From: Sulfurimonas gotlandica GD1
Lineage (GTDB): Bacteria > Campylobacterota > Campylobacteria > Campylobacterales > Sulfurimonadaceae
Length of the DNA: 64,000 nucleotides
Assembly: GCF_000242915.1 (NCBI RefSeq)
Contig: NZ_AFRZ01000001.1
Location: 1 to 64,000 of the forward strand
Direction of reading: 5' to 3'
Positions 1-64,000 of the stretch are shown here, piece by piece; the stretch's first letter is position 1; each line of letters begins with the position of its first letter. Made by a program: the position numbers and the translations under genes. Under the pieces are notes generated by a model. It did no database searches. It was given only the letters and a program-made list of their open reading frames with translations, and was not told the DNA's origin.

Positions 1-945
1 AGCTAAATCTTGGAAATCATCTCCAACATCATAAGTATAACTACCATCAGAGTTAAAGACTAAAGTACCTTCATCTTCACCAAGAGTGTCTTCTCCAAGT
101 TCATATCTGATCTCATTACCATCAGCATCTTGACCAACTAACTGACCACTTACTACTACACCATCTTCTATGGCACTATTAGCAGCATCGTCTGCTGTTG
201 GAATGTTGTCATTAAGATTGTTTACATTGATTGAGAGTAGTTGAGTAGTAAAGTTACCCAAAGCGTCTGTCACTGTAACCAATATATTGTATTCATTGTC
301 ACCACCTGTATCAAGTGGATTTTCATAGTCAGGTGCGTCATTAAATCTAAGTACCCCTGTTATAGGGTCGATAGTAAATAGTGCGCTATCTAAACCAGAT
401 ATACTAAATGTTACGGCACTCGTGTCCAATGCTGTTACTGTCATAACCGCATCCGGATCGTTCTCATCAAAAATCACTTCGTTGTCAGACGTAATGACCG
501 GAGGAGTTCCATCTGTTTCTGACACAACACCGAAATTTGTTATACCTTCGCCGTATCTTGTATCATCGGCACCTCTACCAAATCCTAGCAACGATGATTC
601 ATCCATAGGAATTTCTTCTAAGAAAGCGGAACTTCCATCTGGGCCTGCATCACCTGCTGCTGTTTCCATAAAGTCAATGTCGTCTCCAAAATAATTCTCA
701 TTTCCATCAAGTCCTGAGATTACAGAGCCGTCAGCTAAAACTCTAAATATACCATCATAAGCTGTAGCTTCTGGAAGTGCTAAATATTTAATCTGGAAGA
801 GCGCATTTACATCGTCACTATAAATTTGTTCACCTTCATACATTAGCCCCTCATACCCAGTATCGCGAAGATTACCATTAACATCAACAATTTTTACATT
901 CCCGGTAGATACTTCGACTCTACCAATCACTTTTCCAGTAGCCAT
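1..945 (-). CDS. Giant secreted adhesin, N-terminal part (LapA-like), runs off the left edge
   Basis: First 315 codons of a gene continuing beyond base 1. The ATG at 943-945 is preceded by a strong ribosome binding site (acctcc on the plus strand at 951-956). There is no Sec signal peptide. Residues 1-50 (GKVIGRVEVSTGNVKIVD, YEGEQIYSDD) resemble the N-terminal retention module of LapA-type adhesins, which plugs the outer-membrane type I exporter. After an acidic linker, residues about 146-245 look like a cadherin-like domain (FSISGLDSALFTIDP, DYENP). A VCBS-like repeat begins near 255 (DADGNEIRYELGE, NSDGSYTYD). Family knowledge: such proteins are type I secreted surface adhesins for biofilm formation. 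The strongly acidic, calcium-binding-like composition fits. The exporter and the C-terminal signal are not in the window. Confidence 0.8.
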   Translation of the reverse strand, partial: MATGKVIGRVEVSTGNVKIVDVNGNLRDTGYEGLMYEGEQIYSDDVNALFQIKYLALPEATAYDGIFRVLADGSVISGLDGNENYFGDDIDFMETAAGDAGPDGSSAFLEEIPMDESSLLGFGRGADDTRYGEGITNFGVVSETDGTPPVITSDNEVIFDENDPDAVMTVTALDTSAVTFSISGLDSALFTIDPITGVLRFNDAPDYENPLDTGGDNEYNILVTVTDALGNFTTQLLSINVNNLNDNIPTADDAANSAIEDGVVVSGQLVGQDADGNEIRYELGEDTLGEDEGTLVFNSDGSYTYDVGDDFQDLA

Positions 946-970
946 AATACACCTCCATTATTAAGTATAC

Positions 971-1059
971 TTATATAATAACATGGATTTTGAGGATTGT
1001 ATATAGTACTTCAGTATTAATTTAGCACTAATTACGTTATATTACAGTACTTTCGTATT
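971..1059. promoter_or_regulatory. Divergent promoter region with a spaced direct repeat upstream of the adhesin
   Basis: The 148-bp gap between the adhesin (minus) and the small membrane protein (plus) holds two near-identical copies of agtactt-N2-3-gtatt, at 1005-1018 and 1046-1059. They start 41 bp apart, about four helical turns. A TATTAT-like -10 for the adhesin lies around 975-980 (minus strand). Two copies on the same DNA face suggest a regulator binding site. The regulator is unknown. Confidence 0.4.
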
Positions 1060-1093
1060 GGTATTTATTTAATTATTATTGTAGAATATAATT

Positions 1094-1486
1094 ATGATAA
1101 CTGAAGTTGCTATGAATTACATTTTACTATTCGTTTTTCTCGAAATTTACGAGATAAGTTGGCAAAAAGCTCCAAGCATAATGGGCATGCTTATTCGTAT
1201 GCACAGATACTATTCTAAGAGCATATTTCTATTTTTAATTATGCAGCCAACATTCTACTTCGCCATAGGTTTTGCGATGCTCACAGATTATAGTATCAGT
1301 GCTATGATTTTACTCTTTATAAAAACAGCAGACATCGCTACTAAGATTTTACTTATAGAGCAGGTATTTAAAAAGAGAGAGTTGACTCAGGAGTTGAGTC
1401 TTGTTTTGCTAGCGCCCATAAACAATTTTTTACCATATATGGGTTTAGTTCTTTATCCTGCACTTATTGTCTTGAGCTTAAATTAG
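1094..1486 (+). CDS. Small multi-pass membrane protein of unknown function
   Basis: A 130-residue protein of about four hydrophobic segments (residues about 5-18, 45-62, 66-85, 105-128) joined by short basic loops (LIRMHRYYSK, VFKKREL). I do not recognise a named family. It stands alone, divergent from the adhesin and convergent with the coiled-coil membrane protein downstream. A TATAAT box at 1087-1092 lies immediately before the first ATG (1094). If that box is the promoter, the true start may be the in-frame ATG at 1112, giving 124 residues. Real gene likely, function open. Confidence 0.6.
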   Translation: MITEVAMNYILLFVFLEIYEISWQKAPSIMGMLIRMHRYYSKSIFLFLIMQPTFYFAIGFAMLTDYSISAMILLFIKTADIATKILLIEQVFKKRELTQELSLVLLAPINNFLPYMGLVLYPALIVLSLN

Positions 1487-1493
1487 TATATTG

Positions 1494-2738
1494 CTACTTT
1501 AAGTCTGTATATCCCTTTTGAAGCTGTGCTTTTTTTGCTAGTATCTGAACACTCTTCGTGATATCATCAGATGCTATGTGATAGTGCTCATGAAGTTTTG
1601 CTAAAGAGTCATCTATCCTTTTTGTTAGTGTTACTATCAGAGCTTCCATCTGCTCTTTTACACTGTCTATCTCAGACTCTTTTTTTGAATTGAGCTTATA
1701 AGAAATACTACTTAATTCTGACTGAGCTTTTACATAATCAGCTTTGATAACTTCTATCTCACCTACTAAGTCTCTAATAGTAGAATAAATGTCGTGCAGT
1801 CCGCTGTTTTGGCGCTCTAGCTCATTCATTTTTTTAGATGAAAGAAGCATCTGCTTCATAATCATCTCACTCTGTTCACGAATAGCACCCAGTCTATTTT
1901 CGCTCTCATATAGAGATGTACTAACTCCCTCTGTATGAGACTTCAGAGACAGAATTTGATTTTCAAAAGTTTTTGTTACACCAGAGAGCTGTTCTAGAGT
2001 ATGTCTTGTAATTGTTTTTGCGATATCCTCAGATATAGACTTCATACCATTTAGATTCTCTTTTAACTCATCTATGTCCTCTGACATATCAAATCTACTG
2101 GCTACTGCTTTTTCAAGTGTAGTTTTTATTTGGTTATAGTGGTCCTGTTCTGCAACTCTTAGTATATCTATGTGCTTGTGAACAACATTATCAAGTTCTG
2201 GAAGTTGAACGTTTGTAAAGTCTTCAAATGCTTTTGAGACTCCATTGTGCCAACCATCCATATCATCAAATTTTTCTAAAAATTTACTTTGATTAAGTTC
2301 AATAGCATTCAGAGCTTTGATATCGTGTTTAAACTTCTCTCGCATTTCTTCTTGAGATTGTCTATCCTCTTGTTGAGAAAGAATCATACGACCTTCTAAT
2401 TCGCCCATAAACTCTTTTAACTCACTTACCTGAGTTGTGATTACTCTTGCAAACTCATCATGTGTTCTTGCAGTTTGAGTCTGTTGTGTCTGATGTAATA
2501 TGTTCATAACTATATATAGCAGCATAGCTACAAGAAGCGGTAAAAAAGACTCTCTTAGAAGTAAAATTGCATCAGTGATATCTGGATGGATAATAAAGTG
2601 AACAACACTACTAATAGTACCTATTCCTATCATAAGCGGTGCGTAGTTTATCTTGTTTGGTTGTTTTAGTATAGATATCTGTCTTAAAAAGAGAATCCCC
2701 ATAAATGCGAAGGCTAGGAGTAAGTCACTATCAAACAC
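1494..2738 (-). CDS. Membrane-anchored coiled-coil protein, unknown function
   Basis: A 414-residue protein with three hydrophobic helices at the N-terminus (about residues 5-20, 33-52, 66-84). A long charged, heptad-rich cytoplasmic region runs from about 90 to the end (ELKEFMGELEGRM, IKADYVKAQSELSSI). The layout resembles membrane-tethered filament or scaffold proteins such as RmuC-like or chemoreceptor-like coiled coils, but no signalling hairpin or nuclease motif is visible. It is the last gene of the leftward run. Its stop faces the stop of the small membrane protein across 7 bases, with a weak hairpin around 1477-1503. Function not assigned. Confidence 0.6.
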   Translation of the reverse strand: MFDSDLLLAFAFMGILFLRQISILKQPNKINYAPLMIGIGTISSVVHFIIHPDITDAILLLRESFLPLLVAMLLYIVMNILHQTQQTQTARTHDEFARVITTQVSELKEFMGELEGRMILSQQEDRQSQEEMREKFKHDIKALNAIELNQSKFLEKFDDMDGWHNGVSKAFEDFTNVQLPELDNVVHKHIDILRVAEQDHYNQIKTTLEKAVASRFDMSEDIDELKENLNGMKSISEDIAKTITRHTLEQLSGVTKTFENQILSLKSHTEGVSTSLYESENRLGAIREQSEMIMKQMLLSSKKMNELERQNSGLHDIYSTIRDLVGEIEVIKADYVKAQSELSSISYKLNSKKESEIDSVKEQMEALIVTLTKRIDDSLAKLHEHYHIASDDITKSVQILAKKAQLQKGYTDLK

Positions 2739-2782
2739 TGTTGTCCCCTTTAGATAATTTATAGTTATTTTATCATATAAAT

Positions 2783-3412
2783 TTATAAAACGATGTCTAA
2801 TATCTCTTTTGGCTCAAAAACTACAATATCATGCTTAGCTTCCGGTGTAAAACCCCAAGTAGCAAACATAGAACTTATTCCTGCATTTTTAGCACTTAAC
2901 ATATCTTTTGAGTTGTCTCCAACCATCCAAGCCTCATCTTTAGTTCTATCAAAACCGTAGTGATTAAGTATCTCATGTAGCATCTGTGGGTCTGGTTTAG
3001 AAACTCTAACCTGATCAGCACCTATTATGAGATCAAACATCTCATCAACTCCAAGGTGCTTTAACATTCTAGATGCAAAAGGTGTAGGTGCATTTGTAGC
3101 AACAGAGACTTTGACTCCAGATGCAACCAGTTTTTCAAGAGTCTCTTTTACACCATCGTAAAGATATGGATTTTGAGTACACTGAAGAGCATAGTGGATT
3201 TCAAAAACATCTCTATCTTTGTCATGATAAAGCTCAGTACCATAAAACATTTTGGGAAGATTTCTCACTTCCATATTTATTGCCTCAACTACAAACTCTT
3301 CAGTTAAAGGAGGAAGATTATAGTGCAAGTCTCTTATGTAGTTTATAGAGATTGTTATATCTTTTTTAGAATCTAAAAGCGTTCCATCCATATCAAAAAT
3401 AACTACTTTCAT
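2783..3412 (-). CDS. HAD-superfamily hydrolase, phosphoglycolate phosphatase-like
   Basis: Has the HAD signature motifs: FDMDGTLLDS near residue 5 (nucleophile Asp and acid/base Asp), an SVATNAP motif II, the motif III lysine in SKPDP, and a C-terminal GDNSKDMLSAKNAG acidic pair. The alpha-helical cap after motif I marks subclass I, as in phosphoglycolate phosphatase and nucleotide phosphatases; the substrate cannot be read from sequence. The reading frame could open at GTG 3424. The ATG at 3412 is preferred because AGGTGAAAGAG sits correctly upstream of it. It directly follows the exported protein and the ferrochelatase gene, probably in one transcript. Confidence 0.8.
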   Translation of the reverse strand: MKVVIFDMDGTLLDSKKDITISINYIRDLHYNLPPLTEEFVVEAINMEVRNLPKMFYGTELYHDKDRDVFEIHYALQCTQNPYLYDGVKETLEKLVASGVKVSVATNAPTPFASRMLKHLGVDEMFDLIIGADQVRVSKPDPQMLHEILNHYGFDRTKDEAWMVGDNSKDMLSAKNAGISSMFATWGFTPEAKHDIVVFEPKEILDIVL

Positions 3413-3424
3413 TTGCTCTTTCAC

Positions 3425-3865
3425 CTAGTAAATTCCTCTTCTGTTTATTGGTCTACCAATACCTCTATACGGCATAGTATTATAATAAGATTCGTTTTCT
3501 TCATCCTGTCTGATAAAAGGGGTGGTTTTTGAGCTATTAACATCTTTATTTATAGTTGCTTTATCTATATATGATTTGTCTTTACTAGATGCCATTAGAG
3601 TTATAGGTCCTCTGTTGTATTCACCTTCAGTCACTGTAATGCTTCCCTCAAGATCAACTTTACCTATGAAAGTTATGTTCACATCTGTTGCGTTTATTGT
3701 CTTCCACTTTATCTTATATAGCTGCTTATCGTCTTTAACAACACTCACAGAATCAAAGACAACAATTTCAGGATTATTACCTTTTGGCATCTCAAATTTT
3801 GGAAGTTCATAAGCACTTAGAGAGAGTGAAAAAAGAGCTAAAAAAACTAATCTTATCAACATCAT
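3425..3865 (-). CDS. Exported protein of unknown function
   Basis: A 146-residue protein with a clear signal peptide (residues 1-18, IRLVFLALFSLSLSAYE). The mature part has a beta-rich stretch (YKIKWKTINATDVNITFIGKV, TVTEGEYNRGP) resembling an immunoglobulin-like fold, and an Arg-rich tail (GIGRPINRRGIY). No family recognised. It begins 4 bases after the ferrochelatase stop and ends where the HAD hydrolase gene begins, so it is probably co-transcribed with both. Confidence 0.6.
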   Translation of the reverse strand: MMLIRLVFLALFSLSLSAYELPKFEMPKGNNPEIVVFDSVSVVKDDKQLYKIKWKTINATDVNITFIGKVDLEGSITVTEGEYNRGPITLMASSKDKSYIDKATINKDVNSSKTTPFIRQDEENESYYNTMPYRGIGRPINRRGIY

Positions 3866-3869
3866 CAGA

Positions 3870-4826
3870 CTACTTCATCTTCTTATAAATTTCTTCTAAA
3901 GCATCTACAAAAAGTTCACTATCATTTGGACATCTACAAACTCTGTATTCTTTAAATCCAAGTTCCTCAGCTATCTCTCTATACTCAATTTCCAGTTCAA
4001 AATCTGTCTCAGAGTTATCTATTGTAAAAGCTATCGGGAAGATTATTACTCCCCTGTTTCTAACAGTTTTGAGCTTATCTTCTAGAGATGGCTTCAACCA
4101 CTCCATAGGTCCTACTTTTGACTGATAAGCCAGATGCGACTCATGGAAGTTCATTTTTTCATCTGAGAGCATCTGCTTTAAAATAGCTACATGCTTCTCA
4201 ACATGACGCTGGTAAACATCTCCAGCATCTACTATCTTTTGAGGAAGTCCGTGAGCTGAGAAAATAATATCAAAATCTTCATACTTGGCCTCAGCGACCT
4301 GTTCTTTAATTCTATGGATTATCGCTTTATTATAAGTTTCATTTTCAAAAAAATGTTTTGTCTCTACAAGAATAGCATCTTCACCTATATCGTGATAACA
4401 CTCTTCAAAATCTTCTAATGATGATTTTGTTGTAGTAGTTGAGAACTGAGGATAAAGAGGAATCAGGTATATTTTTTCAACATTTTCTTTGTTGATTTTC
4501 TCTATTACTTCTGACGCAAAAGGCGGAGTATATCTCATTACAAAGTCAACCATAACATCTTCGCCAAGTCTTGTCTGAAGTTTTTCAACTAAGCTTTTTG
4601 TATGTCCTACTATAGGTGATTTTCCACCTATTTGTCTGTAAATGTCTTGCGAACTTTCTGTTCTTGTAAAAGTAATCATACCACCAACAAATTTTCTTAA
4701 AAGGTCGCTTTTCATTGTCAATATATTCTTATCAGCGAACATATTCTTCAAAAACATCTCAACTTCTTCTAAGTTGTTTGGTCCACCCATATTTAATAAT
4801 ATAACTGCTTCTTTACGACTCGGCAT
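3870..4826 (-). CDS. hemH: Ferrochelatase
   Basis: Inserts ferrous iron into protoporphyrin IX, the last step of haem synthesis. The 318-residue length is normal for bacterial HemH. Visible hallmarks are LLNMGGP at the N-terminus, the catalytic histidine in FSAHGLPQ (residue 192), and the acidic FELEIEYREIAEELG segment near the C-terminus, where the conserved Glu and Asp residues sit. A GGGAGGC ribosome binding site precedes the ATG. It heads a short leftward operon with the exported protein and the HAD hydrolase. The nearby ccsBA and many c-type cytochromes in this window explain the haem demand. Confidence 0.95.
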   Translation of the reverse strand: MPSRKEAVILLNMGGPNNLEEVEMFLKNMFADKNILTMKSDLLRKFVGGMITFTRTESSQDIYRQIGGKSPIVGHTKSLVEKLQTRLGEDVMVDFVMRYTPPFASEVIEKINKENVEKIYLIPLYPQFSTTTTKSSLEDFEECYHDIGEDAILVETKHFFENETYNKAIIHRIKEQVAEAKYEDFDIIFSAHGLPQKIVDAGDVYQRHVEKHVAILKQMLSDEKMNFHESHLAYQSKVGPMEWLKPSLEDKLKTVRNRGVIIFPIAFTIDNSETDFELEIEYREIAEELGFKEYRVCRCPNDSELFVDALEEIYKKMK

Positions 4827-4862
4827 TTAGTGCCTCCCTGCATTGAGCTTTAACTCTTATTT

Positions 4863-5567
4863 TCAACTGTTTTCCTCTTTAACTCTCAAACTTATTTCAT
4901 AAACCAACTGCTGTAATGGTAGCATCTCTTCATAGATTTTATAGAGCGTATCTATGAGTTTATCACCATTTACTATAAGCTTAGGGTCTAAAATTTTATA
5001 TGTAGCCATACCTTTGTAGAGGCTCAAGTGAGCATCTGACATCTCTGCACTAAATCCTCTAGGATATCTTTTGTAACCCTTTTCTATGGTCTTGTAACCC
5101 TTACTTTCAAGAGTGTCTAAAACTTCTGCAAGCTTTGCTCTTCTCTTATCATCTAAAATGAACTCTCTGTAAGCATCTAACATGGGTTTTTCAAACCATC
5201 TGACACCAACAGCTACAAATAGTTCATCCGGAGAGAAGTGAAGATAAAAAGATGAATTTTGCATTCTACTGCCGTTACCCTGCCAGAAGATAATCCCGAT
5301 GCGGTGTTTCAAAGGAACTTTAATAGCACCCATTCGACGAGTGTCTCTGTAGATGCGAAAAAGAGATTTGTTTATTTTAGGAGAGAAGGTGATAGTAGGT
5401 TCAAGAGCCATCAGATGCTCACCAAACTCTTCAACGAAAGCTCGTGAAGGGTTTAGTATGTTTTGCTCATATTCTGATCTGTGCTCTTCAAACCACTCTT
5501 TATCATTGTTTTGACGAATGGATTCTAAAAAGGGGAGTGTATCTTTACTAAATCCCTTAAATTCCAT
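4863..5567 (-). CDS. DUF2461 family protein
   Basis: A 234-residue protein matching the DUF2461/TIGR02453 family: FLESIRQNNDKEWFEEHRSEYE at the start, FRIYRDTRR in the middle, then a conserved YLHFSPDELFVAVGVRWFE segment. The family is widespread and its biochemical role is not established. The gene starts 8 bases after the ccsBA stop and probably shares its transcript; hemH follows 37 bases later. No signal peptide or membrane segment is seen, so it is likely cytoplasmic. Confidence 0.8.
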   Translation of the reverse strand: MEFKGFSKDTLPFLESIRQNNDKEWFEEHRSEYEQNILNPSRAFVEEFGEHLMALEPTITFSPKINKSLFRIYRDTRRMGAIKVPLKHRIGIIFWQGNGSRMQNSSFYLHFSPDELFVAVGVRWFEKPMLDAYREFILDDKRRAKLAEVLDTLESKGYKTIEKGYKRYPRGFSAEMSDAHLSLYKGMATYKILDPKLIVNGDKLIDTLYKIYEEMLPLQQLVYEISLRVKEENS

Positions 5568-5575
5568 ATATAGAC

Positions 5576-8500
5576 CTATGCTAACTTTCTGTTTCTAAAC
5601 GCAAGTGCGACTAATACAAAGATTATCGCATAAGTTATAGGAACAAAATCAGGAACAGGAACAGGATCACCCTTAGCGTATGAGTGAAGTCCTGCAAGAT
5701 AGTAGTTTACCCCGAAGTAAGTCATGATTACAGAAGTATAAGCCATTAATGAAATAACTGCAAAGTTAAACTCGCTGTAGATAGACTTAATAAATCTAAG
5801 GTGCACAACAACTGCATAAACTAAGATAGTTACAAGTGCCCAAGTCTCTTTTGGATCCCAGCCCCAGTATCTACCCCAAGACTCATTTGCCCAAACACCG
5901 CCTAGGAAGTTTCCTATAGTAAGCAGCATAAGACCAACCATAAGAGCCATTTCATTTATAGAGTTTAACTCTTTTATAGATAAGGTAATGTGTTTAGAGT
6001 TTTTATCAGTTTTAAGTATAAAAAGCAGTACTGACACAAAACCAAGTAAAGCTCCAAGCCCTAAAAAACCATAACTGGCAGTAATTACTGCAACGTGAAT
6101 ACTTAACCAGTATGAGTTAAGAACAGGAACAAGATTTGTAACCTGTGGATCCATCCAGTTTAGGTGTGCAACAAATAGAATAAGACCTGCTAAAACAGCT
6201 GTTGATGCCATAGTCATAGATGAGCGTTTTGAGAAGATAAAACCTGCTAAAACTGTTGCCCAACCGATGTAGATCATAGACTCGTAACCATTTGACCAAG
6301 GGGCATGACCTGAGATATACCATCTAAGTCCTAAACCAAAAGTATGTGCAACAAAAAACACAACTAAAAGGCCAAGTGTGACTTTAGAGAAAATTGCTAT
6401 ATTAAAAGCTGGTTTAAGTATTTTTACAAAACTTAAAATTAAAAGTATAAACCCAAGTAGAAGATAAAAAGGATAAAGTGTTTCAAAGATATATGCTTTG
6501 TTGTAAAACATCTCTGCTTTAATTCTATTTTTGCTTGGATAAACATCTGCGCCATAAAATTTTTGATACTCTGCTAATTTAGTGACTGCTGTATTCGCAT
6601 CAGCCCAGTTACCATTTGCTAATGCATCATCAATAGAAGTAAAATACTTAACTGCAACACCTCTTAGTCGCTCAGCATTTTCAGGAGAAAATGTCTGAAG
6701 TGCTTCTATTGTCGGATACCACTTGTTGTTTGCATCATTTGGCTTTGGCCACATTTTCATCAACGCACCGGTATAAACAGAGTAAGCTATATTTACTCTC
6801 TCATCAACTTTTAAAATAGCTTTATCAAGCATATTTCTGTGTTTTGGTTCCTTACGAACTGCAGCATCTACAAGTTCAGCCAGCTTATATCCATTCATAT
6901 TAGAAGGATCACTAAAAAACTGTGCAAATGAAGCATATTTAGCATCTGAAACAGTACCTATTAGCTTATTAACTTCAGGGTTTTTTGTATAGATAATTTT
7001 AATATCACGATATGCATCAGGCTTAACCATCATTCCAAGAATAACTTGGTTTGAGTCTAGTTTGTAGTCACCGATTTTAACACTTGCACCTCTATGTATT
7101 TTAGCTAATATCTCAGTTGAGAGAGTATCCATCGGTTTCATTCTACCACCGCTGTCTTGGATAACCAACTCACCAAATTTCTCAGCATGGTCTTTATCAA
7201 AAGAAATAATTGTTTTGATAGTAGGATTTAAATCCTCTGCATACGATGGTGTTAAACTAAGAACCAGACCTAAAGCAATGATAGCACCGACAGCCTTTTC
7301 ATCAGCAGCTTTTTTCGCTCTTTTTGCTAGCTGTGCAAATCTATTTGATTTTGAAAAAAGAGACCACATCATCCCTAAAGTTAAAAGAAAATAACCTATA
7401 TATGTCGGTAAAGTACCAGGGTCATTATTTACAGAAAGAATTGTTCCTTTTTCATCTTGATCATAAGATGATTGGAAAAATCTATATCCACGGTGTTCTA
7501 AAATATTATTCATAAAAATTCTATAAGGCATTTCAATATTTTGCTCTTTATCTATTAAAATAACTTCACTAGCATAAGATGCAGGACTCATTGAGCCTGG
7601 ATATCTGTCTAGTTGAAATTCTTTTAGTTTGATTTCAAAAGGCAGTTGAAGTTTTTTAGAACCATATGAGAGATGAACGTCAACACCATTGACTTCGTTA
7701 TGATACTCTTTTGCCATTCTTCCCGACTGTCCAAAGATTAGAACATCTCTTGAAATATCATCAACTGTAATCTTAAAACGAAGTCCATCATAACCAGGTC
7801 TTTGTGGAGATGCATTTGGATTTGTAACAATCTTTTTTGAAGCATGTGGGTAAAAAGTTCTAAGAACAAATCCACCACCTGCTGTACTAAAAAGAGTTCT
7901 TATAGTAAAAGGTTGTTTTGCGCTTGCTTCTAGTGTTCCTTTTGACTGATCATCCATTTTTAAGTATGAGAGAGTCATAGGGTGATTCATAAAAAATTTG
8001 TCATCTTCAACAAAAAGAGAAACAACCATTTTGTCAAACTTTTTACCTGAGTTAAAGTCTAAAACAAAATTATCACTCTCATAAAACTCACCTTCACTAA
8101 GTGAAACAGGTTCACCCTTCCCTGACCCAGTAACCATCATAGAAGCCATAGGAATACCTGTTTTGTCTTCTACTGTCGTCTCAACTGCATCTGGAATATA
8201 CTCTATCATCTCAACATTTACTTTCTTGCCTTCTATCTCTAAAGAACTAGATAAGCTGTTTGTACTTTTTTTAGAAAGATATAGTGTCTGGGATGTAATT
8301 TCATGTTTAGAACCTACTTTAGCATCAACTGTAAAGTATGTATCTGAACTTGTCATTGTCGAAGAGCTTGCACCCTCACGAATATGCATAGTTCCTTCGT
8401 AACCAACATATCTAGTAATAGAAGCACCAATTATTATTATTATAAATGCAACGTGAAAAATAAATATAGGAGCCTTTTTAAATGTATACATTTTGTATTT

Positions 8501-8698
8501 ATATATATTTAAAATAAGGTTTATTGTTAAAAGCCCCATCAGAACTTCAAACCATCTCGCGTTATATATATCAGCCTTAGCTGTAATAGTTCCATAATCG
8601 TTCTCTACAAATGTAGCATAACCGATTGCAAATGCAAAGATTGACATCAAAACTGCCATAGTTTTCATGGAGTTTAGAATTGATAATAGTTGTTTCAT
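5576..8698 (-). CDS. ccsBA: Cytochrome c synthase CcsBA (fused ResB/ResC, system II)
   Basis: A 1040-residue fusion of the two system II cytochrome c biogenesis proteins, as known from Helicobacter and other Campylobacterota. It moves haem outward and ligates it to CXXCH motifs in the periplasm. The N-terminal half (ResB/CcsB) has several membrane helices and a large periplasmic domain. The C-terminal half (ResC/CcsA) carries the tryptophan-rich haem motif WGRYWGWDPKETWAL plus membrane-flanking histidines (HTFGLGLRWYISGH, SIHVAVI). The frame extends to 8734, but ATG 8698 has a well-placed AAAGG and begins the expected MKQLLSIL sequence. Client proteins here include SoxX, SoxA, Cti and two small cytochromes. 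Confidence 0.95.
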   Translation of the reverse strand: MKQLLSILNSMKTMAVLMSIFAFAIGYATFVENDYGTITAKADIYNARWFEVLMGLLTINLILNIYKYKMYTFKKAPIFIFHVAFIIIIIGASITRYVGYEGTMHIREGASSSTMTSSDTYFTVDAKVGSKHEITSQTLYLSKKSTNSLSSSLEIEGKKVNVEMIEYIPDAVETTVEDKTGIPMASMMVTGSGKGEPVSLSEGEFYESDNFVLDFNSGKKFDKMVVSLFVEDDKFFMNHPMTLSYLKMDDQSKGTLEASAKQPFTIRTLFSTAGGGFVLRTFYPHASKKIVTNPNASPQRPGYDGLRFKITVDDISRDVLIFGQSGRMAKEYHNEVNGVDVHLSYGSKKLQLPFEIKLKEFQLDRYPGSMSPASYASEVILIDKEQNIEMPYRIFMNNILEHRGYRFFQSSYDQDEKGTILSVNNDPGTLPTYIGYFLLTLGMMWSLFSKSNRFAQLAKRAKKAADEKAVGAIIALGLVLSLTPSYAEDLNPTIKTIISFDKDHAEKFGELVIQDSGGRMKPMDTLSTEILAKIHRGASVKIGDYKLDSNQVILGMMVKPDAYRDIKIIYTKNPEVNKLIGTVSDAKYASFAQFFSDPSNMNGYKLAELVDAAVRKEPKHRNMLDKAILKVDERVNIAYSVYTGALMKMWPKPNDANNKWYPTIEALQTFSPENAERLRGVAVKYFTSIDDALANGNWADANTAVTKLAEYQKFYGADVYPSKNRIKAEMFYNKAYIFETLYPFYLLLGFILLILSFVKILKPAFNIAIFSKVTLGLLVVFFVAHTFGLGLRWYISGHAPWSNGYESMIYIGWATVLAGFIFSKRSSMTMASTAVLAGLILFVAHLNWMDPQVTNLVPVLNSYWLSIHVAVITASYGFLGLGALLGFVSVLLFILKTDKNSKHITLSIKELNSINEMALMVGLMLLTIGNFLGGVWANESWGRYWGWDPKETWALVTILVYAVVVHLRFIKSIYSEFNFAVISLMAYTSVIMTYFGVNYYLAGLHSYAKGDPVPVPDFVPITYAIIFVLVALAFRNRKLA

Positions 8699-8756
8699 TA
8701 TTAGCCTTTCATATAAAAAGGACATTCTAATCAAAATAAGCTAATAGAGGCTTAAT

Positions 8757-11116
8757 TTATTTATCAAATACTCTATGATGGTAACGATTCAGGTCAAATA
8801 ATCCTGCTTCATGAGGATTATCTTTGTAAAATCTTTCTTGAAACCAGTCATAATTTTGCCAAAAATCATCATCTCCACGATTGATGCCATACTTCAAAAA
8901 CTTATTTATATACTTTTTACTTCCGTCATAATTATGTAACATATCAAAAAAGTCCGGTAAATCTTGATAATCTACTACCATAAATAGGTTTGGGTATGAA
9001 CCGACAAAACCTTCAACAAAATCAAACTCATCCTTAGAAGCATCTAAACTATCATCCTCATCAAACATAAATGAGACATTGTCATGCCATCTATTAACAA
9101 CTGCAGAGACTACCACATCTTTATTATTTGGTGTGTTCTTAATTCTGATAAATGCTAAATTTGAGCTTTGTCCACTCACAACTCTAATAAATGCTAAACC
9201 TGGTTTAAACATAGACTTGAATGCTTGTTGATAATCAGCATGTTTTTCATAAACTTTTGGAAGTTTTGGTATTCTCTCGTTTGCATAAAAGTAATTTAAC
9301 TTATCAAAAGCGATTCCACAAGATTTTAAAAGATGTTTGTCTACCACTTTCTCTATCAACTCTCTTTTTGAATCAACTTTTTTATATTTTATCGCTGTAA
9401 TATTTTTTGATAAAAAGTGTTCCTCTTTATTTTCAGAATTCAAATACCATGAAGCAAATAGTTCTTCTCTATCCTCTTTAGGCAAAAGATTTATAAAATT
9501 GCTCTCACCCTCCACTCTTAACCTATTCATATAACGGCGTGTAGAGATTTGGTGACCTACATTTCCGTAAATGTCAAAACCAGCGACAAGAGCGTAATAT
9601 ATTCTCTCAAACAGAGGATAGTCTATCACCCATGCAGTTCTAGGAAGTCCACCTAAGGCACCTTTGTGAACAGAGGCACTGTCAAAGTGTCTATAAATTG
9701 TTAAAAAAGGAACACTAGTAGAATTGTCACCTCTCCAAATGCTATCAATACCTAAACCATTTTTATATGTTGCATCGTATAGTTCTTGTCTGTTTTTATT
9801 GTATTTTACTGCTGAGTCTATATAGATATCACTAAAAGATTTTAAAAGCCGTACTGTACTTCCATCTTCTATTGGCATCTTGAGATTCTCAAATTCTTTA
9901 GTTAAAAAACTTTGATTCTTAAGTGATAAATCATATTCTGGATCCATAAACATAACCCAAAAATTATCTTGTATAACATTTAAAGCAATCTGTCCTTTAC
10001 AAACAGGACCTCTAATAAAAGTTCTTATTACATACTCAGAGTTATCGAGTAAAAACTTATATCTAGAAGCTTCTGGAATCTGAGAAAATACTCTAAAAGG
10101 TTCTGCATTAAACTTTGTTTTATAACCGACTACATAAGGGTTTTCATTCCATTTAGGCTCTATAAAAAGTTCTTTATATCTTTCTAACTTCTCAGCATCT
10201 AAGTCATAGACCATATGTGTTTTATAGACTATAGTAGAGTGTATTTTTCTAAAACGGTAGTAAAACTTTTCTACTTCTGGATCGTCGTATGGACGAACTG
10301 TTGGAATAATATCTATGGCTTGAGGCGACGGAGTTTTTGAGCGTACTAACTCAAAAAATTCATCTGGTGAGCTTTTAAATGAGAGATGCGCCAAAAGAGA
10401 TGCTCATATATATATCTGGCACTCATAACGTGTTTAGCATCTGGATTATTTAAAAATATCTCAAATTCTTCTATATCTTTTTGTGCTACTTTTGAAGCTA
10501 CTTTTGAGGGTGTAATTTCAGATGCACTTGGAGCTGGTGCACCTTGACCTAGCCACTCTTTAATAGTTTTAAATTCATCTTTACTCAGTGGAGGAAAACC
10601 AAATGGCATACCTTGATGAGGATTATCATCTAAAAACTCTGCTAATTCTTCTCTGTTTTTTGAACATGTCAAGTCATCACTCTCACTAAAGTAATCACCT
10701 TCACTTTTTGGATTTCTCATCTTGTGATCTAGTAGAAGTAACATCATAGAGTTATTAGATCCCATTTGAGCATCACTATCAAGAACACTGTTAAAGTCTT
10801 TTTCTCTCCACTCTTTGGTATTTTTAGCATCTATAAATAATCTTGATGGATCTTGAGCTAATAACCTCTCAGCAAGATAGACCTTGTCTTTTGAAGCACC
10901 TCTATCAATACCCTCGAAAGAACTAAGCTTTAACTGACAAGGAGAGTTATAACATGAGTGACATACAACACATCGCTTGTCCAGTATTGGTTTAACCTCT
11001 TTTAAATAATCTATCCTAGCCTGAGGGGCAGTTACCTCTACAGGTTTTAAAGGCTCTACACTACATCCACTAAAAACACTCAAGATAAACGGTATAAAAA
11101 ATAAATAATTACGCAT
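8757..11116 (-). pseudogene. cti: Fatty acid cis/trans isomerase, split by a one-base frameshift
   Basis: Cti is a periplasmic haem enzyme that turns cis-unsaturated membrane fatty acids into trans forms under membrane stress. The first reading frame (11116-10346) has a lipoprotein-like signal (FILSVFSGCS), the haem site CVVCHSCYNSPCQL, and ends in the conserved ARYIYEHLF. The second (from about 10394 to 8757) continues with LAHLSFKSSPDEFFELVR to the end of the family. Adding one T in the run of four (plus-strand AAAA 10393-10396) joins them as YIYEHLFLAHLSF, giving about 787 residues, the usual Cti size. Both halves are otherwise intact. So it is either a very recent mutation, a sequencing error, or slippage. 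The start overlaps the sirtuin stop by 8 bases. Confidence 0.85.
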
Positions 11117-11816
11117 CTGCTAAAAATTCCTCTATATATTCAGATATTTCACCAATAGCTTCTGTAGCCTTGGCATAATAAACTTTTGTAAAATAACTAT
11201 CATCAATAGCATTACTCGGTTCCAAGTTGTTTAGTATTGACTTATCTGTAAGTTGTGCAAAATATGTAACATCCAAGACATTTCCGCTAGTACCTATAAT
11301 AACTATAAGTTCACATCTATTTAATTCTTGTGTAAGCTTTTGATACTCTGGAGCTGCTTCACCAAAGAAGACAATATTTGGTCTCAGACTTCCTCCACAG
11401 CTTGGACACTGAGTTGCAAAACTCTCCTGAGGCTGATAAGCTATGTCAAATATCTCATCACAATCTCTGCATCTTAACTCTCTTATAAATCCATGCAGAT
11501 GAACAATCTCATTCTCTTTCATACCAGCTTTTTCAAACATATCATCTATATTTTGAGTTAGCACTGAGATTTCATTAGGATACTTTTGTTTTAACTCAGC
11601 TATCACTTTATGCGCATAATTAGGAGTCTTATCTTTAATATCAGCTCTTCTTGCATCATAAAACTTTATTGTAGCTTCACCATTAGTATCCAGACATCCC
11701 GCACTGCAGACATCTTCAATGCGGTGTTTCTCCCATAGTCCATCACTGTCTCTAAAAGTAGAGATGCCTGACTCAGCACTTATACCTGCACCGGAGAGAA
11801 TTAAAACTTTTGACAT
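11109..11816 (-). CDS. cobB: Sir2-type NAD-dependent protein deacylase
   Basis: Removes acyl groups from lysines using NAD. The NAD fold motif GAGISAESGISTFR, TQNIDD, the catalytic histidine in HLHG, and a four-cysteine zinc site (CRDC and CPSC) are all present. YDARR carries the Tyr and Arg of class III sirtuins, which in E. coli CobB permit desuccinylation. The frame reaches 11903, but the ATG at 11816 fits the family start (MSKVLILSGAGIS) and has an AAAGGA ribosome binding site. About 235 residues. Its end overlaps the start of cti, so the two are probably co-transcribed. Confidence 0.93.
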   Translation of the reverse strand: MSKVLILSGAGISAESGISTFRDSDGLWEKHRIEDVCSAGCLDTNGEATIKFYDARRADIKDKTPNYAHKVIAELKQKYPNEISVLTQNIDDMFEKAGMKENEIVHLHGFIRELRCRDCDEIFDIAYQPQESFATQCPSCGGSLRPNIVFFGEAAPEYQKLTQELNRCELIVIIGTSGNVLDVTYFAQLTDKSILNNLEPSNAIDDSYFTKVYYAKATEAIGEISEYIEEFLADA

Positions 11817-11895
11817 GCAATATCCTTTAGAACATTGTATTTTATTAATAGTTAAAATTAGTTTATGTACAATGAGAGAACGAAGGAAATACAAT

Positions 11896-13164
11896 ATGCA
11901 CAATTATAAACGTGAGATTTCTATTCTTTATGTTGAAAATGAAAAAGATATTATGGAAAGTTATGCAAAAGAACTCCAAAAAGTATCACAAAATCTTTTT
12001 ACAGCAGACAATGGTGAGGAAGGTTTAAAGCTCTATAAAAAGCATAAACCAGATATTATTATCAGCGATATGAATGGTCTGGAAATGACGAAAGCTATAA
12101 AAGAGATTGATGAAAATGCAAATGTTATCTTTACCACAACCAACAATGAAAGTGCTTATCTACTAGAAGCGATTAAACTACATGTTGAAGGTTATCTTTT
12201 AAAACCTGTTGAAAAAAAGCTACTCTTAAAAATAGTTAAAAAACTCTCAAGAACAATTATTCTTGAAAAAGAGAACAAAGAGCAAAGAGAGCTGCTACAG
12301 TATATTATTGATTCTGAAAACAGCATTACTATCATTACAAATACTACGAATATATCATTTGCAAGTAAATCGTTTTTGAGCTTCTTTGGTGCATCTACAA
12401 TTCAAGAATTCAAGCAGAAATTTCCAATACTTCTAGATATATTTTCAAACTCAGATGACTTGATTAATAAGTTCAGCATAACACAAAGCATGAAAAACAA
12501 TATAGATTTTTATGAGTTTATACATAACATAGATGAATCATCAAGAGTTGTAACACTTAAAAATATAGACAATGAAGAGAAATCTTTATATATAAATATA
12601 TCAAAAATTAACGATTTAAACTACCTTATAAACTTTACTGACATAACTAAACTAACACAAGAAAAAGAAGCTACAGAACTAAAGCTTTATCAAGACTCTT
12701 TAACAGGAATCAATAATAGAGAAAAATTTGAAGAGGTAATTTACTACGAACTAAAACAGTCTAAAAGATATAATCGTTCTCTTAGTCTAGCTATTTTAGA
12801 TATTGACAAATTTAAAGACTTTAATGATACATATGGCCACCTAATAGGTGATGAAGTTCTAATCATGCTGAGTGAAGAAATACAAAAACACACTAGAGAG
12901 AGTGATTTATTTGCTAGATGGGGTGGAGAAGAGTTTGTACTACTTTTTAGTAATACAAACTTGCAAAATGCAATGAATCTTGCAGAAAATTTTAGACAAA
13001 TCATTGAAAAACTAAAACACAAATCTGCAGGCAGTGTAACTGTAAGTTTTGGACTTACAGAGTACAAGAAAGGTGATACCCTAAAATCAATGTTCAAACG
13101 AGCTGACGATGCTCTATATGAAGCGAAAAACAGTGGTAGAAACTGTATAAGAAGTATCTCTTAG
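11896..13164 (+). CDS. Receiver-GGDEF response regulator (diguanylate cyclase)
   Basis: Predicted to make cyclic di-GMP. Residues 1-115 form a receiver with acidic residues after LYVEN, Asp58 as phospho-acceptor, Thr80-81 and Lys103. A PAS-like linker lies at about 135-245. The GGDEF domain occupies about 260-422 with an intact GGEEF active site and an RESD inhibitory site five residues before it. The receiver lacks about five residues directly after Asp58: SDMNGLEM where the family has SDxxMPxMxGLEM. The start at 11896 follows GAAGGA; longer readings run into the divergent sirtuin gene. It ends at a hairpin shared with the convergent chemoreceptor gene. Confidence 0.9.
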   Translation: MHNYKREISILYVENEKDIMESYAKELQKVSQNLFTADNGEEGLKLYKKHKPDIIISDMNGLEMTKAIKEIDENANVIFTTTNNESAYLLEAIKLHVEGYLLKPVEKKLLLKIVKKLSRTIILEKENKEQRELLQYIIDSENSITIITNTTNISFASKSFLSFFGASTIQEFKQKFPILLDIFSNSDDLINKFSITQSMKNNIDFYEFIHNIDESSRVVTLKNIDNEEKSLYINISKINDLNYLINFTDITKLTQEKEATELKLYQDSLTGINNREKFEEVIYYELKQSKRYNRSLSLAILDIDKFKDFNDTYGHLIGDEVLIMLSEEIQKHTRESDLFARWGGEEFVLLFSNTNLQNAMNLAENFRQIIEKLKHKSAGSVTVSFGLTEYKKGDTLKSMFKRADDALYEAKNSGRNCIRSIS

Positions 13165-13183
13165 ACAGATAAAACGAAATTTT

Positions 13184-13224
13184 AAATATATGGTAGAGTT
13201 TTAAAACCCTCCCATATATTTTTA
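13184..13224. terminator. Bidirectional hairpin terminator between convergent genes
   Basis: A perfect 10-bp inverted repeat, aaatatatgg (13184-13193) and ccatatattt (13212-13221), encloses an 18-base loop and is followed by T-rich sequence. It lies in the 62-bp gap between the cyclase stop and the chemoreceptor stop, and can serve both strands. Confidence 0.7.
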
Positions 13225-13226
13225 TA

Positions 13227-15353
13227 TTATTTAGAAACTATACTATCAAGGATAGCAAACATCTCTTTAGATTTAAGTTCAGTATCTTTAAATAGTGCAA
13301 CTATCTCGTCTGAGTTAATTGTGTTGTCATTTTCAATCATTTTCATAACTTTAGCTATGTTTTCATGAACTCCATTGTGAGGTTTAGAAAGAGAAGAAAA
13401 AGCACCGTTACTACCGAAATTCTCTTTACCATCTTTGTTATACCACTTGCCAAGACCACAAGCATTATGATCTCCTAGAGACGGTACAGATTTTCCTTCA
13501 AAGACTGATGAGTAAGTATAGTTTTTATAAACCATATGCTCAAGTTTAGCCATGTTTACAAATAGTTCATGACCAATAACTGTATTATCTTCAGTAATTC
13601 TTCCAGAGTTAACAATAAGCTCACCAAGAATATCTTTAAACTGATCAAGTTTAGCTTGTGATGAGTGAGCATGTCCTTCGATAAGCTCACTATTTTCTGA
13701 CATACTCATAGAGTTTTGTTTAAGCACACTAATATTTGCTTCAACTTCACTAGTAGCTTTTTGAGTACGTTCTGCAAGTTTTCTAACTTCATCAGCAACA
13801 ACAGCAAACCCACGACCATGTTCGCCGGCACGAGCAGCTTCAATGGCAGCATTTAGTGCCAGTAAGTTTGTCTGATCAGAGATATCTTTAATAAGTGATA
13901 TAACATTAAAAATCTCTTCAACATTTGCATTTAACTGCTCAGAAGAAACTCTTGATTCACTAATCATCTCAGTAATATTTGATATAGTACTTATAATCTC
14001 GTCTGTAGAAACTGTAACTTTAGAGATAACATCTTCAGTCTCTTTATTAAGTTCGTTAACACTGTTTACATTCTCAACATTTTTCTTCATACTATCGCTT
14101 AGATTGTTAGCGTTATCAATCGCTCCGCGAATCATCTCATCTGAAAGTGCTAAGGTTAATTTGTTTTTATCCATACTATGCTGAACAGCTTTTTCAGATT
14201 CAACTGCTCTTAGAGCCTCTGCCTTAGCTTCATTTGACAATACTTGAACCTTATCTAAGAACCTATTAAAACTGGTACTGGCATGTCCTAATTCATCTCC
14301 AGATTTTACTGGTAGTCTTTTTGAAAGATCTGCATCTCCTTGAGCAAGCTCTATGGCAACTTCGTCAAGATTTAAGATAGGATTTACTACAGCAATCTTA
14401 ATAACTATAATTAAAAATACCAAGATAAAAAGGTCTATCATAGCCATTACATACACTTGTCTCATCAGTGAGTCTTCTGATTGAGAGATAACACTATTAA
14501 CATTTGCAACAGTATTACCTATCAAAGCATAACCAACAACTCTATCAGAGAAGTCTTTTATTGGTTCAGATACTACGAAATAATTACCTGCTTGTTGAAA
14601 AGAAGTTGTATTAGATATATCTATATTTTTCAGGTCTTTGATAAATCCCTGATCTACAACTTTTTCTTTTACCGCTAGAGTATAGTTTCCTATTTTAGGA
14701 GCCGATTCTAATGCTGTTGCAGTAGATAAAAAATCATTTTTCATCACGATTGCAATTTCATATCCAGCACTACTTCTTGCATGCTTAACTATAGAGTTTA
14801 AACCTTGCATAAACTCAACTGATCCAATATAATCACCTTTGTCAAATATTGGAGCTATACCACGTAAAACCAGACCTGCACGACCAAGTTCTATATCAAC
14901 AATTGGTTTTTTGTTCTCTTTTACATTTACAATTGTCTTTCTAAATGAACTTAAATCATCACCAAACTTTTCTGGTTTCCAAGCTCTTAAAAAACTATGT
15001 ACTTTAGCATCATGAATATGAATCTTGATATTCTTGTAATTTGTATGCTCTTTGAACTCTTTAGATATTAATCCAAGTCCTTCAATAGCTATATTTCTGT
15101 CATTCTCTTTTAAAGCACGTATAACATCGTAGTTTTTTGCGATATTGATTGCATTAGTAAGACCAATATTCTCTTTAGACTGAATAGATTCTTTATACAA
15201 AGAACGAAGTGATTTTTCTTGAGTTTTATGTACATTTTCTTTCATTTCATCAATAGAATAAAAATAATTCATTATGATAATAATAAATCCAAAAATTATT
15301 GACGCAACTAGCGGAATGTGAATTTTTTTACTGATAGAGAGGTTGTTGAGCAT
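13227..15353 (-). CDS. Methyl-accepting chemotaxis protein with periplasmic double-Cache and C-terminal CZB domain
   Basis: A 708-residue chemoreceptor. It has a membrane helix at about 10-28 and a periplasmic sensing region to about 300 with a Cache_3-like [19 protein letters not shown] motif. A second membrane helix and a HAMP segment follow ([21 protein letters not shown]). The signalling hairpin has [20 protein letters not shown] near its tip. The C-terminus is a CZB zinc-binding domain (conserved His before [23 protein letters not shown]), a type linked to hypochlorous acid or zinc sensing and to cytoplasmic localisation of signals. ATG 15353 is chosen over 15374 because AAAAGGAT precedes it. 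The sensor half resembles the stand-alone protein at 62805-63899. Confidence 0.92.
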
Positions 15354-15419
15354 TTTTATCCTTTTAGGCAACATATTGTCATTATTTCACAATTGTACTT
15401 AAAAGTGCTTTATTTATTC

Positions 15420-15707
15420 TTACTCAGATTTTTTAAAAGTAACTTGAAAGTCTCCACTATCAAGCTCTACTGCTTCATGTGATATTGTGAAAGGTATTCT
15501 TTCATAAAGAGGAAAAGGCTCGTGAAAAAAGATACCAACAAGTCTATCATTATTACTTTTTAAAAGGCTAAGTCCTTTGATTGTGTTAATCATTGGTTCT
15601 GGAGGATTGCACTCTGTTGCGTTAAACTCAAAAAATGTCAAACCATCTTGTTCATATGTATAAAATGGAAGTGTCGTACCTGGGACTTCAACTAGCTTTT
15701 TTTTCAA
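15420..15707 (-). CDS. Small protein of unknown function
   Basis: A 95-residue soluble protein with a proline-rich middle (NATECNPPEPMINTI) and a C-terminal beta-like stretch. No family recognised. It appears to start with TTG at 15705-15707, eight bases after AAAGG, inside the end of the preceding gene. The 20-base overlap implies translational coupling and a shared role with that neighbour. Confidence 0.55.
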   Translation of the reverse strand: MKKKLVEVPGTTLPFYTYEQDGLTFFEFNATECNPPEPMINTIKGLSLLKSNNDRLVGIFFHEPFPLYERIPFTISHEAVELDSGDFQVTFKKSE

Positions 15708-16044
15708 ATTCTAAACCTTTTTTTGCTGTATATACATAGCTATTGTAGCTATCGCTCCACTCAAAATACTTTGATACTTTTTCAAAAGCTTTTAATACTA
15801 TTGTATTATGCGAATCATGATTGTAGATTGTTATAGGAGTGTGATAATATCTGTTATATGACTCAATTGGATGCAGAATTAATTCCTGCCATGAGATCTC
15901 TATCTTTCCATCATATGGTTCAAATGGGACAGTTGAAATAATAGTCTTGTTTGTTATTTTGCATCTAAAATGACAAACCACATAGAACCTATCTATCTTA
16001 ACAAATTCCAAAAGTGGAGTTATATTTTTATGATTTATTGGCAT
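15688..16044 (-). CDS. Small protein of unknown function
   Basis: A 118-residue protein without signal peptide or membrane helix, rich in aromatic residues and histidine (FYVVCHFRCKITNKT, FEWSDSYNSYVY). The segment VCHFRCKITNKTI followed by FEPYDGKIEISW looks like a small beta-barrel domain, but I cannot name it. It overlaps the next small gene by 20 bases. The ribosome binding site for the ATG at 16044 is poorly spaced (AGGAT directly before it), so the exact start is uncertain. Confidence 0.55.
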   Translation of the reverse strand: MPINHKNITPLLEFVKIDRFYVVCHFRCKITNKTIISTVPFEPYDGKIEISWQELILHPIESYNRYYHTPITIYNHDSHNTIVLKAFEKVSKYFEWSDSYNSYVYTAKKGLEFEKKAS

Positions 16045-16100
16045 ATCCTGATACCCTTGAATGAACTATATAAAACAGAAGCAAGAATTATACCATTTTT

Positions 16101-17078
16101 TTAGATAGCAATCTTAATCTCAAAGCATTTTTTGTCTGTATCTAAAAGCTCTACTGAACCGCCGTGAGCCTCAGCAATCTCTCTGCAAAGAACCAGACCT
16201 AAACCGTTACCTTTTACTTTTGTACTCTTAAAAGCTTCAAAAAGCTCTTTTTTATTTTCTATCTCTACACCGCTGTCATAGATGTAAAACTTATGATAAA
16301 ACCCATCATTTTCATAGACAACTTCTATGCTTCCCTCTTCGTTATCATCACACTCGATTGCATCTATAGCATTAGCCATGAAGTTTGAAAATAGCATCTC
16401 CAGTAAATCTTTATCTGCATTTAATTTAAAGTCTTTTTCTGGAAATATGAAGCTAATCTCTTTTGAATATCCGTAATATCCAATAGACATATCAATAGAA
16501 TTCTTTAAATCACTCCACATAAATGATCTCGTTGAGACTTCAACTCCTTTGGAAAACATCAAGGTAGCTTTTATGATTCTGTCTATACGATAAACAGACT
16601 TCTGAATCTCTTCTACTATGGCTACATTTTCAGGTAAAACACGTTTTTTTAGAGTTGAACTAAGCAGTGATATAGAACCTATAGGATTTCTTATCTCATG
16701 AGACAGATGAGCTGCCATTTGTCCCATAGTCGCAAGATTTTCTTTTCGTTTTTGCTCAGTTATATCTGTTGCGCTAAGCATGTTCTTATTCTTATAATTA
16801 GAACTTTTAATAAGATATGAGCGAGAGTTAAAGCTTACCTCATAATCATCATTTTTAAACTCTAAAAGTTTTAAAAGTTCCCATAGTTCTCTAGCTTTAG
16901 AGTTTTGTAAAAAAACAGTGTCGTCACTATTTAATATCCATATAGCATTAGGTAAAAACTCTACAACCTTTTCTACTGTATCTTGCAAGTGTGCATAAGA
17001 TGCTTTTAGTTCATTAAACTCTTTTTCAACCTTATATGTTTGCTCTATTAAAAGGTTTAGTTCTTCTGGAGTTACCAT
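16101..17078 (-). CDS. flgS: Flagellar two-component sensor kinase FlgS-like
   Basis: A 325-residue cytoplasmic histidine kinase without membrane helices. Residues 1-40 are coiled coil and about 40-105 a degenerate PAS. The H-box AAHLSHEIRNPIGSISLL has its histidine at residue 127. The N-box (NFMANAIDAIE) and GNGLGLVL ATP-lid follow. The H-box and the downstream RIIKATLMFSKG match FlgS of Campylobacter and Helicobacter (HP0244), which phosphorylates FlgR to switch on sigma-54 flagellar genes. The ATG at 17078 has AAAGG eight bases upstream. It starts 11 bases past the M18 peptidase stop. No flgR is in the window. Confidence 0.85.
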   Translation of the reverse strand: MVTPEELNLLIEQTYKVEKEFNELKASYAHLQDTVEKVVEFLPNAIWILNSDDTVFLQNSKARELWELLKLLEFKNDDYEVSFNSRSYLIKSSNYKNKNMLSATDITEQKRKENLATMGQMAAHLSHEIRNPIGSISLLSSTLKKRVLPENVAIVEEIQKSVYRIDRIIKATLMFSKGVEVSTRSFMWSDLKNSIDMSIGYYGYSKEISFIFPEKDFKLNADKDLLEMLFSNFMANAIDAIECDDNEEGSIEVVYENDGFYHKFYIYDSGVEIENKKELFEAFKSTKVKGNGLGLVLCREIAEAHGGSVELLDTDKKCFEIKIAI

Positions 17079-17088
17079 GTTATGACCT

Positions 17089-18348
17089 TTACTTAAAACC
17101 AAGAATTATTTTATATAAAGAGTGCGCATCATCACTGCCGCAAAGTTCTCTTATGGAGTGCATAGCAAATGTTGGAAGTCCAACATCAAGAGTTTCAATA
17201 CCAAGTCTTGTAGCTGTAATAGGTCCTATTGTGGAGCCACAACCCATATCACTTCTTGTAACAAATTGTTGTATCGGTTCATTAAGCTCAGATGCCACGC
17301 TCATAAACTTTGAAATAGTTTTAGAGTTAGATGCATATCGCTGATTTGCATTTACTTTTACTACACTTCCTTTGTTTATATGCGGAGCATGGTTTGCATC
17401 GTGCTTGCTTGGAAAATTTGGATGGATTGCATGTGCATTGTCAGCAGATATCATCGTTGAAGTTCTTATCATTTGCATATATTCATCATAATCAGCGAAC
17501 ATTCTGCGAAGTGTATTTTCCAAAAATGAACCACTTGCACCTGATGTTGACTCACTTCCAACCTCTTCATGATCACTTGCTATAAAAAGCATAGGTTTAC
17601 TTTCATCTACACTACAGATGCTAAGCATTCCTACATAACAACTAAGAAGATTATCAAGTCTAGCACTAGCAATAAAATCATCACTTAGTCCTACTAAAGA
17701 GGCTTTTTGTGTGTCGTAAAAACTAAGTTCAGATGCATAGAGTTCTTTAACGTCCAGAACATCTACTTTTGAGAGTTGCCACTTTAAAAACTCTTCAAAC
17801 TCAAAGTCATCTGATGTTGTTAAGATTGGACATATATCTGTTTGGTTGTTTACAGTTCTCTCTTTATTTGCTTTTTCATCTAAATGAATTGCAAGAGATG
17901 GGATAATAGCTAGAGCTTTTTTAGCATCTATTAAAGCATCTTTTATCTCGCCCTTGGAGTTTAAGTAAGAAACTCTACCAGCCAAAGACAAATCTCTGTC
18001 AAACCAAGGATTGAGAAGTAAGCCACCATAAGACTCAACTCCAAACTTTACAACTCCATGCTCTTTTATCACAGGATTTGGTTTTAGTTTTAGATTTGGT
18101 GAATCAGTATGAGCACCAACCATAGTGTAATCTTTAGCATCTCTAGGATATGTAAATGCTATAACAGAAGAATCATTACGAGTCACATAGTACTTACTGC
18201 CCTCTTCTAGCTCCCACTTCTCTTCTTCATTTAGTTTTATAAACCCAGCATTTTCAAACATCATTGACATGTTTAAAGTTGCATGAAAAGGTGTAGGAGA
18301 CGCATCTAAGAAACCAAGTAAACCCTCATTAAAATCTTTTTTATCCAT
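17089..18348 (-). CDS. M18-family aminopeptidase
   Basis: A 419-residue zinc metallopeptidase of the aspartyl-aminopeptidase family. Metal-ligand motifs are visible in order: GAHTDSPNLKLKP, the acidic SDHEEVGSES pair, and the C-terminal HSIRELCGSDD with the last histidine ligand. It removes acidic or neutral N-terminal residues from peptides in the cytoplasm. The start ATG at 18348 has AGGAAAT upstream. It lies between dnaE (10-base gap) and flgS, all leftward, probably one transcript. Confidence 0.92.
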   Translation of the reverse strand: MDKKDFNEGLLGFLDASPTPFHATLNMSMMFENAGFIKLNEEEKWELEEGSKYYVTRNDSSVIAFTYPRDAKDYTMVGAHTDSPNLKLKPNPVIKEHGVVKFGVESYGGLLLNPWFDRDLSLAGRVSYLNSKGEIKDALIDAKKALAIIPSLAIHLDEKANKERTVNNQTDICPILTTSDDFEFEEFLKWQLSKVDVLDVKELYASELSFYDTQKASLVGLSDDFIASARLDNLLSCYVGMLSICSVDESKPMLFIASDHEEVGSESTSGASGSFLENTLRRMFADYDEYMQMIRTSTMISADNAHAIHPNFPSKHDANHAPHINKGSVVKVNANQRYASNSKTISKFMSVASELNEPIQQFVTRSDMGCGSTIGPITATRLGIETLDVGLPTFAMHSIRELCGSDDAHSLYKIILGFK

Positions 18349-18358
18349 TTAAAATTTC

Positions 18359-21300
18359 CTATCCTATGATATCTATAGCTTCGTTACCGTCTAAAGCCGT
18401 TATTATTTTACTGTCGACTCTTATGGCTGAGTCTATTACTACGTTGTGTAATTTTGAGATAATTGTAATTTTGAGTTGGCGATTACCTGGGTTCTGTCTG
18501 ATTATTGAATATAAATTATCTAAAACATTCATATCTGCATCTAGCCTTACAGCTAAGTTAAGTGGTTCTTGTGGCACTTCACGCACCTCTTTTTTCACTT
18601 TTTTACACTCTTTTTTAGCCTCTTTAAGTGTCATGATTTTTGTAACACCTATTCTTGTAAACATCTCAGTATGCGTTATCTTTGCTTTAAATGCGATAGG
18701 CTCATCTAAGTCCATCTCATTTAACTCATCTAACTTGTCGCTAAAAAGCATAATTTCAATATTTCCATGAAAGTCCATCAGAGATACTATTCCAAACTGA
18801 TTTCCTTTTTTAGAAACCTTTTTTTGTATCTCTTCAACTTTACCGATGAAGATTGCAAAAGTGCCATCTTTAATGCCTTCAAGTTCTGAAGATAGTGAGT
18901 AGTTAAGTTCATCTAGTTTGTCTCTGTATTCATCTAGCGGATGCCCAGAAACATAAAAACCCAAGGTGTCTTTTTCAAACTCTAAAATCTCTTTTAGCTC
19001 ATACTCATCAGAGTTTTTAAGTGATAGTTTTACAGTAGTAATTTCTTCATCATCTCCAAAGAGACTTCCGACCGCATTTTTTCTGGCAGTAGATGCATCT
19101 TTTGCAGTATCAACTATAAGTTCTATCTGATCTAAAAGTGCTTTTCTAGAGTACCCAAATCTATCAAACCCTCCTGACTTTATGCTTGATTCAACAAACC
19201 GTTTATTTACCTTTGATGGATCGATGCGGTTTACAAAGTTCTCTATGGATGTAAACTCACCATCCTCTTCTCTTGTTTGTATAATAGACTCAACAGCAGC
19301 TCCACCGACTCCTTTTATGGCGCCCAAACCAAAAAGAATAATATCTTTTTCATCTTTTGTTATCGCAGAAAACTCCAAATAAGAATCATTAACATCAGGA
19401 GGAGCTAGTTCTATTCCCATTCTTCTAACCTCATCTATGTAACGAACAACTTTTTCTGTATTGTCCTTGTCAGATGTTAAAAGTGCCGCCATAAACTCAT
19501 TTGGATAGTAAGTCTTTAGCCATGCTGTCTGAAAAGTAACCATCGCATAAGCTGCCGAGTGAGATTTGTTGAAACCATAACCCGCAAACTTTTCAATCAA
19601 ATCAAATAGTTTTGAAGCCTTATCATAATCATAACCCTGCTTTTGTGCGCCATCACTAAACTCATGATTAAAAACACTCATATCTTTTTTCTTACCCATA
19701 GCACGACGAATAATGTCAGAATAACCAAGAGAAAAACCACCAATAGTCTGAACTATTTGCATTACCTGTTCTTGATATACGATGACCCCATAAGTTTTTC
19801 CAAGAATAGTTTCCATAGTATCAAAGGTGTACTCTATCGTCTCACGACCATGCTTTCTTTCAATAAAACTATCAAGCATTCCAGACTCCATTGGTCCTGG
19901 ACGATATAGTGCCAAGACCGCTATCAAGTCTTCAAAGCTATCTGGCTTTAGTCTTTTATTAAGGTCCTGCATACCTGAAGACTCTATCTGGAACATTCCT
20001 ACAGTCTCACCTGTTCGAATTACCTCATAAACCTTAGGGTCATTCTCGTCTATCTGATTCCATATTACATCTTTATCAAATCTTCTTTTTACAAGTTTTA
20101 TAGCATTGTCGATTACATCAAGCGTTTTAAGACCAAGGAAGTCAAACTTGATTAAATCAACATCTTCTAGGTAGTTCAAAGAGTACTGAGTTACAAAGGT
20201 TGTCTCACCTGAAGGTTTATAAATAGGTGTTTTATACCAAAGTTCTTCATTGGAGATTACTACACCAGCAGCATGAATACCTGAGTTTCTCTTCAGTCCT
20301 TCAAGCTTTTTGGCAAATTCCCAAACTCTTTTAGAGTTAGCATCTGAGTCTATAAGTTCTCTAAGCTTAGGCTCTTTTTGAAAAGCTCCATCAATAAACT
20401 CACCATTTTTTGTTTTACCATTAAGAGTGATTCCAAGTTCATCTGGGATGAGTTTTGCCATTTTATCAGCTTGTGACAGAGGCATATCAAGAACACGTGC
20501 AACATCACGGATAACTCCTTTTGCTAAGAGAGAACCGAAAGTGATGATTTGTGCAACCTGATTACGACCATACTTCTCAACAACATAGTCTATAACCTCT
20601 CCACGACGAGCCTGCATAAAGTCCATATCTATATCGGGCATTGATACACGTTCCGGATTTAAGAATCTCTCAAAAAGAAGATCATACTTCATCGGATCAA
20701 TATCTGTAATATCAAGTGAGTATGCAACAAGACTTCCAGCAGCTGAACCACGACCAGGTCCAACAGCTATCCCTCTATCTTTCGCAACTTTTACGAAATC
20801 CCAAACGATAAGCATATAACCAGGGAATTTCATAGAGTTAATGATATTAATCTCAAATTCTAAACGCTCACGGTATTCATCATGTTTTTCTTGAGGAACT
20901 ATTTTAAGTCTATTGTCCAAACCGCGTTTACAACAAAATGTAAAGTATTCAGCATCATTTTTATCAATTCCGCTAAACCATTTCTTTTTATCTTCAGCGG
21001 AAGCATCTGCAGAAAGCGGAGCATCATCTTCATGGTTTATTGCAAGTCCATCATTAGCTGCATATTCTGGAGTAAATTTAAAATTAGGAGGAATAGGTTC
21101 CTTGACTGTAATGCTAAAATCTTCTATTTTATCTACAATTTCTTGTGTATGTGCCAATGCTTCAGGAATATCTGCAAAGAGTCTAGCCATTTGCTCAGGG
21201 CTTTTAAGATAAAACTCATGTACCGAGTGACGCATACGGTTTGGATCATCGTAGAGTTTATTCATCCCAATACACATAAATGCTTCATGATACTGTGCAT

Positions 21301-21967
21301 CTCCAGGATAAGTATAGTGTGTATCATTTGTAGCGACTATCTTTATACCTGTCTCTTTTGAGATTTTAAGTATTTCATTATCAATAAATAGTTGATCACC
21401 TATCCCGTGTCTCATTAATTCTAAGTAAAAATCATCACCAAATATTTCTTTATATTCCAGTGCTACTGCTTTTGCACCTTCATAACCCAAAGCACCGTTT
21501 CTTACATTTCTTTCATTAGCTAAGTTTAGATGCCAGTTTACTTCACCCTGAAGACAAGCAGAAGTACATATAAGACCTTCACTATGAGCAGCCAACTCTT
21601 TTTTGTTTATACGTGGAAAGTAGTACATTCCTTCTATAAAAGCTTTTGACGAGAGATACATAAGATTCTCATAACCCTTTTTGTTTTTAGCAAAAAGACA
21701 GATATGAAAACGCTGTTTTGTAGATTTATCATCGAGTGTTTCACCATTATGGATATACCCTTCCATTCCGATAATTGGCTTAATATCAGCAGCCTTCATC
21801 TGGTGGTAAAAGTCTATAGCCCCAAACATATTTCCATGGTCAGTCATAGCTACAGAAGTCATTCCCAGCTCTTTAACACGGGAGACTAAGTTTGTAAGTT
21901 TGTTCGCGCCGTCAAGTAGTGAATATTCGGTATGTAGATGTAAGTGTGTGAAGGGTTGTGCACTCAA
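18359..21967 (-). CDS. dnaE: DNA polymerase III alpha subunit
   Basis: Replicative polymerase catalytic subunit, about 1202 residues, the normal DnaE1 size. The PHP domain begins HLHLHTEYSLLDG. The palm carries the catalytic acids in PDIDMDF and nearby GPGRGSAAGSLVAYSL. HhH and OB-fold (IFIGKVEEIQKK) regions follow toward the C-terminus. The frame extends to a GTG at 21976, but AAAGG is then only touching the codon. The TTG at 21967 lies eight bases after AAAGG and gives the family-typical MSAQPFTHLHLH start. Confidence 0.95.
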   Translation of the reverse strand: MSAQPFTHLHLHTEYSLLDGANKLTNLVSRVKELGMTSVAMTDHGNMFGAIDFYHQMKAADIKPIIGMEGYIHNGETLDDKSTKQRFHICLFAKNKKGYENLMYLSSKAFIEGMYYFPRINKKELAAHSEGLICTSACLQGEVNWHLNLANERNVRNGALGYEGAKAVALEYKEIFGDDFYLELMRHGIGDQLFIDNEILKISKETGIKIVATNDTHYTYPGDAQYHEAFMCIGMNKLYDDPNRMRHSVHEFYLKSPEQMARLFADIPEALAHTQEIVDKIEDFSITVKEPIPPNFKFTPEYAANDGLAINHEDDAPLSADASAEDKKKWFSGIDKNDAEYFTFCCKRGLDNRLKIVPQEKHDEYRERLEFEINIINSMKFPGYMLIVWDFVKVAKDRGIAVGPGRGSAAGSLVAYSLDITDIDPMKYDLLFERFLNPERVSMPDIDMDFMQARRGEVIDYVVEKYGRNQVAQIITFGSLLAKGVIRDVARVLDMPLSQADKMAKLIPDELGITLNGKTKNGEFIDGAFQKEPKLRELIDSDANSKRVWEFAKKLEGLKRNSGIHAAGVVISNEELWYKTPIYKPSGETTFVTQYSLNYLEDVDLIKFDFLGLKTLDVIDNAIKLVKRRFDKDVIWNQIDENDPKVYEVIRTGETVGMFQIESSGMQDLNKRLKPDSFEDLIAVLALYRPGPMESGMLDSFIERKHGRETIEYTFDTMETILGKTYGVIVYQEQVMQIVQTIGGFSLGYSDIIRRAMGKKKDMSVFNHEFSDGAQKQGYDYDKASKLFDLIEKFAGYGFNKSHSAAYAMVTFQTAWLKTYYPNEFMAALLTSDKDNTEKVVRYIDEVRRMGIELAPPDVNDSYLEFSAITKDEKDIILFGLGAIKGVGGAAVESIIQTREEDGEFTSIENFVNRIDPSKVNKRFVESSIKSGGFDRFGYSRKALLDQIELIVDTAKDASTARKNAVGSLFGDDEEITTVKLSLKNSDEYELKEILEFEKDTLGFYVSGHPLDEYRDKLDELNYSLSSELEGIKDGTFAIFIGKVEEIQKKVSKKGNQFGIVSLMDFHGNIEIMLFSDKLDELNEMDLDEPIAFKAKITHTEMFTRIGVTKIMTLKEAKKECKKVKKEVREVPQEPLNLAVRLDADMNVLDNLYSIIRQNPGNRQLKITIISKLHNVVIDSAIRVDSKIITALDGNEAIDIIG

Positions 21968-22055
21968 AATAATCACCTTTAAAAGTATTAAATTATTAAA
22001 GTGATTATAGTAAGTTTGTCTTAATATTTAGTAAGAGTTTTAATTAATACTCTTT

Positions 22056-22730
22056 TTAAGAAGCAGCTAAAATATAACCGATTTTTGGAACATTTTTTAT
22101 GTGTAAATCCGGCATTTTCTTTCTTAGTCTATAGATAAGTTCTCTTAATGACACTTCTCTATTACTCTCTCCGTTCCAGATTTTCATAATTAATTGTTCA
22201 TGAGAGATATATGAATTTTTATTTTCTATAAGATACGCTAGAAATATAGTCTCGTTCTTACTCAGGTATATAATCTCATCCGCTTCTCGTACTGTTTTGC
22301 TTTCTTTTTCGTAGATATATGGACCAATTTCTACAATATTATTATCTACTACTTGTCTATTTCTTTTAAAAGACTCTACAACCATAAGAATTGCATTTAA
22401 GTCACTCTCAACAACAGGTTTTATTATGTAACCAAGTGGAGACACTATCTTTGCTCTATCGATAGTCTCATCATCTTTAAATGATGTTATGAAAACTATA
22501 GATATTTTTGGGTACTTTATACTAATCTCATAAGCGAGATCAATCCCATCTAGCTTACCATTAATCTGTATGTCCATAAAGATAAGATCTATATTTCTAT
22601 TTTTGTTTAAAAACTCTAGCATCTCAGCAGAGTTATCATACATACAAAGAATATTATGTCCAAATTCTTCAAAAGTGTCTTTTAAAAAAAGTGCTGTTAT
22701 TGCTTCGTCTTCAACTATAGCTATATTCAT
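22056..22730 (-). CDS. Response regulator, receiver plus winged helix (OmpR-like)
   Basis: A 224-residue regulator. The receiver (1-120) has the acidic pair at EDE, phospho-acceptor Asp53 in FMDIQINGKLDG, Thr in FITSF and Lys in IIKPV. The C-terminal region (about 140-224) has the pattern of an OmpR/PhoB winged helix (LSKNETIFLAYLIEN, SHEQLIMKIW, LRELIYRLRKKMP, IGYILAAS). Divergently transcribed from the sensor kinase that starts at 22833, its likely partner. The shared promoter region carries an 11-bp-period direct repeat that may be its binding site. Confidence 0.85.
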   Translation of the reverse strand: MNIAIVEDEAITALFLKDTFEEFGHNILCMYDNSAEMLEFLNKNRNIDLIFMDIQINGKLDGIDLAYEISIKYPKISIVFITSFKDDETIDRAKIVSPLGYIIKPVVESDLNAILMVVESFKRNRQVVDNNIVEIGPYIYEKESKTVREADEIIYLSKNETIFLAYLIENKNSYISHEQLIMKIWNGESNREVSLRELIYRLRKKMPDLHIKNVPKIGYILAAS

Positions 22731-22769
22731 TTATCATCTTTAGTATTTTTATTATATTATATTGGAATA

Positions 22770-22787
22770 GAGTTAGAAAAGAGTTAG
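22770..22787. promoter_or_regulatory. Direct repeat GAGTTAG, period 11, between regulator and kinase
   Basis: Two identical heptamers, gagttag at 22770-22776 and 22781-22787, are separated by aaaa, so their starts are exactly 11 bp apart. This is the classic geometry of OmpR/PhoB-family dimer sites, and the adjacent gene encodes such a regulator. The site sits mid-way in the 102-bp divergent promoter region, suggesting autoregulation of both genes. Confidence 0.5.
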
Positions 22788-22832
22788 TACATATTAATTC
22801 TGTTATGATAATAAAAAAAACATGAGATAATA

Positions 22833-24041
22833 ATGAATATTTGTAAGTTTGAAGATAAGAACACACAAAAAAAATTTGATAAATGGAGAGAACAATCTCA
22901 ATTAAAACAGATATTTGTGATATCTATCTTAACTGCTTCTTTATATATAATCATGTCTTTTGCTGATAGAGTCATTGCGCCTAAAGAGACAATGTCTTTG
23001 ATGGTTTTTATGCATCTATGGGCTGTCCCCTCTGTACTATTATTAATTTCACTTCTTACTTATTTAAAGAAATACAAATCTTTTATGATAAATTTACTTA
23101 TAGTAGCACCCCTTATCGCAGCTATTGGTAATATAATTATTGTCTCAAATTTTCATGGATATTCTATATATTCAAATGAAATATATCTTATAGTATTTTG
23201 GATTTTTACGGTCTCTGGCTTAAAGCTTACTCAAGGACTCATTAGTGCACTTTTGGTTGTTACTATGTCTGTCACCTGTTCTTACTTTTTTTATAATCTT
23301 CAGACAAATGAATTTATCATGCATTTATTTTGGTTATTTTCCTCTATGACTTTTGGTTTTTTTGGCAAATATCTACTGGAACAATCAAATAAAAGCATCT
23401 TCATAAAACATGAACAACTCACATTGGAACTAAATAACAAAAATGTTTTACTAAGAGAGCTTTTTCACAGAGTAAAAAACAATCTGCAGATAATTTCATC
23501 TATATTATCTTTGCAATCAAAAAAAATAGAAGACAAGTCTGCAAAAGAAGTTTTTAGAAATAGCATCCAAACAATTATATCAATGGGAATTATTCATGAA
23601 AAACTATATAAGTCCGATAACTTGGAAGCTGTTAACATAAGTGACTATGTATACAGTCTCATTGGCTACATGAAACAGAATCTAGGCGGTAGCGATATAA
23701 AATTCAATGTAGATTGTAATGACATGATGATTGCACTTGATAATGCAGTTCCTATTGGTCTAGTCATAAATGAACTAATCACAAATAGCATTAAGTATGC
23801 ATTTACTGAAGATTCTAAAAATAATACTATAAACGTAAAAATGCATCTAGATAATGAAAAATTAGTTTTAGAAGTATCAGATAACGGAGTTGGGATAGAT
23901 TTTGAAAACTTAAATAAAGGCTTTGGTTTTAAGCTCGTGGACTCTCTAGCTGTCTATCAGTTAAAGGGGACTTTGGAGTACTTTAATAGAAATGGTCTTT
24001 GCAATATATTGAAGTTTAATGAGAATGTTTTAGCAAAGTAG
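22833..24041 (+). CDS. Membrane histidine kinase, HisKA_2 type
   Basis: A 402-residue kinase. The N-terminal 180 residues contain about six hydrophobic helices (from ISILTASLYIIMSFA to LFWLFSSMTFGFF). The HisKA_2 phospho-acceptor box follows: LFHRVKNNLQIISSILSLQS, with its histidine near residue 210. The ATPase domain has INELITNSIKYAF (N-box) and SDNGVGIDF, with GFGFKLV as lid. The many-helix input with no periplasmic loop suggests sensing of a membrane or small diffusible signal. Partner is most likely the divergent regulator at 22056. Confidence 0.87.
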   Translation: MNICKFEDKNTQKKFDKWREQSQLKQIFVISILTASLYIIMSFADRVIAPKETMSLMVFMHLWAVPSVLLLISLLTYLKKYKSFMINLLIVAPLIAAIGNIIIVSNFHGYSIYSNEIYLIVFWIFTVSGLKLTQGLISALLVVTMSVTCSYFFYNLQTNEFIMHLFWLFSSMTFGFFGKYLLEQSNKSIFIKHEQLTLELNNKNVLLRELFHRVKNNLQIISSILSLQSKKIEDKSAKEVFRNSIQTIISMGIIHEKLYKSDNLEAVNISDYVYSLIGYMKQNLGGSDIKFNVDCNDMMIALDNAVPIGLVINELITNSIKYAFTEDSKNNTINVKMHLDNEKLVLEVSDNGVGIDFENLNKGFGFKLVDSLAVYQLKGTLEYFNRNGLCNILKFNENVLAK

Positions 24042-24042
24042 T

Positions 24043-24069
24043 CTTACTCTCAGCTTTGCTGAGAATAAG
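24043..24069. terminator. Strong bidirectional hairpin terminator
   Basis: Stem of 12 pairs with one mismatch: cttactctcagc (24043-24054) pairs with gctgagaataag (24058-24069) around a ttt loop, followed by gttatttta. It fills the 30-bp gap between the convergent kinase and ATP-grasp genes and can serve both. Confidence 0.75.
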
Positions 24070-24071
24070 AG

Positions 24072-25499
24072 TTATTTTAGAAGTTTCTTCCAAGCTTTTT
24101 CAATCTTAGATGCAAGCTTTTTAGTGATGCCTTTTACTTCAGTAAGTATAGAAGTGTTTTGGTGAAGCACACCAACTACTTCATCAACATTGCCAAAGTG
24201 TTTAACAATTTTTTCTACTTTCTTAGCACCAACACCATCAACTGATGTTAAAAAGTCACTTAACTCTTCTTTAGTTATTTTAGCTTCATCTTGAACTGAT
24301 TCACTTGATTCATCTTTAGTTGGACTTGGAACATCTTTATCATTAGCAATTTCTTGCTTTGATGATTTATTAGCTGGTTTTAGAGCAAGATTATCTTGGT
24401 AGTTATATATCTCACTTGGCCACTCTTCAGTCCATCTTCTCTTAACATCATACATTTTGTATTCACTGTCTAAAACATGAAGGTAGACTTCATTCTCTCC
24501 AAATAGTTTTTTCTTTTTACCGAAGTATGCACCATCATAACTAGAGTTATACTCTCCGAATGTAATGTGTCTCATTGTTCTAAGGATTGAGCTGTCAAGT
24601 TTACCTAACTCTTCCCAGTTGAACATTGGAGCGTGAGGCTTTCTAAATCTGCCTTCACTTAGACTCCACATAATGTACTGACCTATCCAGTCTCTGATGT
24701 ATGGGAATGCTGCAAATGCTGTAGCACATTCTAAGATGCGAACCTTGCCGTCTTTACCATAAGCAACATCACAAGCCCAATACTCAGCATTTGCAGCTTT
24801 AGACACTTGTACAGCTAAGTCAAGTACATTTTTAGGAACATCGTTATAGTCCATACTTCCACCCTGAGAAGTGTTAGTCAACCATTCACCTTCCGGTGCG
24901 CGTCTCCAGAATGCACATACAGGTTTATGACCTATTAGCATTACACGAATATCTGCTTCCATAGGAATAAAGTCTTGAAAGTATTGAGGATGATATTTTT
25001 TCTCATCAAAAAGCTCTCTAGCCTCTTTATAGCTATCTACTTTGTGTACAAAGTATCCGCCATAGTTTGATGGTCCGTAAGACTTTTTAATTATCTTAGG
25101 ATATTTACATTTTTTAAGAAATTTGTCTGCATTATCATGTTTGTAGTAGATATATGTTTTAGGAATAGGAAGGTCATATTTCCAAGCAAATCTTGTAACA
25201 TTTTCTTTTGATTTGTTAGAAAACTGCGTATCCATTGATGGGATAAATCTCACATGAGGAAGCTCACGAGCTATCTCTCTAAAAGTTTCATAAGCAGTTG
25301 CTGGGATGTTACCGATTAGTACATCAATTTTCTTTCTTTTTACCTCTTTGATAAATCTATCTTTATCATTTTTCCAGTGGTATGTGACTGTCTCTATCTT
25401 ATTTGGCCACCCTTTAAAGTTTGAGTGATCAAAAAATCTCAGTACATAATCAAGATATAAAAAACCTAATTTTGGTAGTTGCTTATTACTTAGTCCCAT
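24072..25499 (-). CDS. RimK-like ATP-grasp protein fused to a helix-hairpin-helix tail
   Basis: A 475-residue cytoplasmic protein. Residues about 1-310 form an ATP-grasp ligase-like domain: IIKKSYGPSNYGGYF resembles the ATP-binding glycine-rich loop, and RILECATAF carries the metal-binding acidic residue. After a low-complexity acidic/Ser-rich linker (about 370-405), the last 65 residues hold two helix-hairpin-helix motifs (VDGVGAKKVEKIVKHFG and VKGITKKLASKIEKAW), which usually bind DNA. ATP-grasp proteins of this RimK-like group ligate amino acids to acceptors, but the substrate is unknown. An ATP-grasp/HhH combination is unusual. It stands alone between convergent and co-directional neighbours. 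Confidence 0.75.
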   Translation of the reverse strand: MGLSNKQLPKLGFLYLDYVLRFFDHSNFKGWPNKIETVTYHWKNDKDRFIKEVKRKKIDVLIGNIPATAYETFREIARELPHVRFIPSMDTQFSNKSKENVTRFAWKYDLPIPKTYIYYKHDNADKFLKKCKYPKIIKKSYGPSNYGGYFVHKVDSYKEARELFDEKKYHPQYFQDFIPMEADIRVMLIGHKPVCAFWRRAPEGEWLTNTSQGGSMDYNDVPKNVLDLAVQVSKAANAEYWACDVAYGKDGKVRILECATAFAAFPYIRDWIGQYIMWSLSEGRFRKPHAPMFNWEELGKLDSSILRTMRHITFGEYNSSYDGAYFGKKKKLFGENEVYLHVLDSEYKMYDVKRRWTEEWPSEIYNYQDNLALKPANKSSKQEIANDKDVPSPTKDESSESVQDEAKITKEELSDFLTSVDGVGAKKVEKIVKHFGNVDEVVGVLHQNTSILTEVKGITKKLASKIEKAWKKLLK

Positions 25500-25549
25500 A
25501 TTTTACTTACTCCCCATGTTTTTGTATGTGTAATTATAGTAAAAATGTC

Positions 25550-27253
25550 TTAAATTTCTGTCTGTTTTATCTTAATACTAAACTCCGCACCAAAATATTT
25601 TTCATCATTAACAACAAACTCTCTATTTTGAACTTCTATACTTCCATTAAAATGGTTTGAGATTATTTTTTTACTCATAAATAGTCCTATTCCGGTTCCC
25701 TGAGATTTATGCTTGGTTGTAAAATATGGTTCAAAGATTTTCGTCTTAATATCATCAGGTATTCCACCTGCATTATCATGTATTTTCACTACTACATATT
25801 CATCATCACTCAAAACTTCAATCAATACAACTGCATTCTTTATCTTTTTGTCTTTTATAGCATCTTTAGCATTATTTAAAATATTTAAAAAGACTTGTGA
25901 GAGTTCACTCCCGCTTCCCATAAGCATTACTTTTAATCCGCCACTTTTAAGAACAAGATTTATGCCATTGTCTTTATACATCGCGTCTGTAAGTGTTATA
26001 GACATATTAACTACATCGCAAACATCAAAGGCTTCTATCTTTTTATCATGTTTAAAAAAATCTCTAAAATCATCTATGGTCTTTGATAGATGCTGAGTAT
26101 GATCTTTTATCTTTATAAAAGTCTCATCAAGCTCTTCATCACTCAGTAAGTTGTTCTTATATCTTAGTTTTGCACCTGTAGCAATAGTACTTATAGAGCT
26201 AAGAGGTTGTCTCCATTGGTGAGCTATATTACCTATCATCTCACCCATAGCCGCAAACCTAGACTGCTCAACTATCAAAGAATCTTTCTCTTTTTCTAGA
26301 GTAATATCCTGTATATTCGCAACAACTATTTTGCTATCATCTTCTATCTTTGAACCAAAAGAGATTCTAATAGGAAATATTTTGCTATCTTTGTGTTGTC
26401 CTTCAAGCTCAAAGACATAGTTTTTATTATTGAACTCACCACTAAGCATAAAGTTTTTGAGTCCTTTTACATGTCTGTCTAAATACTTTAATGGAATAAT
26501 TCTGTCATCTAAAAGTTGAGTATGTAGCATCTCTTCTGCACTATAACCAAACATATTTTGAGCGCTCTTGTTGAATGTTAAAATATTAAAATTTCCATCT
26601 ACTGCGATAATCGCATTGTTATTTATCTCAGTAATAATATCTGAATACTCTTTTTGACTCTTTAGCTCTTTAGTTTTTCTTTTTTCACTATTGTTTGCAG
26701 GTCTAAATATAAAAAGTGCTTCAAATAGTAGGGTTGCAGATATAAATAGAAAAATGAACAGCTCAACATTTTTTAGATTCTCTGTTTTCATCTCTGTCTC
26801 TTTTTGGTATATTGAAACAGCAGTGTCTAGATCTTTTAAAAGAGGCTGAGAGTTTGTAAGGATATAAGTTAAACTACGTCCGTCTCTGTGTTTTAAGAAG
26901 CTTCTTCCTCTAGATATATACTCTCTAATCTTCTCATCTAGAAGAACAGGTTTGGAATAGTATATTTTTTTTAATTCATCACTCATTTCTAAAGATAGCA
27001 GATAAGAGTGAGATGAGTCCATCAAGTCAACCATCTCTTCAAGACTTTTTGTTTTATAGTGAATAGCGAAAAGGGCTATCTTTTGTGAGAGCATTCTCTG
27101 TTTACCACTAATGTTAATTACTTTTACATCATTAGATTGTGAATCTATTAACCTAACAAGATTTATATAAGCAGCAAATGAGAAAAATGCGATAAGAGAT
27201 AGAGCAAATACATATTTTTTTGTAAATGTTAGAGAAGTGAAAAAACCATTCAC
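25550..27253 (-). CDS. PAS sensor histidine kinase with PilJ-type sensor region
   Basis: A 567-residue membrane kinase. Residues 1-185 have two membrane helices flanking a periplasmic four-helix region with the PilJ/NarX-like motif SGKQRMLSQKIALF. A PAS domain follows (about 210-320, MFGYSAEEM). The kinase core has the H-box GNIAHQWRQPLSS, then an N-box (NILNNAKDAI) and lid (GTGIGLFMSK). The start is a GTG overlapping the upstream stop (TAGTG), so its translation depends on the REC-GGDEF-EAL gene before it. The two probably form one phospho-signalling unit controlling cyclic di-GMP. Confidence 0.88.
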   Translation of the reverse strand: MNGFFTSLTFTKKYVFALSLIAFFSFAAYINLVRLIDSQSNDVKVINISGKQRMLSQKIALFAIHYKTKSLEEMVDLMDSSHSYLLSLEMSDELKKIYYSKPVLLDEKIREYISRGRSFLKHRDGRSLTYILTNSQPLLKDLDTAVSIYQKETEMKTENLKNVELFIFLFISATLLFEALFIFRPANNSEKRKTKELKSQKEYSDIITEINNNAIIAVDGNFNILTFNKSAQNMFGYSAEEMLHTQLLDDRIIPLKYLDRHVKGLKNFMLSGEFNNKNYVFELEGQHKDSKIFPIRISFGSKIEDDSKIVVANIQDITLEKEKDSLIVEQSRFAAMGEMIGNIAHQWRQPLSSISTIATGAKLRYKNNLLSDEELDETFIKIKDHTQHLSKTIDDFRDFFKHDKKIEAFDVCDVVNMSITLTDAMYKDNGINLVLKSGGLKVMLMGSGSELSQVFLNILNNAKDAIKDKKIKNAVVLIEVLSDDEYVVVKIHDNAGGIPDDIKTKIFEPYFTTKHKSQGTGIGLFMSKKIISNHFNGSIEVQNREFVVNDEKYFGAEFSIKIKQTEI

Positions 27254-28950
27254 TATATCTTCTCTAGGGGTTCAGAAAAATAGAAACCTTGGAATTCATC
27301 TATATCCATAGTTTGAAGTAGCTTAAAAACTGCATCACAATGAACAAACTCTGCTACTGTTTTAATCCCTAACGAATGGGCAAAATCATTAATAGTTTTA
27401 GTAATGAGAAAAGAATTATTATCTATATGAATATTTTTTACTAAGGAACCATCTATTTTTATATAGTCAGGTTTAAACTTTAAGAGATATGCAAAATTAG
27501 AATAACCGCTGCCAAAGTCATCAATCGCAATTTTACAACCCAGCTGTTTAACATTATCTATAAAATCTATGACTTTTCTATAGTCTGTAATACTCTCACT
27601 CTCTAAAATCTCAAAAGTGATTAGATACGATATATCCCTTTTACTTAATTCATCTTCAATAAACTTTATAATTTCAAGATTTACAACATCTTCAATTGAT
27701 AGATTTATATTTATAGATATTCTCTTTTCTTGGGCTTGTTCAAAAGCTTTTTGAATCACTATTTTGGTTAGCTGAGGGTAGAACTTAACCTTTTTGGCTA
27801 TATCTAAAAAAAGCATAGGAGGATAGATGATTCCATCATCTTCTATACGCATTAATGCCTCATACTTAACTATCTTTTCGTTTGAGTTAACTACCGGCTG
27901 ATAGTAGACGATGACTTTATTTAATTTAATAGCCTTCTCAATTATTTTAGTCCATTTAACATCATTCTTATATTCAGCATCCATACTGTATTCATCACTA
28001 TATATCAAATATTGGAGCCTATCTGTCTTAGCTTTTTTAAGGGCCATATCTGCACTCTCTAAAGTATTTACTTTCTCGTGAGAGACACCTATTGTCACAT
28101 TGACTCTAATTACAATATCATAATCAACAATATTTAGAGGTTCAGAATTTATTACATTTAATATTGACTTAACAGTTTCTTCACACTTACGTTTATCTAA
28201 TTCTGCTTCTTTCATCAAAGCAAATTGATCAGCACCTATTCTATAAAGATCACAATCTAGATGCTTAACAAAGTTTTTAAGTATCTTTGAGACTGCATCT
28301 AAAACTAAGTTTCCTATATGTTCACCATATAAATCATTAATGCTCTTAAACGAATCAATATCAATAATTAAAAGAATTGGTCGATCCACTTTTTTAAGAT
28401 CTCTTAAAAGAGATTTTCTATTTTTAAGAGAGGTTAATCTGTCTGTGTGAAGTTGATAGTACAGTTTTTCATTTTGTAAGCGAAGCTCTTTAGTCTTCTC
28501 TTCTATCTTTTTTTCTAAATCTTCGTTTATTTCTTGAAGTGAGTTTTTAAGTTTGTCGTTTTCTATTTTTATAGATGCTTTTTCTATAGCTTTTAAAAGA
28601 AGTTCTACATCTATTGGTTTTATAATGTATCCAGTAACAGATTGTTCTATGGTCTTTTTAAGATATTCACTGTCACTAAAAGCAGTTGAGTAAATAACTG
28701 GAACTTCTGAATCAATCTCTCTAATCTCATCAATCATATCGATACCGCTAAGATTTGGCATCAAAATATCAGTTACAATTAAATCAATTTTATCACGATG
28801 TTCTATATAATATTTAAGACCTTCTTCTCCGTTATTGGCTGTAAAGATCTCTTTTACGAAAGGAGCTAAATTTTGACACACTTCTTCTTGCAAAGTCAAC
28901 TCATCTTCAACATAAAGTAGTGATATTGTTTTTAGAAGTTCAAAATTCAT
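27253..28950 (-). CDS. Response regulator with degenerate GGDEF and an EAL phosphodiesterase
   Basis: A 565-residue protein: receiver (Asp61 in VTDILMPN, Lys in IIKPI), a coiled-coil linker, a GGDEF-like domain (about 170-310) and an EAL domain (about 325-565). The cyclase signature is degraded to IGADQF, so synthesis of c-di-GMP is unlikely. The EAL domain keeps YEALMR, the INLS asparagine, FEILES, the DDFGSGYSN acidic pair and YIKIDG, so it should hydrolyse c-di-GMP. The gene overlaps the sensor kinase by one base, pointing to phosphorylation-controlled phosphodiesterase activity. Confidence 0.88.
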   Translation of the reverse strand: MNFELLKTISLLYVEDELTLQEEVCQNLAPFVKEIFTANNGEEGLKYYIEHRDKIDLIVTDILMPNLSGIDMIDEIREIDSEVPVIYSTAFSDSEYLKKTIEQSVTGYIIKPIDVELLLKAIEKASIKIENDKLKNSLQEINEDLEKKIEEKTKELRLQNEKLYYQLHTDRLTSLKNRKSLLRDLKKVDRPILLIIDIDSFKSINDLYGEHIGNLVLDAVSKILKNFVKHLDCDLYRIGADQFALMKEAELDKRKCEETVKSILNVINSEPLNIVDYDIVIRVNVTIGVSHEKVNTLESADMALKKAKTDRLQYLIYSDEYSMDAEYKNDVKWTKIIEKAIKLNKVIVYYQPVVNSNEKIVKYEALMRIEDDGIIYPPMLFLDIAKKVKFYPQLTKIVIQKAFEQAQEKRISININLSIEDVVNLEIIKFIEDELSKRDISYLITFEILESESITDYRKVIDFIDNVKQLGCKIAIDDFGSGYSNFAYLLKFKPDYIKIDGSLVKNIHIDNNSFLITKTINDFAHSLGIKTVAEFVHCDAVFKLLQTMDIDEFQGFYFSEPLEKI

Positions 28951-29041
28951 AATTATGTATGTTACTTGATTTAAACTGAAGTTATATTGAATATAGATAT
29001 TTTAAAGACATTATGAAGAATTAATGATAGATTAATATTTT

Positions 29042-29065
29042 ACATAAGGGGTAAATCCCCTATGT
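29042..29065 (-). terminator. Hairpin terminator after efp
   Basis: acata/tatgt and gggg/cccc arms with one bulged A close a taaat loop. This is a GC-rich stem in otherwise AT-rich DNA, 18 bases past the efp stop. On the minus strand it is followed by AAAATATT rather than a clean T-run, so efficiency is uncertain. Confidence 0.6.
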
Positions 29066-29082
29066 GATGTAGATTAAAAAAG

Positions 29083-29649
29083 TTATTTTACTTTTTCTAA
29101 GTATTCACCTTCAACAGTATTTACTCTGATTAAGTCACCCTGAAGAACATGGTAAGGTACTTGAACAACAGCACCAGTTTCAAGTGTAGCAGGTTTTTTA
29201 CTTCCACTTGAAGTATCACCTTTGAAATTTGGGGGAGTTTCAGTAATTATAAACTCCATAACTTCTGGGGCAGCAACACTGATTGCATTACCTTTATAGA
29301 AAATAATATCAACATTGATTCCATCTTTGAACCATTTTGAAGCATCATCACATTGATCATATGATAGACCGAGTTGGTCGTAAGTGTCATTGTCCATAAA
29401 CTGGAACATTTCACCATCATCATAAAGATATTGCATTGTTTTAAAATCAATAATTGGAACTTCAAACTTATCACCAGCATGAACAGTTTTATCAACTACT
29501 TTACCATTTAAAAAACTTTTTATTTTCATACGAACAAATGCTGCACCCTTACCTGGTTTAACATGTTGGAACTCTACCACTTTATATGGTACTTCTCCAA
29601 CAATCATACGAACACCTTTTTTAATATCACTCATTCCGACAGTTGCCAT
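29083..29649 (-). CDS. efp: Elongation factor P
   Basis: About 188 residues, the normal EF-P length. It relieves ribosome stalling at polyproline stretches. The N-terminal domain has [19 protein letters not shown], where the loop lysine that is modified in some bacteria sits. Domains II and III follow ([15 protein letters not shown], ending [13 protein letters not shown]). ATG 29649 ([12 protein letters not shown]) is preferred over 29655 because of the AAGGAGAG seven bases upstream. Monocistronic, divergent from tgt. Confidence 0.95.
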
Positions 29650-29707
29650 TAACACTCTCCTTAATTTTATTGTAATTATTTTATTTTAATTTTGATTGGT
29701 TGAATTC

Positions 29708-29736
29708 TACTATAAAGGTTCTTAGAATGCTATAAT
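29708..29736. promoter_or_regulatory. Divergent promoter region of efp and tgt
   Basis: A consensus TATAAT at 29731-29736 on the plus strand lies 33 bases before the tgt ATG. A TATAGT on the minus strand (29712-29717) is placed for efp. No good -35 boxes are seen, which is normal for sigma-70 promoters in Campylobacterota. Confidence 0.45.
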
Positions 29737-29765
29737 GTCACTAAAATTATTAACGGATTTATTAA

Positions 29766-30890
<1,125 letters not shown>

Positions 30891-30978
30891 TAAGTTTAGT
30901 TACATTACTCACTACTAACTCACAACTATCAGATAGAATACCGTATTAAATAATATTATAATTAGGGAAAACAAAATA

Positions 30979-32436
30979 ATGGGAAACGAAAGACTTTTTA
31001 AAGTAGGAAAGAACTTAGTTAAATTTGCCTGGGTAATTGAGGTTATAGCTGTACTAATCGGCTTCTTAATCTCTATTATTGTTTCTTATTCTGTATTTAA
31101 TGAAATCAATAGATTTGGTAAAGTATTTACATTTGGTGACTACTCGGCAATACTTGTAGCCGGTCTTCCATTTTTACTTGTTGCAGTAGTTGAAGCTACT
31201 AAAATACCTATAGCAACAGCGATGATGTATGCAAAACATAGATCATGGAAAATTATGCTGTTTTTTGGAGTGATTTTACTTTCTCTTATCACATTTGAGA
31301 CCATGATTAACGGTTTTGAGCGTAACTTCGCTAATCTTACATTTGCAATAGATGAGAGAAAGAGTGAATCACTTTTACTACAACAGAGTATTGATAATAT
31401 TGAAGAGCAAAAACGAAAAATTGATACTATAAAAATTGAAAAAGTTGAAACTTCTTATGCAAATAGAGTGGCTCGAGCAAATGAAAACTTCAACCAACAA
31501 GTACAACGTCAAAACGAATATATAAATAAACAGCTAAATGGTATGGATGACACTTATAAAGCTAAAATAGACAAAGAATTAAATGAACTCTACTCTAAAG
31601 AGAGCAATATATATGAGTCATGGGATAAAGAGCGTGAGAGTATGCAAAAACGTTTGAGAAATCTACTTAACCAAAATGTATCAGGTGCTAACAAAGACAA
31701 AGAAAAATTATCAAATGAAGTAGATTCACTTAAAATAGAGATGAAGAAAAAAATGGCAGACTCTACATTCTTGACAAGAGGTGCTGTTGAGAGAAAATAT
31801 AGACAGCTTATCTCTGAGAAAGAGAAACGTCTCTACGCTGTCTCAGATTACGCTACAGGTACAAAAGCACTGGACCAGCAGACTGGTACAGAAAAACAGT
31901 TACAAGAGCAGTTATCGGTAGTAGGAATTACTTATCAAAAACGTATAGATGCTATTCATTCACGTATTGACTACTTAAACAATCAGCTTAAAAAGCAACA
32001 AAATTCAAATGATTTCATACAAACAAAATACCGTAAAGAGTTAGAAAACTTTACACATGATGCTGCAAAAAACAAAGATGATCTTATAAGAAGAGCAACT
32101 AATGAAAAACAAAGTCTTTATAATAAATATTCAAATATTCAAACAAAAATGAAAACTCATGATGAAAAAATATTTGACTTAAAAAAAGAGCAGACTACTA
32201 TACATTATGAGATGAACAGACTTGTTAATCAAAACCAAGTTTATCGCGTGGCTTCATATATAAGTTCTAAAGAAAATGGGATGGATGTGCCACGTGATAT
32301 AGTTGGTTGGGTAGCACTTATCTGGTTTGCTTCACTTGCATTTATTAGTTCTGTAACAGGGGTGTTTTTAGCAATAGCCGGTATCTATATTCAGAAGTGC
32401 TATGATCCAGAGTTAAATGAGAAGACTGTAGTTTAG
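30979..32436 (+). CDS. Membrane protein with a long coiled coil, unknown function
   Basis: A 485-residue protein. Three hydrophobic helices lie at about 18-44, 57-76 and 88-108. A charged coiled coil runs from about 115 to 430 (IDERKSESLLLQQSID, YRQLISEKEKRLYAVSDY), and a final helix pair sits near 440-475 (GWVALIWFASLAFIS, GVFLAIAGIYI). Both ends are membrane-embedded, so the coiled coil forms a tethered loop. No family recognised. TATAAT at 30957-30962 lies only 16 bases before the ATG, giving a very short leader. Its terminator overlaps its own stop codon. Confidence 0.6.
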   Translation: MGNERLFKVGKNLVKFAWVIEVIAVLIGFLISIIVSYSVFNEINRFGKVFTFGDYSAILVAGLPFLLVAVVEATKIPIATAMMYAKHRSWKIMLFFGVILLSLITFETMINGFERNFANLTFAIDERKSESLLLQQSIDNIEEQKRKIDTIKIEKVETSYANRVARANENFNQQVQRQNEYINKQLNGMDDTYKAKIDKELNELYSKESNIYESWDKERESMQKRLRNLLNQNVSGANKDKEKLSNEVDSLKIEMKKKMADSTFLTRGAVERKYRQLISEKEKRLYAVSDYATGTKALDQQTGTEKQLQEQLSVVGITYQKRIDAIHSRIDYLNNQLKKQQNSNDFIQTKYRKELENFTHDAAKNKDDLIRRATNEKQSLYNKYSNIQTKMKTHDEKIFDLKKEQTTIHYEMNRLVNQNQVYRVASYISSKENGMDVPRDIVGWVALIWFASLAFISSVTGVFLAIAGIYIQKCYDPELNEKTVV

Positions 32437-32442
32437 TCTTCT
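32420..32442 (+). terminator. Terminator overlapping the end of the coiled-coil gene
   Basis: Perfect 8-bp stem agaagact (32420-32427) and agtcttct (32435-32442) with a 7-base loop, followed by ttattttc. It contains the last codons and the stop (32434-32436) of the upstream gene, and also abuts the convergent receiver gene. Confidence 0.65.
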
Positions 32443-32823
32443 TTATTTTCTGCGCTTTAGTATCTCTGGCAGTACAAAGTGTCTAAAATGTGCATTATTT
32501 ATTGGCTTTTTCAAAAAACGCTGTACACCAACTTTTTTCATATTCATATAGCTTTCAGGACTCTCATCACCGCTTATAGCGAAAAAAGAGCTTAGTACAC
32601 TTGGTTGTATTTCAAATACCAATTTAGCAAACTCGTATCCATCCATCTTAGGCATATTGATATCTGTAAAAACTATATCTGCGCTATTTTCTTTTATAAA
32701 TTCTATAGCATCATGACCACTCTCAAATGAGAATATTTCATCATCTTCTACACCAAAATCTTCTAAAAAAGATTCAATTATCATTCTGACCGTCAAAGAG
32801 TCGTCTAATATTACAATTTTCAT
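32443..32823 (-). CDS. Single-domain response regulator (CheY-like)
   Basis: A 126-residue receiver with no output domain. It has acidic residues in ILDDS, phospho-acceptor Asp54 in FTDINMPKMDG, the Ser/Thr position in FFAISGDE and a lysine in FLKKPINN. The C-terminal RHFVLPEILKRRK is basic. Such stand-alone receivers act by binding partners such as flagellar switches or kinases; no partner is adjacent. Downstream of the pyrC-like gene in the same direction is excluded, since it lies after that gene's stop by 56 bases and could be a separate unit. Confidence 0.85.
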   Translation of the reverse strand: MKIVILDDSLTVRMIIESFLEDFGVEDDEIFSFESGHDAIEFIKENSADIVFTDINMPKMDGYEFAKLVFEIQPSVLSSFFAISGDESPESYMNMKKVGVQRFLKKPINNAHFRHFVLPEILKRRK

Positions 32824-32878
32824 AAAATAATTATAGCCTATTTGTCTTCCAAAAAAATTGATTTAGCTCATTCTTTGG

Positions 32879-34072
32879 TTAAAATATATTAATTACCTCT
32901 CCACTTAACTTTTCACCATTATAAAGTGATTGTTCATTCTCAACTTCTCTTATAACTTCAGTAGCAAAAAGAAAAGCATTGGCAGGAGTTCCTACTTTTA
33001 TTTCTCCAGCATCTAGACCTATACTTTTTGCAGGATTTTGTGATGTAAGCTTCACTAATTCTGACATTGTTAAAAGACCAGTTTTAACAAGCTTGGTGTA
33101 GTAAAGAGGCATAGCATCACAGAGTGCTTCACATCCATAGTCAGCATCATAGAATGCGACCTCTTTGTTTAGTGGTGAACTAGGTTGATGAAGTGTTGTA
33201 AGAACATCTATCTCTTTGTTTTTAAGAGCAGCTCTTAGCAGTTTTACATCCGATGCAGATGCTAAAGGCGGGTCAAGTTTTGCTGTAGTGTTAAAACCTT
33301 CACAAGCTTCATCTGAATTAGTAAGATGATGGATAGAGACTTCGCATCTAACATCAACACCATCTTCTTTTGCTTTAGTTATAAGAGAGATTGAGCGAGG
33401 AGATGCTATAGATTTAAAAAGTATCTTGATGTTAAAGTGTCTAGCAATTTCTATCATACGAGAGACATGTAAGACTTCACTAAGGTCAGGTATACCTGCG
33501 AGTCCTAGTTTTGAACTCACATCACCATCTAACATAACTCCACTCTTAATAAGAGAGTTGTCTTCTGCCTTACAAAAAAGTGTGACTTTATACATCTGTG
33601 CATACTCTGCAATTTTTATTGCTACATCATTTTTAGCAATCGTACTCATATATGGAGCTACTGCTCCCCTCTTTAGAAGTATCGCTATATTACTCAGTGT
33701 ACTATCTTCTTTTAAAGAGTTTAACATCAAGTCTATTTTTGCACCTTCAAGATTATGTAATCCATTTTGAGCAAATTCTAAGACTACTTCATTATCTATA
33801 GCAGGATTACTATCAGCATTTAAAACAACATGCCCTACTCCGCCAAGATATGCTTCTTTAGAAATGGCTTTAATATTTTTTGAGTTTAATGTTGAGTCAT
33901 GAAGCCTTACGTTTGTATCGACTAAGAGAGGTAAAAAGTATGCACCTTTTGCATCTGTTATTTCACTGCCTTCTAAATCAGAGCCTAACTCTGTAATAAT
34001 TCCATCTTCTATGCGTATATCAGACTTATACTCACCATTAACATCACATACCACTGCATTTGATATTATCAT
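32879..34072 (-). CDS. Dihydroorotase-like protein lacking catalytic residues (PyrX type)
   Basis: A 397-residue amidohydrolase-fold protein with the layout of class I dihydroorotase. It has the N-terminal beta-sandwich (MIISNAVVCDVNGEYKSDIRI), barrel, and C-terminal LTSQNPAKSIGLDAGEIKVG. The metal-binding DxHxH is replaced by DTNVRLHD, and later ligand positions read FCKAED, LFKSIASPR and VLTTLHQPS. So it should not bind the two zinc ions or hydrolyse dihydroorotate. Known inactive homologues (PyrC-prime) stabilise aspartate carbamoyltransferase. No pyrB is adjacent, and the gene follows the Crp-family regulator by 12 bases as the last gene of the NosL operon. Confidence 0.8.
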   Translation of the reverse strand: MIISNAVVCDVNGEYKSDIRIEDGIITELGSDLEGSEITDAKGAYFLPLLVDTNVRLHDSTLNSKNIKAISKEAYLGGVGHVVLNADSNPAIDNEVVLEFAQNGLHNLEGAKIDLMLNSLKEDSTLSNIAILLKRGAVAPYMSTIAKNDVAIKIAEYAQMYKVTLFCKAEDNSLIKSGVMLDGDVSSKLGLAGIPDLSEVLHVSRMIEIARHFNIKILFKSIASPRSISLITKAKEDGVDVRCEVSIHHLTNSDEACEGFNTTAKLDPPLASASDVKLLRAALKNKEIDVLTTLHQPSSPLNKEVAFYDADYGCEALCDAMPLYYTKLVKTGLLTMSELVKLTSQNPAKSIGLDAGEIKVGTPANAFLFATEVIREVENEQSLYNGEKLSGEVINIF

Positions 34073-34084
34073 TTAAAACTACCC

Positions 34085-34717
34085 TTATTCGAAATATTGT
34101 ACTAACGCTTCTTTGTCTATTCTTTTAGACTTAATATCTATAATATCGTGGTCCTTAAAGAATTTCAGTATTCTTGAGAGAGTCTCTGGAGATACACTTA
34201 AAATCTCTGCTATTATAATATTTTTAGTAGTAAAAAAATCATCAGTATGATTGTAGATATACTTAGCTACTCTCTCTTTAGAATCTAAAACCAAGTTTGT
34301 AGAGATTATAACTTCAAGATTTTTAATCTTTTTAATCAAAGATGTTTGAATAATAAATGATAACTCTGGATTTGAGTATATAATCTCTTTTAAACTACTG
34401 AAGTCTATTTTTAGTATTTCGACATCTGTATATGCTTTAGCTGTCGCAGGATAAGGTATTTGCTCAAAGTTAGCTACCTCACCTATAAGTTCATTTTCGT
34501 GAAAATATTTTAAAACTATCTCTTTATGATTTGATGAAGTCTTATATAGTTTAATGATTCCGTGAACTAAAAGATATAGATATTTAGAGTCATCTCCTTC
34601 ATAAAAAACTATGTTGTCTTTTGAAATAGTATGCTCAGTAGTTAACTTTTCTATTCTTTGGATTGTATCATCATCCAAATCTTTAAACATATCTATGTTT
34701 TTTAGCTTTAATTTCAT
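34085..34717 (-). CDS. Crp/Fnr-family transcription regulator
   Basis: A 210-residue regulator: cyclic-nucleotide-binding fold (about 5-120) and a winged helix-turn-helix (about 145-205, IAEILSVSPETLSRILKFF). It contains no cysteine at all, so it cannot hold the iron-sulfur cluster of Fnr. The effector could be a nucleotide, haem or a redox-inert ligand. Its ATG overlaps the stop of the NosL-like gene (ATGA), placing it in the NosL-ABC operon, whose expression it may control. Regulators of this type often respond to nitric oxide in Campylobacterota; that role here is inference. Confidence 0.85.
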   Translation of the reverse strand: MKLKLKNIDMFKDLDDDTIQRIEKLTTEHTISKDNIVFYEGDDSKYLYLLVHGIIKLYKTSSNHKEIVLKYFHENELIGEVANFEQIPYPATAKAYTDVEILKIDFSSLKEIIYSNPELSFIIQTSLIKKIKNLEVIISTNLVLDSKERVAKYIYNHTDDFFTTKNIIIAEILSVSPETLSRILKFFKDHDIIDIKSKRIDKEALVQYFE

Positions 34718-35163
34718 TGACCTATCTTTACTACTCTTTTAATAACTTCATCATAAGAGATGATTTCTTCATCTTTTTTGATACTGTTTTTTGATTTATG
34801 AGCAGAAAACCCATATGCCATTGGTGTAATATTATTTGTGTCATAAAACGCAGCCCTTGCATCTATGAACTCTCCAGATTCTAAATCTGTGACCCATACT
34901 ATAGCTTTGTTCTTCCACTCTATTTTCTCTTCTTCAAACCAAAGAGCCATACAACCAATATCATCGAACATATATGTCTTAGATGTATCTGGGTTTCTTA
35001 CTTGTACAGTGTTTTTTCTATCACTTACAACCATAACACATCTACTACACATATCTCTATCCCAGTGGACTTCTGCCACACCAGTTTCAGCTTTTTTCTC
35101 ACAAGCTAAAAACACTACTCCAATCACAAGAAGTAATAAAACTTTTAGGTACTTAACAATCAA
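34714..35163 (-). CDS. NosL-like lipoprotein
   Basis: About 149 residues. A signal peptide with lipobox (VGVVFLAC, Cys near residue 20) places it as a lipoprotein. The NosL core has MCSRCVMVV, a probable metal site, and FDDIGCMALWF, then FIDARAAFY and the typical GFSAHKS ending. NosL binds Cu(I) and helps assemble the nitrous oxide reductase centre. The frame extends to TTG 35169, but TTG 35163 has GGAG seven bases upstream and overlaps the upstream stop as TTGA. It sits in a tight operon with the Cys-pair membrane protein and the Crp-type regulator. Confidence 0.85.
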   Translation of the reverse strand: MIVKYLKVLLLLVIGVVFLACEKKAETGVAEVHWDRDMCSRCVMVVSDRKNTVQVRNPDTSKTYMFDDIGCMALWFEEEKIEWKNKAIVWVTDLESGEFIDARAAFYDTNNITPMAYGFSAHKSKNSIKKDEEIISYDEVIKRVVKIGQ

Positions 35164-36119
35164 AGCCAAACTCCATTTTTTATAAAATATATCATTACAA
35201 ATGAACTCAGTAATATAACATAAAGAGTGTTAAATATGACAGATTTCTTGTAGCTTTTGTCTCTATCTTCTTTGCTGGATTCTATAAATCCGACAACAAG
35301 ACCATAGAAAGTTCCCAAAAATAGGAGAGTATAGATGAGATAACCTACAAAATAGTAATCACTTTGTAAATAACAAAAAGGACAATGATGAGAAGGAAGT
35401 TCATAGATATAAGTTCCAAAAAAGACAATCAGAGTCACTAAAGATATTATTGTAAAAAAAGCATTGCTTATTGCAAATAGATACCTGTTTTTTATAAAAT
35501 AAAAAAAGATTATAAGTAAAAATATTCCATAAAAAAGGCTCAAAAGAAAAGTAGTATCAAGAGCAAATATGCTAGAAATCGCAGAAGTTGAAGAGCTAGA
35601 ATATAGAGTTCCGCAACAACTCACCATTTTATCTATCTCTATAGAGCCAAACATAATTCCCTCTATAATCAATTCTGCCATAAAAAGGAAAAATGCCAAG
35701 ATAAAAATGCCAAATTTTTGTTTTACAAATGGTTGGTTTTCATGTTTCATATCTTCATTATGAAGTACAATCCAGTAAGCAAATATATACAAGTTAATGA
35801 TTTTTAAAACAAAAAGAGCCGTGCCGGTATCTGTAGCATCAACTACTCCAGCTCCACACATAGCTCCTGTTAGAACGTTAGATATTTTATCCAGAGTAAA
35901 TACAAAAAACAAAAATAGAGGAACTTTAATGATAAATATATATTTGATGATAGTAGCACCGAGATAGCTTAATTTTTCAAGCTTGTACTGCTTCTTGCTA
36001 ACTGAGTTTAAATCCCATCCAAAATAGATTTTCACACTCAAAATAAATGCGATGATGCCAAAAAATGCGAAGAGTGCATTTAGTATAAATATGGCTAAGA
36101 CTTCTGGTGTGAGAATCAA
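35160..36119 (-). CDS. Multi-pass membrane protein with cysteine pairs
   Basis: A 319-residue protein of about eight membrane helices. Notable are cysteine motifs exposed between helices: MVSCCGTLYSS (about residue 165), HHCPFCYLQSDYY (about 250) and AMCGAG. The HHCPFC motif could bind copper or carry out disulfide exchange, in the manner of vitamin K epoxide reductase-like proteins. No family is assigned with confidence. It starts at TTG overlapping the ATPase stop (TTGA) and ends overlapping the NosL-like gene, so it is part of the same metal-handling operon. Confidence 0.65.
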   Translation of the reverse strand: MILTPEVLAIFILNALFAFFGIIAFILSVKIYFGWDLNSVSKKQYKLEKLSYLGATIIKYIFIIKVPLFLFFVFTLDKISNVLTGAMCGAGVVDATDTGTALFVLKIINLYIFAYWIVLHNEDMKHENQPFVKQKFGIFILAFFLFMAELIIEGIMFGSIEIDKMVSCCGTLYSSSSTSAISSIFALDTTFLLSLFYGIFLLIIFFYFIKNRYLFAISNAFFTIISLVTLIVFFGTYIYELPSHHCPFCYLQSDYYFVGYLIYTLLFLGTFYGLVVGFIESSKEDRDKSYKKSVIFNTLYVILLSSFVMIYFIKNGVWL

Positions 36120-36784
36120 ACTAAGACACCATTATGCATCTCTATCTCTCTATCTACAAAATCAAGACCAAAAAATAGTGGATCATGAGTTGCGACTACG
36201 ATAGTTTTACCTAGAGCCTTTAGCTCACGAAGAATCTCTATAAAGTGAAGTGAAAGTTTCTCATCCAGATTTGCTGTTGGCTCATCGGCTATTATAATCT
36301 TAGGATTATTAACATTTGCTCTGGCAATCGCAACACGCTGTTGTTCTCCACCGGATAAGTTTTTAATGAAAGCGTCTTCTTTATGCTCTATTTTAAACAT
36401 ATCCATTACACGTTGAAGTTTTTCATTTGCCTCATCAGCATCTGGATTTAGTGGGACTAAAGGAAGCAGAATATTCTCTTTAACACTAAGAGTAGTTATG
36501 AGGTTATACTTTTGAAAGATAAAACCTATGTTGTCACGTCTATACTCAGATGCAAAGTTATCAGGAAGTTTTGAGATATGTTTAGCATCTACGATAACCT
36601 CACCGCTTGTAGGTTTAGAAAGTGCTGCAATAAGAGAGAGAATACTACTCTTTCCACTACCACTAGCACCCTTTAACACGATAAGTTCACCCTCTTCTAC
36701 CTTAAGGTTTATATCTTTGAGTGCAGTGACGACATTATTTTTATTTATCTCGTATGTTTTTGTTATATTTATTAACTCTATCAT
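36116..36784 (-). CDS. ABC transporter ATPase (LolD/MacB type)
   Basis: A 222-residue ATPase. The Walker A is GASGSGKSSIL, Q-loop FIFQKYN, signature LSGGEQQRVAIARA, Walker B IIIADEPTANLD and H-loop ATHDP. This is the MacB/LolD subfamily, which pairs with FtsX-like permeases. The matching permease is at 38577-39773, but two unrelated genes (RhuM and its partner) lie between them. The ATG directly follows the RhuM stop (TAAATG) with no clear ribosome binding site of its own, consistent with a displaced start region. Confidence 0.92.
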   Translation of the reverse strand: MIELINITKTYEINKNNVVTALKDINLKVEEGELIVLKGASGSGKSSILSLIAALSKPTSGEVIVDAKHISKLPDNFASEYRRDNIGFIFQKYNLITTLSVKENILLPLVPLNPDADEANEKLQRVMDMFKIEHKEDAFIKNLSGGEQQRVAIARANVNNPKIIIADEPTANLDEKLSLHFIEILRELKALGKTIVVATHDPLFFGLDFVDREIEMHNGVLV

Positions 36785-37792
36785 TTATTGACTGCTTTTT
36801 TTTAAAATCTTTTTCATTTCTTTGTCAAAATCAGATTCTATTTTTTGTATTTTGTTAAATTCTTCATATTCACCAAAAGCTTTTTTTTCGGCTTGACTTC
36901 TTGAAATTTTACCACTATTTTCAAGAATTTTATATTCGTTAAATTCAAGAAACTTATTTACAGAGTTTGAGATTTTTTCCATTGTAAGAGTTGTGTGTTT
37001 TTCAATCATTCTTTCTATATAATCAAAATATCCACTTACTGCTCTTTCAAGCTTTTTTATATCATCAACACTAAGATAGTTCTTGGCAATTACTGTATCT
37101 GACTTTAAAACTCTACCATCTGGAGAGTTTTTAAAAGTTTGGAGTCCCATCAATGGTTTTAATTTATCTGCCTTTTCATAAATAATTTCTGCTGACGTTT
37201 GTCCACTTATTGCGAAATGAAATTTATTTTGAACACTTGCATAAAAGTTTTTTGTTGTCTCTGCATTTTTATCATAATCTATACTACACTCTGCAAATAT
37301 ATCTGTAATTTGCTGGTATATTCTTCTTTCACTCGCACGAATGGAGCGAACCCTTTCAAGAAGTTCTTTGAAATAGTCTTTTTCAAAATAGCGACCATTT
37401 TTAAGTCTGTCGTCATCTATAGCAAAGCCCTTGATGATATACTCTTTTAGTATTTTTGTAGCCCAAATTCTAAACTGTGTAGCCTTTGTGGAATTGACAC
37501 GATAACCCACTGAGAGAATGGCATCTAAATTATAAAAGTTTATTTCCCTTTTAACTTCCCTTTTACCTTCCATTTGAACTATTGGGAATTTCCCAATAGT
37601 TGCTTCCTCTTCTAGTTCATAACTATTGTAAATATTTTTAAGATGCTCATTAATTGTGCTTACATCTACTCCAAAAAGTTCAGCTATCTTTTTTTGTGGT
37701 AACCATACAGTTTCATCATGCATATATATTTCAACTTTTACATCACTGTTAGGGGTGGTATATAATAAAAACTCTGTAGTTAAATTTTGCAT
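36785..37792 (-). CDS. RhuM family protein (virulence protein / COG3943)
   Basis: A 335-residue protein of the RhuM family. The N-terminal DNA-binding-like region (VWLPQKKIAELFGVDVSTI) is followed by the conserved REINFYNLDAILSVGYRVNS and RFRIWATKILKEYI segments (here TQFRIWATKILKEYIIKG). The C-terminal half is helical and lysine-rich. RhuM genes occur in genomic islands, often beside restriction systems; the molecular role is not firmly known. The ATG overlaps the stop of the preceding unknown gene (TAATG), making a coupled pair. The pair interrupts the permease-ATPase part of the NosL operon, a sign of insertion. Confidence 0.85.
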   Translation of the reverse strand: MQNLTTEFLLYTTPNSDVKVEIYMHDETVWLPQKKIAELFGVDVSTINEHLKNIYNSYELEEEATIGKFPIVQMEGKREVKREINFYNLDAILSVGYRVNSTKATQFRIWATKILKEYIIKGFAIDDDRLKNGRYFEKDYFKELLERVRSIRASERRIYQQITDIFAECSIDYDKNAETTKNFYASVQNKFHFAISGQTSAEIIYEKADKLKPLMGLQTFKNSPDGRVLKSDTVIAKNYLSVDDIKKLERAVSGYFDYIERMIEKHTTLTMEKISNSVNKFLEFNEYKILENSGKISRSQAEKKAFGEYEEFNKIQKIESDFDKEMKKILKKSSQ

Positions 37793-38487
37793 TATTTAAA
37801 ATTTTCCAAAAGAGTCATAAATTGATTTTGTAATTCATTGCTAAGTTCTAAAACATTTTTTACACTTCTTGTTCTATTGTAAAATTTTAACCACCAAGAT
37901 TTTTTTGGATACGTTTGTAGTTCATTTTTACTTTGTTCAAGAATTTCTATTGACTTTTTAGAACTAGAACTTTCTTCTAGCTTTTCTATTCTTTTTTGTA
38001 ATTCTTCTAACCTATTAGTTAATTCTACTTTTTCACTTTCTGTAAACTTCTCTGTATCATTTGTGAATTTTTCATTTAACTTTATTTCAAAGTCTTCAAT
38101 ATCAGCTATGTCATCTATATCGAATTCAATATTATTTTTTAAATCTTCATCTAAATATATAAGCCATGAATAAATTGTTTCTATACACTCATCAATATTT
38201 TCATGATTATTTATTTCTATATTTTTATCTTTACCTGGCTTTTCAATTGTTTGTAAAACTTTTTCATATTCTTTATTTGCTAGCGTATTAGCAAAATCAT
38301 AAATTCCATTACTCACTGTATTTTCTTCAATATTGAAAGAATAATTTGGTAAAGCTCTAAAGTGTATGCTTGCTAAAACATTTCCATCATCAGGAAATTC
38401 AAACTTAAAGTCATTTATAGAAAATACCTTAGATTTGTTGATTTCATTTTTTATATTTTGTATTTTTGTATTTCTAATTATTGGCAT
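37792..38487 (-). CDS. Unknown coiled-coil protein paired with RhuM
   Basis: A 231-residue acidic protein with no signal peptide or membrane helix. The N-terminal half is beta/alpha mixed (FKFEFPDDGNVLASIHFRAL). Residues about 150-195 form a coiled coil (NRLEELQKRIEKLEESSSS) and the tail is basic and aromatic (KKSWWLKFYNRTRS). It contains many Asn, Glu, Lys and Ile codons, more AT-rich than the surrounding operon, suggesting recent arrival. It is translationally coupled to rhuM (TAATG). I do not recognise it. A toxin-antitoxin or defence partner role is only a hypothesis. Confidence 0.55.
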   Translation of the reverse strand: MPIIRNTKIQNIKNEINKSKVFSINDFKFEFPDDGNVLASIHFRALPNYSFNIEENTVSNGIYDFANTLANKEYEKVLQTIEKPGKDKNIEINNHENIDECIETIYSWLIYLDEDLKNNIEFDIDDIADIEDFEIKLNEKFTNDTEKFTESEKVELTNRLEELQKRIEKLEESSSSKKSIEILEQSKNELQTYPKKSWWLKFYNRTRSVKNVLELSNELQNQFMTLLENFK

Positions 38488-38576
38488 TTTAATTCCTTAA
38501 ATAATATTATTTGAACTTACTACAAATACTACCTCATTTTAAAATTAAGCTGAAATAGTATTACAATTTGCCATAT

Positions 38577-39773
38577 TTATCTTATAACCTCGTCAGCATC
38601 TAAAGTAGCTGTTTTCCATGATGGGATAATAGTCGCTGCTATGTAGATAGGAACGCTTAGAAAAAAGACCAAAAATAGTGTTTGAACATCAAAGATAAAA
38701 GGTAGTTCAAACGAAGTCTTTAGTTGTGAATAACCTGTAAATATATTTTGTAGAAGTGGAGCTTGTAAGATGTAAACAAATCCAAAGGCTAAAATCACAC
38801 CTACGATGTAAGCTATAAAAGAGATTATAAACCCCTCATAGAACTTCTCTTTAAGTACATCATCTACTCTCCAGCCAATAGCTTTTAGTATTCCTATCTC
38901 CCTTTTTTCTTCGTTTGAGAGTCCGCTCGCCTTATCGTATATAATGATGAAAAATGTAAAAAGTGAGATGATGAAAAGCGCTAAGAATATACCGCTCTTA
39001 TAGTCAAAGATATTTTGATAAGAGATTTTAAGATCATTTTTCGTGATTATCCTGCTATCTGGAAAAATTAGTTTTATCTTAGATGCAATAGTCTGCACTT
39101 CATCTGGGTTTGATACTTTTACAACTATGTCAGTTGCTTTTGACTCATCTATATCAAATATCTCTCTCACATTCTCTTTGGACATAACTATCATGTCGTT
39201 AGATTCCAGCTGAGTGTCACCGTCAAAGACACCTACAACATCTACTTTTTTAAGTGTTCCGTCTGGTTTTATGAAGTTAAAATACTCTTTGTAGTAGTTT
39301 TTATGCATCGTCTTTTTAACTCCGCTTCCAACTACCATAAAGCTATTTTGGCTCTCACCTAGCTCTCCACTCTTTACTACATTTGTAAGTGAGTTTTTAT
39401 ACTGCTTTTCAAACTCATCTACCCCGACAACAGAGAAGTTAACACCGGCATTTTCAAAGTAGTAGTAGCCCCATACGCGAGCCACTGCATCTATTACACC
39501 TGTAATCCCTAAAATCTCTTCTTGTATCTCTACATCTATATCGTAATGTCTTCCTGCTTTAATCTTTTGAACCACTATCTCTGGAAGAGCATCTACGGTA
39601 GAGTCCAGCTCATACTTTATTGAGTTTGTTATGAAAAATACACTTGTCAAAAGAAAGACAAGAAGTGTCAAAACAGTAGTAATAAAAAAGCTTTTATACT
39701 TCTGTCTAAGTATCGCATTTATTGCATACTCAATGAGGTAGAAGTTGATTTTACTTAGCATTTGTCTGTCCAT
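38577..39773 (-). CDS. FtsX/MacB-type ABC transporter permease
   Basis: A 398-residue permease. One membrane helix lies near residue 25-50, then a large periplasmic domain (about 55-260) and three C-terminal helices (about 265-285, 310-335, 355-380) with the cytoplasmic coupling segment EKREIGILKAIGW. This is the MacB/LolC-like layout, used for mechanotransmission or lipoprotein release rather than classical transport. It overlaps the small anchored protein by 23 bases. An inner ATG at 39761 is an alternative start. Its ATPase is now 1.8 kb downstream because of the RhuM pair. Confidence 0.88.
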   Translation of the reverse strand: MDRQMLSKINFYLIEYAINAILRQKYKSFFITTVLTLLVFLLTSVFFITNSIKYELDSTVDALPEIVVQKIKAGRHYDIDVEIQEEILGITGVIDAVARVWGYYYFENAGVNFSVVGVDEFEKQYKNSLTNVVKSGELGESQNSFMVVGSGVKKTMHKNYYKEYFNFIKPDGTLKKVDVVGVFDGDTQLESNDMIVMSKENVREIFDIDESKATDIVVKVSNPDEVQTIASKIKLIFPDSRIITKNDLKISYQNIFDYKSGIFLALFIISLFTFFIIIYDKASGLSNEEKREIGILKAIGWRVDDVLKEKFYEGFIISFIAYIVGVILAFGFVYILQAPLLQNIFTGYSQLKTSFELPFIFDVQTLFLVFFLSVPIYIAATIIPSWKTATLDADEVIR

Positions 39774-40074
39774 TTATGATGTGTGAGTGAGAGTAAGCAT
39801 AAGTCGATGGAAAATACTCTCTAAGACTTCCATCATCTTTATATATTGAAAACATATCACTCATACTCCTGTGTCTTATAAAAGTAGCTTCCGTAGAGAT
39901 TGCAAGATCTGGAAGTCCGCTTATACTGACAAACTCTTTTCTTTTGTTTTGAGACTCAAGACTGAGAGTTTTTGTTGCATTAAGATAAATACCCTCTGCT
40001 ATTAAAATAGCAACTAGAGAAGCTAGTATAAACAACAGACGAGGAGTCTTTTGAGTGTATTTATATTTATTCAT
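39751..40074 (-). CDS. Small membrane-anchored periplasmic protein of the NosL operon
   Basis: A 107-residue protein with one N-terminal hydrophobic helix (about 13-29, LLFILASLVAILIAEGIYL) and a periplasmic tail containing His and Met residues (FIRHRSMSDMFSIY, AYSHSHIING). The tail could contact metal or the permease. No family recognised. It overlaps the NosL double-domain gene by 8 bases and the permease by 23 bases, so its product probably works with both. Confidence 0.6.
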   Translation of the reverse strand: MNKYKYTQKTPRLLFILASLVAILIAEGIYLNATKTLSLESQNKRKEFVSISGLPDLAISTEATFIRHRSMSDMFSIYKDDGSLREYFPSTYAYSHSHIINGQTNAK

Positions 40075-41164
40075 CTAGTTTATGTACTTCAAGCGCATTT
40101 ATTTCGTCAAATTTTAAGACTTTAATACCTTTATGATCCATACTAAAAGTTTTAGCATCCGAGAGTTTTTCAAAAGGTATAAGCTCATCTCCCATAGGTC
40201 CGTAAACGTCACTGCCAAAGACGAAGTAAGATTCTCTGGCTTCTATAGCTTTTTGAGAGTAGTAATCTGTAACTAATATTTTAGAGATGCCCTCTTTATG
40301 CTCATAATAGTATTTCATCATATCTTTTGCACCATCAAATGAGTAATGTCTATCAGCATAAAAAATCTGTGCTGCCCACTTAGGGTATTTATATACAAAC
40401 ATTCCACAAATCGGACACTTTTCATCTTCGGTTACATGAATTTTACCCTCTATATTATCCAAGTCACCAAAGCGTTTTACTTCCCACAGATAGAGCGCAA
40501 GAACTTGAAGCTTTTCCTCATTTAAAGGCTTACATAGTTCTTTATTTTTTATATCTGCTTTTAGCTCATTTATCTCTATATAGTTTGTTACATCTATATC
40601 TTTGTTACACATTTTTTCAAATATTCTTTTACCCATCGGATAGAGTTTTTTAATCTTTTTATTTTTTATAGACTCTATGTCAGAGAAAAGCGACTCTTGT
40701 GCAGATTTTAGTGCCTCGTCGAAAGAGACTATCTTTCCTTTATACTTTTGAACATGTTTTTTTGCATCTTCTTCTTTAGCAAAAGCTAACTTGCTTACTT
40801 TGCTCATAGTTCCTTTTACTTTTGAACCAATAACATAATAAGCACTCTTTGCATCTATTAACATCTCCGTTGTTGCGTCTACAACTTGTATGCTCTTACT
40901 GTCGATACCGTACTCTTTTTTATCCATAACCAGACATCTCATAGAGCAGTATTGTCTTGAGGTTTTATTTTGAAGTTGTGATGTGTGATTTGTTTTGTAA
41001 TATATCTTTAGACTCATGCCACAGACCGGACACCAATGTTTTTCATCTCCTTTTTGAACAAGCACAGGTTCTTTTGAAGCTTCTTTAGAAAAATTGTTTG
41101 CATTTAAATTTAATGAAGAGAAAATTAGTAGAGTAATTAAAATAAATATTTTTATTGTTGTCAT
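40067..41164 (-). CDS. Two-domain NosL-like metal-binding protein
   Basis: A 365-residue exported protein (signal peptide about 1-22) with two NosL-type domains. The first (about 40-155) has CPVCGMSL, YCSMRCLVMD and IDAKSAYYVIGS. The second (about 245-360) has CPICGMFV, a DGAKDMMKYY segment in place of the second Cys pair, and EARESYFVFGSDVYGPMG. A helical linker with two Cys (MCNKD, ELCKP) joins them. NosL family knowledge suggests Cu(I) binding and delivery. No nosZ is present here, so the client is unclear. It follows the single-domain NosL gene after a hairpin at 41227-41256. Confidence 0.85.
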   Translation of the reverse strand: MTTIKIFILITLLIFSSLNLNANNFSKEASKEPVLVQKGDEKHWCPVCGMSLKIYYKTNHTSQLQNKTSRQYCSMRCLVMDKKEYGIDSKSIQVVDATTEMLIDAKSAYYVIGSKVKGTMSKVSKLAFAKEEDAKKHVQKYKGKIVSFDEALKSAQESLFSDIESIKNKKIKKLYPMGKRIFEKMCNKDIDVTNYIEINELKADIKNKELCKPLNEEKLQVLALYLWEVKRFGDLDNIEGKIHVTEDEKCPICGMFVYKYPKWAAQIFYADRHYSFDGAKDMMKYYYEHKEGISKILVTDYYSQKAIEARESYFVFGSDVYGPMGDELIPFEKLSDAKTFSMDHKGIKVLKFDEINALEVHKLDE

Positions 41165-41226
41165 ATAATTCCTTAATTAACAAGAAGTATTATTTTATCT
41201 GAAATTATTTATGGTAACTTGAAAAA

Positions 41227-41256
41227 TACCAAAACTATGACTTCATAGCCTTGGTA
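41227..41256 (-). terminator. Hairpin terminator or attenuator after the first NosL gene
   Basis: Minus-strand stem taccaaggctatga / tcatagttttggta, with two G-T pairs, closes a very short loop and is followed by tttttc, a proper terminator layout. It stands between the first NosL gene and the rest of the operon. It may therefore uncouple expression of the abundant single-domain protein from the downstream transporter genes. Confidence 0.7.
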
Positions 41257-41269
41257 ATTCTAATATTTT

Positions 41270-41977
41270 TTATCTTCTACCTAAGTAGATTCCGACAGCT
41301 TGAAGTTTTTTACCACTCATATCTCCACAAAGCTTATTTGATTGAATATAAGCTTTAGCCTCAGCAGTTGATTTGAATTTTAAGTCAGTTTTTTTGCACA
41401 TTTTATTGTACATCATCTCACCTTTTTGAGCCATCATCGCTTGTTTCTCAGCAATCATCTTCATCTCTTTTTCCATACTATTTGAAGCAATTTTATATGT
41501 TTCATCAAAGTTTTCAACTTTACCGCCAAACTTCTTAGCAAAATCCTGGGCATCTTCTTTTTTAGCAAAAGCATACTTACTGACCATACTCATAGTACCT
41601 TTTTTACTACTACCTACAACATAGCTAGCAGTTCTTGCGTCTATAAACTCAAGAGTTGTAACATCAACAACAATTATGTCTTTTAATATACCTTTGTTTT
41701 TCATGTTTGTCTCTACCAAACAGTGCAGAGAACAATACTGCTCTACATGCTCACCGTTGTTAGCGGCATGATTTGTCTTATAAAACATTGGAAGATTCAT
41801 CCCACAAGCAGGACAGAACATCTTTGCTTTTCCACCCTGCATGATAGTAACTTTATTCATATCTACACTTTGAAACATCTCCATCTGATTGTTTCCCTGA
41901 GCATCACCTTTAGGCTCACCCATTCCAGCAAAAACCAAAGTACTCAGTACTAATATACCAGCAATAATCTTTTTCAT
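41270..41977 (-). CDS. NosL-like metal-binding protein
   Basis: A 235-residue exported protein (signal peptide 1-17). The NosL domain has CPACGMNLPMF, a second pair in YCSLHCLVE, FIDARTASYVVG and the GTMSMVSKYAFA region. The C-terminal 70 residues are helical with MCKKTD and KLCGDMSG, similar to the linker of the two-domain homologue next door, so the two genes arose by duplication. First gene of the operon, with AGGAG before the ATG and an 11-bp-period direct repeat at 42021-42037 upstream. Confidence 0.87.
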   Translation of the reverse strand: MKKIIAGILVLSTLVFAGMGEPKGDAQGNNQMEMFQSVDMNKVTIMQGGKAKMFCPACGMNLPMFYKTNHAANNGEHVEQYCSLHCLVETNMKNKGILKDIIVVDVTTLEFIDARTASYVVGSSKKGTMSMVSKYAFAKKEDAQDFAKKFGGKVENFDETYKIASNSMEKEMKMIAEKQAMMAQKGEMMYNKMCKKTDLKFKSTAEAKAYIQSNKLCGDMSGKKLQAVGIYLGRR

Positions 41978-42020
41978 TCTATCTCCTGTTCTTATAATTT
42001 ACATAATCATATACTATAAA

Positions 42021-42037
42021 TGTTAAAGAAGTGTTAA
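42021..42037. promoter_or_regulatory. Direct repeat TGTTAA, period 11, upstream of the NosL operon
   Basis: tgttaa at 42021-42026 and again at 42032-42037 (read TTAACA on the coding strand), starts 11 bp apart, 44-60 bases before the NosL ATG. This spacing fits an OmpR-family regulator dimer, or half-sites recruiting a regulator to a weak -35. The rest of the 148-bp gap (41978-42125) shows only AT-rich promoter-like sequence. Confidence 0.45.
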
Positions 42038-42125
42038 GTTTATGGAATATTTCTAATATATGCATGTTTTAATTTAAAAGTAGAAAATGTAGAAAAGTTA
42101 AAGGGGAATATAAAAGTGGAAAGTT

Positions 42126-42617
42126 TTACGAAAGTCTAAGCAGCATTAGCCTTCTTATAAAAAGAACGATTAAGCCTACTGCTAATATTTTGAAGTCAAG
42201 TTCACTTGCCATATGGATATTTTGAAATGTATCGCTTTGTGTAGCTTCTACGCCGATTGCTTGCATAGATAAGATTTTTGGAGAGTAGACGGCGCTAAAC
42301 ATCAGAGATGAGAAAACAACCGTTACTGCACTTGCAAAAGCTATGGCATCTCTTTGACCCATCTTGTACATCGCAGCTTCATAGAGTAAAACTCCAGATG
42401 CTACGACATATAACCAATAGCTAAATCTATGAAAGACTTCACCCATTAGTACTCCAGAATGATAGTGATCAAGAGTCATGTCTACGAGAATTTTATCAGA
42501 GTGAAAAATGACAGGTGCAACAACAGCACCCAAAATGATAACAGCACCAAAAGAAGCCGCTAGCATTATCAAGTAAGTAAAATCTACGTATATTCTCTTT
42601 TTCAAAACTGTCACCAC
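42126..42617 (-). CDS. DUF4149 family membrane protein
   Basis: A 163-residue protein with four membrane helices (about 12-35, 62-80, 90-112, 140-158). FHRFSYWLYVVASGVLLYEA and NIHMASELDFKILAVGL are typical of DUF4149 (TMEM205-like) proteins. Function is unknown in bacteria. It follows prmC by two bases and starts with GTG (42617, or the next codon GTG 42614) after AAAGG. Last gene of the protease-prmC operon. Confidence 0.75.
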   Translation of the reverse strand: MVTVLKKRIYVDFTYLIMLAASFGAVIILGAVVAPVIFHSDKILVDMTLDHYHSGVLMGEVFHRFSYWLYVVASGVLLYEAAMYKMGQRDAIAFASAVTVVFSSLMFSAVYSPKILSMQAIGVEATQSDTFQNIHMASELDFKILAVGLIVLFIRRLMLLRLS

Positions 42618-42619
42618 CT

Positions 42620-43450
42620 TTATGTTCTTAATGTAAAACCGCGATCGAAATCGCTGTAGTCTTTGTAAAACTCCAAACTGTCAAAATCTGTGTTTTTCAA
42701 ATAATCACGTATTCTATCCTTTTGGTCATAACCAATCTCACAAGTAAAAAAGTTAATATTTCGCTTTAAGACTTCATCAAGAAGGTTTTGTATGATTTCA
42801 TCGCCGATATTTCCGCCAAAAAGTGCATTTTGAGGTTCATAAGAAAGGTTTGATTCTAAAAGGATTTCATTTGCTATGTATGGAGGATTTGAAACAAGGT
42901 AATCAATATGTTCATCAACAGGTTCTAAAAGTGAACCAAGACGAAGTTCGATTCTGTTTTGCATCTCAAACTTCTCTATATTTGCTTTTGCAATGATGAG
43001 TGCAGCCGGTGAAATATCCACAGCTATGAATTTAGCATTTTTATAGTGTTGTGCTAAAACTATAGAGATGATGCCGCTACCGATTCCAACCTCTATAAAA
43101 GTCATTTTGGCATCTGTGTCTGGGAAGTTCTTTAAAACATCATCTATAAGAAGTTCAGTTTCAGGACGAGGGATAAGAGCACCTGGAGCAATGAAGAACT
43201 CTTGTGAGTAAAAGCTCACGCTGTTTGTGATGTACTCAAGAGGCTCATTTTTAGCTCGTCTCTCTACCCATTCATAAAGTCTATCTACATTTGAGACTTC
43301 AGCACTCTGGTTAGTGATAAGCCAAAGCTCATCTTTTTGCAGATGCATCATCAAAAGAAGTTGCGCTTCTCTAGATGCTCGCTCTATAAAAGGCTTAAGC
43401 TTTGAAGTAATATCTGTTAAAACATCTTTAACTATATGTTGGCTTCGCAT
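42620..43450 (-). CDS. prmC: Release factor glutamine methyltransferase
   Basis: Methylates the GGQ glutamine of peptide release factors. The 276-residue length is typical. The helical N-terminus is followed by the SAM-binding EVGIGSGIISIVLA and VDISPAAL, and the catalytic NPPYIA motif (about residue 190). The start overlaps the end of the Ste24-like protease gene by 19 bases. Neighbouring DUF4149 is coupled downstream. Confidence 0.94.
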   Translation of the reverse strand: MRSQHIVKDVLTDITSKLKPFIERASREAQLLLMMHLQKDELWLITNQSAEVSNVDRLYEWVERRAKNEPLEYITNSVSFYSQEFFIAPGALIPRPETELLIDDVLKNFPDTDAKMTFIEVGIGSGIISIVLAQHYKNAKFIAVDISPAALIIAKANIEKFEMQNRIELRLGSLLEPVDEHIDYLVSNPPYIANEILLESNLSYEPQNALFGGNIGDEIIQNLLDEVLKRNINFFTCEIGYDQKDRIRDYLKNTDFDSLEFYKDYSDFDRGFTLRT

Positions 43451-44688
43451 TTGCCCTCTAAAGAACTTTTATCTATATTTCCCACATCAACACCAAGCTC
43501 TTTTAGTCTCTCTAAAACAGGAGGATGAGTATAGTGAAAAAAGATATATATAGGATGAGAAAGTGGAAAACTCTTGTTCTCAGTTACAAGCTTTTTAAGT
43601 GCATTAGCAAGCTCAACTGCTCCACCTTCTCCACCCAATTCACTTCCCATTTTGTCTGCTTCGTACTCATTATGACGGCTGACAATTCCCATGATAGGCA
43701 TCATGATAAAACCTAATACAGGCATAAATAGTATAAGAAGTATCATAAGTAGATATGGTGCAGGAGAGATACCCATCTCTAAGTAAAGAGATTCAGGAAG
43801 ATTTCCAAAGATACCAAACATAGCAAAAAGCATAGCACCAACAAGAGCTATGTTTTTATAGATATCGCCATGTGCAAAGTGTCCAAGTTCGTGTCCTAAA
43901 ACAGCTAAAAGTTCTTTTGTACTTAGCTTTTCTATCAGTGTGTCATAAAGCACAACTCTCTTAGCTTTTCCAAAACCGCCAAAGTATGCATTTAGTCTTG
44001 CATCTCTCTTACTTGCGTCACTTACAAATACACCTGAACTTACAAAGCCTGTCTTGTCCATAAGTCTTTTTATCTCAGCATCTAGTTTTTCGTCTTGTAA
44101 TGGAGTAAGCTTGTCAAAAAACATTGCACGAAATGCTGGGTAAAGCATATTTATAAGTACAACAACACCAAAGATAAATACAAAACTCCATAACCACCAA
44201 AGGTCAAAGTTTGAGATAATCGCGTAGATGCCCCACACTACTAAAGAGCCAAGAACAAGAGTCATCACAAACGAGATAAGAGTATCTTTTATCCACTGAG
44301 CCATAGTTGACTTGTTAAAACCAAACTTCTCATCAAGCACAAACTTTTCATAGTATGCAAAAGGCAGTGAGATAACTGAGTTGATTACAATAAAGCCCAT
44401 AACAATAGCAATATTCATCAATGCATCATTTTCAAAAATCATACTACCAGACAGATAAGAGATACCAAATCCCATCCAAGCTATAAACATAATATAGTCT
44501 ATAAATGAGCTTACTATACTCATCTTCTCTTTAGCGACGGCATAGTTACCCGCTTTTAGGAAGTCTGCATCTGATAGTAAGACTGCTTTTTTTCTTTTTG
44601 CTAAATTTACATAGCCGATTTGCATTACACTTGTATAGATTGAGACTAAAACAAATAGAGTATAGATAGTGACAACTGTCATTAACAT
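43432..44688 (-). CDS. M48 family metallopeptidase, CAAX protease/Ste24-like
   Basis: A 418-residue integral membrane zinc protease. Seven or so helices surround the active site HELGHFAHGD (about residue 275), with the third ligand in NEYEADKMGSEL. The full-length Ste24 layout with YEKFVLDEKFGFN upstream is kept. Bacterial members degrade misfolded membrane proteins or process peptides. Operon order is protease, prmC, DUF4149, leftward. Confidence 0.9.
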   Translation of the reverse strand: MLMTVVTIYTLFVLVSIYTSVMQIGYVNLAKRKKAVLLSDADFLKAGNYAVAKEKMSIVSSFIDYIMFIAWMGFGISYLSGSMIFENDALMNIAIVMGFIVINSVISLPFAYYEKFVLDEKFGFNKSTMAQWIKDTLISFVMTLVLGSLVVWGIYAIISNFDLWWLWSFVFIFGVVVLINMLYPAFRAMFFDKLTPLQDEKLDAEIKRLMDKTGFVSSGVFVSDASKRDARLNAYFGGFGKAKRVVLYDTLIEKLSTKELLAVLGHELGHFAHGDIYKNIALVGAMLFAMFGIFGNLPESLYLEMGISPAPYLLMILLILFMPVLGFIMMPIMGIVSRHNEYEADKMGSELGGEGGAVELANALKKLVTENKSFPLSHPIYIFFHYTHPPVLERLKELGVDVGNIDKSSLEGKCEANI

Positions 44689-44727
44689 TTTATGACCTTA
44701 ATTTTTTTGATATTGTATCGAAACTTC

Positions 44728-44916
44728 TTATCTCATTGGAACTTTTTGAAATGTTTTATCTGCTGAAGTCGGTTCTTCATGAGAAATAAAACTTGTTGCT
44801 AGCATGTAAACAATGCCCATAATAAGACTTGAAATCACTATTGCAAAAACAACTTTCTTTTTTTCTCCGCTTAATGTATTGTAATCATCAATACTTTCTA
44901 GAGTCGGTTCGCTCAT
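44728..44916 (-). CDS. Small single-pass membrane protein
   Basis: A 62-residue protein with an acidic N-terminus, one membrane helix (about 22-43, VVFAIVISSLIMGIVYMLATS) and a polar tail. A good ribosome binding site (AAAGGATAAGAC before ATG) supports it being real. Function unknown. It lies 40 bases upstream of the Ste24-like protease gene and is divergent from the small cytochrome. Confidence 0.55.
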   Translation of the reverse strand: MSEPTLESIDDYNTLSGEKKKVVFAIVISSLIMGIVYMLATSFISHEEPTSADKTFQKVPMR

Positions 44917-45060
44917 GTCTTATCCTTTTATTTTATTTTTAATATAATAGCTTGTTATTTTTATACAAATTATACCTTTATCAACTAAGAAAAATTTTTA
45001 AGTATTATTTATTAATTACACAAATGTAATATAGTTTTTATAAATTAAAAAGAGCTACTA

Positions 45061-45276
45061 ATGATTAAGACACTACTTGCTACCCTACTTTTAAGTTCTG
45101 CACTCTTTGGCGTAGATGGTTATGAGGTATACAAAAAAAACTGTGAATCTTGTCATGTTGAGATGATGGAAAGATTTGAAATGATGCCTAGTTTAAAAGG
45201 TAAGCTAAACGCACAAGAAGCTCAAGCAGTAGCTGAGTGGTTGTATAATAGATACGAAAATATAGATTTTAAATAA
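45061..45276 (+). CDS. Small monohaem cytochrome c
   Basis: A 71-residue protein: signal peptide 1-17, then YKKNCESCHVEMMERF with the CXXCH haem site and FEMMPSLKG supplying a likely methionine ligand. The mature protein is only about 53 residues, at the lower limit for class I cytochromes. Periplasmic electron carrier; partner unknown. Monocistronic with a TATAGT-type -10 upstream. Confidence 0.8.
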   Translation: MIKTLLATLLLSSALFGVDGYEVYKKNCESCHVEMMERFEMMPSLKGKLNAQEAQAVAEWLYNRYENIDFK

Positions 45277-45330
45277 TTAGTCACATTTTTGTATAACTTC
45301 AGATCAATCAAAGTTAGCTTTTAAATCCTA

Positions 45331-45369
45331 TTGTCCTAGTAATACAATAAAGTATATAATTGATATAAT
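45331..45369 (+). promoter_or_regulatory. Promoter for the DUF1566 gene
   Basis: TTGTCC (45331-45336), an 18-base spacer and TATAAT (45355-45360) form a good sigma-70 promoter. A second TATAAT lies at 45364-45369. They sit about 60 bases upstream of the ATG at 45422. The rest of the 145-bp gap shows nothing else. Confidence 0.5.
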
Positions 45370-45421
45370 ACAAGCAATAAGCTCTAAACATAACTTAATT
45401 CAATGTAAAAAGACATAAAAA

Positions 45422-45925
45422 ATGATGAAATTATTGATAACATTTACATTAATATTAACTACACTTTTCTCTTATGAAATAGTTTTAGGTAAATCATCCA
45501 ACAAAGATAAAAAAGTCACAGAGTCTAAGCCAAAAATAGCTTTAGTTAGAGATGATTCAAAAGAGTTGGTAATAGATAAGAATACAGGTTTGATGTGGCA
45601 AGATAATATTGATGCTAAAACTATAAGAAAAAATCGCAAAGATGCAAAACAGTATTGTCGAAGTCTTGTTTTTGCTGGGTATGATGACTGGTATTTACCA
45701 AGGCTTAAAGAACTAAAATCTATAGTAGATGAAAGCAAATATGACCCAGCTATAAAGTTTGGATTTAAAAATATCCAATCTTATCATTATTGGACATCTT
45801 CCCCAAACCTATCCGCGAATATTATAAATGTAATAAATATTGACTTTAAAAATGGTCAAACATATAAGACTAACAGAAGAGGTAGGTGTAATATTAGATG
45901 CGTTAGAGGTAAATATAATCTTTAA
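45422..45925 (+). CDS. Exported DUF1566 (Lcl) domain protein
   Basis: A 167-residue protein with a signal peptide (1-18) and a DUF1566 domain: NTGLMWQDN, DAKQYCRSLVFAGYDDWYLPRLKELKSI, YWTSSP and a closing CNIRCVRG. The family is found in surface and secreted proteins with a C-type-lectin-like fold, and often binds extracellular ligands. The single domain here may act in the periplasm. Alone between two cytochrome genes. Confidence 0.85.
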   Translation: MMKLLITFTLILTTLFSYEIVLGKSSNKDKKVTESKPKIALVRDDSKELVIDKNTGLMWQDNIDAKTIRKNRKDAKQYCRSLVFAGYDDWYLPRLKELKSIVDESKYDPAIKFGFKNIQSYHYWTSSPNLSANIINVINIDFKNGQTYKTNRRGRCNIRCVRGKYNL

Positions 45926-45974
45926 TATAATCTTTTAGATATAATTGCATCATTATAAATACTGAGGTTTTTAG

Positions 45975-46337
45975 TTGCGTTTTTTACTACTTATTTTACT
46001 GACTTTCACACTTTCTTACGCCTCTTCATCTTACGAACTTGGCAAAAAACTCTATATGGAAAAAGGGTGTTTTTCTTGTCATGGTTCTAAGCTTGAAGGG
46101 ATGCATATGTATCCTCGTCTTGCCAATCGTGCGAGAGGATTTCTTACATACAAACTCAAACGATTTCGTGACAAAAAATCAGATAACCAACAACAAGAGA
46201 TGATGATAGCTTTTGCTACTTCACTAAGCGATGCCGATATAGAGAACTTAGTAACTTATATGACAGACTATGTTGAAGACAAAAATGGGGAGAGATATGA
46301 TGACACTTATCATACACATGGAGACGGTGGATCATGA
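45975..46337 (+). CDS. Monohaem cytochrome c
   Basis: A 120-residue periplasmic cytochrome: signal peptide 1-16, CFSCHG haem site near residue 32, and MHMYPRLANRA with probable Met ligand. It resembles the short class I cytochromes c-553/c4 half. Start is TTG at 45975 with TGAGG upstream. The stop overlaps the lpxB ATG (ATGA), so it shares a transcript with the lipid A genes, though the functional link is unclear. Confidence 0.82.
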   Translation: MRFLLLILLTFTLSYASSSYELGKKLYMEKGCFSCHGSKLEGMHMYPRLANRARGFLTYKLKRFRDKKSDNQQQEMMIAFATSLSDADIENLVTYMTDYVEDKNGERYDDTYHTHGDGGS

Positions 46338-47389
46338 AAGTATTAGTTAGTGCCTTAGAACATTCGGCAAATATGCATCTGAAGTCTCTCAAAAAAGAGC
46401 TTAGTGATGAAACAGAGTTTATCGGGATATTTGACAGTGACTTGGGTGATTCTATAGTAGACCTGAGAAGTTTAGCAATCATGGGTTTTGTAGATGCCAT
46501 AAAAAAGCTACGCTACTTTTTCAAGCTAAACGCTCAGATGGTAGACTTAGCCCAAGATGCGGACAAAGTCTTGCTTATAGACTCATCAGGCTTTAATCTT
46601 CCACTGGCTAAAAAGATAAAAAAACGTTACCCAAATAAAGAGATAATCTACTATATCTTACCTCAGGCTTGGGCATGGAAGAAAAAGCGTATTCCTGTGC
46701 TAGAACGTACAATAGACCATTTAGCATCTATACTTCCTTTTGAGAAGAACTACTACTCAAAAAATGCTCCCATAACTTACGTTGGGCATCCACTGCTTGA
46801 TATCATTAAAGAGTTTAAACAAGAACTTAGTAGTAATGTAAAAAGTGTTGCTTTTATGCCTGGAAGTCGTAAGGGCGAGATAAAAAAACTCATGCCAATT
46901 TTTGAGAAAGTAAGCCGTAAACTTGGGGTTGAATCGACTATTATAATTCCAAAACACTTCACAAAAGAAGATATAAAAGAGCTTTATGGTACCCTTTCAG
47001 GTTTTAAAATAGCTCACGATGCACATAAGACTCTTTATGAAGCGGACTTTGCGTTTATCTGTAGTGGAACGGCAACACTTGAAGCAGCACTCATAGGAAC
47101 TCCTTTCGTGCTTAGCTACATTGCCAAACCGTTAGACTACTTCATAGCGTCTAAACTGGTTAAACTAAGCCATATCGGTCTTAGTAACATCATGTTTACA
47201 CAGTTTAATGACAGGGACTTGCATCCGGAATTTATTCAAGAAGATGTAACAGCAGATAATCTCATCAAAGCTTTTAACGAGTATGACAGAAGTACATTTT
47301 TAGATGATTCAAAAAGTCTAAGAGCCTACTTAAAACACGGTAGTTCAAAAAACATAGCAGCAATTATAGAGGACAAAAATGAAAATTAA
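46334..47389 (+). CDS. lpxB: Lipid-A-disaccharide synthase
   Basis: Joins UDP-2,3-diacyl sugar and lipid X to form the lipid A disaccharide at the inner membrane. 351 residues, slightly shorter than E. coli LpxB. ALEHSANMHLKSL, PQAWAWKKKR, MPGSRKGEIKKLMP and CSGTATLEAALIGTPFVLSY are the conserved glycosyltransferase-19 motifs. First of a four-gene lipid A block with gnnB, gnnA and an lpxA-like gene. Confidence 0.94.
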   Translation: MKVLVSALEHSANMHLKSLKKELSDETEFIGIFDSDLGDSIVDLRSLAIMGFVDAIKKLRYFFKLNAQMVDLAQDADKVLLIDSSGFNLPLAKKIKKRYPNKEIIYYILPQAWAWKKKRIPVLERTIDHLASILPFEKNYYSKNAPITYVGHPLLDIIKEFKQELSSNVKSVAFMPGSRKGEIKKLMPIFEKVSRKLGVESTIIIPKHFTKEDIKELYGTLSGFKIAHDAHKTLYEADFAFICSGTATLEAALIGTPFVLSYIAKPLDYFIASKLVKLSHIGLSNIMFTQFNDRDLHPEFIQEDVTADNLIKAFNEYDRSTFLDDSKSLRAYLKHGSSKNIAAIIEDKNEN

Positions 47390-48473
47390 TTTTATAGACT
47401 TACAAGCACAATATTTAGAGTATCAATCAGAGATAGACAGTGAAGTTTTAGAAGTATTTAGCTCGGCTCAGTTTATAGGCGGAGAAAAATTAAACACGCT
47501 TGAAAGAGACTTAGCAACTTATACTGGTGCAGAACACGCTATCGGTTGTAGTAGTGGAACTGACGCTCTTTTACTAGCTCTAATGGCTTTAGACATTGGA
47601 CAAGGTGACGAAGTTATAACAACTCCTTTTACATTTATTGCTACAGCTGAAGTTATTGCTTTTTTAGGTGCTAAACCTGTATTTGTTGATATTGACGAAG
47701 AGAGCTACAACATTGATCCTACTAAAATAGAGAATGTTATTACAGATAAGACTAAAGCTATTATGCCTGTTTCACTTTACGGTCAGTGTGCGGACATGGA
47801 TGCTATCAATGAGATAGCTAAAAAACATGACATTCCTGTAATAGAAGATGCATGTCAGAGTTTTGGTGCAACTTACAAGGGTAAAAAATCTTGTAACCTT
47901 TCAACTATAGGTTGTACAAGTTTCTTCCCGTCTAAACCACTTGGTGCTTACGGTGACGGTGGAGCAATCTTCACAAATGATGATGAACTTGCAACTAAGA
48001 TGAGAATGCTTCTAAATCACGGTCAAAATGAAAGATATAAACACAAATACATCGGTATCAATGGGCGTCTAGATGCTGTTCAAGCTGCAGTTTTAAATGT
48101 AAAACTAAAACATTTTGACAAAGAAGTAAAAGCTCGTGATGATATTGGAAGTAGATACAGCGACCTTTTAGAAGATGCTAATGTTATAACTCCTAGTATT
48201 GCACAAGATTGCACAAGTGTATATGCACAGTACTCTGTAAGAGCTAAAGACAGAGAAGAGTTAGTGGCTAAACTAAGTGCTTTAGAGATTCCAACTGCTG
48301 TTCACTACCCTGTTCCACTTCACCTCCAAGAAGCATTTATATATCTTGGATATAAAGAGGGAGACTTCCCTATAAGCGAAGTAGTATCAACTCAAATCAT
48401 GTCACTTCCTATGAGCCCATATCTTACAGAGGCTCAACAAGACTTTATTGTTAAGTCAATAAAAGGCGAATAA
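47379..48473 (+). CDS. gnnB: DegT-family sugar aminotransferase, GnnB-like
   Basis: A 364-residue PLP-dependent transaminase. [13 protein letters not shown] binds cofactor phosphate, and the Schiff-base lysine is Lys186 in [14 protein letters not shown]. Beside gnnA and lpxB it most likely aminates the 3-keto sugar from GnnA to give UDP-2-acetamido-3-amino-glucose, as in Acidithiobacillus, Leptospira and Campylobacter. That leads to amide-linked lipid A acyl chains. Other DegT enzymes act on surface sugars, so the assignment rests on context. Overlaps lpxB by 11 bases. Confidence 0.85.
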
Positions 48474-49384
48474 TGCAAAACATAGCAATAGTCGGTTTAG
48501 GTGTAATGGGTAAAAACCACTACAAAACTCTAAAAAATGTAGAAGGTGCAAAAATAGTCGGTCTCTGTGATGTGCATCATAGCAATGAGTATAAAGAACC
48601 ATTTTTTACAGACTTTGAGACTATGATAATTGAGACTAAACCAGATGCAGTTATCATCGTAACACCTACATTTTTACATAAAGAGACTGCTCTTATCTGT
48701 GCTAAACACGATGTGCATATGTTTATAGAAAAACCTGCTGCTTCAAGTGTAGAAGATGCCAAGATAATGGCAGAAGCTATAAGAGCAAAAAACCTTAAAA
48801 GCTGTGTTGGTCATATTGAGAGATACAATCCTGTTGTTAAGGCTCTTATAAATGAAATATCAAAACATGAGGTTTTATCTATATCTATTACTCGTAGTGG
48901 AGCATTTCCTGAGAGAATCGCAGATGTTGGAATTTTAACTGATTTATCTGTTCATGATAGTGATCTTATTAGATTTATCACTCAAAAAAATATAGTTAAA
49001 AGTGCAGTTTTTAAATCTCAAAAAATCCACAAAACACATGAAGATAATGCCATCTTAGCATTTGAGCTTGAAGGCTCAGTTGTTGGTGACATTACAACAA
49101 ACTGGTTAACTCCATATAGAAAAAGAAGTATTGCCGTAGCTTGTAGAGTAGATGCCAACAGTAAGATAAAATACTTTGAAGCTGACCTGCTTTCTCAAAC
49201 ACTAAAAGAGAGAATCAACATAGATGCTTCGTCTCATACAACAAGAAACTGTTTTGTTGCTAGAAGCAATGCTCTTAGTGATGAGCTTGAAGCATTTGTT
49301 AACTATCTTAATACTGGTAACATTGGCTCTTTGGCTACAGTAGAAGACAGCATAATCACACTGGAGATCGCAAATGATTCATGA
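48473..49384 (+). CDS. gnnA: Gfo/Idh/MocA oxidoreductase, GnnA-like
   Basis: A 303-residue NAD-dependent sugar dehydrogenase. The N-terminal Rossmann motif is [12 protein letters not shown], with the family EKP in FIEKPAA and [13 protein letters not shown] at the catalytic region. With GnnB it would oxidise the 3-hydroxyl of UDP-GlcNAc before transamination. The TAATG overlap with gnnB shows tight coupling. Substrate assignment comes from neighbours. Confidence 0.85.
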
Positions 49385-50108
49385 GAGCTCAATAATAGAA
49401 GATGGTGCTAAAATAGCAGATGATGTAACAATAGGACCGTTTTGTAATATTGGCAAAGATGTAGAACTAAAGTCTGGATGTATTTTGGAATCAAACATCA
49501 TACTAAAAGGTAAACTTACACTTAGCGAAAATGTAAGAGTATTTAGTTTTACAACAATTGGTAATGATACTTCTGACATTGAAGTAGGTGAAAAAACTCA
49601 TATTAGAGAGTTTGTACAACTTGGTGCTCAAGAAAGAGAAGATGGAACTAATAAAAAGATAACTATCGGTGCGAATAACTTCCTTATGGGATATGTTCAA
49701 ATCCTTAACGGTGTAAGCACTGGAGACTTTTGTATTCTTACAAATGCCGTTAGACTTTATGAAGATGTTAAGTGTGAAGAGAGAGTGATTGTTGGTGGTC
49801 TTAGTACTATAGAAGCAGGCAACACTATCGGAACTGGTGTAATGATTGGTGGAGCTTCTTGTGTTGACCATGACATTCCGCCATTTACTCTTGTAGAGGG
49901 CAACAAAGCAACTGTAAAAGGTTTAAATGTTGTAGGTCTTAGAAGAAGACTTGAAAACAAAGATGACATAGAGAAAATCAAAACTATTTTCAAACAGATT
50001 CTAGGTGATGTAGTTGATAAAGAGCTGGCATCTGACATAGCTATAAAACATGAGAACGAGTACGCCAGAAAATTTGCTTCGTTTATCTCAACGAGTAATA
50101 TTAAGTAA
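49374..50108 (+). CDS. LpxA-like acyltransferase with altered active site
   Basis: A 244-residue left-handed beta-helix protein. The hexapeptide repeats and C-terminal [12 protein letters not shown] are those of UDP-GlcNAc acyltransferase LpxA. At the position of the catalytic histidine motif (HIAHDC in E. coli) it reads QILNGV, so both histidines are gone. It therefore either uses another mechanism, serves a different acyl or acetyl transfer, or is regulatory. Its location after gnnA links it to the diamino-sugar lipid A branch. It overlaps gnnA by 11 bases. Confidence 0.8.
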
Positions 50109-50114
50109 CTTAGA

Positions 50115-50149
50115 GTTAAAGCCTGCTACTACTTAGCTGCTGCTTTAAC
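50115..50149. terminator. Hairpin between convergent lpxA-like and thioredoxin genes
   Basis: gttaaagc (50115-50122) and gctttaac (50142-50149) form an 8-bp stem with a 19-base loop, followed by ctctttt. It spans the 20-bp gap and the end of the convergent thioredoxin gene and may end transcription from the left. Confidence 0.5.
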
Positions 50150-50521
50150 CTCTTTTAGTTTATCAGAAAAATCTTTCTTATTTACACCACCATCGATTCT
50201 ACCTATTTTTTTCTCATGTTTATTTAAAAAGTGGAATGTCGGTGTTCCCATATATGTTAAATCATCATTTGGTATAAAACCTTTATATATATCTATATGA
50301 ACAGGAATAAAATCTTTGTAAAGCTCTTTTAAAACTACATCATCATCAAATACTATATCTTCCATATATTCACAAGCTACACAATTTTCTCTACTTAACA
50401 TTACCATGATAATTTTATTTTCTTTTTTGGCAAGTTCTAAGGCATCATCATACTCAACCCATTTTATTTCAGCAAACAGGGAACTAATCAATAAACTTAT
50501 TATTAATATTATTTTTTTCAT
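50129..50521 (-). CDS. Periplasmic thioredoxin-like protein
   Basis: A 130-residue protein: signal peptide 1-17, then a thioredoxin fold with active site ENCVACEYM and cis-Pro in MGTPTFHF. The WVEYDDALELAKKENK start is typical of SoxW-type and DUF255-like thioredoxins. It begins 10 bases after dsbD, so it is probably reduced by DsbD and passes electrons to periplasmic thiols, perhaps SoxY or cytochrome apoproteins. Confidence 0.85.
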   Translation of the reverse strand: MKKIILIISLLISSLFAEIKWVEYDDALELAKKENKIIMVMLSRENCVACEYMEDIVFDDDVVLKELYKDFIPVHIDIYKGFIPNDDLTYMGTPTFHFLNKHEKKIGRIDGGVNKKDFSDKLKEVKAAAK

Positions 50522-50531
50522 TTTTTCTCTT

Positions 50532-52325
50532 TTATATCTTATTCAAGTGTGTCAAAAACTCATCTGGTTCTATAAAACCTATGATAGTTTTAGACTTTAT
50601 AACTTTAGAGTCTTTATCAAAAAAGAGTATTGCCGGAGGGCCGAATACTCCATACTTTTTACTTAAGTCTTTTTGCTCTTTTTTGTTATCTGTAACATCT
50701 GCTTGTATTAGAATAAACTCATCCATCTTATTTTTAACACTCTCATTTGCAAATGTAACTTCTTCTAACTCTTTGCATGATGTACACCAGTCAGCGTAAA
50801 AATCAAGCATTATCTTTTTGCCTTTATGCTTAGACAAAAGCTCATCCAACTCTGCGATTGAAGTTACTTTAACAAACTCAGTATGTTTTCTCTCTATTTT
50901 AGTAACAGTAGACACTACTTGTGGCTTTAGAAATGATAATGGCTTGATCATACTTGTTGAGCCGCCTAAAACACCTATAAAAAGAGCTACTGAGTATATA
51001 AACATTATTACTGCGACACTTCTTTTAAATATATGTGAATCTTTATCAAAAGTACCTAAATAAATAGCAAAACCAATACCCAGCATAGAGTAAAGTATCA
51101 TAGTTACATATACGTCAGCTACACGTTCTAGCATCCATACAGCAACTCCTAGCATCATAACACCAAAGATTGCACTAACCATAGTCATCCATGCACCAGG
51201 CTTAGGCATAAACTTACCTGCACTTACACCAACTATGATAAGAGGAATACCCATACCGATACTCATAGAGAAAAGTGCCATACCACCAAGAACTGCATCT
51301 CCAGTTTGACCTATATATACAAGAGCGCCTGCCAGTGGGGCAGCTACACAAGGCCCAACAATAAGAGCTGATAAGAATCCCATTATTGCTACACCAATAA
51401 ATCCGCTTTTATGTTTAGAAGAACTTACTTTTGAAACCAAAGAGTCAGGTAGTTTAAGCTCATAAAAACCAAACATACTAAGTGCCAGTGCTACAAAAAC
51501 ACCTGAGAATGAATAAATAACCCAAGGAGTCTGAAGAGCAGCTTGAAGGTTAGAACCAAAAAGCCCGGCTAAAACACCTGCCACTGTATAAGCAACTGCC
51601 ATAGCAAGAACATAGACCATAGAGAGCATAAATGCTTTTTTAGTTGTTATTCCATCACCCTGAGAGATAATAACTCCTGAGATAATTGGAATCATAGGGA
51701 ATACACATGGAGTGAGTGCAAGAAGTAGACCAAAGCCTAAAAATGTTAAAAGAATTACAAAGATATTTCCAGATTTAATAGTATCTGCAATAGCATCTGA
51801 CTCAGACAACTCTTCTTTAACAGGCTCTACCTTTTCTTCTTTTTTTGTCTCTATTTTTTTAACATTTAGACTTTTTAACTCTGGCTTTTTTATAGATGCT
51901 TCATCTAATTTAGATGTATCAATATCAAAGTTATAGACCGTTGTCAGAGGCTCATAACATAAACCCTGCTCAGAACAGCCCTGATAAGAAAAACTAAGCT
52001 CAATATTCTTAATTCCTGTGACGCCACTCTCTTTTTGCAGAGTTACTACAAAACTTGGTGACTCTAAGTAGACCATCTCATCATGATGCTCAACACTTTT
52101 TGGCCCATCTTTTTTAGCTATAGATATACCACTGCCCTCTTTTAGAGAAAACTTTGTCTGTTCTTCATATACATAGATATCTTTAGCAATCTTGAGAGTA
52201 ACCTCTATCTGCATCTGTGAGTTAACTTTTGCATCTGATATAAATGCCTCATCTGGCATTAAAAATTTAGGAGTAGCGGCTAAAATAAGTGTGGATGTAA
52301 AAAGGATTAAAAGTAGTTTTTTCAT
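50532..52325 (-). CDS. dsbD: Thiol:disulfide interchange protein DsbD
   Basis: Carries electrons from cytoplasmic thioredoxin across the membrane to periplasmic proteins. About 597 residues. The N-terminal immunoglobulin-like domain has GCSEQGLCYEPL. The eight-helix core has ALTPCVFPMIP and IVGPCVAAPLAG. The C-terminal thioredoxin domain has ADWCTSCKELE. The frame extends to 52352, but a TATAAT promoter (52355-52360, minus strand) lies directly before it. So ATG 52325, which starts the signal peptide MKKLLLILF, is preferred. Confidence 0.93.
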   Translation of the reverse strand: MKKLLLILFTSTLILAATPKFLMPDEAFISDAKVNSQMQIEVTLKIAKDIYVYEEQTKFSLKEGSGISIAKKDGPKSVEHHDEMVYLESPSFVVTLQKESGVTGIKNIELSFSYQGCSEQGLCYEPLTTVYNFDIDTSKLDEASIKKPELKSLNVKKIETKKEEKVEPVKEELSESDAIADTIKSGNIFVILLTFLGFGLLLALTPCVFPMIPIISGVIISQGDGITTKKAFMLSMVYVLAMAVAYTVAGVLAGLFGSNLQAALQTPWVIYSFSGVFVALALSMFGFYELKLPDSLVSKVSSSKHKSGFIGVAIMGFLSALIVGPCVAAPLAGALVYIGQTGDAVLGGMALFSMSIGMGIPLIIVGVSAGKFMPKPGAWMTMVSAIFGVMMLGVAVWMLERVADVYVTMILYSMLGIGFAIYLGTFDKDSHIFKRSVAVIMFIYSVALFIGVLGGSTSMIKPLSFLKPQVVSTVTKIERKHTEFVKVTSIAELDELLSKHKGKKIMLDFYADWCTSCKELEEVTFANESVKNKMDEFILIQADVTDNKKEQKDLSKKYGVFGPPAILFFDKDSKVIKSKTIIGFIEPDEFLTHLNKI

Positions 52326-52354
52326 ATAAATTTGCCTATTAAAATAATTCAATT

Positions 52355-52360
52355 ATTATA
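52355..52360 (-). promoter_or_regulatory. Promoter -10 box of dsbD
   Basis: TATAAT on the minus strand in ttagttataataatt. The same ttagttataat context occurs at 63929-63934 before the Cache protein gene. Its position implies transcription starts near 52348, just inside the longer reading of dsbD, which supports the downstream start. Confidence 0.5.
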
Positions 52361-52437
52361 ACTAATAAAAATGTGATATCTATTATCTTTTTTGATATAA
52401 ATGGAGTCTAAATTCGTATTGTCACAAAACTGTTACT

Positions 52438-52467
52438 ATAATTAGCAACTAAAAAGTTGCTAATTAT
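52438..52467. terminator. Perfect 13-bp palindromic hairpin after the DsrE gene
   Basis: ataattagcaact (52438-52450) is the exact reverse complement of agttgctaattat (52455-52467), with a four-base loop. The stop codon of the DsrE gene (52460-52462) lies inside it. It has no long T-run on either side, so it may protect the mRNA 3' end as well as terminate. It marks the end of the soxH-DsrE block before dsbD. Confidence 0.6.
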
Positions 52468-52927
52468 CACGAACAGGAATGTACGCAAAACCTTCATTTT
52501 GCTTGTCTATTAAACCAATAGTAGATGTTGGCACTAATTGAACAAAGTCAAATAAATTGTTTTTTTCTAACTTGTTTTTCTCCATTCCAACTTTACACAT
52601 CAAAAACTCAACATCATATGCTTCTGACATAGTAGAAATTCTTTTTTTCAAGTCTGCATGTACTTTTATAAGTTCTTTATCATCTTTATAGATAGTACCT
52701 TTAAGATCTTTTAAAAAATATCTATATGCTTCACCATGAATAACAACTGCTACTTCCAGCTCTTTTAAATTATTTCTATAGTGAGTTTTACTAACTTCGA
52801 TTCCCTTTAGAATATTCTTTTCAAACTTAGCAACACTACTTGTTGTAAGATCAATAACAACTCTTGGTGTCGCATCTTCAGCACTAAGAAGACCTATAAA
52901 CGCTAGCAATAATATGAATTTCTTCAT
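52460..52927 (-). CDS. Exported DsrE-family protein
   Basis: A 155-residue protein with a signal peptide (1-16) and a DsrE-like fold: RVVIDLTTSS, ELEVAVVIHGEAYRYFL and a conserved cysteine in VEFLMCKVGM. DsrE/DsrF-like proteins carry sulfur on such a cysteine. The exported form in a sox neighbourhood suggests periplasmic sulfur or persulfide handling. Ten bases after the DUF302 gene. Paralogue of the gene at 53891. Confidence 0.82.
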   Translation of the reverse strand: MKKFILLLAFIGLLSAEDATPRVVIDLTTSSVAKFEKNILKGIEVSKTHYRNNLKELEVAVVIHGEAYRYFLKDLKGTIYKDDKELIKVHADLKKRISTMSEAYDVEFLMCKVGMEKNKLEKNNLFDFVQLVPTSTIGLIDKQNEGFAYIPVRDN

Positions 52928-52936
52928 TATAATTCC

Positions 52937-53857
52937 TTATTCTGTTACTTCTTTTAAGATTGACTCAAAATCCTTCTGAGCTTGTTGAAGCACTGCTTTG
53001 GCTTCTTTGTCTTCAACTTTTGCACTACTCATCCAGTTGTAAACTGCCGGAAACCCAAGAACAACTTTATCCTCATCTTTTTTCTTGTATACCATCAGAG
53101 TACAAGGTGCAAATGCAGATGCTTCAGGACGTGTTTGAGATACTGTGTATATAACTTTTAATTTACAAATAGAGTAAGTAACATAAAAATCAAATGGACT
53201 CTCTACTGTTCCCTCTTTTGTCATCTCAGCATTGAAGTCCATATAGTTTGGCGTTACAAAACCAAATGGTTTAAAGCCGTTTTCTAAACCTAATTCTAGT
53301 TCTTCTTTCACACCTTCCCACTCTGCACCATCTAACTCAAATTCAAACTTAGAAACAAGTGATCTGCTCTCTTTTAAACTATCTTCACTATAGCCATGTT
53401 TTGCATTTGCAAGGGCACTTTTAATAGATTTAAGTACCTCTTTTTCTATAGTTCTTAATAGTTCATCATCAAATCCGAGAATCTTTGCTTGAGCTTCTGA
53501 TGTTAACGTAGAAACATGCAGAGTATCTTCATTTAAACCTTGATATATACCAACACCAAGTGGAGTAAATACACCGGCATCTGGATGTTTTTTCACTAAA
53601 TCCTGAGATAGTTTTGTATGATACACAGTTAAAAGTGTAAACACTTTAAAGTCAGTCTTTTGAAACTGCTTTTTAAATGGAAGATTCATCTCACTGTTGA
53701 CGGCGATACTAAAGCCATTATCTGTAAATGCTTTTTCAATTGTTGTTGGTGTAATTACACCTTTTTTATTGTCTACATCAAACAGATGCAGGTCTCCTTG
53801 TGCGAACACTATACTAGCACTAAAAAGTGCAACAAACATAAGAATTATTTTCTTCAT
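52937..53857 (-). CDS. Exported protein with two DUF302 domains
   Basis: A 306-residue protein: signal peptide 1-19, then two DUF302-type units (about 40-140, FKVFTLLTVYHTKLSQDLV and GVFTPLGVGIYQGL; about 190-290, SICKLKVIYTVSQTRPEASAFAPCTLMVYKK). The second has the P-C-T-L-x-V segment seen in the family. DUF302 function is unknown, but these genes often accompany sulfur oxidation and DsrE genes in Campylobacterota. SD AAAGGA precedes the ATG. Confidence 0.8.
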   Translation of the reverse strand: MKKIILMFVALFSASIVFAQGDLHLFDVDNKKGVITPTTIEKAFTDNGFSIAVNSEMNLPFKKQFQKTDFKVFTLLTVYHTKLSQDLVKKHPDAGVFTPLGVGIYQGLNEDTLHVSTLTSEAQAKILGFDDELLRTIEKEVLKSIKSALANAKHGYSEDSLKESRSLVSKFEFELDGAEWEGVKEELELGLENGFKPFGFVTPNYMDFNAEMTKEGTVESPFDFYVTYSICKLKVIYTVSQTRPEASAFAPCTLMVYKKKDEDKVVLGFPAVYNWMSSAKVEDKEAKAVLQQAQKDFESILKEVTE

Positions 53858-53890
53858 TTTTTTTCCTTTTATATTTTAAATTTAACCAGA

Positions 53891-54325
53891 TTAAGGGACT
53901 ATGTTGACCCAGCCCTCTTTAACTCTCTCTATCATCTCAACTATTCCAGCCGTTACGATTTGGGTATCTTCTATTAGTTCTTCTTCTTTTATATTTTTTG
54001 TCTTCATTGTGTTGCCACAAGCTACAAACTCTACATCAAGAAGTTTCAAAGCTCTTACTCTAAGTGCTATCTCTTTGTTGGCTTTTAATAGAGCTTTTAT
54101 CCCGTGATAATAAGCAACTATTCTCATCTGAACATTTTCAGGACCATAGAACTTCAGCACATTATTTGCACTACTTAGCACATGATGTATATCTTCATCA
54201 TTTGCACTTTTTATGGAAAAAACTATTTGACGTTGGTTATCAATAGCAGGTTTTGGCTCTGCAAACTCTGTTTCAGCAGATGCCAATAAAGCAAAAGTAA
54301 GTAAAACAAGTAGAAATTTAATCAT
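53891..54325 (-). CDS. Exported DsrE-family protein
   Basis: A 144-residue protein: signal peptide 1-17, then a DsrE fold with QIVFSIKSANDEDIHHVLSSANNVL, MRIVAYYHGIKALL and the probable sulfur-carrying cysteine in VEFVACGNTM. Starts with ATG overlapping the stop of the thioredoxin gene (ATGA). Likely part of the periplasmic sulfur-handling set with the neighbouring thioredoxin and SoxH-like protein. Confidence 0.83.
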   Translation of the reverse strand: MIKFLLVLLTFALLASAETEFAEPKPAIDNQRQIVFSIKSANDEDIHHVLSSANNVLKFYGPENVQMRIVAYYHGIKALLKANKEIALRVRALKLLDVEFVACGNTMKTKNIKEEELIEDTQIVTAGIVEMIERVKEGWVNIVP

Positions 54326-54696
54326 TTAATCCCCTTTGTAAGATCTTTAAAGTCCTCAATATTCCAAGAACCAGGTATTGTCTTCAATATCTTTTTATTT
54401 GAATCTACAAAATAAAAGGTAGGTGTAAAATGTACTTTTATACCTAGTGGCAACTCTTCATTGTTTAAGTTTATTTTAACAGAGATAAATCTCTCATTTA
54501 ACCACTTACTCATTTCTTTGTCTCTAAAAACATTTCTGTCCATATCTTCACAATAGTGACATCCTGTTTTAACTACATCTATCATTATGATTTTTTTACT
54601 CTGTTCTTGAAGCTTTAAAGCATCTTTATACGAGTGAAACTCAACTGATAAAAGAGAAGAAGCAGTAATAAGTAAAACGATTAGTATCTTATTCAC
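54322..54696 (-). CDS. soxW: SoxW-like periplasmic thioredoxin
   Basis: A 124-residue protein with a signal peptide (1-17) and a thioredoxin fold: active site KTGCHYCEDMDRNVF and cis-Pro in HFTPTFYF. SoxW-like thioredoxins keep the SoxY cysteine active in Paracoccus and relatives. It lies in the sox region between the MBL hydrolase (8-base overlap) and DsrE. The name is by context and fold; the protein could also serve other substrates. Confidence 0.75.
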   Translation of the reverse strand: MNKILIVLLITASSLLSVEFHSYKDALKLQEQSKKIIMIDVVKTGCHYCEDMDRNVFRDKEMSKWLNERFISVKINLNNEELPLGIKVHFTPTFYFVDSNKKILKTIPGSWNIEDFKDLTKGIK

Positions 54697-55591
54697 TGCT
54701 CCACTCCAACATTCTATACGCTATCTCAACATTTTGTCTATGTAGAGAACCGTACATCTTAAAATCTTTAAAATCTTTCATGCTAACATTGTTTACAGTA
54801 TCGGCTATATCTATCCCATTTTCTAATGCTAATGAAATCTTATCCACTAACTGAGTCAGGTATTTATATGTAGCATCGATTGAGCTCTTGTCTACTATTT
54901 TTCCATGACCACCTATAATATACTTTACATCCATAGATTTTATTTTATCCAGTGCCTCTATCCAATTTTTTAAATTTCCATCTCTTATGGATGGTATTCT
55001 TTCATTAAAGACTAAGTCACCAACAAAAATTGTCGAAAATTCCGGTATATAAATTAAAAGATCACTTTTTGTGTGAGCTTTTTTATTTACACTTTCTATG
55101 TTTATTTCTTTAGCATCTATACTTATTGTTTTATTCTCTACTAAAATATTTGGAAATACTTGTTTAGTCCCTGAATAAGCATCTTCAAGTATATTCATTT
55201 GCATTCTAGTTTTTTCTAGTTTTGTCTCATTTTCAAACTCATTAGAGCCAACAATATCAACACCTATTTCATTGTAAAATGAATTACCTAAATAGTGATC
55301 ATCGTGTGTATGAGTATTTATAACATAAGAGATTGGAAGATCTTTAATCTCTTTCATTTTTGAGTATGCTTGTTTTGCGTACAAGTATGTAGGACCACTA
55401 TCTATCACAAGATAGCTAGTCCCCATATTAACAAAACAGGAGTTGACCATATTACCGTTGTTACGCTCGTCCATCACCTCTGGCAAGCCAAAAAAGCAGT
55501 GTGTCTCTGCACTGACTTTTTGTGGCTTAAGAGTATAATCAAAAGCTAGGAGAGAATGAATGAACACTAAAAGTATTAGAAGTGATTTCAA
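54689..55591 (-). CDS. soxH: SoxH-like metallo-beta-lactamase-fold hydrolase
   Basis: A 300-residue periplasmic protein with a signal peptide (1-16). The MBL metal site is NTHTHDDHYLGN, then HTKSDLLIYIP, FVGDLVFNERIP and GGHGKIV. SoxH-type proteins are found in many sox clusters; their substrate is not known, and loss does not abolish thiosulfate oxidation in Paracoccus. Start is TTG 55591, seven bases after AAAGG. First of the accessory gene string behind the porin. Confidence 0.8.
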   Translation of the reverse strand: MKSLLILLVFIHSLLAFDYTLKPQKVSAETHCFFGLPEVMDERNNGNMVNSCFVNMGTSYLVIDSGPTYLYAKQAYSKMKEIKDLPISYVINTHTHDDHYLGNSFYNEIGVDIVGSNEFENETKLEKTRMQMNILEDAYSGTKQVFPNILVENKTISIDAKEINIESVNKKAHTKSDLLIYIPEFSTIFVGDLVFNERIPSIRDGNLKNWIEALDKIKSMDVKYIIGGHGKIVDKSSIDATYKYLTQLVDKISLALENGIDIADTVNNVSMKDFKDFKMYGSLHRQNVEIAYRMLEWSSE

Positions 55592-55614
55592 AGCGTAACC
55601 TTTTTTAATTTAGT

Positions 55615-56847
55615 CTAGAATTTTATTTGATACTGAGCTATAAATGCATCAGCTCTATAACCACTTAAGCCACTCCATTTATCAGCTGCAACTTCAGTTG
55701 CACCGTTACCGCTTGCTACAATGTAGTTAAATGCGATTTTGTGCTGATTTCTATTACGTTTTTCCATACGAGAAAAACCTTCGTAAGGAGGGTTGATGAA
55801 AAAATTGAAACCTAAGTAAGTATTTCCTAACTCTGAACTCTTCGAATTTGTAGCAGATGCAGGATTTTTAGCTGTACCTTGCATATGTTTACCAACTAAT
55901 TCTAAGGTTGGAGTTACAAGATAACCAGCTGTTGCTGTCCATACTTGTTCATCATAATTTTTTATACCTGTGATGTTATGCGCATCAAAGTACTCAGCTT
56001 TAAGGCTTAACTCTTGTAAGTTTGAGTCAATACCAATGTTATAGTTTGAATAATCTTCACCATTTGTAGTTAATGCATTTAGTCCATCAGCATTTTCAGA
56101 TACAGCATAAGAAGCTTCTATGTGAAGTTTTTCAGTATAGTCAAACATACCACGAACCGCATAAGCATTTCCACCAAATTCAATACTGTTTGCCGCTGCA
56201 CTTCTACTTGCTTGATTTGCTACCATAATATCGTAACCAAAACCTATCCATGGACGTTCGTGACCCATCTCAAAACCATTTACTTTACCATTATTTCCAA
56301 AACCGATATCACGGCCAGAAATCATAAGACCTGTATTTCTTTCCATTGCAAGTGACTTATCTAGCCCTCTTTCAGTAATGTCAAGATTCCATCCTGGCAT
56401 AGTAAAACTCATACCATTTGGCATTTTCATAAGACCAAGTTTCACAAAAAATGCGTCATCTGCAAGATAACCAACGAAAGCATCTTTTATCATACCAGGC
56501 ATAGCCGCACCATCTGTAGCATCACTACCAGCATCACCCGGATCATTTTTTTGATTAAAATCTAAGAAAACTTTAGCAAAAGCTTTACCAGCTACATAGT
56601 TCCAACCAAGACGAATACGCTGTGCTCTAAATGCAACATCAGAGTTAGCTTTTGCTACTGAACCAGATTCTTTGATTTTCATACCGTCACCACCAACTGC
56701 TTCAAGTTGTGCAAAACCGTAGAAAGTAAGTTTAGTATCTATATCACCAACTTTTTTCTTCATTGTATAACCAGCTTGTGCTGATGTACTCATTAGTAAT
56801 ACCGCAGCTGCTCCAGCAGCTAATTTAATCATTGAACTTTTTTTCAT
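55615..56847 (-). CDS. Outer membrane porin
   Basis: A 410-residue beta-barrel porin: signal peptide 1-25 (LLMSTSAQAGY), LTFYGFAQLEAVGGDG as first strand, alternating strands with RAQRIRLGWNYVAG, and a C-terminal phenylalanine (AQYQIKF) for barrel assembly. It resembles OprO/OprP-like barrels in Campylobacterota. Position right after soxB suggests uptake of thiosulfate or exit of sulfate, an inference from context. It has its own TATTAT promoter in the gap upstream. Confidence 0.85.
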   Translation of the reverse strand: MKKSSMIKLAAGAAAVLLMSTSAQAGYTMKKKVGDIDTKLTFYGFAQLEAVGGDGMKIKESGSVAKANSDVAFRAQRIRLGWNYVAGKAFAKVFLDFNQKNDPGDAGSDATDGAAMPGMIKDAFVGYLADDAFFVKLGLMKMPNGMSFTMPGWNLDITERGLDKSLAMERNTGLMISGRDIGFGNNGKVNGFEMGHERPWIGFGYDIMVANQASRSAAANSIEFGGNAYAVRGMFDYTEKLHIEASYAVSENADGLNALTTNGEDYSNYNIGIDSNLQELSLKAEYFDAHNITGIKNYDEQVWTATAGYLVTPTLELVGKHMQGTAKNPASATNSKSSELGNTYLGFNFFINPPYEGFSRMEKRNRNQHKIAFNYIVASGNGATEVAADKWSGLSGYRADAFIAQYQIKF

Positions 56848-56924
56848 TGTATACCCTTTTTTTCTTTTTTAGTACATGTTATAATAAAGCGTTTGACTTT
56901 GTTATTATTAACATATTCAGATTG

Positions 56925-56946
56925 GATGGTAGTTAGAGCTACCATC
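56925..56946. terminator. Hairpin between soxB and the porin gene
   Basis: Perfect 8-bp stem gatggtag / ctaccatc with a 6-base loop, 10 bases past the soxB stop. On the minus strand it lacks a T-run, so it may be a weak terminator or an mRNA-stabilising end of the soxXYZAB message. The remaining 80 bases before the porin hold a TATTAT -10 region. Confidence 0.5.
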
Positions 56947-56955
56947 TGCCTTTGT

Positions 56956-58716
56956 TTAACAGCTTCTAGAGCCTTTTGTCGGACAACCACAGTCGTAATC
57001 AACGATAGTAACATTACCTTCATTACTTACATCAACAACTTTTTTTCTTTTTATATAGTCACGAGTAACATCATACACTGCTCTGATCTTATCTTTTTGA
57101 AGATTTGATCCTGCATTTTGTAAGTTACCACCCCAAGAAGAAACTATGTATGTCTTATTCAAGTCTATAGGTTTACCTCCAATCATAAGTTTAGAAATTC
57201 TCTTACCAGCTTTATTTGCAACAGCGATGCTATACGTTACACCGCCAAGACGACTCATGTCACCACCTTGCTGATAAAGAGGATTTGCATTAAATACATT
57301 ATCCGCAATATCTTCTAATAGAGTTGCAATTTTAGAACCTTTTAACTCAAATGTATAAACGTTAGGGTAAGTAATACCACACATCTCATATACATTATCC
57401 ATTAAGATATCATCACCAGCTAAAACCGTTGTTCCCCATCTATAACCAGGAGTAAAAGAGATATCACACTTCATCTCATCCATGATAGCGTCATTAATCA
57501 GCTGATCAAAAGTCGAGAAGAAAGTATCTCTCTTATATAGAGTATTTTTAGTCTTACCTAGAACTTCATTAAACTCTTTAGCAAACGGTGCATATAGCTC
57601 ATCTACCAGTTTAACACCTGCAGGATCTGCCGGAATCATGTTAGATGCTATTGGAACAAGCTTGTACTCATAGTTATTTACTTTACCATTCTTAGCATCT
57701 ATGTCTAAACGACCAACATATTTACCATGACTACCTGCAATAACGATAACAGTACCGTTGATTGTAATAGGCTTAGGTGAAGGGTCATGTGTATGTCCGC
57801 TTAAGATAAAGTCAATACCATGAACCATACGAGCAACTTCTTGATCAACACTAAAGCCATCATGAGAAAGAACAACAACACAATCAACTTTGTGCTCTTT
57901 TCTTAACTCGTCTACATATTTTTGAAGTGTTTCAGGTCTAATACCAAAACTCCAACCCTCTGTAAACTCTTTAGGATTTGCAGTTGATGTGAATGGAAAT
58001 GATTGACCGATAATACCGATCTTTGCTCCACCCTTTTCCTGAATCGTATACGGTTCAAAAATCAGTTCTTCATACTCATCAGCAAATGGATCGTTACCAA
58101 TAACATTTTGAGAGATAAACTTAGCATCTAACATATCAATAAGCTCAAGAACTCTTTTTTTACCGTAAGTAAATTCCCAGTGTCCAACCATTACATCAAC
58201 ACCAAGGTAGTTTTGAGCTTTAACGATAGCTTCACCTTGAGTTTTCAATGCAACACCAGTACCTTGCCAAGTATCTCCAGAATCTAAGAATAGTACATTT
58301 TCAGCACCACGCTCTTTTCTTACATGATCAAGGTATGTTTTCATATGAGCTATACCGCCCATTTTTCCAAACTTCTTAGCTAATGTATCAAAATCCATAT
58401 GCGTATCGAAGTAAGCATCTAATGAGCTTGGCTCTAATCCGTAATGTTTTGCAAAAGCTTCACCACATAAAAAGCCAGGTGTACCGACTAAGTTTGGAGC
58501 AGAGATCAAAGTAGACGGTTCTCTCCAGTATAGTGGTTTAATATGAGCATGAATATCACACATATGTAATAGAGTAAAATTACCCGTTGCTTTAAAAGCA
58601 TAAATATCTTTTAAAGATATTTGAGCGGGTGTTTTTGGACTAGCCATACCGCTTGTAGCAGCACTTAGTCCAAAAATTGCTGCTATGTGCATAAAGTCTC
58701 TTCTAGAAATTTCCAT
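56956..58716 (-). CDS. soxB: Thiosulfohydrolase SoxB
   Basis: Releases sulfate from the SoxY-bound S-sulfonate. 586 residues with a Tat-type signal (SRRDFMHIA). The 5'-nucleotidase fold binds a dinuclear manganese site: LHMCDIHAH, DSGDTWQGTG, GHWEFTYG, VVLSHDGF and SGHTHDPSP are the metal motifs. The C-terminal domain ends in RDYIKRKKVVDVSNEG. It follows soxA by 9 bases in the soxXYZAB order typical of Sulfurimonas cluster 1. Confidence 0.97.
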   Translation of the reverse strand: MEISRRDFMHIAAIFGLSAATSGMASPKTPAQISLKDIYAFKATGNFTLLHMCDIHAHIKPLYWREPSTLISAPNLVGTPGFLCGEAFAKHYGLEPSSLDAYFDTHMDFDTLAKKFGKMGGIAHMKTYLDHVRKERGAENVLFLDSGDTWQGTGVALKTQGEAIVKAQNYLGVDVMVGHWEFTYGKKRVLELIDMLDAKFISQNVIGNDPFADEYEELIFEPYTIQEKGGAKIGIIGQSFPFTSTANPKEFTEGWSFGIRPETLQKYVDELRKEHKVDCVVVLSHDGFSVDQEVARMVHGIDFILSGHTHDPSPKPITINGTVIVIAGSHGKYVGRLDIDAKNGKVNNYEYKLVPIASNMIPADPAGVKLVDELYAPFAKEFNEVLGKTKNTLYKRDTFFSTFDQLINDAIMDEMKCDISFTPGYRWGTTVLAGDDILMDNVYEMCGITYPNVYTFELKGSKIATLLEDIADNVFNANPLYQQGGDMSRLGGVTYSIAVANKAGKRISKLMIGGKPIDLNKTYIVSSWGGNLQNAGSNLQKDKIRAVYDVTRDYIKRKKVVDVSNEGNVTIVDYDCGCPTKGSRSC

Positions 58717-58725
58717 TCTGTTTCC

Positions 58726-59499
58726 CTATCTCTTAATACCAGGAACAGCTATTTCTGCGCCCTTAGCTTGATCAGTAAGATAGACTTCTAATGCAACCAT
58801 TTCTGGTGAACCAAGAGGAATAACTTTTAATAAAGCGTTTTTCATACAACCTTGAAAACGACGTTGTAGAGTTCTTAGAGATGATTTAGTCATTCTATAT
58901 GCCGGCCAAGTTGCTGCAACTGCGACACCTTTGTTACTCAGGTCTGGTAGTGGTTGAGTTCTTAAAACTGAACCTATAACATCACTAGAGTGACAGCTTA
59001 AACATGCTAAACCACGTCCACCACGCTTTTGTTCAAACGTTAACTTACCAAGCGCATAAGCATCTTTCATATGTTGATTTGCATTGATATCAATATTACT
59101 TTTCTCACCATTAGCAAGAGTTTTAGCATAAGTACTCATATCAAACATTTCTGAACTTTTAAGCTCAAATGGTTTATGTCCATTTTTACTCATTAATCCC
59201 TGAAGAACTTGATCTACCCCAACTACTTGTTTAAAATCTTCTAAGTAACGAGGAAAACCTGCTATATATGCCGGTAGTTCATCTTCACTTACATTTAAAA
59301 ATGCCGCTAAACCAGCATCTCCACCGCAATACTTACTTAATAGTTCTCCACCATTGGCAACCATAATATCAGCTGGATTGTTTTCTAGCATCTCAGCATA
59401 CATTGCACGGTCTGCATCACTCATTGCGAACTGTTCGCCTCCAAAAGACAATGAAGAAAGAAGTGCAATAGATAGTGCTATTTTAATTCCTGTTTTCAT
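58726..59499 (-). CDS. soxA: Sulfur oxidation cytochrome SoxA (monohaem)
   Basis: With SoxX it oxidatively attaches thiosulfate to the SoxY cysteine. 257 residues with a signal peptide (1-20). Only one haem motif, LACLSCHSS near residue 170, is present; an isolated Cys in LLSKYCGG marks the lost N-terminal haem of two-haem SoxA. The axial, persulfide-carrying cysteine lies in RFQGCMKNA. Starts 4 bases after soxZ. Confidence 0.95.
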   Translation of the reverse strand: MKTGIKIALSIALLSSLSFGGEQFAMSDADRAMYAEMLENNPADIMVANGGELLSKYCGGDAGLAAFLNVSEDELPAYIAGFPRYLEDFKQVVGVDQVLQGLMSKNGHKPFELKSSEMFDMSTYAKTLANGEKSNIDINANQHMKDAYALGKLTFEQKRGGRGLACLSCHSSDVIGSVLRTQPLPDLSNKGVAVAATWPAYRMTKSSLRTLQRRFQGCMKNALLKVIPLGSPEMVALEVYLTDQAKGAEIAVPGIKR

Positions 59500-59502
59500 T
59501 GA

Positions 59503-59838
59503 TTATCCTTTTGGTTTAATCTTTGTACTTTGCTCGTTTACTTCACCAGTGTTATCAGTATATGTAACAGTAAGGTCACCAGCACCATTTATCTTCATAT
59601 ATGTTGTAAATACAGGGTTAGTAGATAGTGATTCCCATACGTTCATAGTTGTAATAACTTTACCGTTATAGTTAAATTTTACACTATTGATATATTTAGC
59701 TGGAACTATTTCTTTAGTTTTTTTGTCTTTACGCATACCAGTTTCCATTGGATGCATAACCATAAAACTTACTTTAACAACTTCGCCATCTTTAAATTTT
59801 TTTGGCTTGATTTTAATTAGTGATTTACCTTTTTCCAT
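59503..59838 (-). CDS. soxZ: Sulfur carrier partner SoxZ
   Basis: 111 residues, no cysteine and no signal peptide. It binds SoxY and travels with it through the Tat pathway. The immunoglobulin-like fold motifs FMVMHPMETGMRKD and VWESLSTNPVFTTYMKI are clear. Lies between soxY and soxA, 50 bases after soxY. Confidence 0.95.
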   Translation of the reverse strand: MEKGKSLIKIKPKKFKDGEVVKVSFMVMHPMETGMRKDKKTKEIVPAKYINSVKFNYNGKVITTMNVWESLSTNPVFTTYMKINGAGDLTVTYTDNTGEVNEQSTKIKPKG

Positions 59839-59888
59839 TCTTAATTCCTTAATTTTTTATATTTTAAATTTGTATTAGTTGGTTAAAA

Positions 59889-60359
59889 TCAACCACATCC
59901 ACCAATAGTAACTTTTACATTTTGACTAGCAGTTAAAAATGTTCCATCACTAAGCTCAACAACAGTTGCAACATCTTGAGTCCCACCAAGTTTAATACGA
60001 GTTGCGAACATCGCTTTTCCATTTGCCGGAGTTAAATGAACATCAATACAACGACTATTATTATTTTTAGTAGCAAAAATATGGATAGCTTTTACATAAT
60101 CAGCATCTGTCATTGGAGAGTCTACCTCAACAGTTACAGGAACAACAGCACCATTTTCAGCGATTTCCGGTACTTTAAGCGTGATTTTTGAAGAAATAAC
60201 AGGAGTTTTACCACCAGTTATTGCATCTACAGCAGCTTTAAATGAAAGCTCATTTGGACCTGTTGGTTTTTTTGCCTCAGCTGCAAAACTAATTGATGGA
60301 GTAACAGCAGCAACTGCAGCTACTGCACCTAACTTTTTGAAAAATTCTCTTCTTTGCAT
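59889..60359 (-). CDS. soxY: Sulfur carrier SoxY
   Basis: Carries the sulfur substrate on its C-terminal cysteine, here the classic ending VTIGGCG. A Tat signal (QRREFFKKLGAVAAVAAV) exports the folded SoxYZ pair. About 156 residues. The frame extends to 60407 inside soxX, but the ATG at 60359 directly begins the Tat signal and follows the soxX end after 13 bases, so it is preferred. Confidence 0.96.
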   Translation of the reverse strand: MQRREFFKKLGAVAAVAAVTPSISFAAEAKKPTGPNELSFKAAVDAITGGKTPVISSKITLKVPEIAENGAVVPVTVEVDSPMTDADYVKAIHIFATKNNNSRCIDVHLTPANGKAMFATRIKLGGTQDVATVVELSDGTFLTASQNVKVTIGGCG

Positions 60360-60372
60360 AATTTTTATTCCT

Positions 60373-60927
60373 TTATTTTGGAGATACAATATATGAAGTA
60401 ATCTCACATATCTCTTTAGTTGTAAATAACTTAGTAGTTAAGTTAACGGTCATGTGTGTGTCTTTATTATCTATACGAGGATCAGCAATTTTTTGAAAAA
60501 CAAATTGATTATCTCTAACACCAGTTGCCATAAACATATCTTTATAACCTGTTAAATCCGGACCAATATTTCCAGCACCTTTTGCACCTTCTATATTATG
60601 ACAAGCAACACAGTTTCCATATTGTTTATCTGGTATTTTGTCGCCAGGCATATATGTCTTGCCTTCTTGCATTTGCTTTTTAGCCAAACCTTCAGGTGTA
60701 TCGCCTTTTACTTTTGAACCATTTAAATTATGGAATATAAAAGCGCCTCTTGCGATAGCCTTAGGATCAGTTGTAATACAACCAGCCGGCATAGTAAATG
60801 TTTTAGCTGGAGCCAATAGATCTTTTTGAATCAGCTCACTTGCATTTGGTTTCTCTATAACACTACTATAATCAGCAGCGAAAAGTGAAGCACTTACAAG
60901 TAGTGATATCATCACAGTTTTCTTCAT
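60373..60927 (-). CDS. soxX: Sulfur oxidation cytochrome SoxX
   Basis: Electron-accepting partner of SoxA. 184 residues: signal peptide 1-17, one haem motif in YGNCVACHNIEG near residue 108, and a C-terminal Met region (DTHMTVNLT). First gene of soxXYZAB. A very strong ribosome binding site (AGGAGG, plus-strand cctcct 60935-60940) precedes the ATG, and a direct repeat with 11-bp period lies 47 bases upstream. Confidence 0.95.
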   Translation of the reverse strand: MKKTVMISLLVSASLFAADYSSVIEKPNASELIQKDLLAPAKTFTMPAGCITTDPKAIARGAFIFHNLNGSKVKGDTPEGLAKKQMQEGKTYMPGDKIPDKQYGNCVACHNIEGAKGAGNIGPDLTGYKDMFMATGVRDNQFVFQKIADPRIDNKDTHMTVNLTTKLFTTKEICEITSYIVSPK

Positions 60928-60973
60928 TCTTGTTCCTCCTATTCTTATTTCAGGAGCAAGTTTATCTTCTAAG

Positions 60974-60991
60974 TGTAAAATTTATGTAAAA
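60974..60991. promoter_or_regulatory. Direct repeat TGTAAAA, period 11, in the sox promoter region
   Basis: tgtaaaa at 60974-60980 and 60985-60991 (TTTTACA on the coding strand), separated by ttta. It lies in the 80-bp gap between the sensor kinase stop and soxX. Geometry matches OmpR-family regulator sites, and such a regulator is encoded just upstream (62155). No convincing -10 box was identified. An inferred link: the regulator controls soxXYZAB. Confidence 0.5.
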
Positions 60992-61007
60992 TCAGATTAA
61001 ATTATCT

Positions 61008-62165
61008 TTATTTTGTAGAAGTTAATGGAAAAACGTAGAGAAATTCACTTCCTATCTTTGGAGTTGAATCTATTATAAGTTCTATATTAGCCTTGTCAAT
61101 GATTGATTTTACAATGTTTAGTCCGATACCAAAACCGCCTTTGTTAGTGTCTTCACGATAGTATCTACTAAAGATTTTTTCTACTTTTTCTATTCCAACC
61201 CCATAATCTCTAAAACTCATATGACACTTTCCATCTTTCATATATAGCTTTATGTCTATCTTTGAGTTTTCATATGAGTACTTAATCGCATTAGATATAG
61301 TATTGTCAATTACACGTTGAAGTTGCTTTGAATTCATCTCTATATTTGTACACTCTTTTATATCAGAGTTAATTTTAATATCTTTCATCAGAGCGACTTC
61401 ACTAAAATACTCAATCCTCTCTTTTAAAAAAGCACCCATATCTATATTTTCTTTTTCATGCTTAAGTCTGTCATGCTTTATTAGATAATCCATATCGTTA
61501 TATATGTTTGATAAGACCTTTGTTGCAGCTTTCATTCTCTGCATATACTTGTTTGGTTCATTCTTTCTATTATAAAGGTCAATATTTACACTGATAATAG
61601 AGAGTGGTGTGTTTATCTCATGCATGGAATCTTTTATAAAGTTATCTAGTCTTTTGTTCATCTTTTGAAATGGTTTAGCAAAACTTTGTAAGAAGATCAT
61701 ACTCAATATAAAAACTAATATAACTACACTAAAGAGTATGTACATTACTTTTTCATAGACTACAGCGAAAGAGAGTTGGTTCTTGACTATGAGATACTTT
61801 GCACCGAAATATCTATCTTTTGGAAGTTTAACAATCAGGTAAGCGTCATTGTTATCTAAGTGATATCCATCTTTAAAGTACTTTATCTTATAGTTTACCA
61901 AAGAAAAAATTGGTTGAAAACTCTGATCATAAAGACCAGATTCAAATGTTTTAAATCTCGGGTATTCAAAATAGACATCATTTTCATTGTACTCCTGCAT
62001 CGCTTTTATAACTAAGAGGGACTTCTCTTTGAGCAACAACTCATTTTGAATTGAGTGAATGTTTTTCATATATATGAAATAGAAAAAGAGTGGAGTTAAA
62101 AGTATCACTGAAACTAGTGTAGTATATATTAGTGCATACTTTGCAGAGTATTGGCTATCTTTCAA
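61008..62165 (-). CDS. Sensor histidine kinase next to the sox cluster
   Basis: A 385-residue kinase with two membrane helices (about 11-30 and 140-160) flanking a periplasmic region of roughly 110 residues. The H-box is DSMHEINTPLSIISVN with histidine near 190, the N-box NTISNAIKYSYEN, the G1 DYGVGIEK and the lid GGFGIGLNIV. It overlaps the regulator gene by 11 bases. With the Cache protein it makes a three-gene signalling operon that ends 80 bases before soxX. Confidence 0.88.
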   Translation of the reverse strand: MKDSQYSAKYALIYTTLVSVILLTPLFFYFIYMKNIHSIQNELLLKEKSLLVIKAMQEYNENDVYFEYPRFKTFESGLYDQSFQPIFSLVNYKIKYFKDGYHLDNNDAYLIVKLPKDRYFGAKYLIVKNQLSFAVVYEKVMYILFSVVILVFILSMIFLQSFAKPFQKMNKRLDNFIKDSMHEINTPLSIISVNIDLYNRKNEPNKYMQRMKAATKVLSNIYNDMDYLIKHDRLKHEKENIDMGAFLKERIEYFSEVALMKDIKINSDIKECTNIEMNSKQLQRVIDNTISNAIKYSYENSKIDIKLYMKDGKCHMSFRDYGVGIEKVEKIFSRYYREDTNKGGFGIGLNIVKSIIDKANIELIIDSTPKIGSEFLYVFPLTSTK

Positions 62166-62808
62166 TTATATATCCTAGTCCTCTTCTGTTTTGGATAACA
62201 CCATCGGGTAGTTTTTTACGTAGATTGTTTAGCTGTACTCTTATCGTAGCAGGCTCTACATATTCTCCCCAAACCTCATCTTGAAACATCTGAGTAGATA
62301 CTATGGCATTTTTATTTTTTATAAGGACTTCTAAGAGATCTTGTTCTGTCTTTCTAAGGATTATCTCATTATCTTTAAGTGTTAACTTACTCTTTTTCAT
62401 ATCATAAGAGATATCACAGCCAATATTTACTACTGAGCTATCATCATTAAAGAAGCTTGCCAATGCCTGATCTATGCGAAGTTCTAACTCTTCTAAATCA
62501 AATGGTTTTCTTATGTAGTCACAACACCCTCTTCTGTAACCCTCTTTTAAGTCATCCATATCTGTCATAGATGTTAAAAAGATTGCAGGGGTTTTTATGT
62601 CATCAAGTCTGAGTTTCTTTAAAAGTTCAAATCCATTGAGTGATGGGACATTTACATCAAGCAGCAAAATATCATAAGCCTTATCATATACAGCATCATA
62701 AGCTTCGAGTCCATCCATAAAACCATCTACTTCATAACCTAAGTCTGTTAAAAACTCTTCTATACTTATTCGCAGTGAATACTCATCTTCTAATAATAAA
62801 ATTCTCAT
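62155..62808 (-). CDS. OmpR-family response regulator next to the sox cluster
   Basis: A 217-residue regulator: receiver with Asp51 (LLLDVNVPSLNG), Thr/Ser in LTSMTDM and Lys in IRKPFD, then a winged helix (about 130-217, RKTEQDLLEVLIKN, VWGEYVEPATIRVQLNNLRKKLP, GLGYII). The ATG overlaps the stop of the Cache gene (4 bases). Probable target: the direct repeat upstream of soxX. Confidence 0.9.
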   Translation of the reverse strand: MRILLLEDEYSLRISIEEFLTDLGYEVDGFMDGLEAYDAVYDKAYDILLLDVNVPSLNGFELLKKLRLDDIKTPAIFLTSMTDMDDLKEGYRRGCCDYIRKPFDLEELELRIDQALASFFNDDSSVVNIGCDISYDMKKSKLTLKDNEIILRKTEQDLLEVLIKNKNAIVSTQMFQDEVWGEYVEPATIRVQLNNLRKKLPDGVIQNRRGLGYIIER

Positions 62809-63899
62809 CTGATTTTCCCATCTATCTTTTTAACTATTTTTCTCTCTAGCATCATCTGAATAAGTTCATCTTTAGAATACTCATCAAACTTTTCATATGC
62901 TTCATCTAAAAACATTTGTCTGTCTTCTTTGTCAACAACATCTTGAAGATATACCATTGAAGTGGCGGAGTAGTCATCATATATATTCTTCTCATACTTC
63001 TCTTCTTTTACAACATCATAAAGGCCACTTCTTGTAACATTTATAAGAAATGATATATCGTCTTCAGGATTTCTAAAATAGTTTAGATATCTCTCTGGCA
63101 AAACAAAAACAAATGCACCTATAGCTTTAAAATCTCCATCATACATAGTCTCATAAAAAATATACTTACCATCAGCATTTAGTACATGGCTTAGCCTTAG
63201 TTCTTTGAAGTCTATCTTGTTTAGCGTTTGAATATGACTATAGTTATAGTTTCTATTTGCTACAACGTACTTGTCAATAGCTAAATTTTCCATCATAAGT
63301 ACTGCGCTATCTATATATTTAACATCAAGTAGAGCATAAACATCAACACCCATAGAGCTAAAGAAGTCTGTGATTGATTTAAAAAAAGAGATAACTTCTA
63401 CAAAACCAAGAAGTTCACCATCTTTATATATAGGAACTGTAGCTTTTATACCTAAACGTCTTCCTACTTCTATGGAAGTACGAGGGGTTGTATGCGTCTC
63501 AAAATATTTCAAGTCAGTTCTATAGTCACCTAATGGCATCCCCGCATATACATCATCCCAACTTCTTGCAAAGATATTTAGCTCTTTAGTAATAATTTGT
63601 GATCTTATAAGTATATTTGTATTTTTTTTGATTGTAGTAGTGATGCCTGCTAGTATCTTATAACCTAAGTCTTCATCTTCATTTTCTAAAGCATCTACTA
63701 AGGCTTGGTTTTTTGATAATAATAGTGCCATCTTTAAGTCATCCATCTTATAAGACTTTAGTTCTGACTCAAGAGTTACTGTAAGCTGGTCCATTATATG
63801 GTATATCTTTTGTTCTTTTATCTCATTTTTGTAGTAAAACATTCCTATAGAGATGATAACTACAACTAATACAAAAATAACAACTATCTTTTTTAACAT
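62805..63899 (-). CDS. Stand-alone membrane double-Cache sensor protein
   Basis: A 364-residue protein with one N-terminal membrane helix (5-22) and a periplasmic double-Cache_3-like domain: LLSKNQALVDALENED, IFARSWDDVYAGMPLGDYR, EVGRRLGIKATVPIY and FVEVISFF. This is the fold of the chemoreceptor input at 13227-15353. The last 60 residues are acidic and end in ELIQMMLERKIVKKIDG. It has no kinase, GGDEF or MCP output, so it must signal by contact, probably with the adjacent kinase. The promoter has TATAAT at 63929-63934. Confidence 0.75.
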   Translation of the reverse strand: MLKKIVVIFVLVVVIISIGMFYYKNEIKEQKIYHIMDQLTVTLESELKSYKMDDLKMALLLSKNQALVDALENEDEDLGYKILAGITTTIKKNTNILIRSQIITKELNIFARSWDDVYAGMPLGDYRTDLKYFETHTTPRTSIEVGRRLGIKATVPIYKDGELLGFVEVISFFKSITDFFSSMGVDVYALLDVKYIDSAVLMMENLAIDKYVVANRNYNYSHIQTLNKIDFKELRLSHVLNADGKYIFYETMYDGDFKAIGAFVFVLPERYLNYFRNPEDDISFLINVTRSGLYDVVKEEKYEKNIYDDYSATSMVYLQDVVDKEDRQMFLDEAYEKFDEYSKDELIQMMLERKIVKKIDGKIR

Positions 63900-63928
63900 A
63901 CATATACCATTTAAAATAATTTGAGAGG

Positions 63929-63934
63929 ATTATA
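63929..63934 (-). promoter_or_regulatory. Promoter -10 box of the Cache-kinase operon
   Basis: TATAAT on the minus strand, 30 bases before the Cache protein ATG, in the context ttagttataat that also precedes dsbD (52355). Beyond it, to 64000, AT-rich sequence without a recognised gene. Confidence 0.5.
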
Positions 63935-64000
63935 ACTAATAATGAATTAGTATCTATTTATCTTTCAAGCGTGTTTATCATAAAAAGTTTTGATTTCAGG

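What the first reader, a model, noticed from the sequence alone, without database searches (positions are those of the whole stretch)
50129..55591. Periplasmic thiol and persulfide toolkit behind the sox genes
SoxH-like hydrolase, two thioredoxins, DsbD, two exported DsrE proteins and a double DUF302 protein form a consecutive, same-direction block after soxB and the porin. DsrE proteins usually act in the cytoplasm; exported versions with a single conserved Cys could receive sulfur from SoxY or store zero-valent sulfur. soxCD is absent here, which makes an alternative route for the sulfane sulfur plausible.
Basis: inference. Interest (0 to 1): 0.65.

Follow-up and report, generated by a model that had tools for sequence, protein, structure and literature searches.

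The report
Exported sulfur carriers partnering SoxB
Next to the thiosulfate-oxidising (sox) genes of a sulfur bacterium sits a set of exported thiol proteins whose key member, a secreted DsrE-type protein with one unchanging cysteine, is present in almost every relative examined that has the SoxB enzyme and missing from nearly all that lack it, so it is probably an overlooked part of the thiosulfate-burning machinery.

Summary
The block is real: SoxH-like hydrolase, thioredoxin, DsrE-A, double-DUF302, DsrE-B, DsbD and a second thioredoxin, all minus strand at 50129-55591, downstream of soxXYZAB and a porin. All seven have export-like N-termini. Conserved cysteines: 116/116 (DsrE-A), 29/29 (DsrE-B), 87/88 for each of a pair (DUF302).

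The same genome has soxCDYZ at about 1.175-1.178 Mb, and DsrE-A follows soxB, not soxC. In 120 genomes of the order it occurs in 35 of 36 with soxB and 1 of 84 without; soxB+/soxC- 11 of 11, soxB-/soxC+ 0 of 6. In 114 genomes of the family it occurs in 74 of 74 with soxB and 0 of 40 without. In six genomes it lies away from soxB. An alphaproteobacterial sox cluster also has exported-looking DsrE proteins.

Best reading: a periplasmic sulfur carrier exchanging sulfur with SoxYZ at the SoxB step, kept working by Trx/DsbD; sulfur binding and direction are inferred. A thiosulfate-induced dsrE beside sox is already in print, as is DUF302 beside sox; the near-obligate link to SoxB was not seen in the papers searched. 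New variant of a known kind.

The parts
54689..55591 (-). SoxH-like metallo-beta-lactamase-fold hydrolase, export-like N-terminus (TTG start)
   Evidence: PF00753 68.7 bits; TIGR04558/04559 about 190 bits, below cut-off; one Cys conserved 73/73
54322..54696 (-). Periplasmic thioredoxin-like protein (CHYC), overlaps SoxH-like and DsrE-A genes
   Evidence: PF13098/PF03190; both Cys of the CxxC in 69 of 77 rows, the other 8 gapped there
53891..54325 (-). DsrE-A, exported DsrE-family protein, invariant Cys103; core partner of SoxB
   Evidence: PF02635; Cys 116/116; co-occurs with soxB 35/36 and 74/74; fold of MTH1491
52937..53857 (-). Exported-looking protein of two DUF302 folds; Cys231 and Cys252 in the second domain conserved
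   Evidence: PF03625 42.7 bits; Cys pair 87/88 each; model pLDDT 90.3, matches 1q9u and 1j3m
52460..52927 (-). DsrE-B, second exported-looking DsrE-family protein, invariant Cys
   Evidence: PF02635 40 bits; Cys 29/29
50532..52325 (-). DsbD, transmembrane thiol:disulfide reductase (likely ATG start at 52325)
   Evidence: PRK00293 537 bits, over cut-off; DsbD_N + DsbD_TM + thioredoxin domain
50129..50521 (-). Second periplasmic thioredoxin-like protein (CVAC)
   Evidence: PF13899/PF13098
55615..56847 (-). Porin between soxB and the block
   Evidence: PF13609/PF07396
56956..58716 (-). soxB
   Evidence: TIGR04486 795 bits, over cut-off
58726..59499 (-). soxA
   Evidence: TIGR04484 202 bits, over cut-off
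59503..59838 (-). soxZ
   Evidence: ORF; homologue of the annotated SoxZ in L162
59889..60362 (-). soxY, with C-terminal GGCG arm
   Evidence: TIGR04488 167 bits, over cut-off
60373..60927 (-). soxX
   Evidence: ORF; homologue of the annotated SoxX in L162
61008..63899 (-). Histidine kinase, response regulator and cache-type sensor (3 genes) upstream of soxX
   Evidence: ORFs; homologues of annotated genes before soxX in L162; kinase and regulator found in 51, sensor in 47 of 80 named loci

Best explanation
The block is a conserved periplasmic accessory module of the Sox system, with DsrE-A as its core. Shown: DsrE-A is an MTH1491-type DsrE protein with an export-like N-terminus and one invariant cysteine, and in the Campylobacterota genomes examined it is an almost obligate companion of SoxB, with or without SoxCD. 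Inferred: Cys103 of DsrE-A exchanges sulfur with the SoxY arm cysteine at the SoxB step, most simply by accepting the sulfane sulfur that SoxB leaves on SoxY (SoxY-S-SH) and buffering it or passing it on to the second SoxYZ, to polysulfide or to another acceptor. The double-DUF302 protein with its conserved cysteine pair is the likeliest thiol partner where present. DsbD and the thioredoxins bring electrons to the periplasm and keep SoxY and DsrE thiols reduced, as SoxV/SoxW/SoxS do elsewhere.
For: Co-occurrence: 35 of 36 soxB genomes vs 1 of 84 others in 120 genomes of the order (Fisher p about 6e-28, not corrected for shared ancestry). Replicate in the family, 114 genomes at least 95% complete: the 74 genomes with SoxB over cut-off are exactly the 74 with DsrE-A, 0 of 40 others. 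The one soxB genome without it (G007) has a lone soxB with no other sox gene recognised in 19 kb; the one extra hit (G058) is weak (E 5.5e-4). DsrE-A starts within 6.3 kb of soxB in 27 of 35, a 28th (G054) has a soxB piece on the same contig; 6 are apart (272 kb in the complete genome G025, on other contigs in five drafts) and G063 is cut by a contig end. All 62 named loci with over 3 kb upstream of DsrE-A have soxB there, while tblastn found other block genes less often: Trx 48, DsrE-B 26, porin 10, DsbD 8 of 80 (lower bounds). A second gene island in Sulfuricurvum holds DsrE-soxY-soxZ-soxB-DsrE-A-nucleotidase-DUF302-like-DsrE-B with no soxXA on its 10.4-kb contig. Two exported-looking DsrE proteins stand beside soxYZABCD homologues in Indioceanicola profundi. 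Invariant cysteines. Fold of the DsrE family. In Sulfurovum indicum dsrE, soxW and soxH1 beside sox are 2.17-3.83-fold higher on thiosulfate than on sulfur (PMC10045233, passages seen).
Against: No biochemical evidence here that any of these proteins carries sulfur, nor which way it moves. One DsrE-family protein, DsrE2B of Metallosphaera, reacted with none of the sulfur compounds tested (PMC4175335 abstract), so the fold alone does not prove the activity. The double DUF302 is not universal: a match at E 1e-60 or better in 20 of 36 soxB genomes, and also in 2 of 84 without (G068, G095). In G175, a genome with 8% contamination, three DsrE-A stand against two full soxB. The Sulfuricurvum assembly with the island also has a normal cluster with soxXA (L100). 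Genomes share ancestry and are not independent samples.
Confidence: 0.5

Rival explanations
1. Redox housekeeping only: thioredoxins, DsbD and DsrE keep the SoxY cysteine reduced or clear wrong mixed disulfides, as SoxS, SoxV and SoxW do in alphaproteobacteria. DsrE acts in repair, not in sulfur flow.
For: DsbD plus two thioredoxins in the block; SoxS reduces false mixed disulfides on SoxYZ and SoxV reduces SoxW (PMC10451225, a figure-legend passage and a reference title); Indioceanicola has a CcdA-type protein and a small thioredoxin-like protein, both named by eye, between its DsrE genes and soxCD.
Against: DsrE-A is found in more loci than the thioredoxin or DsbD (where the query that fetched the loci was DsrE-A itself, so the comparison favours it), and a single cysteine without CxxC suits a carrier better than a disulfide reductase (inference).
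Confidence: 0.27
2. One reading: the exported DsrE proteins are a substitute route for sulfane sulfur because soxCD is missing.
For: Cluster 1 itself lacks soxCD; 11 of 11 soxB+/soxC- genomes have DsrE-A.
Against: The genome has soxCDYZ; 24 of 25 soxB+/soxC+ genomes also have DsrE-A, and it sits inside soxCDYZAB clusters.
Confidence: 0.07
3. Sulfur sensing: exported DsrE proteins pass a sulfur signal to the periplasmic sensor of the three-gene regulator that precedes soxX.
For: A third type, DsrE-C, lies next to a sensor-regulator-kinase cassette in 15 of 20 loci fetched, 3 of them directly before a soxXYZAB cluster.
Against: DsrE-A lies at the far end of the cluster and in 6 genomes away from soxB; this genome has no close DsrE-C (its best match, E 6.5e-10, is DsrE-B).
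Confidence: 0.1
4. Passive linkage: the genes travel with the sox cluster without taking part in thiosulfate oxidation.
For: The cluster can sit on a mobile replicon as a unit, for example on a Sulfurovum mangrovi plasmid.
Against: Six genomes keep DsrE-A away from soxB, yet 83 of 84 genomes without soxB lack it.
Confidence: 0.03

Closest known systems
MTH1491 / ST0148-type DsrE proteins (PDB 1l1s, 2pd2)
   Same: Same fold (1l1s: TM-score 0.95 of the target, 1.2 A); the invariant Cys aligns
   Different: Those chains have no export segment; titled as unknown function; a sox context is not known to me (recalled)
DsrE3A of Metallosphaera cuprina (PMC4175335)
   Same: DsrE-family cysteine protein that carries a sulfur group (thiosulfonate) and hands it to a partner's cysteine
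   Different: Partner is TusA; SoxYZ appears in the passages seen only as an analogy; two cysteines (C93, C101); subgroup not compared here
SoxL of Allochromatium vinosum (rhodanese)
   Same: Proposed to take the sulfane sulfur from SoxY in the periplasm (PMC3368242, passage)
   Different: Rhodanese; proposed where SoxCD activity is replaced; no rhodanese domain among the block's proteins
SoxS / SoxV-SoxW redox partners of alphaproteobacterial Sox
   Same: Periplasmic thioredoxin plus membrane electron donor beside sox
   Different: Here a full DsbD and DUF255-like thioredoxins; DsrE and DUF302 are not part of that set as recalled
dsrE-soxW-soxH1 beside soxABXYZ in Sulfurovum indicum (PMC10045233)
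   Same: Same kind of gene set, higher on thiosulfate than on sulfur
   Different: That paper calls DsrE and SoxW thioredoxins; the passages seen report no link to soxB beyond that genome
DUF302 genes in sox clusters of Acidithiobacillia and Sulfitobacter (PMC5037610, PMC11034169)
   Same: DUF302 gene between soxA and soxB, or between soxF and soxH; two Sulfitobacter species also have a DsrE gene between soxB and soxC
   Different: The Thermithiobacillus one is 191 aa; here two fused DUF302 folds, 306 aa, the first without the cysteine pair

Membership tests
DsrE/DsrF-like family (PF02635) | Profile score over the curated cut-off | tested here: met
   DsrE-A 31.6 and DsrE-B 40.0 bits vs 22.7
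MTH1491-type DsrE | Fold and aligned active-site Cys | tested here: met
   E 8.1e-20 by profile of A3, which also holds DsrE-B and DsrE-C rows; TM 0.95 of target
DsrEFH / TusBCD complex | dsrF and dsrH (tusC, tusB) partners alongside | tested here: not met
   Besides DsrE-A and DsrE-B no such domain among the block's proteins; oligomers not tested
SoxH (quinoprotein relay models TIGR04558/04559) | Score over the curated cut-off | tested here: not met
   190.4 of 300 and 189.7 of 280
DsbD | N-terminal, transmembrane and thioredoxin domains; score over cut-off | tested here: met
   537 vs 330 bits; three domains
SoxL-type sulfur acceptor | Rhodanese domain | tested here: not met
   None among the block's proteins
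Sox sulfur carrier (functional class) | Binds sulfur on Cys and exchanges it with SoxYZ | not testable with these tools
   Needs biochemistry
DUF302 (PF03625) | Profile and fold | tested here: met
   42.7 vs 23 bits; 1q9u, 1j3m

The most novel reading that the evidence does not exclude
Exported DsrE proteins do to SoxY what DsrE3A does to TusA: they carry a thiosulfonate group (from tetrathionate or another polythionate) on their one cysteine and load it onto SoxY, so that SoxB can act without the SoxXA cytochromes. This would explain why DsrE-A follows SoxB rather than SoxCD, and why a natural island holds DsrE, SoxYZ and SoxB but no SoxXA (although SoxXA is encoded elsewhere in that assembly).
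Probability: 0.12. Interest if true: 0.8.

Novelty: new variant of a known kind. Interest (0 to 1): 0.58.

Why it matters
The Sox pathway is usually drawn as SoxXA, SoxYZ, SoxB and SoxCD. If a periplasmic DsrE carrier is a near-obligate companion of SoxB across Campylobacterota, abundant sulfur oxidisers of vents and redoxclines, the pathway there has an overlooked component. It would also bear on an open point: how sulfur moves between the two separate SoxYZ carriers that bacteria like this one encode, one with SoxB and one with SoxCD.

Tried and rejected
Rejected: 'soxCD absent, hence bypass'. Rejected: DsrE-A as a shuttle needed only where two SoxYZ pairs exist; it is also in soxCDYZAB clusters with one SoxYZ pair in the stretch seen and in genomes without soxC. 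Rejected: DUF302 as the universal SoxB partner; 20 of 36 soxB genomes have the long form. Weak or empty: plasmid search with the DUF302 protein gave only Sulfurovum mangrovi; the first plasmid search gave 20 records, of which I opened two; two plasmid searches with the Indioceanicola DsrE proteins gave 30 and 20 records whose neighbourhoods I did not open, so how common exported DsrE is in other phyla is not known here; the promoter scan found fewer sites than shuffles (53 vs 63). The single genome-contig scan kept the best 80 of 276 relatives, so it says nothing about more distant ones. Papers searched for a SoxB-DsrE or exported-DsrE claim: (listings and abstract starts); passages read in PMC10045233, PMC5037610, PMC5248467, PMC11034169, PMC13293266, PMC13047784, PMC3368242, PMC10451225, PMC4175335; none read whole. 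No bioRxiv is held, so 'not seen in print' is limited to these.

Rows dropped before counts: proteins cut by a contig end were left out, one best hit per locus was kept, and starts were chosen by a rule. In one search G054 was counted as soxB+ although its soxB piece (371 of 556 positions) is under the cut-off. L098 and L099 are 99.9% identical over 10.3 kb and count as one island.

Full report
What is there. The window is the first 64 kb of a one-contig, 2.95 Mb genome, completeness 100. It belongs with Sulfurimonas: genome G076, listed as of the same genus, has a contig of 194355 bases like that of Sulfurimonas indica NW8N, and the nearest named loci are Sulfurimonas, Sulfuricurvum and other Campylobacterota (inference). 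The coordinates are right. Gene overlaps and short gaps suggest one transcript from the SoxH-like gene to DsrE-B; a 134-nt gap precedes DsbD (inference).

Export and cysteines. By a simple hydropathy rule, 113 of 116 DsrE-A, 28 of 29 DsrE-B, 84 of 88 DUF302, 63 of 73 SoxH-like and only 52 of 77 thioredoxin homologues have an export-like N-terminus; start sites were guessed by rule, which lowers the counts. The DsrE of the same genome at 1.634 Mb does not. Against MTH1491 the alignment of DsrE-A starts at residue 33 (residue 5 of the chain), so the N-terminal stretch is extra. The DsrE cysteine is invariant in 116 of 116 and 29 of 29; the DUF302 pair is present in 87 of 88 each. In a weak match (E 0.021) to DUF302 structure 1q9u, two cysteines of 1q9u align to the first domain, where this protein has none (read from the printed alignment).

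The soxCD premise. soxC, soxD, soxY2 and soxZ2 lie at about 1.175-1.178 Mb of the same genome, followed by a second SoxH-like gene, a MOSC-like protein, a second double-DUF302 protein and a flavoprotein (soxC and soxY2 by profile; the DUF302 by profile; the others named by eye). So both sox loci of this genome carry a SoxH-like and a double-DUF302 protein.

Distribution. In 120 genomes of the order, DsrE-A was found in 36 and SoxB in 35 over the cut-off, plus one fragment at a contig end. The overlap is 35; exceptions are G007 (lone soxB) and G058 (weak DsrE hit). Split by soxC over its cut-off: soxB+/soxC+ 24 of 25, soxB+/soxC- 11 of 11, soxB-/soxC+ 0 of 6, neither 1 of 78. In 114 genomes of the family at least 95% complete, the 74 genomes with SoxB over the cut-off are the same 74 that have DsrE-A at E 1e-20; none of the other 40 has it. 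G164 has two full soxB genes and two DsrE-A genes; G175 (8% contamination) has two and three. Shared ancestry makes the p-value too small, but families f1, f4, f7, f17 and f20 contain both states among the listed rows.

Linkage is not the whole story. DsrE-A starts within 6.3 kb of soxB in 27 of the 35, and G054 has a soxB piece on the DsrE-A contig. In G025, a one-contig genome, they are 272 kb apart; in G005, G028, G043, G071 and G109, all drafts, they are on different contigs; in the five of these six opened gene by gene (all but G109) no sulfur gene was recognised near DsrE-A by eye. G063 is cut by a contig end. In 80 named loci, soxB is present in all 62 that extend over 3 kb upstream. 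By tblastn the DUF302 protein is in 75 of 80, Trx in 48, DsrE-B in 26, porin in 10, DsbD and the second Trx in 8 each; cut loci and diverged copies make these lower bounds. The type-1 cluster also sits on a Sulfurovum mangrovi plasmid, where DsrE-DUF302-DsrE follow an MBL-fold and a DUF255 gene.

Two further pointers. A Sulfuricurvum assembly, besides its normal cluster (L100), has a 10.4-kb contig with DsrE-soxY-soxZ-soxB-DsrE-A-nucleotidase-DUF302-like-DsrE-B and no soxXA (DUF302-like by eye). SoxXA made elsewhere in that cell could still serve it. In the alphaproteobacterium Indioceanicola profundi two exported-looking DsrE proteins, one 43% identical to DsrE-A, stand convergent to a CcdA-type gene, near a small thioredoxin-like gene and homologues of soxD, soxC, soxB, soxZ, soxY and soxA; soxX was not found by tblastn, though the long soxA frame begins with a SoxX-like stretch by eye.

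Structure. DsrE-A was modelled at mean pLDDT 95.1 with the cysteine at the end of a strand, before a helix; nearest solved folds include MTH1491, ST0148, YchN and, further down, DsrEFH. The DUF302 protein (pLDDT 90.3) matches DUF302 structures; what DUF302 does is not known to me.

Mechanism. Established in general (recalled): SoxXA loads thiosulfate on SoxY, SoxB hydrolyses off sulfate leaving a sulfane sulfur, SoxCD oxidises that sulfur. A protein that follows SoxB irrespective of SoxCD most simply acts on what SoxB makes or uses. The acceptor model is the plainest; the donor model (thiosulfonate, after DsrE3A of Metallosphaera, PMC4175335, abstract and passages) is bolder and fits the island without soxXA. 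Pure redox maintenance remains a serious rival. Steps shown: presence, export-like N-terminus, fold, invariant cysteine, co-occurrence. Steps inferred: sulfur binding, partner, direction, roles of DUF302 and SoxH-like proteins.

What is known. PMC10045233 (passages) reports dsrE, soxW and soxH1 beside soxABXY1Z1 in Sulfurovum indicum, 2.17-3.83-fold up on thiosulfate compared with sulfur, and soxCDY2Z2 with a soxH2-like gene elsewhere. PMC11034169 (passage) lists DsrE and DUF302 genes in some Sulfitobacter sox clusters. PMC5037610 (abstract and passages) describes DUF302 between soxA and soxB in Acidithiobacillia and speculates on trithionate. The ingredients are therefore known; the near-obligate tie of an exported DsrE to SoxB, independent of SoxC, was not seen in these passages or in the listings.

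Noticed in passing
L099:2741-9383 (Sulfuricurvum sp. 17-40-25; L098 is a 99.9% copy): Island of DsrE-soxY-soxZ-soxB-DsrE-A-SoxB-like nucleotidase-single DUF302-like-DsrE-B without soxXA on the contig, beside a normal cluster elsewhere in the same assembly (L100).
   Followed up: partly
L198-L214 (for example L211:8136-12982): A third exported-looking DsrE type (DsrE-C) sits next to a sensor-regulator-kinase cassette in 15 of 20 loci fetched (3 of the 5 misses are at contig ends); in the two read gene by gene it follows a porin (by eye), and in 3 of the 15 the cassette precedes soxXYZAB. Possible sulfur-sensing unit.
   Followed up: partly
G000:C1:1170120-1173064 (L039:2121-5065): Second double-DUF302 protein and a single DUF302-like protein beside soxCDYZ, with a flavoprotein between them and a MOSC-like protein before them (names by eye except the double DUF302).
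   Followed up: partly
G000:C1:1283594-1284043 (L040:5595-6044): A further DsrE protein with an export-like N-terminus; no sox gene recognised in the surrounding 12 kb.
   Followed up: no
G000:C1:106787-108212: YeeE/YedE-type sulfur transporter (438 aa frame) followed at once by a TusA, a possible route for sulfur into the cytoplasm.
   Followed up: no
window 61072-61099, minus strand: A 12-of-12 sigma-70 consensus (TTGACA-16-TATAAT) inside the end of the histidine kinase gene, 145 nt before soxX; the scan as a whole finds no excess of sites.
   Followed up: no
L163:7865-9793 (genome G007): Lone soxB (35% identical to the window's) with no other sox gene recognised in 19 kb, in the only soxB genome of 36 without DsrE-A.
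   Followed up: partly
window 40067-41977: Two exported-looking proteins with CPxCGM motifs resembling NosL (recalled, not tested).
   Followed up: no
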